This document shows, piece after piece, positions 1 to 40,205 of a stretch of 40,205 nt of DNA. Source of the stretch: a virus. The notes under the pieces are model-generated. The model ran no database searches, had not been told where the DNA came from, and saw only the letters and a list, made by a program, of their open reading frames with translations. Both the position numbers and the translations under genes were made by a program. How positions within the stretch are numbered: position 1 is the stretch's first letter; the number at the start of each line of letters is the position of its first letter. Location of the stretch: positions 1 to 40,205 of the IMG/VR virus record IMGVR_UViG_3300032322_002926; one strand, 5' to 3'.

Positions 1-1053
1 CGTCAGCCTGGTCAAACCGTTCAGCTGGATCGCTATAAGTTCTGGGGTACCCCTGGTACCAAGGACAGCCGTGAGCGCGTGTCCGACCAGACCATCGGTA
101 CTGCCAACAGCCGCAACATCACCAAAGAGAAGGTGCTTGTTGTGCTGAAGGAATACACCGGTCCTGCCGACCCGGGTGATCCGACCGAGCCCAGCACCTT
201 CAAGATTGCTCGTGAAACTCTGGTTACCGCCCAGCGCCTTCTGCTGGATACCGGCAACCTGAACATGTTCCACCAGAGCATTGGCTCGCTGACCCTGCTC
301 GACGACTATCGTCGTTGGCGCGACCGCGTCTTCATTGACGAACTTGCCAAAGCTGAAGCCAACGGTGAAGCCTCTGGCACCCAAGGTGGTTACTACTTCC
401 CTGGCGGCAAGGCCAAAGATGCCTCTGGCCGTATCAGCTACACCAGCGCAGAATATACCGCCGACGTGCAGCAGTTCCATGTTGCAACCGACCTTCTGAC
501 TGTTGTTAAGGACCTGCGTAAGCGCAACGTCCCCACCTTCGCTGATGGTCTGTATCGCTGCATTTGCGATCCCACCTTCATGATGCACCTGCGTCGTGAT
601 GCCGACTTCCGTGAGATTGCTCGTTACAGCGGCAACCCTGGCCAAGGCATGTACATGGGCAACCCCATGATGCCTAACAACGCCAGCTTCTACATGGGTC
701 CCCAGGCCGGCCAAGCCTATTTCCTGGCTGGCGAACCCGTGATGCCGACTGGTGTTCAGTTTGAAGGTGTGAAGTTCTTCGAGTCGACCAACTTCCCGAC
801 CAAGAACATCACCGCTACCTTTGATGCTTCAAACTATTCTTCCCAAGAAGTGGCCCAAGGTTATTTCTTTGGTCCTCAGTCGGTTGGTGTGGGTATCGGT
901 GGCCCGAACGCCCAAGTGCTCATCAACAACAACGACGACTTCAGCCGTTTCATCATTCTGATTTGGCAACTGTACGCTGGCTTTGAAATCCTGAATAAGG
1001 ACTTCGTGACCACTGCCTACAGCTTCGTCTCTGATGACGGCAGCATCGCATAA
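1..1053 (+). CDS. Probable major capsid protein, 5' end missing
   Basis: The reading frame is open from base 1, so the gene starts upstream of the window; 350 residues are visible, and the GTG at 79 is only an internal codon. The C-terminal part (about the last 100 residues) has the pattern of HK97-fold capsid proteins of the N4-gp56-like group: a loop with F-E-G-V-K-F-F-E, a glycine-rich stretch G-V-G-I-G-G-P, then an aromatic segment with W-Q-L-Y-A-G-F. It heads the structural cluster and is followed after 33 bases by a second virion-type protein with a strong Shine-Dalgarno, the usual place of a decoration protein. A C-rich, G-ending codon choice, stronger than in neighbouring genes, fits high expression. 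Family assignment is inference from sequence character and position. Confidence 0.62.
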   Translation, partial: RQPGQTVQLDRYKFWGTPGTKDSRERVSDQTIGTANSRNITKEKVLVVLKEYTGPADPGDPTEPSTFKIARETLVTAQRLLLDTGNLNMFHQSIGSLTLLDDYRRWRDRVFIDELAKAEANGEASGTQGGYYFPGGKAKDASGRISYTSAEYTADVQQFHVATDLLTVVKDLRKRNVPTFADGLYRCICDPTFMMHLRRDADFREIARYSGNPGQGMYMGNPMMPNNASFYMGPQAGQAYFLAGEPVMPTGVQFEGVKFFESTNFPTKNITATFDASNYSSQEVAQGYFFGPQSVGVGIGGPNAQVLINNNDDFSRFIILIWQLYAGFEILNKDFVTTAYSFVSDDGSIA

Positions 1054-1086
1054 TCAACCATAAGTAAACAACACAGGAAAAGATAA

Positions 1087-1887
1087 ATGACTTATTTGTC
1101 TGCTAAAAAAATCTATCCCGGCAACTGGGCTGAACCGCTTAACGGTTGGTACAAGAACATTGATGTCCTCGCTGAAGGCACCAATGATTTCTCCAAGGGT
1201 GGCCCCACTTCGGTGTTGGCTATCCCCGGCTATCGTTACTTCCAACAGCGCGGTTATGTGGCCGTTACCGCCACTTCTGGTGCTGGCGCCATTGGCACCG
1301 GCAATGTGATCGTTCCTTCTCCTTATCGCCAGGACGACACTCGCCCTGATATCACCGGCATGGTGATTTCTGGCAACTCCACCCTGCCCGCTTACGTCTA
1401 TCGCGCCACCATTTCCGTTGCCTCCGGCTGGGGCGATGGTCGCGTTGCTTCCGGTATCTATGCTGCGACAGGCAACGTGATCACCTTCTGCCGTGACGCC
1501 AGCGGCCCCGTGGCTTCCACAGGCGTTGGTGAAGCCGTGGCTCAGGCAAACCTCACCTCTACCGTTTCCGGCTCTCAGCCCGGCGAAATTTTCTTCGCTG
1601 GTAGTTCGGCTGCTTACAGCACCAACCCCTTCTTGACCGCTACCGGCGCCGCTGGCGTAACTGCCTCTGGCGTCAATCTCCAAGTGACCGGCGCTACCAC
1701 CTTCAAGGTGTTTGCCCGTGGCACCACTACCGGACTGACCACTTCTGGTGGCTGGTACATCTCTAGCGGTGATTCAAATGCTGGCCGCTCTGGTTACTTC
1801 GTCGTTGAGGTGTGCTACATCCAACCCGACGTTGCCGCTGGCTACGAAGATATTGACGGCTACCTGCTTGGTCGCACTGTCAGCTGA
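1087..1887 (+). CDS. Virion structural protein, possible capsid decoration protein
   Basis: This 266-residue protein is rich in Gly, Ser, Thr, Ala and Val, with alternating small and beta-branched residues, as in beta-sandwich decoration or head-fibre proteins. There is no signal peptide and no membrane segment. The ATG is preceded by a good Shine-Dalgarno (AGGAAAAG) 6 bases upstream. It follows the capsid gene directly and shares its codon preference, suggesting comparably high expression. I do not recognise a named family; a role on the capsid surface is inferred from position and composition only. Confidence 0.55.
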   Translation: MTYLSAKKIYPGNWAEPLNGWYKNIDVLAEGTNDFSKGGPTSVLAIPGYRYFQQRGYVAVTATSGAGAIGTGNVIVPSPYRQDDTRPDITGMVISGNSTLPAYVYRATISVASGWGDGRVASGIYAATGNVITFCRDASGPVASTGVGEAVAQANLTSTVSGSQPGEIFFAGSSAAYSTNPFLTATGAAGVTASGVNLQVTGATTFKVFARGTTTGLTTSGGWYISSGDSNAGRSGYFVVEVCYIQPDVAAGYEDIDGYLLGRTVS

Positions 1888-1899
1888 TTAGGGTAAACT

Positions 1900-1924
1900 A
1901 GGACCAGAATGTTCTTCTGGTCCT
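1900..1924 (+). promoter_or_regulatory. Perfect hairpin abutting the start codon of the HhH gene
   Basis: AGGACCAGAA (1900-1909) and TTCTGGTCCT (1915-1924) form a perfect 10-bp stem with a 5-base loop. The 3' arm ends one base before the ATG at 1926. The only Shine-Dalgarno-like AGGA is locked inside the 5' arm. It may be a transcript-processing or stabilising hairpin, or it may control translation of the next gene. Confidence 0.6.
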
Positions 1925-1925
1925 C

Positions 1926-2336
1926 ATGCTTTACAAGCACTTAAAAACTAACGTCCGCGTCAAAATTGTAAGCGAATGGGATAACGGCGATTGGTTCATG
2001 GTCGAAGACCAAGACGGTCGCCTTTTTACTGCTTACAAAAATGAACTAGCTCCTGACGAACAGGCAACTAAAACTGTCAAAACTCTTCAGGTTAAGGACA
2101 AAGCAGCCAAAGAAGAACCGCGTTCTTTTCCCCCTGATAATCGTCTGAATATTAATTCAGCGACTGCTCAAATGATTGCAGATCACATCAAGGGCATCGG
2201 GCTTAAAACTGCCCGTGAGATTAAGGATCTCCAGATGTCGTTGTCGGGTGAAAGATTTAATAATCTTGAGCAGTTAAGGCAGATCAAAAGGGTTGATTGG
2301 GATTCAGTACTTTCGGCTGATTTAATCCGCGTCTAA
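1926..2336 (+). CDS. Helix-hairpin-helix (ComEA-like) small protein
   Basis: A 136-residue protein in two parts. Residues 1-45 look like a small beta barrel (K-I-V-S-E-W-D-N-G-D-W-F-M-V-E-D). After a charged linker, residues 75-135 match the ComEA-type helix-hairpin-helix: L-N-I-N-S-A-T-A-Q-M-I, then H-I-K-G-I-G-L-K-T-A-R-E-I. These motifs usually bind DNA backbone without sequence specificity. It sits among virion genes and is followed by a strong terminator, so it may be packaged or act at the head vertex; that is inference. Its start codon lacks a free Shine-Dalgarno and directly follows a 10-bp hairpin. Confidence 0.65.
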   Translation: MLYKHLKTNVRVKIVSEWDNGDWFMVEDQDGRLFTAYKNELAPDEQATKTVKTLQVKDKAAKEEPRSFPPDNRLNINSATAQMIADHIKGIGLKTAREIKDLQMSLSGERFNNLEQLRQIKRVDWDSVLSADLIRV

Positions 2337-2353
2337 ACCATCTCCCCACTAAG

Positions 2354-2377
2354 CCCCTGGGAAACCAGGGGTTTTTT
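2354..2377 (+). terminator. Rho-independent terminator
   Basis: CCCCTGG (2354-2360), a GAAA tetraloop, CCAGGGG (2365-2371), then six T. It sits 18 bases after the HhH gene stop and closes the capsid/decoration transcript. Confidence 0.9.
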
Positions 2378-2403
2378 AGTTTTAAAATAAAAAGAAAAGG
2401 ATA

Positions 2404-3123
2404 ATGGCCGGTTTAATTCCAATTGGTAGTATTGCCGATCCCTCAAAAGATCCGCTCCCTAGCACCGGGGCTCATTTAGATCCAAGGGTGATACCTAAAT
2501 TTGGTCCAAGGGCGGGAAAGAAAATTAACCCAGAAGAAGCGCGAAGTCTTCTTCAAAATGTGTTGGTTGGCCCCAACCAAACACCCTTGGTCCAACAAAC
2601 GAAAGACGGCTGGAAGTGGAATTTTCCCGTGACCAGTAAGTATGGTCCTCGTGTTGCGCCAACCGCCGGAGCAAGTACTTTTCACGAAGGCATCGATCTT
2701 GCCATTCCAACCGGCACTCAACTTACGTATAAAGGCTATGGTTCTTTTAAGCCAGAGCGGGGATATGGTGTTCTGAGTACCACGGATGCGCAAGGCAATC
2801 CCTACGACATTCAACTTTTGCATACTGCTCCTGCGAAGCCTGCAAGCGTTGGCGCAGTCCCCAATCTCACTGCTGTAAATACAAGTGACGCAGATAAAAG
2901 CAGGACAGAGGATATCTTGAAGGCTTTTCTATATGGTGCCCAATCCAAAGAAACCAAAAAAGAAAAAACTCTTCAAGACGAATTAAAAGAGCAGCTTCTT
3001 GGCAGTGTTATTTCCCAGGCTTTAAATCCCACTTCTTTTTTGTCCTCGTATAACGCTACGGATCCTTATATGTCAGGTTTCAATACGGGTTCAAAAGATT
3101 TCTTTGCGGGACTTTTGGGTTGA
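2404..3123 (+). CDS. M23 peptidase-like virion protein, active site incomplete
   Basis: A 239-residue protein. Residues 75-145 resemble the LytM/M23 fold: S-K-Y-G-P-R-V, then H-E-G-I-D-L-A-I-P-T-G-T (the HxxxD zinc pair), and later a lone His in I-Q-L-L-H-T-A-P. The final H-x-H zinc motif of active M23 enzymes is not visible, because the domain gives way to a linker and a charged helix. It may therefore be a non-catalytic or diverged peptidoglycan-binding protein. Its C-terminal tail contains L-L-G-S-V-I-S-Q-A-L-N-P-T, which is echoed in the muramidase at 4800-5450. The start is clear: AAAAGGA lies a few bases before ATG, just after the terminator. Confidence 0.55.
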   Translation: MAGLIPIGSIADPSKDPLPSTGAHLDPRVIPKFGPRAGKKINPEEARSLLQNVLVGPNQTPLVQQTKDGWKWNFPVTSKYGPRVAPTAGASTFHEGIDLAIPTGTQLTYKGYGSFKPERGYGVLSTTDAQGNPYDIQLLHTAPAKPASVGAVPNLTAVNTSDADKSRTEDILKAFLYGAQSKETKKEKTLQDELKEQLLGSVISQALNPTSFLSSYNATDPYMSGFNTGSKDFFAGLLG

Positions 3124-3162
3124 TTACTTGCTTTTATAATTAAACGATAAGGAGACTCAGAA

Positions 3163-3624
3163 GTGCATTTAAGCGACTTCGATAAGAGTAGGGTCCGGTA
3201 TCACCTGGGCTATTTCACGGTTTCGGTGCCAGCGGGTGATTATGCCCGTCTGGAAGAAGCCATGAACACAATTCCTGATTCTTTTTTCTACGACAAAATC
3301 ACAATCCAAATTGGCCGTTGTGATACTGCAGAAAAGAAAACGGAAGTCGCCACCTCTCCTTCTACTCGCCTGGAAAGCATCGCGGGTGACGTTGATCGTA
3401 CGATTCGCTCCAGCAACGCCAAAGAAGCGTTAAAAGTTTGGGACGAAATCTACCTTTACGAAACCAACCGATTGGCTGGTATTCTTTACGTTCCCAACTA
3501 CAAAGATCCTTTTCAAGCCAGATATCGTTACGAGCGTTCTGGCGCTGAGTTTATCCAAGCATTACCAGGGCCAGCGGATACTGCCGTGGGTTCTCGCATC
3601 TACTTAAATGAACTTTGGAGGTAA
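3163..3624 (+). CDS. Hypothetical virion-cluster protein
   Basis: A 153-residue protein started by GTG, chosen because AGGAGACT lies 8-10 bases upstream and no ATG fits. The N-terminal third (Y-H-L-G-Y-F-T-V-S-V-P-A-G-D-Y) reads as a small alpha/beta domain; the C-terminal half is helical with many Tyr and Arg. No family recognised. It lies between the M23-like gene and another virion-type gene with only 3 bases to the next start, so it is probably a head-completion or connector-type protein. That role is inference from gene order. Confidence 0.5.
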   Translation: MHLSDFDKSRVRYHLGYFTVSVPAGDYARLEEAMNTIPDSFFYDKITIQIGRCDTAEKKTEVATSPSTRLESIAGDVDRTIRSSNAKEALKVWDEIYLYETNRLAGILYVPNYKDPFQARYRYERSGAEFIQALPGPADTAVGSRIYLNELWR

Positions 3625-3627
3625 ACA

Positions 3628-4563
3628 ATGAGAGGAAGTTACACAGGCCCTGGTAAAGGCTCTAATTCCGCAAAAGCTGCTCGCGTCGCTGAACAAAAGA
3701 AAGTTCTTCAGACACTTCAGGGTGGTCAGGGAATCCAGGCTTATTCCGCTAACCCTCTTGTTGCAGGTATCGAGAAGCTCGGTAATATCTTTGCTGGCAC
3801 TCAACAACCCACTGTGTATGCCTCCAAGCTTGGTGGGCGTGAGGTTCTTCAAGCTGCTGGCGGATGGAATCCCGCCTCGCAACCAGCCAACATCAATGTC
3901 GGTGGGCGCACTTGGGATTTAGCCAGAAGCGGGAATGAAGCTGTTTATCTTCCCCGTTCAGAAGGTACGCTGGCAGCCGCAACCGAATCGGCCCCTCCTG
4001 GAAGTCGCGGCACTGATACTCGTACAATTGTCGAAGAGCGTAATTATCAAGCCGAAAAAGCAAGAGCGGCTCAGTTGGCCGAACAAGATCAGTTAGCGAA
4101 AAAATATCGTGTCGCTGATTTAACAAAAGCGTATAACGCAGCTAAGGGCGAAGAGAAAGAGAAGCTTGGCCTTGAGATCTGGGCAACAACGAACCCACAA
4201 CTGGCCGCAAAACTTAAGCCGGGTCAACTTGGCTACACCGAAACTGTCAGCACATTTCAATCACAAAGTCCCCTGGGCGCATTTGCCAAAGCCGCTGGCG
4301 ACATGCAGTTTGCAAATAAGTTAGGTGAGGCAACCTTTGCACCTGGCGCCTCGGCAGTTAATGCATTTGAAGTAACAACACCACTTACCGGTGTTTCTTT
4401 TACTCCTCCTTCTCAAGTTGGCATTAGCGAAGCCTTTAATGCAGCAACCGCATTCCCTGGAGGCATAGAAGCGTTTACTGATCCGCTTAAATTCCTTAAG
4501 CCTGATCTTACGCAAACCCAGCAAGCCTTGTTAAAACAGGCTTTTAATCAAGCCTTAAAATAG
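3628..4563 (+). CDS. Hypothetical structural protein
   Basis: A 311-residue protein with GGAGG six bases before its ATG. The N-terminus is basic and Gly/Ser rich, the centre (residues 130-190) is a charged helical region (Y-Q-A-E-K-A-R-A-A-Q-L-A-E-Q), and the C-terminus is Phe/Pro rich and ends in short helices. There is no signal peptide or catalytic motif. Composition and position suit an internal or tail-associated virion protein. I do not recognise a family. Confidence 0.45.
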   Translation: MRGSYTGPGKGSNSAKAARVAEQKKVLQTLQGGQGIQAYSANPLVAGIEKLGNIFAGTQQPTVYASKLGGREVLQAAGGWNPASQPANINVGGRTWDLARSGNEAVYLPRSEGTLAAATESAPPGSRGTDTRTIVEERNYQAEKARAAQLAEQDQLAKKYRVADLTKAYNAAKGEEKEKLGLEIWATTNPQLAAKLKPGQLGYTETVSTFQSQSPLGAFAKAAGDMQFANKLGEATFAPGASAVNAFEVTTPLTGVSFTPPSQVGISEAFNAATAFPGGIEAFTDPLKFLKPDLTQTQQALLKQAFNQALK

Positions 4564-4799
4564 GCGTTTGATAAACTAAGTATCTGGCCTCTTGTAAACA
4601 AAGTGTAAGTCCAGCCAGCTGAACACGAATCTCTGTATTCACGGGAGTCAGCGTAGTTGCTTTAATCCAATGATTCTTTGTCCTAATTTTGTCAAACGCT
4701 TGAGTGCCGCTTTAAGTTTGGTTGTTTCTCTTCAAACTGTTTTTACTCCCGGCCTCAAAGCAGAGTCAAATTGGGTAGGAGAATAAAGGAGTTCAAAGT
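4564..4799 (+). other. 236-base gap with a long-range stem, possible structured leader
   Basis: GCGTTTGATAAA (4564-4575) pairs with TTTGTCAAACGC (4688-4699) over 12 positions with one G-U pair, closing a loop of about 110 bases. The first arm starts right after the stop codon of the preceding gene. The gap also holds a 38-codon ORF (4670-4786) and the Shine-Dalgarno of the muramidase. No tRNA fold and no terminator were seen. Confidence 0.35.
4670..4786 (+). CDS. Small signal-peptide-like ORF, possible leader peptide
   Basis: A 38-codon ORF opens with a basic N-terminus (K-R at residues 9-10), a hydrophobic core (A-A-L-S-L-V-V-S-L) and small residues before a possible cleavage near A31, then ends W-V-G-E. 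This is the pattern of a Sec signal or short membrane peptide. The stop lies 13 bases before the muramidase ATG, so it could be translationally coupled to it. The Shine-Dalgarno is weak (GGGAG about 20 bases upstream). It could be a chance ORF. Confidence 0.3.
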   Translation: MILCPNFVKRLSAALSLVVSLQTVFTPGLKAESNWVGE

Positions 4800-5450
4800 A
4801 TGTCCCTAAATGATGCCGCTAGTATTGTCGCAAGGAAGTTGAGAGCGCAAGGCTTTACTCCTGCGCAAACAGCGGGTGTCCTTGGGAACTTTAAACAAGA
4901 GTCTGGTTTTAATCCTCGTGTAAATGAGGGTGGCTTCGTGGGCGCCCCTAAAGGACAAGGTGGATTTGGCCTTGCCCAATGGACGGGCGGCAGGCAAAGT
5001 GCCCTTGTAAATTTTGCAAAGAAACGAGGGGCAGATCCAGGTGATCCTAATTTACAGGCTGATTTTCTTCTGTATGAATTGGCTGGACCAGAGAAGGCTG
5101 CTGCAGCCTCCTTGCGTCAAGCACAATCTCCAGAGCAAGCTGCTTTGGTTTTCCGAAGAGATTTTGAGCGAGCCGGCATCCCCAAGGACGAAGTTCGCAT
5201 GAAGGCTGCACGGCAGTTACTGCCTGCAATTGATGCCCTTGGAGCACCCCAAGCCGCCGTGGGCCCAGCGCCCACGGGCCAAAGGTCTGTTGAAGAAATT
5301 CTTTCTTCTTCCCTTGGCTTGGGAGGAAAGTCTGGTCTTGATGATGCCAATGCAAAATCGCAAGGGCTTTTGGGCTCGGTTCGAGATACCTTGCTTAAGT
5401 CGGTCTTGTCTACCATTGTCAACCCGACAAACCTAATTGGATTACCGTAA
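4800..5450 (+). CDS. Phage tail lysozyme-type muramidase (virion-associated)
   Basis: A 216-residue protein. Residues 5-145 match the phage tail lysozyme (lysozyme_2) pattern: A-G-V-L-G-N-F-K-Q-E-S-G-F-N-P with the likely catalytic Glu34, then G-F-G-L-A-Q-W-T-G-G-R at 55-65 and a helical end. It would cut peptidoglycan locally during DNA entry. Residues 150-216 are a linker and a tail with L-L-K-S-V-L-S-T-I-V-N-P-T, similar to the tail of the M23-like protein, so both may dock to the same virion part. AAGGAG precedes the ATG; the stop overlaps the next ATG by one base. Confidence 0.75.
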   Translation: MSLNDAASIVARKLRAQGFTPAQTAGVLGNFKQESGFNPRVNEGGFVGAPKGQGGFGLAQWTGGRQSALVNFAKKRGADPGDPNLQADFLLYELAGPEKAAAASLRQAQSPEQAALVFRRDFERAGIPKDEVRMKAARQLLPAIDALGAPQAAVGPAPTGQRSVEEILSSSLGLGGKSGLDDANAKSQGLLGSVRDTLLKSVLSTIVNPTNLIGLP

Positions 5451-5659
5451 TGGCACGTTTCTCTGAGTACCTGGAACAATACCCTGGGATTTTGCCGGGT
5501 GATGTCAAAGGCCCAACTTTGTTTGAGCCCCCTGCTGATGACGGCTCTTTTTTTCAAAAGTTTCTTGCGCTTCAGGCAAATCCCAGCGCAGCACTGATGC
5601 AAAAAATGAATCTGCCCGATAGGCTGAAGCAATTCATGTCAATGGGTGGCATTCAATAA
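5450..5659 (+). CDS. Small hypothetical virion-cluster protein
   Basis: A 69-residue protein whose ATG shares one base with the stop of the muramidase (TAATG), implying translational coupling. It has a Pro-rich N-terminal half (L-P-G-D-V-K-G-P-T-L-F-E-P-P) and a helical end (L-M-Q-K-M-N-L-P-D-R-L-K-Q-F). No family recognised. Tight coupling to the virion muramidase suggests a partner or chaperone role, which is inference only. Confidence 0.5.
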   Translation: MARFSEYLEQYPGILPGDVKGPTLFEPPADDGSFFQKFLALQANPSAALMQKMNLPDRLKQFMSMGGIQ

Positions 5660-5691
5660 GGCTATAATTAACAAAAAGCTGGATAAGAAAA

Positions 5692-6474
5692 TTGGCCTCT
5701 ACATCCACAAATAAACAACCATTGCTTGTCGACAGGCCTCTGTTTGACTCCGTCCGTGTAACAACGCAGACGGTTGGTAGCGCTGCGTCCAATACTTTAT
5801 TTGTACAAGGGGGACAAGCTCCTTCCATCCTGGTGGACATGGACGCCGCCTTAAGCGAAGACAACAATAATGGGGGCGTTGTTGATTCTATTACTATTGT
5901 TCGTAACGACTTTACTCGATCGGCGGATTACACCGTAAACGCCACAACTTCTGGCACCGTCATTTCTTTAATTAGTGGTCAGATTGTTAACGTTACTTCA
6001 ACTGGCATTTTGACTGGCCTTGCCGCTGCAAGTGGCGTTGGCTATTACACTTATACCGGAGCAACGACGCTGACTGGCGTTAATACAGCACTTCAGTATT
6101 CCGGCGGCACCGCAACCGGCTTTAATTACAATGGCGTTGCGCTTGGTTACAAGCCTGCCGTTACTTTTGCCTTTTATCACACCCGCAACACCACGACACC
6201 CATCCCGGCGTCTGGCGATTACCGTCTCTTGTTTTCTAAGACAGTCCCTGCTGATAGCGGCGTTGTTGACTGTTCGGATGTGATGCCTCAACTTGCCACT
6301 CCTGTTGCCCAGGCAGGTAATACCAACGGCCTTGGTGCAGGCGCACCCCTTCGCAATCGTGGGATTTATCTAGAGCGAGGCGACCGCATTTACGTTGGTG
6401 TCTTCGCTGACGGCCCCAACCCCCTTGGATACACCCCTGGTGCTCACATCATTGCGCAAGGCGGCTTCTTCTAA
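5692..6474 (+). CDS. Hypothetical structural (beta-rich) protein
   Basis: A 260-residue protein that begins at TTG (5692), chosen because GGATAAGAAAA lies just upstream and the following A-S-T-S-T-N-K is a typical virion N-terminus. It is rich in Thr, Gly, Val and Asn with short beta-strand repeats in the middle (T-G-I-L-T-G-L-A-A-A-S-G-V-G) and ends G-A-H-I-I-A-Q-G-G-F-F, similar in style to tail or baseplate beta-sandwich proteins. The next gene starts 2 bases after its stop. No named family recognised. Confidence 0.5.
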   Translation: MASTSTNKQPLLVDRPLFDSVRVTTQTVGSAASNTLFVQGGQAPSILVDMDAALSEDNNNGGVVDSITIVRNDFTRSADYTVNATTSGTVISLISGQIVNVTSTGILTGLAAASGVGYYTYTGATTLTGVNTALQYSGGTATGFNYNGVALGYKPAVTFAFYHTRNTTTPIPASGDYRLLFSKTVPADSGVVDCSDVMPQLATPVAQAGNTNGLGAGAPLRNRGIYLERGDRIYVGVFADGPNPLGYTPGAHIIAQGGFF

Positions 6475-6476
6475 CC

Positions 6477-8048
6477 ATGGCATCAAAAAGTGGGGGTTCT
6501 TTTGGGACTTTCGCTCGCTCTGAAGACTTCGGTCCCGCAAGAGTAAAACCAATTCGCACTGAATTTTCCAGGGGTTCAGTGCCAGATTCTATTTACGCAA
6601 CAAACAGAGAATCTGCCTGGTCTCGTTGGCGGCGTGGATTTGAGCTTTATTGCAATACCATTGGCATTGTTGAAACATATACGTACCCCTTTGATTACGC
6701 AATTCCCTTGCCTCCTGGAACCGTAATCCCCCCAGGCTCTAATCCACCCAAAATTCCGGGGATCTTTCAAGGATTTCCCACGTCGAATAAAGAGTTGGGT
6801 ATGCACTGGGCTGGCGTGAGAGTAGCAGGTAGTTTGCGCTTTGATAATGTTCGTGACAGCACAGGAAGCCCGTCTGCTATTGCCTCTGTAACGGAAGACC
6901 AGGATTATTGGTATGTGCAGTTAACGGGCAGCTGGAGTGCGCTGACCCCTCTCCCAGCACCGCTTTATATCAAACCCGTTGGTCCGATTCCGGCTCAGTA
7001 TCCAATTAACGGAGAAATTCTGGAAGATCGAATTGTTTCCGTTGGGGGTACTCCCATTAACTCTGAAACAATAAACCCCGCCACACAAACTCGCTACGGT
7101 TACGTTCAAGCAGTCTTGGTTTCCACAGACGAGGTTAACGGAATTTTAAAACTGCAAAAACAAGGTTCTGTCGAGTCCACCCCAGATGGTGCCCTAACAA
7201 CACCTGCAACACGTCCTCCGAATGTTGGACGGTACCTAATGACAGGAACGCGATATTGCTGCTCTTGTCAGGATTTTACGCGGCGAGATTACGCTTATAT
7301 GTTTGGTCTGGGCAATGGAAACCAAAAACTTTTCCCTCGTACCAAGGTTTCAACAGTGAAGCCCGGCAGGTATGAAATTATGACTCTCAATGGACGTGTT
7401 GATAATAGTGCCATGACTAGCGCAACGGTTAATCGCGATATGCAGGTTGTTTCTCCTGCAGCAGAATATAATGTTCCTCCAACCGTCACACCAAACACCT
7501 CGACAGTCCCTGGAACCCTAAGAGACAATCCTGGTGTATTTAGAGATTTTGGTAGAACTTATCTAAGGAATACTCCACTTCCCTCACTCGAAGGTGCACG
7601 GGCTGAAGGTCCCGTTTTGTTCGAAGATTACACCACTGTTCGAAATCCAGATGGCTCCTTTACTATTACATCACTCACTGACAACTGGAGTCCCCTGTTA
7701 GATGAGTTGCGTTATTGCAAACACATTTACTGTTTAAAATTTAGTGAGAAAGTATTTCCACCAGAACCTTCCGACATTCCTGTAGAGATGGGAAGCATTG
7801 CCGCGTGGGAAGAAAAACTGGTTGCAGATTCGTCTCGCGAAACTCGACGGGCTGTTTATGACGTGGCAATAAAAGGTCTGTCCATGATGGATGTGCCTCC
7901 TTATAATTGCCAGGCTCCAATGATGATGCCAATGATGCAAAAACTATTTAATGTCCCTTCTACTTTTGTGCGCATGAGTGGTTTCACCATGTACGATAAA
8001 AACGGAACGCCATATGTTCCTTCTCAGGGTGGAGTCCCAGCAGTTTAA
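6477..8048 (+). CDS. Large structural protein with a split SWIM-like Cys/His motif
   Basis: A 523-residue protein. The N-terminal half looks like a virion beta-domain (P-I-P-A-Q-Y-P-I-N-G-E-I-L-E-D-R-I-V-S-V). At residues 261-267 it has C-C-S-C-Q-D-F and at 413-422 Y-C-K-H-I-Y-C-L-K-F. Together these match the two halves of a SWIM zinc finger (CxC...CxH), but about 149 residues lie between them, far more than the usual short spacer. The C-terminus is Met/Pro rich. It overlaps the next ATG by one base. Probably a tail, adsorption or baseplate component; zinc binding is inferred. Confidence 0.55.
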   Translation: MASKSGGSFGTFARSEDFGPARVKPIRTEFSRGSVPDSIYATNRESAWSRWRRGFELYCNTIGIVETYTYPFDYAIPLPPGTVIPPGSNPPKIPGIFQGFPTSNKELGMHWAGVRVAGSLRFDNVRDSTGSPSAIASVTEDQDYWYVQLTGSWSALTPLPAPLYIKPVGPIPAQYPINGEILEDRIVSVGGTPINSETINPATQTRYGYVQAVLVSTDEVNGILKLQKQGSVESTPDGALTTPATRPPNVGRYLMTGTRYCCSCQDFTRRDYAYMFGLGNGNQKLFPRTKVSTVKPGRYEIMTLNGRVDNSAMTSATVNRDMQVVSPAAEYNVPPTVTPNTSTVPGTLRDNPGVFRDFGRTYLRNTPLPSLEGARAEGPVLFEDYTTVRNPDGSFTITSLTDNWSPLLDELRYCKHIYCLKFSEKVFPPEPSDIPVEMGSIAAWEEKLVADSSRETRRAVYDVAIKGLSMMDVPPYNCQAPMMMPMMQKLFNVPSTFVRMSGFTMYDKNGTPYVPSQGGVPAV

Positions 8049-8269
8049 TGGCCGGTTTTGGTGATATCGTAGACGGAACTTTTTTCCTGTCTCAGGAACA
8101 AATTGAAGTGCGTCAATACGGCTTTAGTCCCATTACAGCAAGTGGGATACCCACCATTTATCACGTTGGTGATGTGGTGAATCTTCCCTACGCTTCTGGA
8201 GAGATTTCTCCGATGGACGCAATGGGTTTAGCATGGGGCGCTTTTTCTAGCGGCATTGTTCCCGAATAG
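8048..8269 (+). CDS. Small hypothetical virion-cluster protein
   Basis: A 73-residue protein whose ATG shares one base with the stop of the SWIM-like structural protein. The sequence is neutral with short strands (I-E-V-R-Q-Y-G-F-S-P-I and V-G-D-V-V-N-L-P-Y) and an amphipathic C-terminal helix. No family recognised. It is the last gene of the first structural run before the AT-rich break at 8270-8392. Confidence 0.45.
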   Translation: MAGFGDIVDGTFFLSQEQIEVRQYGFSPITASGIPTIYHVGDVVNLPYASGEISPMDAMGLAWGAFSSGIVPE

Positions 8270-8392
8270 CATAAAAAATATTAATATTGTATACTTACAT
8301 TAAGTCTTACGAGACTTATTAAGGTTTTCTTTATCCCTTGCACCCTGGTATCCCGAGCGGTTATGGTCGGGTTAATCCAGCTCATCTCAGTC
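8270..8392 (+). promoter_or_regulatory. AT-rich boundary with a hairpin, possible promoter
   Basis: An AT-rich stretch separates the structural genes from the recombinase-like gene. It contains a TATACT -10-like box at about 8290 and a perfect 7-bp hairpin TAAGTCT/AGACTTA (8301-8307 and 8312-8318, loop TACG). The hairpin lacks a U-tract, so it is not a clear terminator. Promoter assignment is tentative. Confidence 0.3.
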
Positions 8393-8815
8393 ATGTCCTA
8401 TCAACCGCCTGTAGATCAGCGGATAGTAGACGAATATTTCAAGCTGATCTCGAAACAAAAAACAAAAGAAGTTGGGTGGCTTTATGCCATGGTTGCGACC
8501 TATGGCGTAAAACCAGAAGATCTTGTCGATTTTGAGTGGGAGTCACAAAATAATCTTCAACTCAAAAATAAAAAGAAGTCTGTTTCCCCGCTGCACCCAC
8601 AGTGGGTTTTGCTTTTTGAACTCAAAGAAAAACAGCCCCGCAATTTGCGGAGCTGTTGGTCGACCCTTCAAGCTTCGTTGTATCAGGCCATTGCGTATCA
8701 GAAAGTGTCTTTAAACATCACTGATTTGCTCTTGGCCCATCGCCTACGAAAGAACCACTATCAAAACTTCAAACGGAAGAAGGCATCAACCCCTGTTTTT
8801 GCAGGTGTTTCCTGA
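8393..8815 (+). CDS. Degenerate tyrosine-recombinase-like protein
   Basis: A 140-residue protein. G-W-L-Y-A-M-V-A-T-Y-G-V-K-P-E-D-L resembles the first catalytic motif of cyanobacterial tyrosine recombinases (usually A-T-Y-G-L-R-x-H-E), followed by P-L-H-P-Q-W-V-L-L-F-E-L, a familiar strand in the same enzymes. The Arg of motif I is replaced by Lys. The later R/H box is recognisable only as D-L-L-L-A-H-R-L-R, and no nucleophilic Tyr follows. It also lacks an N-terminal core-binding domain. I read it as an inactive or repurposed catalytic-domain relic. Its 3' end overlaps an excisionase-like gene on the other strand by 47 bases. Alternative: an unrelated DNA-binding protein. Confidence 0.4.
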   Translation: MSYQPPVDQRIVDEYFKLISKQKTKEVGWLYAMVATYGVKPEDLVDFEWESQNNLQLKNKKKSVSPLHPQWVLLFELKEKQPRNLRSCWSTLQASLYQAIAYQKVSLNITDLLLAHRLRKNHYQNFKRKKASTPVFAGVS

Positions 8816-8987
8816 CCTTCTCAGTGTTCCAGCGATAGCTGTCGCGAGAACGGGTTTCTGGAAATGCTGCGTAATGTGGACCGAGCTTCAGCGTGCCATT
8901 GTCGCGATACTTGAAGAGTGTTTTGCGGTCAATGCCGAGGAGTTCTTCGGCCCTTTGGACGGAGACCCATCCTCTGATTGTGGTCAT
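8769..8987 (-). CDS. Excisionase-like helix-turn-helix DNA-binding protein
   Basis: A 72-residue protein started at the internal ATG giving M-T-T-I-R-G-W. Residues 8-30 (V-S-V-Q-R-A-E-E-L-L-G-I-D-R-K-T-L) form a MerR/excisionase-type winged helix-turn-helix, followed by a wing (L-G-P-H-Y-A-A-F-P) and S-R-D-S-Y-R-W-N, a signature of cyanobacterial excisionase-like proteins. It lies tail-to-tail with the recombinase-like gene, overlapping its end, an arrangement fitting an int/xis pair. It could also act simply as a repressor. Confidence 0.55.
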   Translation of the reverse strand: MTTIRGWVSVQRAEELLGIDRKTLFKYRDNGTLKLGPHYAAFPETRSRDSYRWNTEKVRKHLQKQGLMPSSV

Positions 8988-9126
8988 GGCGCGGAAAAAA
9001 ACGCGTGCCCTCATACGGTATCCGATCAAATGCAGCTGTCAAGCTTCTTAATACGAAGTTAATCTTTTGGTTGTGCTTTGATACAAATGTGGGGAAATTA
9101 AAATAAGATAACGGCAACTAAAGAGT

Positions 9127-9498
9127 ATGTTCAGTTGTGAACAGGATCCCCTCGCCCTGCTCATTGAATTAACTCCAAAGTTAGCAAAGAAACGTTATCG
9201 ACAATCTATTTACGAAGCCTGGGACCATTGCTGCGGTTATTGTGGTGAACCGGCAACTTCTTTGGACCACATCATACCAAGATTTAAATCTGGCTCAAGT
9301 TATCGAAATAATTTGCTTCCCGCTTGTCGTCGCTGCAATTCAAACAAAGCGAGTTCAAAGATGGAAGATTGGTATACACAACAGGCCTATTTCAGCGAAG
9401 AGCGGTTTGCCCGCATCCAAGCCTGGATGTCAGATGATTTAGTAAGCCTGCTTTCTTATAATGTTGATATATTGGTTCCAAATCTTGCGGCAGGATAA
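9127..9498 (+). CDS. HNH endonuclease
   Basis: A 123-residue protein with a full HNH/treble-clef arrangement: C-G-Y-C (Cys36, Cys39), S-L-D-H-I-I-P (His48), N-N-L (Asn61/62) and C-R-R-C (Cys67, Cys70). The size and layout match small phage HNH nucleases, which can be free-standing homing enzymes or helpers of DNA packaging. Its stop codon overlaps the ATG of the large virion gene by one base, suggesting that it is part of the late transcript rather than a recent insertion. Confidence 0.8.
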   Translation: MFSCEQDPLALLIELTPKLAKKRYRQSIYEAWDHCCGYCGEPATSLDHIIPRFKSGSSYRNNLLPACRRCNSNKASSKMEDWYTQQAYFSEERFARIQAWMSDDLVSLLSYNVDILVPNLAAG

Positions 9499-11978
9499 TG
9501 CTTTACTACTTTAATAATCAGTGGAGAAAGCAGTATGAAGATACAAACAATAGAACGGATTATCCAACGGATTATCCCGAATATTACACAGAAACACGCC
9601 GCGACAGCGACGGCAATTACGAATGGGCCAGGGATGAGACGGGGGATGTTATTCGCCGCCAGGGAGAAGACGGTGAGATTCGTCTTGTTCCAGCCACATT
9701 CACTGTGGCAAACGAAGAAAATATTGCCTTAAACCGAGCACACAGAGAGATTAACGAAAAAAATAGAGTCCTTAACGAAGCAAATGCAAAAAAGAATGCA
9801 ATTTACGACAAGGTTTTATTGCAAGCAACAAACACAAGGGGCGGTGATTATCTTGCCCAAAAAGCGGCGTTTCAAAACCTAAGCAGAGAAGCCAAGGACG
9901 CAGGGTTCAACGATACTCAAATCAATGAGCTGTTTAATGCTTACAACGAGTTTTATAAAGCGGAAAAAATAGGAGCAGGATGGAATGTTGACTTGGGCTC
10001 CAAGCCTCCGGCTGGGGACTTTGATCCCAACTACTACCTTGCACAAAATCCACAAGTTAAGGCAAAGTGGGATGAAGCGGTAAGGCAAGGCGATCTCGAC
10101 ATCCTGGCACAATACAAAGACCCTAAAACGTTTGCGCTTTCTGATTACACCTTTGTTGGCAAGCCAGCTGGCAAACGTGGAAATAAAGAACAAGAACTAA
10201 CAGAAGCAAAACAGTACCTAGAGAAAAAGCCAACCGATTCCGACATTCAAGGAATTAAAGACAAACAGCTTGGCATTACTTATGAAGCCTTAAAAGAAGT
10301 AAGGCCTGGCACTGAATTAGAAGAGATTGCGTCGGAAGAAATCGGTGCAGACATTGTTAAAAAAACAAAACAATTTGGCGCCTTAACCCAAGATGTTTTA
10401 AAAGACACCATAGAAGAGATGCAAAAGGCAAAAGCACAGGAGCAGCTTTTGTCGATGATGGGCGGCCTCCCCGGATTCCAGGAAATTTTAAATATTAATC
10501 AAACGCTGAGCGATTCAATTCTTGGCGATTCCGGCGTGGGTGGAATTCTTGCCTTTAGCGGCGGCGGTTCCAAGGCAGAAGAGAGCCTTGAAAAGTCGTT
10601 GCAAAAAATGACCGGTGTAAACACCAGTACGATTTACAACTGGCAACAATGGTTTGATAACAGCCTAAAAAAGCAATATGAAAACGATTTGGAATTAGGT
10701 CTAACCAAGAAAGAAGCCGAAGAAAAAATTAATGTTGAGTCAAATTTTGCCAGGCAGTTTATTGATCAGTATTTGATACCTCGCTTTAATCAATCTAAGA
10801 CTGTTAGCGAATTCATGGAATACGTTAACGTCAAAGACGAAGAACAAAACCCATTTCAGACTCAGGATATCCTCAACGCTGCTGCAGACGTTGGGCAGCT
10901 AAAGTCTCAAAGTTACTTAGATCAAATTAAACAAATTCAAGACGCTTACTTTGACCCAAGGTTTTATTTTGATCCCAACAACAATTTAAAATCAGAACAA
11001 ATCAAAAGTCTTGCGGGAGTTAAACAGCAGCAAGAGTCCTATCAAAAACAAGCGGAAACAGTCGCGGCTGATTGGGAAGAGGCAAAGAAACAATTCGCGG
11101 CTCAGAACGGGTATTGGTACCAGCAAGCCTATAGGTTTGGCGTCGATCCAAACGATAAAGATGCATTCGCAAAACTGCATTTCCAAGTGAAAGGGCAAGC
11201 GCAGGGCTTTGATGCGGCAGAAGACTTGTGGACGCCCGCAAAGGTTCAAGATTATATTTATGCCACAATTCTTCCGGCAATTAAAAATCAAGTTGACAAC
11301 ATGTCAATCTTTGGTGAATTTTTAAAGCCGGACGAGTTTACTGATAATTTACTTTCTAGTGCCAATGTGAACCCGGAAGACAAATCAACCTGGGGCGAAG
11401 TGCTCAAAACCTTTGGTTTGAACACATTCCAAGGTTCGTATGATGAATTAAAAAGTTACATTTCAGATACGTTTAAAACAGTTTCCGCGCTAGAACTTAA
11501 TGAGCAACTGAAAGAACTTCAAAAAAAAGGTATTAAACCAACTCAAAAAAACCTTGGTGTTTTTTATATTGAAAAGCCAACTGATACGGCCACCACACCA
11601 GAAGGAGAAACCGCGCTTTACAAAGCATTTAAACAATATGGATATGCCGGAGATGAAAAAGAGTTTTACGAAAACTTCTTCCCTGACTTAGATATTGAAG
11701 AGCAAAAGCTTTTAACTCAAGCCGGAAGCGGTACGGGCGGATTAAAGTTTATTGATTTAGAGAAGCAGGATCCCCTCTCTGCTTTTGGGACGATCGAAAA
11801 ACTTATGGGTGGTGAAGAAGATGGTTTTACCAATATTTTTTCTTTGGCAGACAAAGAAGACGATGAAGATAAAGAAGATTACTTTAAATTAGGATTAGAT
11901 GATGAAGATGAAGATTACAAGTCCAAAACGGGCGCTTCAATTCTCGGTGAATTCACATCTTTCTTTAAAGGTTTCTGA
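9498..11978 (+). CDS. Large putative internal virion / ejection protein
   Basis: An 826-residue, highly charged and mostly helical protein. Residues 75-115 and 390-560 are rich in Lys, Glu, Gln and Asn and look like coiled coils (E-I-N-E-K-N-R-V-L-N-E-A-N). Around residues 310-350 there is a hydrophobic Gly-rich stretch (L-L-S-M-M-G-G-L-P-G-F and G-V-G-G-I-L-A-F-S-G-G-G) that could insert in a membrane. The C-terminus has a dense acidic run (D-K-E-D-D-E-D-K-E-D-Y) before a hydrophobic end G-E-F-T-S-F-F-K-G-F. This layout fits a tape-measure or internal ejection protein. No family match claimed. It overlaps both neighbours by one base. Confidence 0.5.
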   Translation: MLYYFNNQWRKQYEDTNNRTDYPTDYPEYYTETRRDSDGNYEWARDETGDVIRRQGEDGEIRLVPATFTVANEENIALNRAHREINEKNRVLNEANAKKNAIYDKVLLQATNTRGGDYLAQKAAFQNLSREAKDAGFNDTQINELFNAYNEFYKAEKIGAGWNVDLGSKPPAGDFDPNYYLAQNPQVKAKWDEAVRQGDLDILAQYKDPKTFALSDYTFVGKPAGKRGNKEQELTEAKQYLEKKPTDSDIQGIKDKQLGITYEALKEVRPGTELEEIASEEIGADIVKKTKQFGALTQDVLKDTIEEMQKAKAQEQLLSMMGGLPGFQEILNINQTLSDSILGDSGVGGILAFSGGGSKAEESLEKSLQKMTGVNTSTIYNWQQWFDNSLKKQYENDLELGLTKKEAEEKINVESNFARQFIDQYLIPRFNQSKTVSEFMEYVNVKDEEQNPFQTQDILNAAADVGQLKSQSYLDQIKQIQDAYFDPRFYFDPNNNLKSEQIKSLAGVKQQQESYQKQAETVAADWEEAKKQFAAQNGYWYQQAYRFGVDPNDKDAFAKLHFQVKGQAQGFDAAEDLWTPAKVQDYIYATILPAIKNQVDNMSIFGEFLKPDEFTDNLLSSANVNPEDKSTWGEVLKTFGLNTFQGSYDELKSYISDTFKTVSALELNEQLKELQKKGIKPTQKNLGVFYIEKPTDTATTPEGETALYKAFKQYGYAGDEKEFYENFFPDLDIEEQKLLTQAGSGTGGLKFIDLEKQDPLSAFGTIEKLMGGEEDGFTNIFSLADKEDDEDKEDYFKLGLDDEDEDYKSKTGASILGEFTSFFKGF

Positions 11979-12346
11979 TGGCCGACAAACGTAAAAAAGC
12001 TGCGGCGGCCGCCAAGATCGCTAAAGACAAGATGACTTGCAACAAGCCGCAAAAAACTCCCAGCCATCCGACCAAGAGCCATGTCGTCAAGGCCTGCAAG
12101 GATGGAGAAGAAAAGATCATTCGCTTTGGTCAGCAAGGCGTAGAAGGCGCAGGCAAGAATCCCAAAACTGAAAAGGACAAGGCACGTCGCAAGTCTTATT
12201 ACGCTCGACATAATGCTCAAGATCCAAAACCTGACATCATGTCAGCCCGTTACTGGAGTCACCGCGTGAAATGGATGATCTTAAGTGGTATGATTATTCC
12301 AGAGTTGCTTCACACATGTCTGCACGTTGGAATTACGTTGACGTAA
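11978..12346 (+). CDS. Conserved small basic cyanophage protein, C-terminus extended by an insertion
   Basis: A 122-residue protein. Residues 1-99 are a Lys/Arg-rich protein of a type I recognise from cyanophages (I-I-R-F-G-Q-Q-G-V, G-A-G-K-N-P-K-T-E-K-D-K-A-R-R-K-S-Y), in which the protein normally ends just after W-x-x-R/K-V-K-W. Here the R-V-K-W codons (to 12274) run on into 23 extra codons, out of frame with an HNH gene that starts at 12271. The sequence H-R-V-K-W-stop appears again downstream of the HNH gene at 12885-12902. The extension M-I-L-S-G-M-I-I is therefore probably a by-product of HNH insertion. Function unknown; nucleic-acid binding is plausible. Confidence 0.65.
   Translation: MADKRKKAAAAAKIAKDKMTCNKPQKTPSHPTKSHVVKACKDGEEKIIRFGQQGVEGAGKNPKTEKDKARRKSYYARHNAQDPKPDIMSARYWSHRVKWMILSGMIIPELLHTCLHVGITLT
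12260..12274 (+). repeat. Upstream copy of the H-R-V-K-W coding repeat flanking the HNH gene
   Basis: CACCGCGTGAAATGG, in frame as residues 95-99 of the small basic gene. The downstream copy at 12885-12899 encodes the same peptide with only synonymous changes. Confidence 0.8.
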
Positions 12347-12894
12347 GTTGTGTTACTTGTCAGGCTTTCGGCAAAATTCGGATTGATCAATACAACAGAA
12401 AAAATAAAACATGGGAATGCAGAAGCTGTGCTCGAAAAGGTAAAAAAATTACAGTAAAAAATCCTTGCGCAAAACATGACACACAGAAGTTAGGCGCCTA
12501 TAAGAGTTATTGGAGGGCAAAACGCAGAACACAAACTAATCACAAAGGCGTATATAAAGACATTTTGTTTTTATTTAGTTGTTTTGAAGAGTTTTGGGAT
12601 GAACTTGGGCCAAGGCCTGAAGGGCACACACTTGAACGAATTGACGTAAAAAGTCACTACATGCCTGGAAACGTAAAGTGGGCCAGCATGTCAGAACAGT
12701 GTCGCAATAAAACCAATAATATTTACGTCGAATATCAAGGTAAATCTATTTGTTTATACGATGCTGCAAAATTATCTGGAATTGATCCTAAAGCAATAAA
12801 AACTCGAATGAGTACGGGATGCCCTAAGGAGATGCTATTCAAAAAAGGTCGCTGGCATGTAAAGGCTCAGCAATTTTTCCCGGCCACCGTGTAA
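12271..12894 (+). CDS. HNH homing-type endonuclease
   Basis: A 207-residue protein. The N-terminus has a zinc-ribbon (C-V-T-C and C-R-S-C). The middle matches a well-known phage HNH family: H-D-T-Q-K-L-G-A-Y-K-S-Y-W, then L-G-P-R-P-E-G-H-T-L-E-R-I-D, then Y-M-P-G-N-V-K-W-A-S, then Q-C-R-N-K. The C-terminus has a small helix-turn-helix-like module (L-Y-D-A-A-K-L-S-G-I-D-P-K-A-I-K). It overlaps the end of the basic gene in another frame, and the host gene ending is duplicated after it, so it looks like a mobile insertion. It is AT-richer than neighbouring genes, which supports recent gain. Confidence 0.85.
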   Translation: MDDLKWYDYSRVASHMSARWNYVDVSCVTCQAFGKIRIDQYNRKNKTWECRSCARKGKKITVKNPCAKHDTQKLGAYKSYWRAKRRTQTNHKGVYKDILFLFSCFEEFWDELGPRPEGHTLERIDVKSHYMPGNVKWASMSEQCRNKTNNIYVEYQGKSICLYDAAKLSGIDPKAIKTRMSTGCPKEMLFKKGRWHVKAQQFFPATV

Positions 12895-12899
12895 AATGG
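12885..12899 (+). repeat. Downstream copy of the H-R-V-K-W coding repeat, followed by TGA
   Basis: CACCGTGTAAAATGG then TGA (12900-12902) reads H-R-V-K-W-stop, the expected natural end of the small basic gene. It differs from the upstream copy at two synonymous third positions (CGC/CGT and GTG/GTA). Confidence 0.8.
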
Positions 12900-12912
12900 T
12901 GACGCCTCACCA
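12897..12912 (+). promoter_or_regulatory. Hairpin built on a Trp-stop (TGGTGA)
   Basis: TGGTGA (12897-12902), loop CGCC, TCACCA (12907-12912): a perfect 6-bp hairpin ending 8 bases before the ATG of the 41-residue gene, which has no Shine-Dalgarno. Confidence 0.5.
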
Positions 12913-12920
12913 GCCTAAAA

Positions 12921-13046
12921 ATGGCTAAACCTAAATCAACCACTGCTCTTAAAATTGAATCCCGTCCCAAAAAAACCAAACAAGGACAGGGAATGAATTC
13001 TAAACCTAATCATGGCCGCAAAAAAATGCGCGGTCAAGGTAAATAA
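12921..13046 (+). CDS. Very small basic cyanophage protein
   Basis: A 41-residue, strongly basic protein with P-K-K-T-K-Q-G-Q-G and H-G-R-K-K-M-R-G-Q-G-K. I recognise this kind of short Lys/Gly-rich peptide in cyanophage genomes, usually next to the small basic gene found here at 11978, which suggests that the HNH gene separated two formerly adjacent genes. No Shine-Dalgarno precedes the ATG; a hairpin does. Function unknown, possibly nucleic-acid binding in the virion. Confidence 0.6.
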   Translation: MAKPKSTTALKIESRPKKTKQGQGMNSKPNHGRKKMRGQGK

Positions 13047-13059
13047 ATTGTGTATGATT

Positions 13060-13085
13060 GGGGGTAATAGAAAAGTGTTACCCCC
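13060..13085 (+). promoter_or_regulatory. Perfect hairpin abutting the lysozyme start codon
   Basis: GGGGGTAA (13060-13067) and TTACCCCC (13078-13085) form a perfect 8-bp stem with a 10-base loop. The last C is immediately followed by the ATG of the lysozyme. No accessible Shine-Dalgarno is seen, so the hairpin may control lysozyme translation or mark an RNA processing site. Confidence 0.6.
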
Positions 13086-13745
13086 ATGTCTGACGTTACT
13101 CGTGCAATCACTTTAATTCGCAAGTACGAGGGCTTTAACGAAAAGGCTTACCCCGATCCTTATACCGGTAGTGAGCCTTATACGCTAGGGTATGGAACTC
13201 AGTTTTATCCCGATGGCTCTCCCGTAAGACAGGGGCAACTTTGTTCAAAAGAAAAAGCGTTGGAATATTTATTTCATGAAGTGCATCTAATTGAAGGGCA
13301 GCTGGAAAAACTCAACCTAGGGCTGGACAACTGCATGGCACAAGCCCTGATTTCTTTTATTCATTCCATTGGATGGGAGCCTTTTCTGTACAGCGAAATT
13401 GTCGATTGCGTTGATCGAGAAGATTTCTTTGGTGCAACACAATCAATGGGGAGCTGGATCTTTGATGCGGATCACAAGGTTGTCGGTGGCTTGATTGATC
13501 GGCGCAGGGAAGAAATCAACTTATTTCTTGAAGAAATTGACGCTAACCCGTGGTCCTCAACAGAGATTCTTCTTCGCGCTTTCCGCAACTACAATGCTGC
13601 TCCGTACCAGGTTCGCGCAATCAGAGCACTAGAAGAAAACATTAGCCCGTACATTCTGTCTCGATTTGCCAACGATTTTGACATTGAAAGCTCTCCGTGG
13701 GCATCTTTCACAGACGAAGAGCTGGAGTCGATATTTATCATGTAG
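13086..13745 (+). CDS. GH24 (T4-type) lysozyme, likely endolysin
   Basis: A 219-residue protein. The N-terminus fits the GH24 fold: I-R-K-Y-E-G-F with catalytic Glu15, Asp24 (A-Y-P-D) nine residues on as in T4 lysozyme (Glu11, Asp20), then Y-T-L-G-Y-G-T with Thr33. Further on A-L-I-S-F-I-H-S-I-G-W and G-L-I-D-R-R-R-E-E match the C-terminal lobe of the family. Residues 150-219 are an extra helical acidic tail of unknown role. It would hydrolyse host murein at lysis; no signal peptide is present, so a holin would be needed. A hairpin directly precedes its ATG. Confidence 0.85.
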   Translation: MSDVTRAITLIRKYEGFNEKAYPDPYTGSEPYTLGYGTQFYPDGSPVRQGQLCSKEKALEYLFHEVHLIEGQLEKLNLGLDNCMAQALISFIHSIGWEPFLYSEIVDCVDREDFFGATQSMGSWIFDADHKVVGGLIDRRREEINLFLEEIDANPWSSTEILLRAFRNYNAAPYQVRAIRALEENISPYILSRFANDFDIESSPWASFTDEELESIFIM

Positions 13746-13779
13746 TCTTAGAATAATTAAATCTAAGGCTGAGGATTAC

Positions 13780-14070
13780 ATGGAGCGTTCAGTCGAACCA
13801 CGCGAGTTTCAACTCCCCCTGGAACTGCAATTCTCCATGCGCAAGGCCGAGCTTGCTGCCCAAGAAATGACCTGGGATCAGCTGTACTCTGCCCTTTTGA
13901 ACTTATACCACCAACGCTTGATGGAATGGTATGCCATTAAGTCGTTGATGGCTGACGAAAATATTGAGCTGGACTGGGGCATTCCCACAGACATTGAACT
14001 GGTCGAACTCGCCGCCAGTTGCATTGGCGACGACGATGACGACGAGGACGACGAGCTTCAGCCGTTTTAA
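13780..14070 (+). CDS. nblA: NblA-like phycobilisome degradation protein
   Basis: A 96-residue protein whose residues 11-58 align well with NblA: L-P-L-E-L-Q-F-S-M-R-K, then A-A-Q-E-M-T-W-D-Q-L-Y-S-A-L-L-N-L-Y-H-Q, then the helix to I-K-S-L-M. Cellular and phage NblA have L-E-Q-E/Q-F-x-L/I-R, Q-x-M-S, F-L-x-x-L-Y and L-L in the same places. NblA bridges phycobiliproteins to the ClpC protease and dismantles phycobilisomes. Unlike the usual approximately 60 residues, this one has a 30-residue tail ending in eight consecutive acidic residues (D-D-D-D-D-E-D-D) after a Gly. GAGGA precedes the ATG. It follows the lysozyme and converges with a minus-strand gene with a 3-base overlap. Confidence 0.75.
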   Translation: MERSVEPREFQLPLELQFSMRKAELAAQEMTWDQLYSALLNLYHQRLMEWYAIKSLMADENIELDWGIPTDIELVELAASCIGDDDDDEDDELQPF

Positions 14071-14348
14071 ACTTCGTTTATCTCGATAAGACGGTCCAAG
14101 TACCAGCGGCATTTTTTTAAATCTTGAACGCCGCCTTTATTGCGCCAACGCCACAAATACTTCACGCAATTGGCCCGGAGATAACCTTCATATTCTTCTT
14201 GGGTCAGCTGTGCTTCAATGGCTTCAATACACTCAATCCCGCCCGTCTCTGCGTAATGAGACGGATGGTTGACTAGATCTTCTTGCACCACGGGACGACG
14301 CTGAGCCGTGTCCCAAGGAACCGGGCATACACCCCCTGGGCAATCCAT
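14067..14348 (-). CDS. DUF3310 phage protein
   Basis: A 93-residue protein. Residues 26-88 match DUF3310: V-N-H-P-S-H-Y, G-G-I-E-C-I-E-A-I, then Y-L-R-A-N-C-V-K-Y-L-W-R-W-R, K-G-G-V-Q-D-L-K-K and W-Y-L-D-R-L-I. The family is common in phages, often near nucleotide-metabolism genes, and its activity is not established. The start M-D-C-P-G-G was chosen because it lies 17 bases after the upstream gene; a longer open frame upstream overlaps that gene and has non-coding character. Confidence 0.85.
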   Translation of the reverse strand: MDCPGGVCPVPWDTAQRRPVVQEDLVNHPSHYAETGGIECIEAIEAQLTQEEYEGYLRANCVKYLWRWRNKGGVQDLKKCRWYLDRLIEINEV

Positions 14349-14365
14349 GATTTCCTCTTCGTCCT

Positions 14366-14716
14366 CTATCGGCGCAAACCACGGCGCTTGAGAGACTCCT
14401 CCATCATTTCCTCGGTTGGCTCCCCAAGCTCCAGCACCAAGGTCTTCGGCTTGGGCGACGCTCCCATCTTCATGCCGTCTTCCATCGACGGAATGTAGCC
14501 CGTTACGCCCGACCTTTCCATCCCCTCGATGTTGAGTGGATTCCGTTCCATTCCCTGTTCGCATGCCACCAAGCCCCTGTTGTACATGTCATACAAGGGT
14601 ACATCATTTTCTTGGTTGGCGATAGGTTGACCAAAATCTTCTTCAAGATCTAAACACCGACACTTGACTTCGTCCTGTACAAAACTATCCAGGAACCCTG
14701 CCGCACTGTGGTACAT
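14366..14716 (-). CDS. Hypothetical acidic protein
   Basis: A 116-residue protein of unknown function, first in a two-gene minus-strand unit with DUF3310. It has a cysteine pair early on (K-C-R-C at residues 18-21), several acidic segments and a C-terminal amphipathic helix (E-E-M-M-E-E-S-L-K-R-R-G-L-R-R). It is divergent from the gene at 14756 with only 39 bases between starts, so promoters for both must lie in that gap or overlap the genes. No family recognised. Confidence 0.5.
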   Translation of the reverse strand: MYHSAAGFLDSFVQDEVKCRCLDLEEDFGQPIANQENDVPLYDMYNRGLVACEQGMERNPLNIEGMERSGVTGYIPSMEDGMKMGASPKPKTLVLELGEPTEEMMEESLKRRGLRR

Positions 14717-14755
14717 GATATGTAAGGCTTGATTTATTCCTCTTACAATAATACT

Positions 14756-15124
14756 ATGGCAAATTTCTTTGATCAGGTCTACGATCCTCGTCTTGACGCA
14801 GCTTCGTCAGGCGTAGAGGTAACTGATCTCAATCCTGAAAAAATTTACGACACAGATTTGCGTCGTGTCAAAGAAGAAGATAGACGATCAGTAGAAAGTA
14901 TTAACAACCCACAAGAGCGGGCGGGTAAGTTTATGCGTGCCGCTAAAGTCGCGGGCGAATACAGAACTAGGGCTGGCATCGCGGAACCAACTATTCGTGG
15001 CCGCACTCCTCGGAATCCGGCGAATCTTGGCGGAACAGAATTACCAAGCCTGGGGGACACATATGGTCCCGCAGGCAGCACCAACTATGCAAACAAGCCC
15101 GGCAGAGCCTTTGGCAATATTTAA
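14756..15124 (+). CDS. Hypothetical small structural-type protein
   Basis: A 122-residue protein starting M-A-N-F-F-D-Q-V-Y-D-P-R. It is hydrophilic, with a charged helical centre (R-R-V-K-E-E-D-R-R-S-V-E-S) and a Gly/Pro/Asn-rich unstructured C-terminus (G-G-T-E-L-P-S-L-G-D-T-Y-G-P). No Shine-Dalgarno is seen; TACAATAATACT lies just before the ATG. Its stop abuts the stop of dCTP deaminase on the other strand with no gap. Unknown function; composition fits an unstructured virion or scaffold-like protein. Confidence 0.45.
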   Translation: MANFFDQVYDPRLDAASSGVEVTDLNPEKIYDTDLRRVKEEDRRSVESINNPQERAGKFMRAAKVAGEYRTRAGIAEPTIRGRTPRNPANLGGTELPSLGDTYGPAGSTNYANKPGRAFGNI

Positions 15125-15712
15125 TTAAACCTGAGATAAAACAACTTCCGGCGGCTGGTCCTGATATTTACCCTTGCGGTCCTGGTAACTCACCTCACAA
15201 GGTAATCCTTGATAAAAGAGAAGTTGAGTTATTCCTTCATTGGCGTAAATACGATTAAAAAGCCCAGTGCAATTACTGATCTCTAAAGTAAGGTAACCCT
15301 CCCAACCACTTTCTGCTGGCGTAATGTTGACCAGAATACCAGAGCGTGCGTACGTTGACTTGCCTACGGCAACCACAGTGACATCTCTGGGCAGCTTCAG
15401 CCGCTCTTTAGCGACGCCCAGGCAATATCCATAGGGCGGCAGTAAAAAATACTGACCACGCTCGTCTTCAAGCAGCTCAGCCTCCTTAAGAATTTCTGGA
15501 TCAAAATTTTTAGGATCACAGTCGCCCGTTTGAATTCTGCCAAAAATCAAACACTGGCTCGGGGAAAGACGAATGTCATAACCATAAGAACTCAATCCAT
15601 AACTAAGGAGACGCCTGCCGTTTTCCTCACTAACCACGCGATTGACAAACGGAACAATCATTTCTTTCTCTTCGGCCAACTCTTGGATTTGCCAATCTGC
15701 AAGCACTGTCAT
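15125..15712 (-). CDS. dcd: dCTP deaminase
   Basis: A 195-residue protein that converts dCTP to dUTP, feeding dTMP synthesis for phage DNA. Diagnostic blocks are visible: S-S-Y-G-Y-D-I-R-L-S near residue 45, V-A-V-G-K-S-T-Y-A-R-S-G-I around 120, and T-P-A-E-S-G-W-E-G-Y-L-T-L-E-I-S-N with the catalytic Glu around 133. A C-terminal Y-Q-D-Q substrate-closure style motif is present. The length matches the family. The start M-T-V-L-A-D-W-Q-I is the usual N-terminus, preferred over a longer frame ten codons upstream. It is the last gene of a minus-strand operon running from 17590. Confidence 0.92.
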   Translation of the reverse strand: MTVLADWQIQELAEEKEMIVPFVNRVVSEENGRRLLSYGLSSYGYDIRLSPSQCLIFGRIQTGDCDPKNFDPEILKEAELLEDERGQYFLLPPYGYCLGVAKERLKLPRDVTVVAVGKSTYARSGILVNITPAESGWEGYLTLEISNCTGLFNRIYANEGITQLLFYQGLPCEVSYQDRKGKYQDQPPEVVLSQV

Positions 15713-15745
15713 TGTCTTGGTTAATCGTTGTTCAGTATACAAAAC

Positions 15746-16333
15746 TCAGTAAAGAAGGCGCCCCTTCTCCCTGTAAATGTCAATAAACTTTTCGGTGCAT
15801 TCTGCCGATCGATCCATGGGGGGCAGATATACCAAAAAAGAAGTGCACGTTTTGTGTCTGCTAACACCTTCACTGGTATTTTTTAATAGTGTTGGCGCCG
15901 TCTTGAGAATGCACATGGGGAAATCAAAGATATTTTGCTCGTAACGAATCATGTCGGGACAGTTTGTAAAGTACAAACCCTGAGTAATCTGTCGGGTTGA
16001 CCAGCTTTTATATAGCTTTCTGAACCAAATGGCATGAGAAGACACCAGGGTCGGGGACGTTGCCCTTGTCATCTTCCACCTCTGGTTCTTTTTATCCCAA
16101 AAATACGTACCACTTGGTGGAAACAAGTAGACGCTGCCGTGCCACTGCTGGCAATTCAACCCGTCTTCAACAGGGGTAAAGTATTCCGTTGCTTCGACGT
16201 AGCGGTTTGCTACATGAGAACTGGCTACATCCAGATCAATGCCCTCTAAAAGAGCGTGCGCCGACGCGACAAGATCATAATTTGTAATTAACTCACGGTC
16301 CTCAACGTGAGAGCGAATATTTTGAATTGGCAT
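15746..16333 (-). CDS. Dam-like DNA N6-adenine methyltransferase homologue with altered motif
   Basis: A 195-residue protein. Residues 15-75 follow the phage Dam-type (DNA N-6-adenine methyltransferase) layout: G-I-D-L-D-V-A-S-S, A-N-R-Y-V-E-A, Y-F-T-P-V-E-D-G-L, W-H-G-S-V-Y-L-F-P-P-S-G. The catalytic (D/N)PP(Y/F) motif is here F-P-P-S (residues 71-74), which lacks the polar first residue and the aromatic fourth one. The rest is well folded in appearance (W-F-R-K-L-Y-K-S-W, G-L-Y-F-T-N-C-P-D-M-I-R-Y). It may be inactive, or modify another target. Its ATG shares one base with the stop of the upstream gene. Confidence 0.6.
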   Translation of the reverse strand: MPIQNIRSHVEDRELITNYDLVASAHALLEGIDLDVASSHVANRYVEATEYFTPVEDGLNCQQWHGSVYLFPPSGTYFWDKKNQRWKMTRATSPTLVSSHAIWFRKLYKSWSTRQITQGLYFTNCPDMIRYEQNIFDFPMCILKTAPTLLKNTSEGVSRHKTCTSFLVYLPPMDRSAECTEKFIDIYREKGRLLY

Positions 16334-16719
16334 TACGCATCCGCGACGACGTTATAGTCTATTTCCGAATAGCGAATGCCCTCTTTATCATTAATGAGGT
16401 AGCCAGCCTTTTCTGCCGGGTCGATTTTCTGCGCAGCTTCCAAAATGCGACGGAAAGTCTCGGCCAGATCACCGTTGTTATCCTTTTCGCACTCTTCTTG
16501 TGCTGCGTGCAGCTCTTTGAGCGTTAAGAAAAACATGGATTTCGACATGTTCTCCGGTTGGAAGACCATCACCCCAGGCCCCTCATGCTCCCAGAACTTG
16601 CAATAATGCTGCCCCATGTCACCAAGAATGAGCCGAATGGTGGCATCAAGCATCTTGGCTTTTGTCTCATCAAAATCGTTGCCAAGCGCAGCGGCAATTA
16701 GTTTTTCGCGACGATTCAT
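16333..16719 (-). CDS. Hypothetical helical protein
   Basis: A 128-residue protein overlapping both neighbours (1 base with the Dam-like gene, 4 bases with the gene upstream), so it is part of a coupled operon. The N-terminal half contains helices with acidic and basic faces; the middle has G-P-G-V-M-V-F-Q-P-E-N-M; the C-terminal half is mainly helical (L-K-E-L-H-A-A-Q-E-E-C-E-K). No family recognised. Co-occurrence with dCTP deaminase and a methyltransferase-like gene suggests an early function. Confidence 0.5.
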   Translation of the reverse strand: MNRREKLIAAALGNDFDETKAKMLDATIRLILGDMGQHYCKFWEHEGPGVMVFQPENMSKSMFFLTLKELHAAQEECEKDNNGDLAETFRRILEAAQKIDPAEKAGYLINDKEGIRYSEIDYNVVADA

Positions 16720-17180
16720 AATTCCAATAAACCCTGTCGTGTTAAAGATTCAATCAGTTTATCGGTCGGCTGGTACAAAACGACCATTTTTCCAAGAATA
16801 CCTCGTTTTTTAACAAGTTTTCCGGCGTCGTCTTTTAGTTTTTCCAGTTCGCCTGATCTGATTAAATATTCGGCAACGCATCTCAACCTCCTTTTCAACG
16901 GCAATTCTGCTTGCGGAAACTTACCACAAATCGTGTCTGGCTTTAAATCTCGAAATGCAATCCGAAGTCGATTTGCAAGTGTCATTCCAGAATTTGCGTC
17001 TTCTTCTTCATATTTTTTTAAGTTTTCCAAATACCTTCTAATGCACCCGGTATCAAAAGATCCTTCGGGGGGTACAAACATACTAAGCTGCAGCGCCAGG
17101 GACTCCGGAAGCAAATCTTGGTAGTTCTCAAGATCTATATCTTCTATATTGAATCCCTTAAAGCGGTGCGCCATGGTCAT
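16716..17180 (-). CDS. Hypothetical protein, possible winged-helix
   Basis: A 154-residue protein. Its ATG at 17180 overlaps the stop of the HTH gene as ATGA, which favours this start over the second ATG at 17174. Residues 105-145 (L-K-R-R-L-R-C-V-A-E-Y-L-I-R-S-G-E-L, then K-R-G-I-L-G-K-M-V-V-L-Y) could be a winged helix, suggesting DNA binding. The N-terminus is acidic. No family recognised. Confidence 0.45.
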   Translation of the reverse strand: MTMAHRFKGFNIEDIDLENYQDLLPESLALQLSMFVPPEGSFDTGCIRRYLENLKKYEEEDANSGMTLANRLRIAFRDLKPDTICGKFPQAELPLKRRLRCVAEYLIRSGELEKLKDDAGKLVKKRGILGKMVVLYQPTDKLIESLTRQGLLEL

Positions 17181-17590
17181 TCAGGGCGATATTCTTTTGA
17201 CACATACATGTTTGACTTGGGTTTTCGGTAATCTTCTGAAGCGAGTTCCGGGTTTTTCGCAAATGATCGCACCAGGTTGTTCCAGGGAATCCGAATAATC
17301 GCCTTTTTGTTTGGATTGGGAGATGCGTTGACGTAATGCAAACCCTCTACCCAACCTTTGTCGGGACTTTTTCTGCCGATTGCCATCCAGTTTCGCAGCG
17401 TTTGATCAGAAACCCCCAGGCGCCTGGCACACTCCTCGGTAGAAATGTATTCGTCGGCATAAGCCTCTGGATTCAGGCGGTCCGTTTCTCCTTCTGAATA
17501 ACGGCTGTGCCACATGGAAGCCAAGATATTTCGAATTCCCTTGAGTTCAGCAGCAATATCTTCAAGACCTTTGCGAATTCCGTAATTCAT
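17177..17590 (-). CDS. Helix-turn-helix DNA-binding protein (MerR/excisionase type)
   Basis: A 137-residue protein. Residues 45-70 (Y-I-S-T-E-E-C-A-R-R-L-G-V-S-D-Q-T-L-R-N-W) form a clear helix-turn-helix, followed by a wing region G-L-H-Y-V-N-A-S-P-N-P-N-K-K-A-I-I-R-I-P-style strand pair. The N-terminal 40 residues form a helix that may dimerise. It is the first gene of the minus-strand operon that ends with dCTP deaminase and is divergent from a membrane-protein gene, so it may regulate both. A recombination directionality factor is the alternative reading. Confidence 0.65.
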   Translation of the reverse strand: MNYGIRKGLEDIAAELKGIRNILASMWHSRYSEGETDRLNPEAYADEYISTEECARRLGVSDQTLRNWMAIGRKSPDKGWVEGLHYVNASPNPNKKAIIRIPWNNLVRSFAKNPELASEDYRKPKSNMYVSKEYRPE

Positions 17591-17642
17591 AACGCCAAAT
17601 GTTTTGCTTAGATGCTAACGTGTTGGAAAACAGTTTGCTCAA
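17591..17642. promoter_or_regulatory. Divergent intergenic region
   Basis: 52 bases separate the HTH operon (minus) from the membrane protein (plus). Promoters for both directions should lie here or just inside the genes; I see no strong -10/-35 pair. Confidence 0.25.
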
Positions 17643-17939
17643 ATGGAAGATCAAATTCCAGCCAGTCAACCGCCGCTACCGCCCCAAATTACCCCTGAAC
17701 AGCTTGAAGCCATGAAAGCAAGGGCTCGAGAGCTGGCTATCCAACAAACCTTGGCGGAAGAAGGAAGGTTTCAGCGCCCCCCGGAACTTCAACCACAAAT
17801 TGTTTATGTACGACGCAACTTTACAGTTGCTGAATTGCTGTTGGTAATTCTTCTCTCTTGTGGGATTGTAACAGGAATTCAAGTTGGTTGGAATACTATT
17901 TCTAATTTGCTTCCCAAAATTGAAATTAGAGTTCGCTAG
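17643..17939 (+). CDS. Single-pass membrane protein
   Basis: A 98-residue protein. Residues 1-55 are Pro/Gln/Ala rich and hydrophilic; residues 61-82 (V-A-E-L-L-L-V-I-L-L-S-C-G-I-V-T-G-I-Q-V) are a transmembrane helix flanked by R-R-N-F on the N side. A short tail ends K-I-E-I-R-V-R. Similar N-out/C-tail single-pass proteins occur in cyanophages before the fibre genes. A holin- or spanin-like job is possible but unproven. Confidence 0.5.
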   Translation: MEDQIPASQPPLPPQITPEQLEAMKARARELAIQQTLAEEGRFQRPPELQPQIVYVRRNFTVAELLLVILLSCGIVTGIQVGWNTISNLLPKIEIRVR

Positions 17940-17984
17940 AAAAAGAGATTTATAATTAAAGGTAAGAACATGGCGTAAAAGTAG

Positions 17985-20150
17985 GTGGCGAACAGACGGA
18001 TTTCCGAATTTCCCGCGATTGATGGTCTTTCCGTCAATGAGCAGGACCTTCTTACGCTTGTCCACGTCTTTGAGGTGGACCCGACGCTTCGCAATAAAAA
18101 AATTACTTTTACAGAATTCAGAAATTATCTGGATCAGTACTATGTAAATATTACCGGCGAAACAATTCTTGGCGATCTAACGATCACCGGAAATCTCACG
18201 GTCAGTGGCGCCACCAGTCTTAATACTGTTACAAGTTCAGGACTTGCTACGTTCAGTGGCGTTGTTGTTCAAAACAACTTAACAACCACCGGCACCATTA
18301 GCGGCTCCACCATCACTGGCGATACGGCACGCTTTACCAATATCACAGGTATCAGTGGAACGTTCACCAGCCAGCTTTCTGGTGCAACAATAACCGGCAA
18401 TACGGTAAGGGCATCGACAGTTACGGGCGTTTCTGGTGTTTTTACAACTCAGTTATCGGGCGCCACGATTACTGGTGATACGGTCAGATACACCAACGGC
18501 ACTGGCGTTTCGGGTGTCTTCACCAGCCAGCTTTCCGGCGCGATCATTACCGGTGACACGGGTCGGTTCAGCACGATTACAGGTGTTAGTGGCGTTTTCA
18601 CAACACAACTTTCGGGCGCAACCGTTACTGGAACAAATGCCAACTTCACGACCGGTACATTTAAAACACTGATTGCAGGCAGCCATACAACCACAGGCAA
18701 TCACACTGTTTCAGGCAATCTATTTGTTAGTGGCTCCGGCTTCTTTGCTTCTGGCATCAGTGTTACCGGTACGATCAGCGGACAAACGGTCACGGGAACA
18801 ACCGCAAACTTTACTTCCGGTGTTTATCAAAACTTAAGTGGTCTTGTCATCACGGGTGATACGGCACGCTTTACTACAGCAACTGGAGTTTCCGGCGTTT
18901 TTACCAGCCAGCTTTCTGGTGCAATTATTACTGGTGATACGGGTCGGTTTAGTAACATCACCGGTGTTAGTGGTGTATTCACAACTCAATTAAGTGGTAC
19001 AACAATTACCGGCAACACGGTCCTTGCTTCTACTGTTACCGGTGTTAGCGGCGTCTTTACTACACAATTAAGCGGCGCAACAATTACAGGAAACATTGGC
19101 AATTTCACAACATTAACCGCCGAGACGGCAACCATCACCACTGGAATTGTCAAACAAAACATCACTGTTACTGGCAATATTTCTACAAGTGGAACACTAA
19201 CGGTTGGCTCTTCTGGAACAATAGCGTCTGGGCTCACGGTTACCAACGGAACAGTTTCAGGTGTTACTTTTACTGGCACCACGGCTCAGTTCACACAAAT
19301 TACCGGTGTAAGCGGTGTCTTCACGTCACAGCTTTCGGGAGCGGTTATTACCGGCAACACGGTACGGGCTACTACGGTTACTGGAATTTCAGGTGTTTTT
19401 ACCACTGAAGTATCTGGCGCCACAGTTACAGGAAATATTGGTAAATTCTCAACACTGACTGGTGTTTCTGGAGTATTTACAACACAGCTTTCAGGGCAAA
19501 CCCTGACGGGAAACACAGTTCAAGCAACGGTAATCACTGGTGTTAGCGGTACGTTTACCGATCGAGTTTCCGGCCAAACAGTAACGGGTGGGAACGCAAG
19601 CTTTACCAGCGGTGTCTTCCAGTTCTTAACCGCCATCAACCAAACCTTCGCTGGAGACCAGACGATTAGCGGCAACTTTACCGTGTTGTCCGGCGTTTTT
19701 GTTTCTGGTTCTGGTTTGTTTGTTTCCGGCACCATTACAGGTGCAACATACACTGGCATTAGCGGCACATTCACCAGTCAACTTTCAGGCGCTTCTATTA
19801 CGGGTACGTCGGTAAATGCAACAAACATCACAGGCGTTACTGTTGTTGGAACCACCAGTGTTTCTGGGGCAACTGTTACAGGTAATACAGGTCAATTTAC
19901 TGTTTTAACAGGTGGCACCGCAGGGTTTACTACAGTCACTGGAACAACGGTCACGGGAACAACCGCTAATTTCGTAACTGTTTCGGGAACCACAGTTACC
20001 GGATCAACAGCACAATTTACTAACATTACCGGAGCAACACTTGCAATTACTACACCTTCTGGGGCAACTGCTGCGATCGTATGTTCGGGTGTTGTTTCTG
20101 GTGGTACAGCAGGTTTTATTATCCAGGGCCCCTTAGTTATCTTGCCTTAA
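17985..20150 (+). CDS. Repeat-built tail or head fibre protein
   Basis: A 721-residue protein. Residues 1-55 (R-R-I-S-E-F-P-A-I-D-G-L-S and a helical stretch with D-Q-Y-Y-V-N-I) are a typical virion attachment end. From about residue 60 on, it is a long array of roughly 26-residue units of the form T-G-V-S-G-V-F-T-x-Q-L-S-G-A-x-I-T-G-x-T, expected to make a trimeric beta-stranded shaft. The C-terminus (P-S-G-A-T-A-A-I-V-C-S-G-V) is short, with no chaperone domain. The start is GTG at 17985; an in-frame ATG at 17970 is cut off by TAA and TAG. Gly+Thr+Ser content is extreme. The array shares motifs with the fibre at 20188. Confidence 0.8.
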   Translation: MANRRISEFPAIDGLSVNEQDLLTLVHVFEVDPTLRNKKITFTEFRNYLDQYYVNITGETILGDLTITGNLTVSGATSLNTVTSSGLATFSGVVVQNNLTTTGTISGSTITGDTARFTNITGISGTFTSQLSGATITGNTVRASTVTGVSGVFTTQLSGATITGDTVRYTNGTGVSGVFTSQLSGAIITGDTGRFSTITGVSGVFTTQLSGATVTGTNANFTTGTFKTLIAGSHTTTGNHTVSGNLFVSGSGFFASGISVTGTISGQTVTGTTANFTSGVYQNLSGLVITGDTARFTTATGVSGVFTSQLSGAIITGDTGRFSNITGVSGVFTTQLSGTTITGNTVLASTVTGVSGVFTTQLSGATITGNIGNFTTLTAETATITTGIVKQNITVTGNISTSGTLTVGSSGTIASGLTVTNGTVSGVTFTGTTAQFTQITGVSGVFTSQLSGAVITGNTVRATTVTGISGVFTTEVSGATVTGNIGKFSTLTGVSGVFTTQLSGQTLTGNTVQATVITGVSGTFTDRVSGQTVTGGNASFTSGVFQFLTAINQTFAGDQTISGNFTVLSGVFVSGSGLFVSGTITGATYTGISGTFTSQLSGASITGTSVNATNITGVTVVGTTSVSGATVTGNTGQFTVLTGGTAGFTTVTGTTVTGTTANFVTVSGTTVTGSTAQFTNITGATLAITTPSGATAAIVCSGVVSGGTAGFIIQGPLVILP
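18280..19830 (+). repeat. Tandem coding repeats of the fibre shaft
   Basis: Diverged repeats of about 78 bases (26 codons) encoding T-G-V-S-G-V-F-T-T-Q-L-S-G-A-T-I-T-G, with many synonymous differences between units but strong protein conservation. This indicates selection on the protein rather than a recent DNA expansion. Confidence 0.75.
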
Positions 20151-20187
20151 TTTTTCCAGTTAAAATAAGAAAAAAGCAGAAAGACCA

Positions 20188-22278
20188 ATGCCTTACGGTA
20201 CTATTAAAGTCGATACGATCACGTTTACCGCTGGTGGCGTTGATACAAATGTTTCGATTTCGGGGTTAGTTCAAAATCCTACATTTAGCGGCAATATTAC
20301 AACTACGGGTAATATTACAGGCGCCAATGTTATTGGTACGACAACTGTTTCTGGTGCAACCGTTACCGGCACCACCGGAAACTTTGCCGGAACCATTACT
20401 GCTGCGACTGTTGTTGGAACCACCACGGTTTCTGGTGCAACCGTTACCGGAAACACCGGTAGCTTTACAACGCTTACAGGCGGCGTTACAACAATTACTT
20501 CTGGTGTTTTTGCAACCGGAACCGCAGCACTGCCTAGTATTTCTTTTACCTCTGATCCCAATACTGGCATCTATTCCCCTGGTGCTGACCAAGTAGCCAT
20601 CTCAACTAATGGCACTGGGCGGTTGTTTGTTGATGCGAGTGGGAATGTTTCAATCGGTTCCGCTGTCGCAGACTCTGTTGGCAGCACGTTCTCTCTGAAT
20701 GTTGATCGCTCTGCTGGCAATGGTCAACTTAGCGTTTCAGCCAATGGAACGGTGCGCGGAAGAATGTTTGCCGACAACAGCACTGGCGAGTTCCGCATTG
20801 GGAACCCAACGGCAAATCCGTTGCTGCTTTATACGTCCAACACTGAACGCCTCCGCATCACATCGGACGGGAAAGTAGGTCTGGGGACTTCGAGTCCTCA
20901 GGCAATTCTTGATGTTGCACCAGACGCTAACAGAAGCCTTCTGGTTCAGGGAAAAGCAGCAACTACTTACGGACTTGAGTTAAAAAACGGTAGCGCAAAT
21001 AGCGCCGGCGAGTTCCACGTTACAGCAGCTAGTTCGGGCTCAGTTGTAATCAATAGAGGTTCTACTGAAATTGCCCGTTTCAACTCAACTGGATTAGGGA
21101 TTGGCACTACGAGTCCTGGAGCAAAGCTAGAAGTTTCAACTGGCAGTATCGATATTTACGAAAACATTCGTTTATATAACAGAAGCTCTAGTAACCATAC
21201 ACGCTGGGGAATTACTTGCAATCACGGCGATAATACAAAAGCCGATGTAGAGGTTTTTAAGGGTGTAAGCCTTTCTGACAACACATCAAATCAAGTTGCC
21301 CTTGGTGGGGGCACGGCGGGCTCTGGAAAATGTGGTCTGTCTAGTATTGTATTTGTAACAACGGCTACTCCCGGAACAGCAGAAACCGCATCTGAACGCG
21401 CCCGCATCGACAGCTCGGGTCGCCTGTTAGTTGGCACGTCTTCTAGCCGTAGCGGATGGTTCAACAATTCTCCATGGGGCAACCCAACACTTCAAGTTGA
21501 AGGCACGTCTGTCTTTAACTCCGGAATCTCTGTAACCAACAACAGCAACGACGATAACGGATCCCAAATCATTCTTGGGAAATCAAGGGCTACAAGCGTT
21601 GGCGGCGTCACTGTTGTTAGCAGCGGGGACAATGTTGGTCGCATCAGTTTTCAGGGCGCTGATGGAACTGAGTTGGTAGCTGCAGCAACTATTGAAGCGG
21701 CTGTAGACGGCACACCCGGCAATAACGACATGCCGGGCAGGTTAGTGTTCTCCACTACCGCCGACGGAGCGAGCAGCCCGACGGAGCGGATGAGGATTAC
21801 TCAAGACGCTTACGTCCGACTTGCATCTGGCACTGGCGGTATCCAATTCAATGGGGACACTGCAGCAGCCAATGCACTGGATGATTACGAAGAAGGGACA
21901 TGGACGCCTGCCGTCCCAGGAACTAGCATGACGTATAACGCTCAGATAGGGGTGTATACCAAAGTTGGTAATTTAGTCTATATTCGCTGTTACGTTAATA
22001 TTAGTGGTGGCACTCCATCCGGCGGTGGTGGCGGAGGAACCATTATTACAGGGCTGCCTTTTACTAGTGAATCAACTCAATATCACACACTTACAACATC
22101 AACAAACGGCGGTAACTTTGGGGGCACCGTGCCCATCGGACAGGTCGTTCCTGGCACCACAACTATTTCCGCCATTGGTGTAACTAACGACGCTGGATTT
22201 GTTGATTCAGTGCCAACTAGTGTTTGGGACGCAGCTAACAACTGGGTACAGGTTACGGGCTGCTATCGTGTTCCATAA
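20188..22278 (+). CDS. Tail fibre / receptor-binding protein
   Basis: A 696-residue protein. Residues 1-115 repeat the shaft motif of the previous gene (V-V-G-T-T-T-V-S-G-A-T-V-T-G). Then come classic phage fibre modules: S-D-P-N-T-G-I-Y-S-P-G-A-D, T-E-R-L-R-I-T-S-D-G-K-V-G-L-G-T and A-R-I-D-S-S-G-R-L-L-V-G-T, found in many cyanophage and podophage fibres. The C-terminal 140 residues, starting D-D-Y-E-E-G-T-W-T-P, form a distinct domain that ends fibres of this type and probably contacts the receptor. It starts at ATG with AGAAAG just upstream, 37 bases after the first fibre. Confidence 0.85.
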   Translation: MPYGTIKVDTITFTAGGVDTNVSISGLVQNPTFSGNITTTGNITGANVIGTTTVSGATVTGTTGNFAGTITAATVVGTTTVSGATVTGNTGSFTTLTGGVTTITSGVFATGTAALPSISFTSDPNTGIYSPGADQVAISTNGTGRLFVDASGNVSIGSAVADSVGSTFSLNVDRSAGNGQLSVSANGTVRGRMFADNSTGEFRIGNPTANPLLLYTSNTERLRITSDGKVGLGTSSPQAILDVAPDANRSLLVQGKAATTYGLELKNGSANSAGEFHVTAASSGSVVINRGSTEIARFNSTGLGIGTTSPGAKLEVSTGSIDIYENIRLYNRSSSNHTRWGITCNHGDNTKADVEVFKGVSLSDNTSNQVALGGGTAGSGKCGLSSIVFVTTATPGTAETASERARIDSSGRLLVGTSSSRSGWFNNSPWGNPTLQVEGTSVFNSGISVTNNSNDDNGSQIILGKSRATSVGGVTVVSSGDNVGRISFQGADGTELVAAATIEAAVDGTPGNNDMPGRLVFSTTADGASSPTERMRITQDAYVRLASGTGGIQFNGDTAAANALDDYEEGTWTPAVPGTSMTYNAQIGVYTKVGNLVYIRCYVNISGGTPSGGGGGGTIITGLPFTSESTQYHTLTTSTNGGNFGGTVPIGQVVPGTTTISAIGVTNDAGFVDSVPTSVWDAANNWVQVTGCYRVP

Positions 22279-22334
22279 GCCCGCAATGGCTCAAAACTAA
22301 ACCTTAAATCTGTTTCAACCGGAGGTTGACCCTA

Positions 22335-22598
22335 ATGGCTTTCACTGAACGTAAAGAGCACAAGCTCGAAATCATCCCGCCTTATTCCATCATTCAATGC
22401 CGCGAGGCAAACATTGTGGAGAAGGATGGTGTTGAAGTTGGCCGTACTTATCATCGCGACTGTCGCGCCCCAGGAGAAGACGTGAGTCAAGACTGCGCCG
22501 AACTGCAAGCTGTGGCCGCTGCACTCTGGACTACCGAAGTAATCCAGGCTTATCAACAATATTTGACAGAGCAAAAAGTCAATCGTCCGGGCCAGTAG
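22335..22598 (+). CDS. Small conserved phage protein
   Basis: An 87-residue protein with a strong GGAGG 9 bases before its ATG. Residues 1-45 look like a small beta-barrel strand set (H-K-L-E-I-I-P-P-Y-S-I-I-Q-C-R, V-E-V-G-R-T-Y-H-R); the rest is helical (L-Q-A-V-A-A-A-L-W-T). Similar small proteins often sit right after fibre genes in cyanophages; their role is not known to me. Confidence 0.6.
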   Translation: MAFTERKEHKLEIIPPYSIIQCREANIVEKDGVEVGRTYHRDCRAPGEDVSQDCAELQAVAAALWTTEVIQAYQQYLTEQKVNRPGQ

Positions 22599-22634
22599 TC
22601 TTACTCACCTTTGTGCCTTGCTCACCATTAAATA

Positions 22635-22738
22635 GCCCCAGACAATTAAGCCTGGGGCAACAGCCGACACCGTAGCGCCACTGGGTGAACCCTAATTCTA
22701 CCCAGTAATCACCTTCACTAAATAGTTTACAGTAAACT
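22635..22738 (+). promoter_or_regulatory. Three-hairpin intergenic region
   Basis: Three hairpins lie in a row: GCCCCAG/CTGGGGC (22635-22641, 22652-22658), ACTGGGT/ACCCAGT (22680-22686, 22700-22706) and AGTTTA/TAAACT (22724-22729, 22733-22738). Only the last is followed by an A-rich rather than a T-rich run, so none is a normal terminator for the plus strand. Confidence 0.45.
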
Positions 22739-22757
22739 AGAAAAAACGGTTTTAATT

Positions 22758-23081
22758 ATGGCTAACGCTACCTGGGCAATTGCAAACATGGAGCGTCATC
22801 TTCCCGATGGCGATACTTGTCCTGATGGTGCTGTGTATACGGTACATTGGACTGTTTCGTTGGAAGAAGACGGCGAAACAGCAGGAGCCTATGGGAGTAT
22901 TGGGCTTGGCGCACCCGATCCCGCTTCCTTTGTTCCTTTCAGTCAGTTAACCGAAGAAGAAGTTGTGAACTGGGTGTTGTCGACACTTGGGGTGGATCAA
23001 GTCACCTCCATTGAAGAGGCGCTGCACAACCAAATCCAGCAAAAAATTAACCCGACCTCTGCCGCCGGTGTACCCTGGTGA
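22758..23081 (+). CDS. Conserved hypothetical cyanophage protein
   Basis: A 107-residue protein beginning M-A-N-A-T-W-A-I-A-N-M-E-R and containing a beta-strand block D-G-A-V-Y-T-V-H-W-T-V-S and a helix around L-T-E-E-E-V-V-N-W-V-L. It ends V-P-W then TGA. I recognise the general type (small post-fibre cyanophage protein) but no function. The final TGG TGA forms part of a hairpin that leads to the next gene. Confidence 0.55.
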   Translation: MANATWAIANMERHLPDGDTCPDGAVYTVHWTVSLEEDGETAGAYGSIGLGAPDPASFVPFSQLTEEEVVNWVLSTLGVDQVTSIEEALHNQIQQKINPTSAAGVPW

Positions 23082-23117
23082 TTAATTGCTATACTTTTTA
23101 AAGCTATTTACTCACCA
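23076..23117 (+). promoter_or_regulatory. Hairpin from a Trp-stop to the next start codon
   Basis: TGGTGATTAA (23076-23085) pairs with TTACTCACCA (23108-23117) in 9 of 10 positions; the last A is the A of the ATG at 23117. The 5' arm contains the stop of the preceding gene. The following gene has no Shine-Dalgarno. Confidence 0.5.
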
Positions 23118-23308
23118 TGGCTTGCAAAAAGTCGGAACTTGTCTCCGCCCTCAATTCCTTTGGCTCCGCCCGCGCCACCGGCGACGGCAATCTCATTCAG
23201 TTTTCGGTCAATCTCATTGGTCAACTGATTGACACTCTGGAGTTTGCTCCAGAAGAGGAGCCGATTTCAGAAGATGAATTAGCTGCCGAACGTGCGGACA
23301 ACGTTTGA
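23117..23308 (+). CDS. Small hypothetical protein
   Basis: A 63-residue protein: an N-terminal K-K-S-E-L-V-S-A-L helix, a central hydrophobic helix (I-Q-F-S-V-N-L-I-G-Q-L-I-D-T-L) and an acidic C-terminus (A-P-E-E-E-P-I-S-E-D-E-L-A). There are too few hydrophobic residues for a membrane span. It precedes the cell-wall hydrolase gene by 43 bases. Function unknown. Confidence 0.5.
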   Translation: MACKKSELVSALNSFGSARATGDGNLIQFSVNLIGQLIDTLEFAPEEEPISEDELAAERADNV

Positions 23309-23318
23309 GTTGGTTGAC

Positions 23319-23352
23319 TTGGCCTAAAGTTGGATTATCAGCTTTGGGCCAA
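23319..23352 (+). promoter_or_regulatory. Hairpin overlapping the start of the GH73-M15 gene
   Basis: TTGGCCTAAAG (23319-23329) pairs with CTTTGGGCCAA (23342-23352) over 11 positions with one G-U pair and a 12-base loop. The final A is the first base of the ATG. No Shine-Dalgarno is visible outside it. Confidence 0.6.
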
Positions 23353-24374
23353 TGTCCATTCAACTAAAAGACGCGGCAAAGTATTTTAAAGAATTGCCGC
23401 ATCAGCTAGAAGCCTGGAAGTGGCTGCAAGACACCGTCCCAGTGGATGTGCTTGAAACGTTTGCAGATAAATACCGCGAAGAACCAAAAGAAAAAGAGTT
23501 TAATAATGACTGGGAAGGCGTCGTTGCCGCAGCAACCAAAGCGGGCGCCAAATTTCCAGAAGTTGTTGCAGCTCAGTGGGCATTAGAAAGTGGCTGGGGA
23601 GTCGCCACTTCTTGCAACCACAACTACTTTGGAATCAAAAGCGCACAGGGCGACGGCTGTCACGTACAGACAAAAGAAGTTTACAACGGCAAGGAAGTCA
23701 CGGTCACCGATTGGTTCAAACGGTTTCCAGACCTTTATTCCTGTATTGATTATTTGGTCAGCCGCTGGTACAAAGACTATAAAGAATACAAAGGCGTCAA
23801 TCGCGCCACAAGTCGAAACGAGTGCGCCAAGCTTCTTGAAAAAGAAGGGTATGCAACAGATCCGAACTACAGCACCAAGTTGATCCAAATCATGGACAAA
23901 CAACTTGGCACGATTGGCGTTACACCTAAGCCACAAGACCCACCACAAGCACAGCGCTTTCATCCCTGGAGCCCATACACCTACAAGGTGACCCCCAACA
24001 TCACCTATGGAGAACTGACATTAAACCAGGAGTCCCGTCGTTTTATTGCACAGTTTCAATGTGATACAGCCCTTGAACTGTGTCGCTTTTTAGAAAAAGT
24101 ACGCACAGCTTTTGGAAACAAACCAATCATTATTACTAGCGGAAATCGTCCGCCAGCAGTTAATCAATCAGTTGGGGGCGCATCAAATTCGGAACATCTT
24201 TATTCCGCTGGAGATGTTGGGGCTGTGGACTTTTGGGTTAAAGGAGCAGACATTTACGATGTTCAAGATTGGTGTGATAAAAACTGGCCGTATTCTCTTG
24301 GCTATGGTGCTGATCGTGGCTTTGTTCATCTGGGAATGCGCAAAGGTAAACCAAGGGTCCGCTGGGATTATTGA
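23352..24374 (+). CDS. Bifunctional cell-wall hydrolase: GH73 glucosaminidase plus M15 peptidase
   Basis: A 340-residue protein. Residues 55-185 match GH73 beta-N-acetylglucosaminidases: A-A-Q-W-A-L-E-S-G-W-G with catalytic Glu79, N-Y-F-G-I-K, and F-K-R-F-P-D-L-Y-S-C-I-D-Y. After a Pro-rich linker (P-K-P-Q-D-P-P), residues 215-340 match M15A D-Ala-D-Ala peptidases: S-G-N-R-P-P, N-S-E-H-L-Y-S-A-G-D with zinc ligands His282 and Asp288 or Asp293, and R-G-F-V-H-L-G with His326. It would cut both glycan and peptide parts of murein. No signal peptide. It may be a second endolysin or a virion enzyme; its position after the fibre genes does not settle this. Confidence 0.85.
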   Translation: MSIQLKDAAKYFKELPHQLEAWKWLQDTVPVDVLETFADKYREEPKEKEFNNDWEGVVAAATKAGAKFPEVVAAQWALESGWGVATSCNHNYFGIKSAQGDGCHVQTKEVYNGKEVTVTDWFKRFPDLYSCIDYLVSRWYKDYKEYKGVNRATSRNECAKLLEKEGYATDPNYSTKLIQIMDKQLGTIGVTPKPQDPPQAQRFHPWSPYTYKVTPNITYGELTLNQESRRFIAQFQCDTALELCRFLEKVRTAFGNKPIIITSGNRPPAVNQSVGGASNSEHLYSAGDVGAVDFWVKGADIYDVQDWCDKNWPYSLGYGADRGFVHLGMRKGKPRVRWDY

Positions 24375-24377
24375 TTA

Positions 24378-24539
24378 ATGAAGGTCGAAAGGAACCCACA
24401 GATACGTGTGAATATCTGCTGGGAAGTTGGAGACGAAAAAAAATGTGTGACGCTGTCCAAAGAGGAAGCATACGTCACACGTAAATGGATTGAAGAGCAG
24501 GGTGGATGTGTATATTGGTTTTCTCCAGTTGATCATTAA
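24378..24539 (+). CDS. Very small hypothetical protein
   Basis: A 53-residue protein starting 3 bases after the hydrolase stop. It has a strand-helix look (I-R-V-N-I-C-W-E-V-G-D-E, then S-K-E-E-A-Y-V-T-R-K-W-I-E-E) and ends C-V-Y-W-F-S-P-V-D-H. Its stop overlaps the end of the HNH gene on the other strand by 4 bases. It reads as real coding sequence but matches no family I know. Confidence 0.5.
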   Translation: MKVERNPQIRVNICWEVGDEKKCVTLSKEEAYVTRKWIEEQGGCVYWFSPVDH

Positions 24540-25009
24540 ATACAAGCTAAACGCAAACGAGCTTTTTCCAGGGCCTCAATTGCTTCTTTTTCGGTTTTAA
24601 AATAACCAACTTGTTTGGTGGCTAATTTAACTTTCCAACGGTTTCTACAAGGCATGTAGAAATAACATCCTTTAGGATTCTGAACTCTTTTTTGTTTTCT
24701 TACGTTTTCTGAAACCGTTAACAGTTGCAAATTTTCAATACAGTTATTATTTCTGTTGTCATCAATATGATCAACTTCATAGCCATCAAGGAGTGTGTTC
24801 CCATGCCAAATCCAAACTAGATTATGAACTTTATAGCTTTTTTCTTGATATCTAATATCTGAATAACCACTGACCCGAGAAAATCTTCCTGCTTTTATTC
24901 CTTTTGTTCCGTCTTTTTTAATCCAATAAAGACTACCGTTTTCATATATAAACAAGTTTTTTACTTGCTCATATGTCATTGAATTTCTAGATTTGTTTTT
25001 GAGCTTCAT
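24536..25009 (-). CDS. HNH homing endonuclease with AP2-like DNA-binding domain
   Basis: A 157-residue protein. The N-terminal half has small strands (L-Y-W-I-K-K-D-G-T-K-G). Residues 75-100 carry the HNH core: Y-E-V-D-H-I-D-D-N-R-N-N-N-C-I-E-N-L with His81 and Asn residues. The C-terminal 45 residues (R-N-R-W-K-V-K-L, Y-F-K-T-E-K-E-A-I-E-A-L) are an AP2-type DNA-binding fold. It is AT-rich compared with its neighbours, as in recently gained mobile genes. It lies alone between a plus-strand gene end and a terminator, a free-standing position. Confidence 0.9.
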   Translation of the reverse strand: MKLKNKSRNSMTYEQVKNLFIYENGSLYWIKKDGTKGIKAGRFSRVSGYSDIRYQEKSYKVHNLVWIWHGNTLLDGYEVDHIDDNRNNNCIENLQLLTVSENVRKQKRVQNPKGCYFYMPCRNRWKVKLATKQVGYFKTEKEAIEALEKARLRLACI

Positions 25010-25052
25010 AAAACAAAAGCACCCTGGAAATCATAGTAAATCCAAGGTGCTT
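25010..25052 (-). terminator. Rho-independent terminator (minus strand)
   Basis: On the plus strand AAGCACCCTGG (25017-25027) pairs with CCAAGGTGCTT (25042-25052) with one wobble. Read on the minus strand, the stem is followed by a T-rich run (TTTTGTTTTA). It ends transcription of the minus-strand gene at 25081-25245. Confidence 0.8.
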
Positions 25053-25080
25053 AATGTGGTTTCAGGGATTGCCTGACTAA

Positions 25081-25245
25081 TCACTTTTGCTTGGCTTTGC
25101 CAATCACAAGGGCCAGCACTTCGATGATCTTGTACACCTTGCCAATGAACTTGTCATCGGAAGGAGTGGGGGTCAGTGCGCAGATGGTAGAAGCGGCGGC
25201 GTGAATGGCCAGCGCAACTTCAAGATACTTGCCGAGGTGATCCAT
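25081..25245 (-). CDS. Small hydrophobic protein, possible holin-like
   Basis: A 54-residue protein. Residues 5-23 (K-Y-L-E-V-A-L-A-I-H-A-A-A-S-T-I-C-A-L) and 38-49 (Y-K-I-I-E-V-L-A-L-V-I-G) are hydrophobic, joined by a polar turn T-P-T-P-S-D-D-K. It ends basic (K-A-K-Q-K). Small proteins with this A-L-T-P-T-P turn occur in cyanophages. Two hydrophobic helices with a basic C-terminus fit a class II holin in general form, but that is inference. It is followed by a good terminator. Confidence 0.5.
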   Translation of the reverse strand: MDHLGKYLEVALAIHAAASTICALTPTPSDDKFIGKVYKIIEVLALVIGKAKQK

Positions 25246-25264
25246 GAGATCAATAGCGTTTCTT

Positions 25265-25540
25265 TTATTCTACCGATGTTCGTTTATAAAACCAGAAAGA
25301 TTTGAACTCTTCTTTTATTTCCCAGCGTGAATCTTCATATTTATTAAACCATTTCTTCCAAACCCTAAATTGCTTTTCCGGCTCTGCTGATTCACACCGT
25401 AAAGTCAGCATATCCCCTTCCGGTAATTCTTCCACCCACTTCCTTACCTGGAGGATGGCAATGGCCTGGGGCTTGACGCCAAACTTACCTGTCAAATTCG
25501 AAGCCAGACGACGGGAAGATTTCTTCTTTCGTAAATTCAT
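25265..25540 (-). CDS. Small basic hypothetical protein
   Basis: A 91-residue protein, basic at the start (M-N-L-R-K-K-K-S-S-R-R) and Trp/Lys rich near the end (W-K-K-W-F-N-K-Y, then F-W-F-Y-K-R). The start at 25540 was chosen over a longer frame because it gives a modest 56-base overlap with the acidic gene upstream. No family recognised. It lies in a run of short minus-strand genes after a virion-like protein. Confidence 0.45.
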   Translation of the reverse strand: MNLRKKKSSRRLASNLTGKFGVKPQAIAILQVRKWVEELPEGDMLTLRCESAEPEKQFRVWKKWFNKYEDSRWEIKEEFKSFWFYKRTSVE

Positions 25541-25712
25541 CCAGTCGTTGATCTGCCGCATCGATTTGCCCACCGCCAAACTGGCTAGCCACACGCACCC
25601 GTTCGGCGTACGAATCCATGGGACTAAACGCATCTTCAAAATCATATTCTGCGGCAAAAAAATCGTCCCAATCTTTTTGCGTCGTTTCAAACGAGATGTT
25701 TTCACTCTTCAT
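25485..25712 (-). CDS. Small acidic hypothetical protein
   Basis: A 75-residue protein with strong acidity (D-D-F-F-A-A-E-Y-D-F-E-D-A-F) and R-V-R-V-A-S-Q-F-G-G-G. Its ATG shares one base with the TAA of the gene upstream (TAATG), which supports both starts and stops. It overlaps the basic gene downstream by 56 bases in another frame. Pairing of an acidic and a basic small protein could mean that they form a complex; this is speculation. No family recognised. Confidence 0.5.
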   Translation of the reverse strand: MKSENISFETTQKDWDDFFAAEYDFEDAFSPMDSYAERVRVASQFGGGQIDAADQRLDEFTKEEIFPSSGFEFDR

Positions 25713-25807
25713 TACACGTCATACATACGGCACCCTTGATACCAAGGATTCTTTTTACAATAATACTTAAAATTATTTTGCGTTGAAGCTTTAACTCCTA
25801 TTGGCAA
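25712..25807 (-). CDS. Mini-protein with Cys pair, start uncertain
   Basis: A 31-codon frame ending N-N-F-K-Y-Y-C-K-K-N-P-W-Y-Q-G-C-R-M-Y-D-V. The tail (Y-C-x-x-N-P-x-x-x-G-C-R) resembles small cyanophage peptides with two Cys. The only usual start is TTG at 25807, which lacks a good Shine-Dalgarno; an ACG 9 codons in, downstream of AGGAG, is possible. One-base overlap with the next gene supports it being translated. Confidence 0.35.
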   Translation of the reverse strand: MPIGVKASTQNNFKYYCKKNPWYQGCRMYDV

Positions 25808-26738
25808 GGGGAGCGAAAATTTCAGGGAAGCGATCAGTGTCTTGATGTTGGCTACGCCAGGCATCTTGCCACTCAGAAATCGAGTGATCGTGGATGGTGT
25901 CAAAGTATTCATCGGAGGCTGGTTCCGCAAGGACGGCATAGTCAGGTGTCTGGGCAGAGGGAATTTGTTCGCCAATAAGCCAAGTGGATCCCTCCAACAC
26001 TGTTACTGTAACTCCAGAATTTATTTGGCACAGTGTTTCCGTAAAGCCATTGGGCCTTTCTGGAATATTTGAAATTGTTGTATCTACAGTTACTGGAGAC
26101 TCAATAAAAATAGTACGAGCAGGGTCAATCGCCGTTTCTTGAAGCAGCAGAGAAACAGTCCCCTCATCTTCCAACGCAATGAACATTTCCGTTGGAGGGA
26201 ATTCAATAACGATTCCCACCTCGTAAGCGAGGGGCTCATTGCGAGTTGAAGAAATACAGATTAAATAACTGCCCTGGCCCAGGGGATAGTAACGATCGTC
26301 GCCACGGTCTAAACGCCAGCGATTGTACGTGTTGTATAAGTCCGACTGGCCGTGCATGACGGTATCCAAGTACGGAATGTAGACACCACCAGCGTTGTTA
26401 ACACCGCTCGTAATTGAGTCAGCGTCAAAAATTTCCTGCGCCACGATTGGCGTGCGGTTTAAATCGTAAGCAGATACCTGAATGTATTTGGGACGCGGCG
26501 GTCCCTTGGTGACAATAATCCAAGCAGGCTTGGCAAGATTGATTTGAAACCAGTGGTTATATGTGCCGCCACCGTATCCACCATTGGAAGTAAAGGCAGT
26601 ATCTGCCGATCCAATGAGCTTATGTTCTTGCTTAAATATTCCCTTTAGATAGCGAAGAGAAGTTGTTGAGAACGTCCCAAGTACAAGGGGATTATTGAAG
26701 TTGCGTTTCGTCTGCGATACGGCCGCATTGCGTGACAT
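25791..26738 (-). CDS. Hypothetical virion-type protein on the minus strand
   Basis: A 315-residue protein. It starts M-S-R-N-A-A-V-S-Q-T and continues with beta-rich segments: Y-N-H-W-F-Q-I-N-L-A, P-K-Y-I-Q-V-S-A-Y-D-L, L-G-Q-G-S-Y-L-I-C-I-S-S, V-G-I-V-I-E-F-P-P-T-E. This suits a beta-sandwich structural protein such as a fibre or receptor-binding accessory. The C-terminus is helical and acidic (H-S-I-S-E-W-Q-D-A-W). It is unusual that such a protein lies on the strand that otherwise carries early genes. No family recognised. Confidence 0.45.
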   Translation of the reverse strand: MSRNAAVSQTKRNFNNPLVLGTFSTTSLRYLKGIFKQEHKLIGSADTAFTSNGGYGGGTYNHWFQINLAKPAWIIVTKGPPRPKYIQVSAYDLNRTPIVAQEIFDADSITSGVNNAGGVYIPYLDTVMHGQSDLYNTYNRWRLDRGDDRYYPLGQGSYLICISSTRNEPLAYEVGIVIEFPPTEMFIALEDEGTVSLLLQETAIDPARTIFIESPVTVDTTISNIPERPNGFTETLCQINSGVTVTVLEGSTWLIGEQIPSAQTPDYAVLAEPASDEYFDTIHDHSISEWQDAWRSQHQDTDRFPEIFAPLANRS

Positions 26739-26781
26739 TATTTATTTTGATTTCATTTTCCTTATTTTAAGCGTGACGTAT

Positions 26782-27453
26782 TTATCCTTCGTCATAGTCG
26801 GGAGGCTCTGGCGCACACAGTGGGTGCTTAATTGTTTGACGATAATACCGCTCAATTAATTCTTGTTCTCGCCCCATGCGTCTTGCGTTGTGTAAAAGCA
26901 TTAATAATTCTGGCTTAAAATCCAAAGCAAACGGCTGGACTTTTGCTGGTGGCATACCGACATTCCAGCTGGTGACCATATGAAGTGGATTGCCACACCA
27001 AGGGTTACCGCAGACACGAGTGACGTTTAGTGAACCGACATCCCCCCAGGCACACTGGTAAATCGCCTTGTGTGGCGTCACATTCTCCGATGCTCGCCCA
27101 GTGTATTCGGCGCGGTAAGAGGGAAAATTGATTCTCCGTGGACCTTTGGAACCAGGGAGGTCAATGTCCCAGCATTCCTCTGGATCACCGACCGAGATTT
27201 TCTTCCATAGCTCTTCGTACTTGTAGTTGTAGTACGGATGTATGAAATTGAGATTAAACCCACAGATGTTGGATTTGATTTTGATGACGCAGTGGTAGCA
27301 CCAGTGGTATTGACGATCCCTGATGTGGTGCCTATGGGGACAGGGATGGCCTCTGTAATAACCATGAGACTCAAGTTGAGAATCGTCGAGCGAGTCAATG
27401 TTTGGAACATAACGGAAGTTGGTTTTGTCTTGTGCCCCCAGTAGGTTTGCCAT
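26782..27453 (-). CDS. Cyanophage zinc-ribbon/HNH-like protein
   Basis: A 223-residue protein. Residues 35-55 form a zinc ribbon: H-P-C-P-H-R-H-H-I-R, then H-W-C-Y-H-C. Residues 130-165 have an HNH-like fold: V-T-P-H-K-A-I-Y-Q-C-A-W-G-D-V-G, T-R-V-C-G-N-P-W-C-G-N-P-L-H-M-V. I know this two-part layout from cyanophage proteins; no activity is established to my knowledge. The ATG at 27453 shares one base with the stop of the gene upstream. Confidence 0.6.
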   Translation of the reverse strand: MANLLGAQDKTNFRYVPNIDSLDDSQLESHGYYRGHPCPHRHHIRDRQYHWCYHCVIKIKSNICGFNLNFIHPYYNYKYEELWKKISVGDPEECWDIDLPGSKGPRRINFPSYRAEYTGRASENVTPHKAIYQCAWGDVGSLNVTRVCGNPWCGNPLHMVTSWNVGMPPAKVQPFALDFKPELLMLLHNARRMGREQELIERYYRQTIKHPLCAPEPPDYDEG

Positions 27454-27797
27454 CAGCCCCACTCCTCATAATCCTGTGCCCACGGTGATTTTTGTGGCTT
27501 CCTCGGTGGCTGGAGACACGGAACCAGCTCCCTTCTGTTGTCGTTATCAACATTTGGGTGCGCGTGCTTGATCCCATGGTGATCGGGACACTGTCCAGTG
27601 CGCAAGTAATAGACCACTCGGTGAGCCATGTACACCTCATTGTCGACGGAAACCATGTAGAAGCCGCTGCCCTTGTCTTTTCTTTCGACGAACCTCCCAG
27701 TTTTCCTGATGCGCAGGGCACTGGGGTGCTCGTCCGTCAGCTCCAGCTTTTCTTCCAGTGCCCAGAGGGGTGGCATCTTCTTGTAGTTGTGCGGCAT
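27453..27797 (-). CDS. HNH-like protein
   Basis: A 114-residue protein. The central segment A-H-R-V-V-Y-Y-L-R-T-G-Q-C-P and H-H-G-I-K-H-A-H-P-N-V-D-N-D-N-R-R-E-L resembles HNH endonucleases with a D-H-I-N-G-x-x-x-D-N-R-x-x-N-L core, but the order of His and Asn differs from the consensus and the last Asn is Glu. It could be a diverged or inactive HNH. The start M-P-H-N-Y was chosen for its family-like N-terminus; it lies 17 bases from the large inverted repeat. Confidence 0.55.
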   Translation of the reverse strand: MPHNYKKMPPLWALEEKLELTDEHPSALRIRKTGRFVERKDKGSGFYMVSVDNEVYMAHRVVYYLRTGQCPDHHGIKHAHPNVDNDNRRELVPCLQPPRKPQKSPWAQDYEEWG

Positions 27798-27813
27798 TGG
27801 GTGACGTGTGCGC

Positions 27814-27992
27814 AAAACACACAATACACTTAATTTTACTTAAATATAGAGCTCGGTACATTTTCGTCAAAATGTAGTCGCTTATTGTGTGTTTCTCACT
27901 TCTGTCTCATAAGACGCACAATAAACACCTACATTTTCGCCAAAATGTACCGCGGCTCTACGTTAGATAGAAACGGATGTATTGTGTGTTTT
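27814..27992. repeat. Large nested inverted repeat, candidate origin or control region
   Basis: Two arms of about 78 bases (27814-27891 and 27915-27992) are imperfect reverse complements. Paired blocks in order: AAAACACACAATACA (27814) with its exact complement (27978-27992), TAGAG, GGTACATTTT, AAAATGTA, TTATTGTG. Spacers of 17-18 bases between the outer blocks are kept in length but not in sequence. Each arm itself contains a smaller palindrome, ACATTTT(CGNC)AAAATGT. There is no ORF across it. It lies upstream of the minus-strand gene at 27797 and after the terminator at 28061. Confidence 0.8.
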
Positions 27993-28060
27993 CCGCACAT
28001 CTGCCCCAGTTTCTGCCCCTCCCCACTTACTTGAGACACAACCTGAGACAACTTGGCAAT
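27993..28060. other. Remainder of the non-coding gap, with two TGAGAC repeats
   Basis: Between the inverted repeat and the terminator lies a C-rich stretch and two close copies of TGAGACA (28032 and 28044). The same GTCTCA/TGAGAC word is seen at 27903 and as a palindrome at 32701. No gene is seen. Confidence 0.35.
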
Positions 28061-28090
28061 AAAAAACCGCCCTCTCGGTGGAGAAGGCGG
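28061..28090 (-). terminator. Rho-independent terminator (minus strand)
   Basis: On the minus strand CCGCCTTCTC, a CACC loop, GAGAGGGCGG (one wobble), then TTTTTT. It ends the replication-block transcript about 40 bases after the glycosyltransferase stop. Confidence 0.88.
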
Positions 28091-28129
28091 GGGACGGGCA
28101 ATGTTTTTGTGCCTTAGTGCGGCACGAAT

Positions 28130-29407
28130 TTACGCAGGCACCAACTCTTTCTTCCGTTTTTTCTCCTTCCTTTTCTTCGGTGCGCGGCTCTCAGGCTTCT
28201 CCTCAACCTCAACGCTGTGATCCACTTCGTTTAACACGTCTTCGAAGATGCCGCCAAACTTAGACGCAACTGTGTCCCACGAGAATTGCTCATCAGTTGC
28301 CCGCTCGTAGCACGCCTGGGCCACACGACCCAGCTCTTCACGATTCTCGTAAAGCTCCGTAAGGATTTCTGCGAGGTGATCGTTTGATGGGCAGGGCATC
28401 TCCCTGGAGTAATTCACGTCCACGTCTACGTGATCGCAGCGGATCAGTTTGCCGTAGCCATCAAAAATTTCCTTGCACGACGTATGATCAGGCACCACCT
28501 GGGCCACACGGCAAGCAGCGTGCTCGAAGTTGACAAGACCCCAGCCCTCACCCTTACAGGTGTTGACGCCCACGTCAGCAGCGTTGTAGATCGTGTTGAG
28601 CATCTCCACATCGACGTTCGGGGGGTTGGGGTTGTTAGCGGTCATGATGATCCGACCGTTTGGATCGAGACCTTGCTTATGCATCTCGCGGCCAAACACA
28701 TTCATCACGTCCCAGCCCTGGTCCTTCAAGCCCATGTGCAGATACAGCTGGGCATCGGGCTTGTCTTTGGCGAACTTGGCAAAGGCAGAGATCGTGATGT
28801 CTTGACGTTTACGAAACTGGTTGCGGTTCCCATTAAACACAATAAAGATGTCTTCTTTCAAACCCAATCGTTTCCGTGCCTCACCTTTGTCCATTGGGTA
28901 GAACTGACCGGGCGTGACGCCATGGGGAATGACGGCGATCGGCTTGATGATTCCGCCCTTCACAAATTCGAGAGCGCCAAATTCTGTGTAGGAGACGATC
29001 CCATCCCACTCATTTGCGGTCTCATTGAGACAACCAGTCCAGTTGTAGGAGTCCATTGGCGCGTAGCCAACGAACTTAAACAGCTTCTGCTGGTGCAAAT
29101 CTTTGATTTGATTGTATTGATTATTGATGATCCACATGTCGTTGATCGTAAAGACGACATCTGGCTTTTCTTTTTCTACTACCTCACGAATCCTCTCAAC
29201 ACCGAAGGGCTCCTGCTGGTATCGATTGGAGGACGGATACATTTTGTAGCGTTCCTGCAGTGGAGTTGGGTCCCCCCACCAGTTGTTACTAAGGACCACA
29301 ATCTCGAAGTTATCGTCGAGCCTGGAGATTACATTTTCAGTGACACGTGCAAAGCCAGTCATGGCAACGATGTCACCACACCATAGGATTTTTGCTCGTT
29401 TATTCAT
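28130..29407 (-). CDS. Glycosyltransferase, GT-B fold, family 4-like
   Basis: A 425-residue protein that should move a sugar from a nucleotide donor. The N-terminal Rossmann domain opens K-I-L-W-C-G-D-I-V-A-M-T-G-F-A-R-V-T-E. The C-terminal domain has V-I-P-H-G-V-T-P-G-Q-F, then F-N-G-N-R-N-Q-F-R-K-R-Q-D, and the donor-binding loop C-K-G-E-G-W-G-L-V-N-F-E-H-A-A-C-R (E-x7-E type). The tail (residues 405-425) is a run of Lys/Arg/Glu not seen in typical members. It is the last gene of the minus-strand replication block, so its target could be phage DNA, a protein or host polymer; the sequence does not tell. Confidence 0.85.
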   Translation of the reverse strand: MNKRAKILWCGDIVAMTGFARVTENVISRLDDNFEIVVLSNNWWGDPTPLQERYKMYPSSNRYQQEPFGVERIREVVEKEKPDVVFTINDMWIINNQYNQIKDLHQQKLFKFVGYAPMDSYNWTGCLNETANEWDGIVSYTEFGALEFVKGGIIKPIAVIPHGVTPGQFYPMDKGEARKRLGLKEDIFIVFNGNRNQFRKRQDITISAFAKFAKDKPDAQLYLHMGLKDQGWDVMNVFGREMHKQGLDPNGRIIMTANNPNPPNVDVEMLNTIYNAADVGVNTCKGEGWGLVNFEHAACRVAQVVPDHTSCKEIFDGYGKLIRCDHVDVDVNYSREMPCPSNDHLAEILTELYENREELGRVAQACYERATDEQFSWDTVASKFGGIFEDVLNEVDHSVEVEEKPESRAPKKRKEKKRKKELVPA

Positions 29408-29432
29408 GTTTAATCGGATATCTTCCGATTAA

Positions 29433-29792
29433 CTATACACAAACTGACGGTGTAATTGACCGTACAAGCTCCTTTTCTTCTGCGATTTTAGCCTTAAGTT
29501 TGTATTTCAAAAACTCAGCGGCCTTGTGAGTCTTGGTTTTATCGCCACAGGTATAGAGATCGATGGCGCAATAACCCAACTCAGGCCATGTGTGAATAGA
29601 TGCGTGGGATTCGGCCAGGAGTGCCAACAACGTCACCCCTTGGGGCTTAAATCGCTCCCCAAAAATCCTAAGGATGGTGGCATTTGCCATCAACAATGCA
29701 GTCTCCATCAACTCGGACAACTTTTCATAGTCGTCCAGGAGTGCTTGATCGCAATCATACAGATCAAGAATTAGGTGACGGCCATTGCTCAC
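29433..29792 (-). CDS. speD: S-adenosylmethionine decarboxylase proenzyme
   Basis: A 119-residue class 1B SpeD. The self-cleavage site is L-A-E61-S62-H-A-S-I-H-T-W-P-E; Ser62 would become the pyruvoyl cofactor. His67 and Cys82 (L-Y-T-C-G-D), the other catalytic residues, are present. It makes decarboxylated SAM for spermidine synthesis, possibly supplying polyamines for DNA packing or keeping host photosystem function. speD is a known cyanophage auxiliary metabolic gene. Its ATG overlaps the stop of the primase-helicase gene as ATGA, so it is co-transcribed with replication. Confidence 0.93.
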   Translation of the reverse strand: MSNGRHLILDLYDCDQALLDDYEKLSELMETALLMANATILRIFGERFKPQGVTLLALLAESHASIHTWPELGYCAIDLYTCGDKTKTHKAAEFLKYKLKAKIAEEKELVRSITPSVCV

Positions 29793-32440
29793 AGCGTTTC
29801 TTCTTCTACATCCTCTATTTTCTCATCAGTCTTCTTATCCAGAACATCTCCGTAATGAATACGCCACTCCTCTTTGTTCAAACCAACCTCCACGATGGAC
29901 GGATACTTCTCATACTTCTGATCTGAAGCACGACATGCGATATTTACAACCCGCAGTCCACGCCTTTGCTCCTTGAATTTGTAGACATTCAGCTGGAGCT
30001 GGTGAACACAAACGTCCATCAACAGGGTTTCAAATCGGCTTCTGCCAAGGATGTTGCTGTTGGAAGCCCGAGAAAACTCACAGTAACTGGGGTAAAGGAA
30101 TTTGTCCCATGACGCATAAACCGTTGAAGTTCCCGGCGCCGAGTGCTTCGCCAAGCCAATCGGAGTCGAAATACCTGGATCAAACACCACACAATGCTCC
30201 ATCCAATCCATGATTTGATTGGATTTGAGGATCTGTTCCCTATGATGCTTGGCAAAAAATGCAACTTTTTTAGTTGTTTCCATTAAATATTCCCTCATTT
30301 CCGCCTCATTCATATCAAGAACCCAATTCACCAGTCCAGGGAGAAGAGATGCAAAATCCCCGAACGGATGTCCGTTATCGTCCATGTCAATGAGGATTCT
30401 TTGCTCAGCAGAGCTGCCAGTAAAAGGCTTGTCAAAAGGAATGGTGAGGCGACGACGAGCCAAACCAGAAGTCGGATCAGTGGTTTGAATGGGTTCATTA
30501 GCAGTGATAATGACCAGCCCGTTGAACTTGAAGGGCTTCTGTGAACCAGCCTGGAACTTGCGCTCCTTACGGATCAAGTCACGACCGGTGACTGCCTTGA
30601 GGACAGAAACCGAGCCACCATATCGCTCCACATCATTGAATAGCAATAGTTTTTTCTTATAGAGGTTCGCAGTTTCAAAGCGGTTCTTCTCCAGATGCTC
30701 CAGCGACGAGATCATGGCGTTCTCATCACCGACCAAGGCATGGGCCAGGTTGGCATAAGTTGACTTACCGGACTTGCCGGGGCCAACGATCTCAACAAAC
30801 TTTTGTATTTCCGAGTGGCTCAGCAGCACCGCCCGCAACCAAGCCCTCAGAACCTGGACACGACCCCAGCTTCCGTTTTGTGCATTTTTTAACCATTTAA
30901 TGATTGGTTCACAAGTTGCGCTCGGGTCGTACTCATAGGGCAACTGTTGCGTCATGTACATTTCCCGATCAAACGCCAGCAGCTCCCTGGACTCAACCTC
31001 CAAAATCCCGTTGGTGAATAGCAGGTATTCGTTGCCTTCATACCAGTCGTCATAAATTGTTGAAATCCGGAGTTGCTCCATCACGTCGTTGATCAAGTTC
31101 ATGCTGTAGCCTCCAGGCAACGAACCTGATCGCACGTATTCCAACTGATTCTTGATCGAACTCTTCATCTCAATATCAGACACATGAGACCAAACGCCCT
31201 TGTGCCGAAACTCGTAAATGTAAAAAGATCCTTGATTCTCGCTGTACTTCAAGTTCCCCTGGTACAGTCCCAGCACCTTTTCTGTAATGACATCGGATGA
31301 TTCGTTTTTCGGCCCTCCTCTTTTTCCTTTTCTCCCTTCTTGTTCCTGGTCTTGCCACAAACCAAAAGAACTTGTCTCTTGATCCACAGCTTTCTCTACG
31401 GTCTGTAAAGGCACAACAGTCACTCCCATCTGATCAAATCCAATTTCATTTAAAAGACTGGATACACGTTCCAGTGTTGAATCATCTACGCTCATGGCCC
31501 GATGATCTTGCGACGGTTCCCAGCCCTGCTCCTTTGCAACATGGAGCAAAGTCCCAAGTCCCCTGCCACCATCACCACGGCTGAAGGATAGCCAACGCCT
31601 GTGGCACTCACCTTCTTGATATTTGTCCGACTGCTTGGACCACTCATCCCATACGTCCAGGAGTGATTCGTCGGTTTGGTGTAGTGTCTGACCAACGGTG
31701 ATCCAAATGTCATAGTCATCGGCTGCTTCTGGGGGCATACCCCAGGTTGCTTCCGTTGCCAGTTTGATGTCCCGGTCAAGGTCAACAACGCTGTTGATCG
31801 CAAAACCAGGCCCAACAATGCGAGTTGTCTCTTTGGCGGGAACACCTTGCCTGACATTCTTATTGATGATGGCGTTTAGCAGCCAATCCGGAAATTCAGG
31901 CAGACGATCAACCCACTCAAACCCCTGTTCTGAAGCAGTGAAATAACCATCCGTCTCTGGATGCAGGCCCATCAGCACACCTTGGTGCCGACGCCAAAGG
32001 ATCTCTAGCTTTTCACGGTTTGCTTCGCCGTGCCAAGTGTATTTATTTCGTACAAAATGCTTGTGTTTTTCTCGATCTAACTTGTACAGCTTCCGTTCAC
32101 GACCCTCTTTTCCGCTAAGAATTGTCAGCGTTGGAGGAAGGGCTTCGTTAAATGGCTTGCCAGCGATTGATTCGACAAGCGGATAGACGCTCGGTCCATC
32201 AACATCCACCCACACCAAACCATAAGGATGATTAAAAACCGGACCTCCCAATAAGCCAATAGCTTTACATTTGCCAGTTGTGATTTCCTCTTCGATCTCA
32301 CGTACGCTAAACGGTGCGTTCTGCCACCCCTGGACATACGGGTCCTTCTTGGCACCCAGCGGCGTGAGTGGCCAATCCATTGGTATGTAGTCAAGACGGA
32401 TCTCCCCAGGTCGAAGGGCTTGCTGGCTCATGCTGGTCAT
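29789..32440 (-). CDS. Prim-Pol primase fused to SF3 helicase
   Basis: An 883-residue replication protein. Residues 15-200 are an archaeo-eukaryotic prim-pol domain: I-G-L-L-G-G-P, then Y-G-L-V-W-V-D-V-D-G with catalytic Asp79 and Asp81, and T-L-T-I-L-S-G-K-E-G-R. A D5_N-like region follows. Around residues 545-620 lies the SF3 helicase: V-G-P-G-K-S-G-K-S-T (Walker A), L-L-L-F-N-D-V-E-R-Y (Walker B), V-I-I-T-A-N-E-P (motif C) and A-R-R-R-L-T-I-P-F (arginine finger). The layout is that of phage and plasmid replication initiators that both unwind and prime. It starts 4 bases inside the preceding small gene. Confidence 0.9.
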   Translation of the reverse strand: MTSMSQQALRPGEIRLDYIPMDWPLTPLGAKKDPYVQGWQNAPFSVREIEEEITTGKCKAIGLLGGPVFNHPYGLVWVDVDGPSVYPLVESIAGKPFNEALPPTLTILSGKEGRERKLYKLDREKHKHFVRNKYTWHGEANREKLEILWRRHQGVLMGLHPETDGYFTASEQGFEWVDRLPEFPDWLLNAIINKNVRQGVPAKETTRIVGPGFAINSVVDLDRDIKLATEATWGMPPEAADDYDIWITVGQTLHQTDESLLDVWDEWSKQSDKYQEGECHRRWLSFSRGDGGRGLGTLLHVAKEQGWEPSQDHRAMSVDDSTLERVSSLLNEIGFDQMGVTVVPLQTVEKAVDQETSSFGLWQDQEQEGRKGKRGGPKNESSDVITEKVLGLYQGNLKYSENQGSFYIYEFRHKGVWSHVSDIEMKSSIKNQLEYVRSGSLPGGYSMNLINDVMEQLRISTIYDDWYEGNEYLLFTNGILEVESRELLAFDREMYMTQQLPYEYDPSATCEPIIKWLKNAQNGSWGRVQVLRAWLRAVLLSHSEIQKFVEIVGPGKSGKSTYANLAHALVGDENAMISSLEHLEKNRFETANLYKKKLLLFNDVERYGGSVSVLKAVTGRDLIRKERKFQAGSQKPFKFNGLVIITANEPIQTTDPTSGLARRRLTIPFDKPFTGSSAEQRILIDMDDNGHPFGDFASLLPGLVNWVLDMNEAEMREYLMETTKKVAFFAKHHREQILKSNQIMDWMEHCVVFDPGISTPIGLAKHSAPGTSTVYASWDKFLYPSYCEFSRASNSNILGRSRFETLLMDVCVHQLQLNVYKFKEQRRGLRVVNIACRASDQKYEKYPSIVEVGLNKEEWRIHYGDVLDKKTDEKIEDVEEETL

Positions 32441-32622
32441 TTGATCTGCTGCGCGACTTCTACTTTAAAATCTTTATCTGCGAAACTCTGCTCTTTCAGT
32501 AACATGAACGCATGAAGGTGCATGTCAGTGGGCAGATAAAAACAATCCCCGTCCACCGCACTTGACATGCGGCGCAGAAGACTATTCATCCACTCACCAA
32601 CGGAAATAACATGGATTTCCAT
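32437..32622 (-). CDS. Small hypothetical protein of the replication operon
   Basis: A 61-residue protein whose stop overlaps the ATG of the primase-helicase gene (ATGA), so the two are coupled. It begins M-E-I-H-V-I-S-V-G-E-W-M-N-S-L-L-R-R and has a D-C-F-Y-L-P-T-D-M-H-L-H-A-F strand-helix pattern. No family recognised; it may assist the helicase. Confidence 0.5.
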   Translation of the reverse strand: MEIHVISVGEWMNSLLRRMSSAVDGDCFYLPTDMHLHAFMLLKEQSFADKDFKVEVAQQIK

Positions 32623-32700
32623 TGGAGTGAAATTTGAATGTTCCTTTATCCTACGGCTGCCAATCCAACGGGATCCTTAGAATTTCCCAAAGATCAATAA

Positions 32701-32712
32701 GTCTCATGAGAC
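32701..32712. repeat. Perfect 12-bp palindrome GTCTCATGAGAC
   Basis: It lies just after the stop of the small gene at 32714-32866 and before the start of the gene at 32622. It has half-sites like those at 27903, 28032 and 28044. Possible protein-binding site or chance. Confidence 0.4.
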
Positions 32713-32713
32713 A

Positions 32714-32866
32714 CTAGATTTCAGCGAACTCTTCAAGACTCCAGTCAATTTCTTCAGCCCTTTCCATGAATCTGTTGTAGATCTTTACCGGATCTTCACC
32801 GGATTCGATTGCGCAAGATGTCGCTGTTGACCAGGAAAGCGACTCATACCTTTCCCTGGGCGTCAT
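32714..32866 (-). CDS. Very small acidic hypothetical protein
   Basis: A 50-residue protein, start M-T-P-R-E-R-Y-E-S-L-S-W chosen for a short 23-base overlap with the upstream gene; a longer frame would overlap it much more. It is helical with an acidic end (I-D-W-S-L-E-E-F-A-E-I). Function unknown. Confidence 0.45.
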   Translation of the reverse strand: MTPRERYESLSWSTATSCAIESGEDPVKIYNRFMERAEEIDWSLEEFAEI

Positions 32867-33137
32867 TTGCTTCCACTTCTTCTTCAGCCTCGACGACCCA
32901 TTTGGCAGCAAGCCGCATTTCCCCTCCAAGAAGCCTTGATTCTCCTGTTTGTAGTTCTTCATTAATTGGTTTTTCTTGATAGGTGGGTTCAAAGCGCTCT
33001 TTGCGTTCAGCCTCTGACTCCCACTGGTTTTCCCATTCGATCATCTTGAGGCGTGCCGTCAGTTTGGCTTCAAACCAAACCTTCTTCCACCACAACAGGA
33101 TCTCAGTCCAGATCTGTTTCCACAAAGGATTCGCCAT
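32844..33137 (-). CDS. Small Trp-rich, charged hypothetical protein
   Basis: A 97-residue protein. Residues 1-40 are amphipathic with many Trp (L-W-K-Q-I-W-T-E-I-L-L-W-W-K-K-V-W-F-E); the rest is Glu/Arg rich. The Trp-rich start may lie on a membrane surface. It overlaps the genes before and after it (35 and 23 bases). No family recognised. Confidence 0.45.
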   Translation of the reverse strand: MANPLWKQIWTEILLWWKKVWFEAKLTARLKMIEWENQWESEAERKERFEPTYQEKPINEELQTGESRLLGGEMRLAAKWVVEAEEEVEANDAQGKV

Positions 33138-33315
33138 CTTTTAAAAATGCGAGAATGCCGTCAACCTTGGCCAACAAATCTGCCATGTATGGTTTCCAAA
33201 TTCTATATCCGGACACCTCTCCATACGGAGCATAAATTTTCCTGGCCTCCAAGAAGTTCTTAATGAGAGTCAGCTCTTCTTCCGTGAAGCTAACAAGGAG
33301 TTCAGCGTCTTCCAT
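33103..33315 (-). CDS. Small hypothetical protein
   Basis: A 70-residue protein beginning M-E-D-A-E-L-L-V-S-F-T-E-E-E-L-T-L-I-K-N-F-L. It is fully helical in appearance with a P-Y-G-E-V turn in the middle. It begins only 3 bases after the nuclease stop, so it is part of the same transcript. Function unknown. Confidence 0.5.
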   Translation of the reverse strand: MEDAELLVSFTEEELTLIKNFLEARKIYAPYGEVSGYRIWKPYMADLLAKVDGILAFLKDGESFVETDLD

Positions 33316-33318
33316 GGC

Positions 33319-34137
33319 TCAGATTAAATCAGGATCATGATCACCGTTTTTTTCTATCTGGGCGTAGTACTCAGCAACAATTTTGTACCAATCTTCCCGC
33401 AACAAATTTAAAAAATTCCTGGAAATCTTAAAGACTTGAGTGCGTACAGGTGTTGAAACCAAGATAGCAGCTTGCTGGACCTTCATTCCAAGCGTCTGTT
33501 CAATCGCCAGGTCATACGCAGCCAACTGCTTACAAGTCTTTTTAAATTTCATGTGACCGCCCAACAGATCCCTCCACTCAGGCGAACCCTTCTCCAAGTC
33601 CTTAGGCCACCTGCGACAGTAGGGTTTGACGCTGGTTTTCAAGTCAGCAAGAGTGAGCTTATTGCCAACCACACCAATGATGTCAGGAGCGCCAGCCCAT
33701 GCCCGCCCTTCAGCATCGCAACCCCACACGCGAGCCACGTCATCAGAACCGATAGTAAAATCAAACTTGTCAAGTATCGGTGATTCCGCCCAAAGGACCT
33801 CCGAGAACTGGTCCAGTATCGGCGGCATTCCCGCCCAAAAATCCTTGTAATCTTCGGGAATTTCTGGAGCTTTATTCCCCTTAAGGTACTGTTCCATCCC
33901 ATAATGAACTGCCGTCCCCCGCTCTGCAGCGGCTTCTTTAACTCCAGGGTTTGCCTTGGACCACATCTCCAGCTTTCTTTTGTTTGCTTCTGACGCAGTC
34001 TCTGAGATAATTGTTGTCACCGATGGAGCTGGCCCCTGTGGCAACGGAGTGACATAGTGGCGTTTTCCGTTTAACGTAATTCGAGCCGGACCCTTATTCA
34101 AATGGTCCAACTTGTCTCGCCAGTTGTTAGCCGCCAC
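33319..34137 (-). CDS. PD-(D/E)XK nuclease, RecB/Cas4-like
   Basis: A 272-residue protein with the RecB-family core: R-G-T-A-V-H (residues 73-78), a Glu near 118, G-A-P-D-I-I-G (149-155) with Asp152, L-A-D-L-K-T-S (163-169) with Asp165 and Lys167, and the Q-x-x-x-Y motif C-K-Q-L-A-A-Y-D-L (Gln204, Tyr208). Phage enzymes of this type act in recombination, DNA-end processing or host-DNA breakdown. It is the first gene of the minus-strand replication block, reading from the divergent region at 34138-34188. Confidence 0.85.
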   Translation of the reverse strand: MAANNWRDKLDHLNKGPARITLNGKRHYVTPLPQGPAPSVTTIISETASEANKRKLEMWSKANPGVKEAAAERGTAVHYGMEQYLKGNKAPEIPEDYKDFWAGMPPILDQFSEVLWAESPILDKFDFTIGSDDVARVWGCDAEGRAWAGAPDIIGVVGNKLTLADLKTSVKPYCRRWPKDLEKGSPEWRDLLGGHMKFKKTCKQLAAYDLAIEQTLGMKVQQAAILVSTPVRTQVFKISRNFLNLLREDWYKIVAEYYAQIEKNGDHDPDLI

Positions 34138-34143
34138 AAAAGG

Positions 34144-34171
34144 TTTTGTATATTATTAAAAGTATACAAAA
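34144..34171. promoter_or_regulatory. Inverted repeat in a divergent intergenic region, likely operator/promoter
   Basis: TTTTGTATA (34144-34152) and TATACAAAA (34163-34171) are a perfect 9-bp inverted repeat with a 10-base AT-rich spacer. It sits in the 51-base gap between the replication block (minus) and the photosynthesis/sugar block (plus). The TATA-rich arms could serve as -10 boxes in both directions. Confidence 0.55.
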
Positions 34172-34188
34172 TAATTAATGGAATTGAA

Positions 34189-34293
34189 ATGGGTGGTTTT
34201 GTATACAGCATCCTGGCCGTACTGGGAGCTATCCTTATTGTCGTAGGTATTGATGCCTACATCTTTATTCAGGAAATTGCATCCAGACAATGA
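34189..34293 (+). CDS. 34-residue single-pass membrane peptide
   Basis: A mini-protein beginning M-G-G-F-V-Y, with a transmembrane helix (S-I-L-A-V-L-G-A-I-L-I-V-V-G-I-D-A-Y) and a short polar tail. Its stop overlaps the ATG of the HLIP gene (ATGA). In size and form it resembles the small single-helix subunits of photosystems or cytochrome b6f, but I cannot identify it as any of them. Coupling to an HLIP suggests a thylakoid membrane partner. Confidence 0.5.
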   Translation: MGGFVYSILAVLGAILIVVGIDAYIFIQEIASRQ

Positions 34294-34538
34294 ACAAAAT
34301 TCTTCTGAGCATCCGAGGTTACGTATCGTGCCTGGGGTGGTTGTTTGCCGTTGCCTTCAAATGGATACTGGAAGAGTTGCCTGACATTAAATTCTGGGAA
34401 AGGCACACAGACCTGGACGACCACCTTTGGTATGCCGAACGCGTTAACGGACGTATTGCGATGCTGGTGCTGACAACCATCTTGATCTTAGAATTAGTCT
34501 CAGATAGATCAATTTGGGATATCATTCATGTCAGCTAA
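34290..34538 (+). CDS. hli: High-light-inducible (HLIP) chlorophyll-binding protein
   Basis: An 82-residue protein. Residues 49-57 (A-E-R-V-N-G-R-I-A-M) are the chlorophyll-binding motif of HLIPs/CAB proteins, followed by a transmembrane helix (L-V-L-T-T-I-L-I-L-E-L). HLIPs bind chlorophyll and carotenoid and protect photosystems; phage copies are thought to keep photosynthesis going in infected cells. The usual Gly two residues after A-M is Val here. Residues 10-30 form a second hydrophobic stretch (L-G-W-L-F-A-V-A-F-K-W-I-L), absent from the short phage HLIPs, so this one may span the membrane twice or dimerise differently. Confidence 0.88.
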   Translation: MNKILLSIRGYVSCLGWLFAVAFKWILEELPDIKFWERHTDLDDHLWYAERVNGRIAMLVLTTILILELVSDRSIWDIIHVS

Positions 34539-34689
34539 CATAACCAGATTTTATTTTGATTTTGACGAAGACTGCAGAACGGGTTGCTTCTTGGGACTTG
34601 CCTTTGAAGATGTCGACAACTCCGATGTAGAAGAATACGAAAAAAAATTAAAAGAAAAAGACGTGCAATATATCAAGATTCCCCTTTAA
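34528..34689 (+). CDS. Very small acidic hypothetical protein
   Basis: A 53-residue protein overlapping the end of the HLIP gene by 11 bases. R-F-Y-F-D-F-D-E-D-C and V-E-E-Y-E-K-K-L-K-E-K-D give a strand-helix pattern; it ends Y-I-K-I-P-L. Function unknown. Tight packing with the HLIP suggests co-expression. Confidence 0.5.
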   Translation: MSANITRFYFDFDEDCRTGCFLGLAFEDVDNSDVEEYEKKLKEKDVQYIKIPL

Positions 34690-34716
34690 TATCGAAGGAG
34701 TTCTTTCGGTTGACAC

Positions 34717-35451
34717 GTGTCTATCGAACTTTTAGCAACGGCGGTTGTCAGCAATGACGATGATTTATGGCAGCATTACACTTCGGTAGATCACCCGGTC
34801 GAGCGATACGTCATCGTTAACAATTCCGAGGGGCGCTTCCCCGATGTCGAACACACCCTTGGCAATATTCTCAATGGTTGCAACCCCTGCATTGAAGAAG
34901 TTGTAATTATTAACAATCGTCTTAACGCAGGTTTTGGCGGTGCGGTCAATCAGATCATCAAACAAAACTTCGACTGCAACTACTGGTTTATTACCAATGA
35001 TGACTGGCATGTTGCGCCCGGTGAACTAAAGCGTTTGGACGAACGCCTTGAGGATGATTTCGTTGGTCTTCTCTGTGACGGAACAGATGCCAACGGTTAT
35101 TCAGCCTTTGTTATGAGCAATGAGATGGTGTCGAAAGTTGGGTTGATGGACGAAAATTTCTACCCCGCTTATTGCGAAGACAACGACCACCGCTACCGCA
35201 TGAAGCTTGCTGGTTTGTCCTGGGAGAAGTTTCCGTTGAAAGCAGAGCACAATATCAGCAGCACTCTGCACAACAACCCACAATTTGAGGAGCGGAATCA
35301 GTTTACATTCCGTCGTAACGTTGAGTATTACATTGAGAAATGGGGTGGCGATCGAGGCCAAGAAAAGTATGTCTCCCCTTTTGGATCAGGCGCCCCGCTT
35401 GATTATTGGCCGTATCGACCAGACCGAATCTACGAACAAACATGGATGTGA
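34717..35451 (+). CDS. Glycosyltransferase, GT-A fold (family 2-like)
   Basis: A 244-residue protein started by GTG, chosen for AAGGAG upstream and the sensible S-I-E-L-L-A-T-A-V-V-S-N strand. It contains I-N-N-R-L-N-A-G-F-G-G-A-V-N-Q, typical of rhamnosyl-type GT2 enzymes, and F-I-T-N-D-D-W-H-V with the DxD-like metal site, then F-Y-P-A-Y-C-E-D-N-D-H-R-Y-R-M, the acceptor-side acidic motif. It opens the sugar cassette and should add a sugar from a nucleotide donor. Confidence 0.75.
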   Translation: MSIELLATAVVSNDDDLWQHYTSVDHPVERYVIVNNSEGRFPDVEHTLGNILNGCNPCIEEVVIINNRLNAGFGGAVNQIIKQNFDCNYWFITNDDWHVAPGELKRLDERLEDDFVGLLCDGTDANGYSAFVMSNEMVSKVGLMDENFYPAYCEDNDHRYRMKLAGLSWEKFPLKAEHNISSTLHNNPQFEERNQFTFRRNVEYYIEKWGGDRGQEKYVSPFGSGAPLDYWPYRPDRIYEQTWM

Positions 35452-35452
35452 C

Positions 35453-35920
35453 ATGGAAGACGTAACGTATCTTTTAGCGGAAGTCGACACACACGACAAG
35501 GCCGAAACCCTTCGCCTTATTCGTAACGAATGTTGCACTTTCATGACAAATAACACGGAAAAGATCAGCTCCGAACAACAACAAAACTGGTATGAATCCC
35601 TGGACCGCAGCCAGATGATTCCATATCTATTTGTTGAGAACGCGGCAGGCGTGTGTTTTTTCCCCGTTGGTTATGGCCTCATTCGCTCCAAAGAAGCAGT
35701 CACCCTTCTCACTGGGGGTCTCAAGGAAAATCAAAGAAACAAAGGACTTGGTGTCGAGTTGTTTCTCTGTTTAATTGACAAGGCAAAAGAAACCTGGGAC
35801 CAGCCAATCCATTTGGAAGTGCGTCTTGATAATCCAAGGGCCCAAAAGCTTTATCAAAACTTAGGCTTTGAGCCGCTTTATTACACAAACAACACCATGT
35901 ACATGGAGCTAGTCGAATGA
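35453..35920 (+). CDS. GNAT-family N-acetyltransferase
   Basis: A 155-residue protein. Acetyl-CoA-binding motif A is Q-R-N-K-G-L-G-V-E-L-F-L (residues 94-105), preceded by the strand L-L-T-G-G-L; motif B is N-P-R-A-Q-K-L-Y-Q-N-L-G-F-E (128-141). The start lies 1 base after the stop of the glycosyltransferase and the end overlaps the next ATG, so it belongs to the sugar cassette. It may acetylate the amino group made by the aminotransferase nearby, as WecD-type enzymes do. Substrate is inferred from context. Confidence 0.8.
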   Translation: MEDVTYLLAEVDTHDKAETLRLIRNECCTFMTNNTEKISSEQQQNWYESLDRSQMIPYLFVENAAGVCFFPVGYGLIRSKEAVTLLTGGLKENQRNKGLGVELFLCLIDKAKETWDQPIHLEVRLDNPRAQKLYQNLGFEPLYYTNNTMYMELVE

Positions 35921-36627
35921 AAGTCTCAATTCTGATGGCTTATTTTGAGCGCCCCAACATGGTCCGGTTTGGGCTGAAGTCATTGCGCGACCAGACGTAT
36001 CAAGACTGGGAACTAATCTTTGTGGATGACAGTAGTCAGATCCCCGGAGAACCGGTCGTCCGCGAAATGCTTCCCAACGATTTACACAAAGTTAAGTTTT
36101 ACAACACGAACGATCCGCATAAAGCAGAGCGAGGGAGCATCTTTGGCAAGTTCTGGAATGAAGGCTTGCTCTCCGGCGACTCAGATATTGCCCTCATGCT
36201 GTGCGATGACGATGCCTTATACCCGACGCACCTTGCGTCCCTCGTTGAATGGTATCTGGACAACCCCGAAAAGCAGTATTCATATGGGCATGTTGTTCCC
36301 TTCAATCCTTTTGAAACCAAATCCCTGGCGGGGATAAAGGACAATACCGACTGGTGGCTTAATAAAACAGGAGACATTAACCCTGTTTGTCAGGTGGATG
36401 CAAGCCAAGTGTCCTGGCGGACAAACGTATTTCGTCATCAGGATGTTCGTTTTCCCTTTCCCAAGACCATGAACTTAGATGAAGCTTTATATGGTCAATT
36501 GTTTGCCGCCTGTGGACCGTGTCCTTTTAACGGTTTAATTACTCAATACAAGGCTATTCATTCCGAACAGCTTGGCAGTAGACACGACCATTACAATACG
36601 AGGGATATACCGCATGTGCCGACGTGA
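35917..36627 (+). CDS. Family 2 glycosyltransferase
   Basis: A 236-residue GT-A enzyme: M-K-V-S-I-L-M-A-Y-F-E-R-P at the start, S-L-R-D-Q-T-Y-Q-D-W-E-L-I-F-V-D-D-S-S (nucleotide-binding Asp pair), and A-L-M-L-C-D-D-D-A-L-Y-P (metal-binding DxD). The C-terminus has a T-M-N-L-D-E-A-L-Y acceptor-side stretch. Its ATG overlaps the stop of the GNAT gene (ATGA) and its stop overlaps the GTG of the aminotransferase, so translation is coupled across the cassette. Confidence 0.85.
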   Translation: MKVSILMAYFERPNMVRFGLKSLRDQTYQDWELIFVDDSSQIPGEPVVREMLPNDLHKVKFYNTNDPHKAERGSIFGKFWNEGLLSGDSDIALMLCDDDALYPTHLASLVEWYLDNPEKQYSYGHVVPFNPFETKSLAGIKDNTDWWLNKTGDINPVCQVDASQVSWRTNVFRHQDVRFPFPKTMNLDEALYGQLFAACGPCPFNGLITQYKAIHSEQLGSRHDHYNTRDIPHVPT

Positions 36628-37715
36628 TTCCTTTGTTTAAAGTCCGTATGTCCGAGGAGGCATCGACTGCGGTCGGTGAAGTCTTGAATTCCGGCTTTAT
36701 TGGACAAGGCCAACGCGTGGAAGAGTTTGAAGATCTTCTTCAGGAAGAGTTAAATACTGACGTTCGCCCCATCACGGTCAACTCTTGTACCAGTGCCATC
36801 GACCTGGCGCTCCACTTGTGTGAAGTACGCCCTGGCGACGAAGTTATCTCCACACCACAAACGTGCTTTGCCAGTCAGGTGGGCATCCTTCACCGCCACG
36901 CCTGGATCAAGTGGGCTGACATTGACCCTGAAACGGGATTGATTTGTCCAAAGAGCGTCGAAAAATTAATTTCCCCAAATACGAAAGCTATCGTCGCTGT
37001 CAATTGGGCGGGCAAGTTCTGCGATTACAAAGCTCTTAAGTCCTTTGGCATTCCTGTTATCGAAGATGCGGCACACACCTGGGATTGTTTTCTGGCAGAA
37101 CCCGTTGAACGTGGCGACTACCGCTGCTACAGCTTCCAAGCGATTAAGTTCTTGACATGTGCTGATGGCGGCCTGCTTATCACACCCAAGGACAAGGAGG
37201 AAAGAGCACGCCTACTGCGTTGGTACGGCCTGGATCGGACAAAGAATGAATCATTTCGCTGCACCCAAAACATCCAAGAGGCTGGCTTTAAGTATCACAT
37301 GAACGATGTATCAGCAGCAATTGGTATAGCCAATATCCAGGTTGCGTGTGATTCAGTGCTTAAGCACCGAAAGAATGCAGAATTTTATTGTGATTCCCTA
37401 AAGGATTGCCAAGCCATCAAGGTTCTTCCCTACGACACCGACTGCTCCTACTGGCTGTATTCAGTCCTGGTGCAAAAAGGAACCAAGGATCAGTTCATTG
37501 CCTACCTCAAGGACAACGGCATTACTGCAAGCCCTGTCCATCATCGCAATGACAACTACGAATGCACACTCCGCTTTAAAAGAGATGACCTACCTGGCGT
37601 CGATGCGTTTTACCGACAACAAGTCAGCATTCCTGTCGGCTGGTGGCTAGACCACAATGAGTGTTCCCACATTGTCAACACCATTCAGAAGTACGACATC
37701 TACCACTGCGCCTGA
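36624..37715 (+). CDS. DegT/DnrJ/EryC1-family sugar aminotransferase
   Basis: A 363-residue PLP enzyme that should put an amino group on a nucleotide keto-sugar. Signature parts: S-G-F-I-G-Q-G (residues 23-29), S-C-T-S-A-I-D-L-A-L (54-63), V-I-E-D-A-A-H with Asp148 for the PLP ring, and S-F-Q-A-I-K-F-L-T with Lys175 for the Schiff base, followed by D-G-G. Its length is normal for the family. The start is GTG, overlapping the previous stop. The RmlB-like enzyme downstream could make its substrate and the GNAT could acetylate its product. Confidence 0.9.
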   Translation: MIPLFKVRMSEEASTAVGEVLNSGFIGQGQRVEEFEDLLQEELNTDVRPITVNSCTSAIDLALHLCEVRPGDEVISTPQTCFASQVGILHRHAWIKWADIDPETGLICPKSVEKLISPNTKAIVAVNWAGKFCDYKALKSFGIPVIEDAAHTWDCFLAEPVERGDYRCYSFQAIKFLTCADGGLLITPKDKEERARLLRWYGLDRTKNESFRCTQNIQEAGFKYHMNDVSAAIGIANIQVACDSVLKHRKNAEFYCDSLKDCQAIKVLPYDTDCSYWLYSVLVQKGTKDQFIAYLKDNGITASPVHHRNDNYECTLRFKRDDLPGVDAFYRQQVSIPVGWWLDHNECSHIVNTIQKYDIYHCA

Positions 37716-37750
37716 ATCTGGTGCATAATACTTTTATCAACGAAACCACA

Positions 37751-38776
37751 ATGGCTAAACGAGTTCTGATTACTGGCGGCGCTGGGTTTATTGCCCATCA
37801 CCTTGTTGGACATTTGCTTGCCGAAACCGATTATGAAATCGTTACCCTGGACCGGTTGGATTATTCAGGCAACCTAAACCGGCTTGATGATGTCATCCGG
37901 CAACACACGCTTGAAAATCAAAAACGAGTCAAGGTTGTTTTCCACGACTTAAAAGCAGAACTCAATCCGCTCATCCGCAGTGAGATCGGCAAGATTGATT
38001 GCATTCTTCACTTGGCTGCCGGTTCTCACGTTGATCGCTCCATTGATTTTCCAATGGAGTTTGTGATGGATAACGTGGTCGGCACAGCAAACATCCTTGA
38101 GTACGCAAGGAATGTTAATTGCCTAGAACGATTCGTTTACTTCAGTACGGACGAAGTGTTTGGCCCGGCGCCCAACGGAATTAAATACAAGGAGAATGAT
38201 CGATACAACTCCACAAATCCCTACAGCGCAAGCAAGGCTGGCGGAGAAGAACTGGCGGTTGCATACCAAAACACCTACGGCTTACCTGTTATGGTTAGCC
38301 ACACGATGAATGTCTTTGGCGAAAGGCAACATCCTGAAAAGTATATTCCGATGTGCATTCGTCGGGTTGATAACGGCGAAAAAATTTTTATTCATAGCGA
38401 TAGCACCAGAACAATCCCCGGCTCTCGTCATTACATTCACGCCATGGATGTGGCGAGCGCAGTTCTTTTCTTAATGAACCAGCCGTATGTTGCGGAACCA
38501 GACGAAACCGGAGCCAAGTGCCCCAAGTACAACATTGTTGGCTCAGAAGAACTCAACAATTTAGAGGTTGCTCAAATTATTGCAGAGGCCCAGGGCAAAA
38601 CGCTGAACTACGAACTAATTGATTTTCATTCTTCTCGCCCCGGCCACGACTTGCGTTATGCACTTGATGGCAACAAGATGGCAAAACTCGGCTGGAAACC
38701 AGCCAAATCCATTCGTGAACGCATTGCATACGTAAGCGATTGGATTTTAAACAATCGTCGCTGGATCACCTTATAA
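37751..38776 (+). CDS. dTDP-glucose 4,6-dehydratase-like (RmlB-type) SDR enzyme
   Basis: A 341-residue extended SDR. The NAD site is T-G-G-A-G-F-I (residues 8-14). Catalytic residues fit RmlB: S-T-D-E-V-F-G with Asp134 and Glu135, and Y158-S-A-S-K162. The C-terminal R-P-G-H-D-L-R-Y-A is the nucleotide-sugar binding signature of dTDP- and CDP-glucose dehydratases. It converts an NDP-hexose to its 4-keto-6-deoxy form. The start M-A-K-R-V-L-I-T-G was chosen over a longer frame that overlaps the aminotransferase gene. It is the last gene of the cassette. Confidence 0.85.
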   Translation: MAKRVLITGGAGFIAHHLVGHLLAETDYEIVTLDRLDYSGNLNRLDDVIRQHTLENQKRVKVVFHDLKAELNPLIRSEIGKIDCILHLAAGSHVDRSIDFPMEFVMDNVVGTANILEYARNVNCLERFVYFSTDEVFGPAPNGIKYKENDRYNSTNPYSASKAGGEELAVAYQNTYGLPVMVSHTMNVFGERQHPEKYIPMCIRRVDNGEKIFIHSDSTRTIPGSRHYIHAMDVASAVLFLMNQPYVAEPDETGAKCPKYNIVGSEELNNLEVAQIIAEAQGKTLNYELIDFHSSRPGHDLRYALDGNKMAKLGWKPAKSIRERIAYVSDWILNNRRWITL

Positions 38777-38822
38777 ACGGTAAACCAAACTGTTATTATT
38801 GGGTATACCGTATTTTCATAAA

Positions 38823-39026
38823 ATGGAAAAGCTACCAGAATATTTGAGTCAGATGAATGAAAGGAATCAGTTCCTTCATAATCATGACCAACTTCTTAGT
38901 AGTCTTCTCCTGTCCAAACAAAATGCTGGTACTCAGTCCTCTCATCAGAACCCCGAAGGAATCGGAAATGGCCCTGTCGAATCAAGTGAAAGAATCAGTG
39001 GCGCAAGCAGCGGGAATGCTGCGTGA
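38823..39026 (+). CDS. Small hydrophilic hypothetical protein
   Basis: A 67-residue protein: helical start (M-E-K-L-P-E-Y-L-S-Q-M-N-E-R-N-Q), then a Ser/Asn/Gly-rich unstructured end. It has no Shine-Dalgarno; a partial hairpin (ACGGTA/TACCGT, 38777-38811) precedes it. Its end overlaps the next gene by 59 bases in another frame. Unknown function. Confidence 0.4.
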   Translation: MEKLPEYLSQMNERNQFLHNHDQLLSSLLLSKQNAGTQSSHQNPEGIGNGPVESSERISGASSGNAA

Positions 39027-39174
39027 GTCATTGGCATTTGCTGCTCGCACTGAGCATCCCGTTGTGATTAGCAGCCTGACTGACATCCTTGTACGGCTGG
39101 AATCCCTGGAGCATATGGACGAGTTGATGGACAAGTTCGGCAAATCCAATGGACTCCCCACGACCCTGGGCTGA
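38968..39174 (+). CDS. Small helical hypothetical protein
   Basis: A 68-residue protein with continuous helical character (L-S-N-Q-V-K-E-S-V-A-Q-A-A-G-M-L, then L-T-D-I-L-V-R-L-E-S-L-E-H-M). It overlaps the genes before and after it in other frames, typical of tightly packed small phage genes. GGAA lies close to the ATG. It may form a coiled coil. No family recognised. Confidence 0.5.
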   Translation: MALSNQVKESVAQAAGMLRESLAFAARTEHPVVISSLTDILVRLESLEHMDELMDKFGKSNGLPTTLG

Positions 39175-39352
39175 GACCAGAGCACTGTGGCGCCCACTTG
39201 TCCTTAAGTACCGAGATGAGCAAAGACTAAGGGATTACTTTCGGCGTATTGCTAAAGAAATTCCAGAGCCACCAAAGGGCTGGGAAGAAATTACCAACCC
39301 CTGCAAATGGAAAAAGATCCTGGAAGAAAATAGTAAACCTTTCGATTTATAA
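39149..39352 (+). CDS. Small basic hypothetical protein
   Basis: A 67-residue protein, Arg/Trp/Pro rich (L-W-R-P-L-V-L-K-Y-R-D-E-Q-R-L-R-D-Y-F), ending W-K-K-I-L-E-E-N-S-K-P-F-D-L. It overlaps the previous gene by 26 bases. No function recognised; basic helices could contact nucleic acid. Confidence 0.5.
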   Translation: MDSPRPWAETRALWRPLVLKYRDEQRLRDYFRRIAKEIPEPPKGWEEITNPCKWKKILEENSKPFDL

Positions 39353-39375
39353 TTTATAAGTAATAGGTATCCATC

Positions 39376-39543
39376 ATGGAAAAGAAACCTGCCGCCAAGG
39401 GCAAAACGAAGCCCGAAATGAAAGGCAAAGCTGTTCCCCCCAAGGGTAAAGCCGGTGCCACCGACAAACAAGCTGCGGCCCAAAACAAGTTTAAAGAGAT
39501 GATTGCCAAAAAGAAAGAAGCGGCTGCCAAAAAGAAAAAGTGA
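39376..39543 (+). CDS. Lys/Ala-rich basic protein, histone-tail-like
   Basis: A 55-residue protein, with K-G-K and K-K-K runs and Ala/Pro spacers (P-A-A-K-G-K-T-K-P, then A-A-K-K-K-K at the end). Its composition is like the C-terminal tail of histone H1 or DNA-compaction peptides. It may neutralise packaged DNA or bind RNA; the sequence is low complexity, so homology cannot be argued. It follows small genes and precedes a structured leader with a terminator. Confidence 0.6.
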   Translation: MEKKPAAKGKTKPEMKGKAVPPKGKAGATDKQAAAQNKFKEMIAKKKEAAAKKKK

Positions 39544-39640
39544 TACTGTAACCCTGGAGCAATCTCGCTCTGGGACCAATAGTCGAAAGTCCCTCCACGT
39601 TACAAACGTAGAGCTCGAAAGGGCAAGGAAGGAAGCTATG
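39544..39640 (+). promoter_or_regulatory. Structured leader with a four-codon ORF, possible attenuator
   Basis: Short hairpins are visible: GAGC/GCTC (39557-39570) and GGGAC/GTCCC (39572-39593). Then comes a purine-rich AAGGAAGGAAG and ATG ATC CCG GTA TAA (39638-39652), a ribosome site with a four-codon ORF that runs into the 5' arm of the terminator. No tRNA features are seen. Confidence 0.4.
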
Positions 39641-39668
39641 ATCCCGGTATAAACGCCGGGATTTTTTT
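39641..39668 (+). terminator. Rho-independent terminator
   Basis: ATCCCGG (39641-39647), an 8-base loop, CCGGGAT (39656-39662), then a T-run to 39668. It lies directly before the GTG of the last, partial gene. Confidence 0.85.
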
Positions 39669-40205
39669 GTGACAACACTTGTTGCTAACGTACCGCCCGT
39701 AAGGGTGTGGGTCAGACGGGAATACTTGCGTGACCTGCGCGATGGCCACGGAGAATATACGCCAGGTTATTGGGTTACTTGTAAGTCGCTTACCGGTCGT
39801 GCTTTGTATTTTGAAACTTACCTTACCGAGTATGGCGCCCTATACGACAAGCTTCCCATCAGCGCGTTCTTGTCCTGGGACCCCAACTATCCCGACAAAC
39901 CTGTAACACCCACCCCAGACCTGGAGCTGACTGACCTGCAGTTTTGGAACGGGTTCGACCATGGACTTACGGTGATCGAAAAGAATTTGATCTTCAACAT
40001 GCGTTTTGAAGTCATGACAAGAAGCGCTGGTGTGATCGGCGGCACATACTTATTTACGATTGATAACTACCATGCACATCGGAACGAACCCGACTTTTAC
40101 TTTGCGGAGTTTCCTGATGAACACAAGTCTCATAACATCGTTGCTTTGGACAACGGTCAAATTGGCGCTTATCCCAACAATCGTTGTCGCATGTGCGATC
40201 CATCA
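39669..40205 (+). CDS. Conserved cyanophage protein, 3' end cut by window
   Basis: 179 codons are open to the window end. The protein reads V-R-V-W-V-R-R-E-Y-L-R-D-L near the start, then G-E-Y-T-P-G-Y-W-V-T, R-A-L-Y-F-E-T-Y-L-T-E-Y-G-A-L-Y-D-K-L-P-I-S-A-F, and E-H-K-S-H-N-I-V-A-L-D-N-G-Q-I-G-A-Y-P-N-N-R. I recognise this as a hypothetical protein found in many marine and freshwater cyanophages; its function is unknown to me. The GTG start at 39669 directly follows a terminator T-run and has no near Shine-Dalgarno, so the true start may be a little downstream or depend on the hairpin. Confidence 0.7.
   Translation, partial: MTTLVANVPPVRVWVRREYLRDLRDGHGEYTPGYWVTCKSLTGRALYFETYLTEYGALYDKLPISAFLSWDPNYPDKPVTPTPDLELTDLQFWNGFDHGLTVIEKNLIFNMRFEVMTRSAGVIGGTYLFTIDNYHAHRNEPDFYFAEFPDEHKSHNIVALDNGQIGAYPNNRCRMCDPS

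Follow-up and report, generated by a model that had tools for sequence, protein, structure and literature searches.

Gene content of the locus

The window, by which we mean the whole stretch of DNA analysed here, is a virus record of 40,205 bases. It carries a gene of a family of unknown function (phrog_7595, hereafter the target gene), followed by an HNH endonuclease gene, a short native gene and then a lysozyme gene. The features of this region are as follows.

11978..12274, + strand: target gene, 99 codons to the conserved C-terminus MSARYWSHRVKW (phrog_7595, E=2.4e-28; ORF call)
12247..12274, + strand: donor-derived replacement target end, 28 nt, with 6 synonymous differences from empty relatives (comparison with L005)
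12275..12315, + strand: leader between the last target codon and the HNH ATG, 41 nt (relatives' leaders)
12275..12346, + strand: 23-codon target extension MILSGMIIPELLHTCLHVGITLT plus stop codon, with a 31-nt overlap of the HNH start (ORF call, leader survey)
12285..12294, + strand: extended -10-like motif GTGGTATGAT (GTGGTAY in nearly all relatives' leaders)
12316..12894, + strand: HNH endonuclease gene, 192 aa (phrog_3377, E=2.2e-21; family alignment; AlphaFold2 mean pLDDT 88)
12883..12899, + strand: displaced original (recipient) target end GCCACCGTGTAAAATGG (equal to empty-site relatives from -17, then for 209 nt past TGG)
12900..12902, + strand: orphaned TGA, the original target stop codon (empty-site relatives L001-L006)
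12921..13046, + strand: next native gene and downstream border, 41 aa (phrog_516 family; ORF call)

The original prediction was that the sequence encoding HRVKW occurs twice, once on either side of the HNH gene, and both copies are present: CACCGCGTGAAATGG at 12260-12274 and CACCGTGTAAAATGG-TGA at 12885-12902. They share 13 of 15 bases, and the two differences are synonymous and fall at third codon positions. The upstream gene also carries the 23 extra codons that had been noted, its ORF (11978-12346, 122 aa) running past W99 to 12346. The native stop codon of the target gene is gone in the window, and relatives terminate in VKW-stop. The length of the downstream copy needed revision, as the displaced stretch measures 17 bp (12883-12899) and reaches slightly beyond the extent first described. 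This stretch also provides the HNH stop codon, TAA (12892-12894).

The HNH protein additionally matches the profiles phrog_374 and phrog_8790, and neither Pfam nor NCBIfam profiles gave an HNH match for its 192 residues. Its layout comprises a zinc-ribbon-like N-terminus (C12, C15, C35 and C38), an HNH region at about residues 48-137 and a helical C-terminus. The family alignment contains a conserved DRID..HY..GNVRW motif; within the LDRID segment, we could not recognise the His that classically comes first among the HNH catalytic residues. When examined for a beta-beta-alpha metal fold, the AlphaFold2 model aligned best with the HNH enzyme PacI over residues 48-137 (Z 6.1, a middling value) and also with I-HmuI (Z 2.5, a weak one); Foldseek returned no significant match for the model, and a sequence search of solved structures yielded nothing credible. 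As evidence for HNH identity, the PHROG profile match is firmer than these structural values.

Translation of the HNH gene probably starts at the ATG at 12316, where protein conservation begins in all 21 aligned relatives. A start at 12271 was considered and rejected, as that frame is closed by a stop codon in 8 of 33 distinct leaders and conservation begins at 12316. Elsewhere in the window, a second, unrelated HNH gene (9127-9498; Pfam HNH E=1.8e-9, phrog_2214) lies directly 5′ of an 826-aa gene.

Empty sites and the origin of the upstream copy

The original prediction anticipated an empty site with a single HRVKW-TGA, and exactly this is found in six near relatives that lack the HNH gene. 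These loci (L001-L006, 6 of 80 IMG/VR target relatives, from six metagenomes) encode an identical 99-aa protein and end in ...TGGAGCCACCGTGTAAAATGG-TGA-CGCCTCACCAGCC; the downstream copy in the window, with its flank, reads the same. The repeat is not due to chance. HNH-less relatives on six contigs from six metagenomes have exactly one copy, matching the downstream one; because the end of the empty relatives is identical to it, the downstream copy is the displaced original end of the recipient. The earlier statement that relatives end at V-K-W also holds, in that element-free relatives end in (K/R)(V/T)KW-stop. Two observations could have overturned the idea of an insertion, and neither was made. 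No HNH-less relative with both intact copies at the site was found, the tandem copy of one locus (L207, below) resembling a scar left by deletion. The 23-residue extension, in turn, is confined to loci with the element and to its deletion derivatives.

Comparison with L005, the left flank of which is >99% identical to the window, locates the exchanged sequence. All six mismatches are synonymous; they lie 7, 10, 16, 22, 25 and 28 nt to the left of the junction, and none occurs at 29-426 nt (398 nt). Relative to the rest of the 3-kb left flank, the 28-nt tract is strongly enriched in differences (Fisher p=6e-9). On the right side, the window matches empty relatives exactly from 17 nt before the end of TGG through 209 nt beyond it. 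L004 and L006, empty loci that are more distant, share the L005 version of the end; with these as outgroups, the 28-nt tract of the window is the derived one. The 28-nt tract and the 17-bp displaced end thus back the earlier suggestion that the element carries a diverged donor's copy of the target end. By this comparison, a donor version that came in together with the HNH gene has replaced the last codons of the recipient, of whose old end 17 bp remain.

The same pattern recurs in L067 and L069 relative to L060-L064, where mismatches fall only at 4 and 7 nt and none follows out to 369, and in L025 relative to L038, with mismatches at 4-18 nt. Three of these empty relatives of L067 (L060, L062 and L064) have an apparent other HNH gene about 330-640 nt 3′ of the target, 33% identical to the family.

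That the copies flank the insert, with a core repeat of about 9 bp in many elements, could also be expected of a transposase-like insertion that duplicated its target site, the copies diverging later. However, the tract in the window differs from the recipient at 6 of 28 positions whereas the next 398 nt differ at none, which excludes drift as the cause. Moreover, copy lengths vary, the insert always occupies one site in one gene family, and the HNH gene is the only ORF, with no transposase. We regard this explanation as extremely unlikely.

A search for the donor by exact 30-mer returned one match, L207, an HNH-less locus of another lineage. At about position 9491 (reversed strand), L207 has two tandem target ends, TGG-TGA-ATAGACTAAAGTGG-TGA, the first of which has the window's 30-nt donor-type sequence; the arrangement is probably the scar of an element loss. 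This scar, together with deletion derivatives, shows that losses occur, and such losses would be the source of all empty relatives if the filled state were ancestral. Yet recombination between the two copies would leave donor bases at -28, -25 and -22 (positions numbered leftward from the junction), and these are absent from L001-L006. In addition, more distant empty relatives share the recipient version, and the GCCCGTTACTGGAG tract is found in no empty relative of this phage lineage, only in L207 of the other lineage. An ancestral filled state is accordingly very unlikely, and gain of the element by an empty gene is the reading that we follow below.

A family of HNH genes at one site

An IMG/VR scan with the HNH protein alignment, in which the leader sequence was not used, recovered 58 loci. 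A search with the window's HNH protein alone gave two loci, and the alignment query was needed to reach 58. Each of the 58 HNH relatives immediately follows a target gene with the ending (K/R)(V/T/I)KW, a phrog_7595-type 3′ end. A scan for the junction pattern retrieved 42 contigs of the same architecture.

The right ends of the elements are variable. AARTGG plus a stop codon is present at or near the end of the HNH gene in 27 of 35 distinct elements, and three of the eight elements without an exact displaced copy have a version with one or two mismatches. The displaced copy ranges from about 6 to 18 nt, the HNH stop codon is the TAA within GTAA-ARTGG in about half of the elements, and the junction of L063 and L029 is located past the displaced copy. 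We infer that such ends are more compatible with joining by short homology than with a fixed footprint of transposition.

Some elements depart from the common form. In L114 and L117, the displaced copy is degenerate and the HNH ORF lacks its usual stop codon, continuing in another frame across the next gene to give a 184-aa product. In L046, an HNH gene at the same site has a different N-terminal half, the target stop codon is retained and the C-terminal half is close to that of L025, which points to domain exchange between elements.

The leader and the target extension

Exactly 41 nt separate the target's TGG from the HNH ATG in each distinct locus of the junction-pattern set that has this ATG; one further leader, that of L251, has GTG in its place. 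A rival possibility is that the insert is a self-splicing intron, or is otherwise removed at the RNA level; the duplicated ends would then mark the splice boundaries, and splicing would restore the transcript. Excision of one 625-nt repeat unit would indeed restore the gene exactly. However, no group I, group II or other Rfam intron family is detected in 11900-13200 at E<=5, and in the typical insert the HNH ORF takes up everything except about 41 nt. The common 480-nt form likewise leaves only 41 nt plus the copy outside the HNH ORF, into which a ribozyme would not fit. The displaced copy is absent or shifted in 8 of 35 elements, and several distant members retain the target stop codon ahead of the leader. 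Splicing, which the earlier reading had left open, is the least likely of the explanations weighed here, and we continue with an element that resides in DNA as a free-standing gene.

The leader motif GTGGTATGAT is a possible promoter for the HNH gene. Its GTGGTAT core is found also in distant members that retain the target stop codon (L259-L263 and Synechococcus phage S-CBS2), and it resembles the target end AAGTGG-TAA as well. In phage T4, the promoter of I-TevI is overlain by an operator that resembles the homing site (PMC2988022). By analogy, the HNH protein might repress its own gene through the target-like leader motif, which we put forward as a possibility and not as a finding.

The reading frame of the extension (frame 0) is open in all 33 distinct main-clade leaders, and column shuffles of the leaders were equally open in this frame in 4 of 300 cases, a comparison made on related sequences. 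Synonymous enrichment within the extension is unconvincing (44 of 300 shuffles, again with related sequences). The target stop codon has been removed in the main clade specifically, and sister members retain it. Five free-standing T4 endonucleases overlap upstream ORFs (PMC2988022), and by analogy translational coupling of the HNH gene to the target gene is plausible.

Mobility, hybrid targets and decay

Nearly identical HNH genes reside in diverged targets, from which we conclude that the element moves. HNH genes that are 91-97% identical lie inside targets that are 74-84% identical; for example, L217 and L218 share 97.4% identity in the HNH gene and 83.7% in the target core, and the corresponding values for L235 and L236 are 93.3% and 74.2%.

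Target genes occur in two types, ...YYARHNAQD...SARYWSHRVKW and ...FKARH...SAAYWADRVKW. The first part of the L083 target is 92% identical to L066, of the YYARHNAQD type, whereas its last 130 nt are of the FKARH type and find their best matches, among the loci compared, only in other HNH-filled loci. The displaced 3′ copy of L083 and its flank are again L066-like. Both hybrid targets, L083 and L105, received about 130 nt of a foreign gene end together with the element, and the L083 hybrid seems best explained by a longer co-conversion. More generally, YYARHNAQD and FKARH represent alternative C-terminal halves on similar N-terminal halves (L083, L105 and L116 versus L066 and L076), a distribution consistent with swaps driven by the element.

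Five loci (L102, L103, L104, L122 and L043) hold elements in which the HNH gene is deleted or decayed. These decayed elements and the scar in L207 point to a cycle of gain and loss.

A model for insertion with replacement of the gene end

The alignments and junctions described above make it very probable, in our judgement, that the HNH gene is a free-standing homing element whose specific site is the 3′ end of genes from a single phage family. The sequences show that the mobile unit comprises the donor's last target codons, the 41-nt leader, the HNH gene and a short closing stretch of target end. Its insertion replaces the end of the recipient gene with that of the donor and leaves the protein unchanged up to the last Trp, and in the window the recipient's old end and stop codon stay downstream as a 17-bp relic.

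In the proposed mechanism, the HNH enzyme would cut the end of an empty target gene, and the break would be repaired with the element of a co-infecting phage as template. Homology within the target gene would serve to join the left end, and the short VKW-stop homology the right one. Expression of the HNH gene may then come from the leader promoter, from translational coupling to the target gene or from both, and removal of the target stop codon would let the target's ribosomes pass over the HNH start.

Judged from the window's event alone, the cut would fall within -28 to -17. The target ends of L217 and L218 (= L089 and L087) differ at -13 and at -16 to -18 and are the same at -12 to -1, such that their 5′ boundary likely lies nearer -12, to the right of -13 and outside the window's bracket. 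Because the two boundaries disagree, a single family-wide cut position is not established.

As an addition to homing, the replacement end could be a recoding that confers resistance to the nuclease rather than a passive product of co-conversion, a proposal made for the WHO elements of yeasts (PMC7282813). The six synonymous changes within 28 nt would suit such recoding, as would the window's event, whose insertion point falls outside the region in which the cut is placed. When 29 filled ends were compared with 34 empty ones, however, the two groups differed only at -4 (p=2e-4) and weakly at -7, and no position between -36 and -8 set them apart. On this comparison we reject recoding of the whole end, and resistance as such seems unlikely.

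Comparison with known elements

The closest arrangements that we found are in fungi. WHO elements of Torulaspora and Lachancea yeasts consist of a chimeric target with a donor 3′ end, an endonuclease gene and the recipient's old 3′ end (PMC7282813). As in the phage family, the endonuclease gene follows the target, the target 3′ end is replaced at each integration, the recipient's old 3′ end is displaced downstream as a fragment that serves as homology, and both hybrid targets and decay into relics occur. In contrast, WHO proteins are HO/VDE-like, of intein type with zinc fingers, and are found in nuclear yeast genomes, whereas those described here are HNH proteins of 140-190 aa in phages. WHO fragments are about 400 bp long; in the phage family the displaced copies span about 6-18 bp, and the window's replacement end 28 nt. 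No tandem clusters were seen among the phage elements.

Fungal mitochondria contain mobile ORFs (mORFs) with duplicated C-termini (Allomyces atp6; Glomus atp6, atp9, cox2 and nad3; PMC3630166), which likewise pair an endonuclease ORF with an inserted, diverged C-terminal end that differs synonymously, the native C-terminus being displaced downstream and nearly identical to close relatives. Unlike the HNH gene of this virus record, mORFs are of the LAGLIDADG or GIY-YIG type, lie in mitochondrial DNA and replace longer ends. By mechanism, the phage element appears to work like WHO elements and mORFs, and its HNH-type nuclease and phage genome place it in neither group.

The T4-like free-standing endonucleases (mob and seg; PMC2988022) are also phage-borne and intron-less, are of HNH type in the case of mob, and show co-conversion; several overlap an upstream ORF and may use translational coupling (PMC2988022). 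The phage element described here differs in that it carries the gene end itself and the old end persists. A search by terms of the T4 review (PMC2988022) met no mention of duplicated target-gene ends in the text so reached. The HNH gene gp047 of phage S-CBS2 (NC_015463) is a homologue that occupies this site too, lying 45 nt past the stop codon of a target ending in SSRVKW and having the leader motif GTGGTATACT; here, by contrast, the target stop codon is retained, and the HNH protein is 41% identical over residues 16-147. The S-CBS2 leader (L126, 1955-2000) has a terminator-like hairpin, GGAGGGA-GAGA-TCCCTCC-TTTTTT, before the HNH ATG.

Among the papers accessible to our literature search, we found no phage report of this arrangement. 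Whether phages have their own elements that home and replace a gene end, independently of WHO elements and mORFs, is to us an evenly balanced question. The candidate is the family of 58 HNH loci at one site, in which the unit would consist of the target's last codons and a promoter- or operator-like leader resembling the target end, with removal of the stop codon coupling HNH translation to the target.

If true, phages would join yeast nuclei and fungal mitochondria as places where homing replaces 3′ ends, and a third nuclease fold would be added to those that act in this way. The natural alleles, of which there are dozens in the filled, empty, hybrid or decayed state, would allow homing tract lengths and the cycle of gain and loss to be measured directly in small genomes. 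For annotators, the family is a warning of false C-terminal extensions and wrong HNH start sites. For the phages themselves, such an element would explain how the ends of a conserved gene are swapped between lineages.

Follow-up and report, generated by a model that had tools for sequence, protein, structure and literature searches.

A 180-bp inverted repeat between a glycosyltransferase gene and two small genes, ORF1 and ORF2, is a real, conserved regulatory dyad in relatives of cyanophage S-EIV1. The comparisons of sequence described here suggest, with a probability of roughly 55%, that the repeat serves ORF1 and ORF2 as their promoter-operator and that this operon is autoregulated by its own products. 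ORF1, a degraded HNH-type homing endonuclease, would bind four copies of a short box. Two of the boxes flank a predicted promoter, so that the binding of ORF1 there would block transcription, perhaps with the DNA looped or the two modules of the repeat paired. ORF2, a degraded protein of the I-PpoI type, may recognize palindromes in the arms, one of which covers the -35 element. The regulatory output would be repression or a switch.

The stretch of DNA that was analysed (the window) is the whole IMG/VR record IMGVR_UViG_3300032322_002926, with a length of 40,205 bp. It is a partial genome related to Synechococcus phage S-EIV1 (KJ410740; 79 kb, circular), and the primases of the two are 61% identical. 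Neither a terminal repeat nor a tRNA was found in the window, and a search of the phage collection found no relative of it at the DNA level. Seventy-four relatives were identified by their primase, further loci were added through searches with ORF1 and ORF2, and the set contains 84 non-redundant intergenic regions. S-EIV1 relatives are common among environmental viral contigs. As far as could be found, there are no studies of gene control in them, and the literature searched does not mention S-EIV1 together with an inverted repeat.

Organization of the inverted repeat

The gapped self-complementarity score of positions 27,807-27,999 is 158, compared to a maximum of 64 in 1000 sequences obtained by dinucleotide shuffling of these bases. 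The best inverted repeat in 40 shuffled 20-kb stretches also scores 64, and the second-best inverted repeat in the window scores 60. When folded as single-stranded DNA, the repeat has a z-score of -12.3. All of the sequence blocks that the first-pass annotation had placed at positions 27,814-27,992 are present there. The two arms that it described exist, and each is a module of 82 bp rather than 78 bases (Table 1). Its matched blocks were found as well; however, AAAACACACAATACA and TTATTGTG are not separate blocks, as both correspond to one box, which therefore occurs in four copies.

Within each module, a box with the motif AAAC-N4-AATR is followed by a spacer rich in T and by a palindrome, which reads TACATTTTCGNCAAAATGTA in the window; another copy of the box, in inverted orientation, completes the module. 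The two modules are inverted relative to each other around the central palindrome GTCTCATAAGAC, so that the repeat includes four boxes, two 20-bp palindromes, and the central palindrome. In the window, the identity between the arms is 1.00 for the outer box, 0.86 for the palindrome, 0.79 for the inner box, and 0.43 for the spacer, in agreement with the earlier claim that the blocks are kept whereas the spacers are not. The gap described as gene-free extends over positions 27,798-28,129 if ORF1 starts at the ATG at 27,797; the longest mechanical ORF, which starts from the TTG at 27,824, would overlap the outer box.

Table 1 Features of the inverted repeat and the adjoining genes in the window
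Feature	Position	Strand	Remarks
ORF2, 223 aa	26782..27453	-	I-PpoI / His-Me-finger-like; Arg/Lys in place of the catalytic His
ORF1, 114 aa	27453..27797	-	HNH_3-like; I-HmuI-like AF2 model; apparent loss of metal-site residues
Promoter-arm module, 82 bp, adjoining ORF1	27814..27895	-	Comprises outer box, -10 element, palindrome enclosing the -35 element, and inner box
Outer box AAAACACACAATA, adjoining the start of ORF1	27814..27826	+	
Sigma-70-like promoter	27843..27870	-	TTGACG (27870-27865) N16 TATATT (27848-27843); reads into ORF1
Arm palindrome TACATTTTCGTCAAAATGTA	27857..27876		
Inner box GAAACACACAATA (minus-strand reading)	27883..27895	-	
Central palindrome GTCTCATAAGAC	27904..27915		TCTYATRAGA recurs at the dyad centre in many relatives
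Mirror module, 82 bp	27911..27992	+	Promoter-like pair of comparable quality absent
Inner box AAGACGCACAATA	27911..27923	+	Most diverged of the four copies
Arm palindrome TACATTTTCGCCAAAATGTA	27930..27949		
Outer box AAAACACACAATA (minus-strand reading)	27980..27992	-	
Intrinsic-terminator-like hairpin	28067..28090	-	Ends the glycosyltransferase unit

Upstream of the primase operon, at 32,701-32,712 of the window, the central palindrome recurs in perfect form (GTCTCATGAGAC). This copy was rejected as a second operator because it is absent from that place in relatives. A search of viral_contigs with the palindrome as the pattern identified three contigs (L005-L007), none of them a primase relative, and these matches were taken as chance. 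In Rfam, no match reached gathering score; the only hits were models of miRNA precursors that scored far under their cut-offs, as any long hairpin would be expected to give.

Promoter and terminator

The -35 element of the predicted promoter in the window falls inside the arm palindrome. In 52 of 59 haplotypes, the better promoter-like pair belongs to the ORF1-side arm; the two arms tie in seven, and the mirror arm is never the better one. A terminator-like hairpin separates the glycosyltransferase gene from the repeat in 29 of 33 loci, where 1.8 are expected. The candidate sites and the promoter-like pair overlap in the repeat, which is directly followed by ORF1 and then ORF2. The terminator upstream and the promoter-like pair in the ORF1-side arm indicate that transcription of ORF1 and ORF2 most likely begins in the repeat, where the promoter has sites on either side. 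An operator, with a promoter in one arm, a terminator just upstream, and ORF1 adjacent, is thus the best fit of the three roles proposed in the first-pass annotation, which were a replication origin, an operator, and a recombination site. Against it, the mirror module, which lacks a promoter, is not obviously needed in an operator, and the repeat persists in phages without ORF1.

Conservation of the repeat in relatives

In most loci of the 74 primase relatives, the best inverted repeat occupies the same place, after the genes for SAM decarboxylase and glycosyltransferase. The repeat is significant (z > 5 relative to shuffles) in 59 of the 84 non-redundant loci, a count over phages that are mutually related and not independent. 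Some of the misses reflect the cutting of the region or weaker symmetry, and loci L037, L038, and L042 contain the four boxes although the score test failed. The distances between boxes are constant within groups of relatives. The boxes are separated by 69, 25-28, and 69 bp in most relatives, by 51, 23-28, and 52 bp where the arm is 18 bp shorter, and by 58, 55, and 58 bp in L017. Lack of conservation in relatives and an assembly chimera were examined as circumstances that could undermine the first-pass annotation; the repeat is kept in relatives, and the claim survives.

Among the loci that contain ORF2 and lack ORF1, the repeat reaches z > 5 in 11 of 13, and AAAC-type box sets occur in none of the 13. 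Several of these phages have outer boxes of the form TGCAGACTTT in place of the AAAC type. Upstream of ORF2 in L155 and L163, which lack ORF1, the outer boxes are TGCAGACTTTGGGG, not of the AAAC type, but the dyad centres, TCTCATGAGACGC and TCTTATGAGACGC, respectively, are kept. In L183, L184, and L186-L188, also without ORF1, the repeat upstream of ORF2 contains two or three tandem 13-bp iteron-like units (for example, TGTCGCCCAAAAC and GGTACGCCCAAAT). Another repeated motif, ACGACACCTCCAT, is arranged as a dyad upstream of ORF1 in L023 and L066.

Concerted change of boxes and its association with ORF1

The core of the box varies between phages, and the four copies in one phage change together. 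The similarity of the cores of the two outer boxes is 3.39 of 4 within a phage and 1.97 between phages (permutation p = 0.0002). Similarity within genomes exceeds that between genomes for every pair of copies (p = 0.0002 each), with weaker agreement within a phage for copies at the diverged inner position. The identity of the outer-box core between arms is 0.88 within phages and 0.50 between phages; the corresponding values for the spacer are 0.57 and 0.45. The architecture kept in relatives and the concerted change of the box letters give good support to paired protein-binding sites under selection, as had been proposed from the window alone.

The phages of loci L015 and L046 differ by a natural switch of boxes. 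Their primases are 99% identical, their glycosyltransferases and ORF2 proteins 98%, and their SAM decarboxylases also fall within 98-99%. All four boxes are changed (CCCGGAAT/CACACTAT), the DNA between the boxes is nearly unchanged, and the ORF1 proteins are 73-75% identical. ORF1 is the only clearly divergent protein of the syntenic core, some very short ORFs aside; the tail and structural genes vary as well. Locus L162 combines the boxes and the N-terminal part of ORF1 of L015 with the ORF1 C-terminus of L046. Loci L016 and L046 differ in their palindromes and ORF2 (88% identical) on a background of 97-98%; their boxes are almost the same, yet ORF1 differs by about 20%. In L164, ORF1 is 94% like that of L018, but the boxes are quite different and resemble those of L046, which shows that box and ORF1 are not perfectly matched. 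Either specificity depends on a few residues, with differences at positions 34 and 40, or the mismatch is recent. In an exploratory ranking of ORF1 alignment columns against the boxes, residues 41 and 34 come first (r = 0.34 and 0.31).

In partial Mantel tests, the boxes are correlated with ORF1 (r = 0.47, p = 0.001), and the value for ORF2 is r = 0.02. The spacer between the boxes (r = 0.59) and the palindromes (r about 0.6) also track ORF1, and therefore plain linkage explains part of the association between box and ORF1. The correlation of the palindromes with ORF2 is not significant overall, and L016 and L046 are the only clean pair. The natural switches, together with the missing AAAC boxes in loci without ORF1, suggest that ORF1 is the reader of the boxes and, less firmly, that ORF2 is the reader of the palindromes.

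It is unlikely that the repeat is a replication origin, in which the boxes would be iterons for an initiator such as the prim-pol/SF3 protein, ORF1, or ORF2. In favour of an origin, the repeat is present once and, in nearly all relatives, follows the prim-pol/helicase gene at a distance of about 1.8 kb downstream, its iteron-like repeated sites are arranged as a dyad, and tandem 13-bp repeats are found within the repeat of some phages without ORF1 (L183-L188). SaPI elements have an iteron origin with a co-specific Rep protein. For geminiviruses, Rep and iterons are described as co-specific, and close relatives have different iterons (PMC12548392). The boxes resemble such origins in that short repeated sites vary among closely related members, as does a cognate protein. 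However, the replication proteins of these phages do not change with the boxes: the primase-helicase, polymerase, and SSB are 99% identical between phages with different boxes. This disfavours the prim-pol/SF3 helicase, the protein that the first-pass annotation had linked to an origin, as the reader of the boxes, a role that it is unlikely to have. The GC skew suggested as a check does not point at the repeat, since strand-corrected minima lie -19 to +4 kb from it and are near it only in the L015/L019 clade; this scatter speaks neither for nor against an origin there. The promoter and terminator layout accounts for the position of the repeat without an origin.

A role chiefly as a DNA structure, with arms extruded as a cruciform or as two hairpins and with boxes that covary only to keep the pairing, appears very unlikely. 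The fold is indeed very strong, and the outer boxes are its most complementary part. Nevertheless, an outer box and its direct copy, the inner box of the other arm, agree within a phage (3.13 of 4, compared to 1.98 between phages; p = 0.0002), so that structure alone is insufficient. Furthermore, the box ends AAAC and AATR are mostly kept across phages and are not free to vary, the spacers are poorly paired, and the many changes in the boxes of L015 and L046, with very few between them, are unlike slow compensatory drift.

ORF1 and ORF2 resemble homing endonucleases

The PF13392 (HNH_3) profile matches 18 of 26 ORF1 members at E ≤ 0.1, with a best value of 1.3e-5; the match of ORF1 from the window (E = 0.0099) is below the cut-off, and that of the L017 contig is over it. 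The closest fold to the AF2 model of ORF1 (pLDDT 86) is I-HmuI (probability 0.93, E = 0.12), and SMAD MH1 is a weak fold match. His78 and Asn87 are mostly kept in the alignment. In nearly all members, the Asp that precedes the HNH His and the last Asn, before Leu91, are replaced, by K77 and E90 in the window; the roles of these residues are those known from I-HmuI. ORF2 contains the zinc-loop motif C..C..NPLH. The PF05551 profile weakly matches 10 of 29 ORF2 members (best 0.0045), and I-PpoI is matched in sequence at E = 0.44 and weakly in fold at E = 2.2. All aligned members have Arg or Lys at the position of the general base His98 of I-PpoI, except that of L076 (VTHTC). In L017 and L076, ORF1 and ORF2 form one fused gene, and four more loci are flagged as fusions. 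Judged by the missing catalytic residues, both proteins are apparently without catalytic activity.

The window contains a separate HNH_3 gene at 24,536-25,009 on the minus strand, which retains the complete HNH motif (DH..N..NL) and probably encodes a free-standing active endonuclease. A second relative of ORF1, 40% identical, is located elsewhere in the same contig in L056 and L070 (1627-1839). In S-EIV1, ORF2 is a full-length open frame (L082:14691-15368; KJ410740 7027-7704, minus strand). Its annotation covers only the C-terminal 146 aa (AHV82135), and two antisense ORFs (AHV82136/137) are called over or beside its 5' half.

The membership of both proteins in homing-endonuclease-like families, and ORF1 alleles that look exchanged between otherwise near-identical phages, might indicate active enzymes that cut the repeat in competing phages. 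This is highly improbable given the replaced residues of the two active sites; moreover, intact-looking sites adjoin each phage's own allele, and the repeat is kept where ORF1 is absent. Neither PF16684 (protelomerase) nor PF00589 (tyrosine integrase) has a match in the window, six relatives, or S-EIV1. The recombination site of the first-pass annotation, and with it an N15-like tos or attachment site, was rejected for lack of these enzymes.

An autoregulated operator could belong to an immunity-like specificity system, a possible but doubtful extension, in phages in which no integrase was seen. Two catalytically dead homing endonucleases of one operon would recognize two families of sites that are interleaved in the dyad operator of that operon, and box types specific to an allele would switch as a set between near-identical phages. 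Phages that infect the same cell could then disregard or repress the operon of the other according to box type.

Comparison with known systems

The operator of the intron endonuclease I-TevI of phage T4 overlaps the promoter from which the enzyme itself is expressed; I-TevI binds this operator and cleaves it poorly (PMC2988022). The proposed working of the repeat, as an autoregulatory operator over its own promoter, is alike, although the repeat does not belong to the I-TevI case itself. That enzyme, of the GIY-YIG type, is active and has a single operator, whereas here HNH- and I-PpoI-like proteins have apparently lost catalysis, and four boxes and palindromes form a 180-bp dyad. S-EIV1 shares the gene order primase, SAM decarboxylase, glycosyltransferase, repeat, and ORF2 with the window. 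However, its dyad is shorter (7832-7968), it has neither ORF1 nor AAAC boxes, and its ORF2 is annotated only as a fragment.

The natural combinations of boxes and ORF1 provide a directly testable case of a DNA-binding protein and several sites changing specificity together. If the repeat is an operator, ORF1 and ORF2 represent homing endonucleases that became regulators within a phage. SMAD MH1, AP2/ERF, and WhiA are domesticated homing endonucleases that serve as regulators, in which the nuclease fold was kept for DNA binding and catalysis was lost. Those regulators are cellular, whereas here two such proteins would be encoded in one phage operon.
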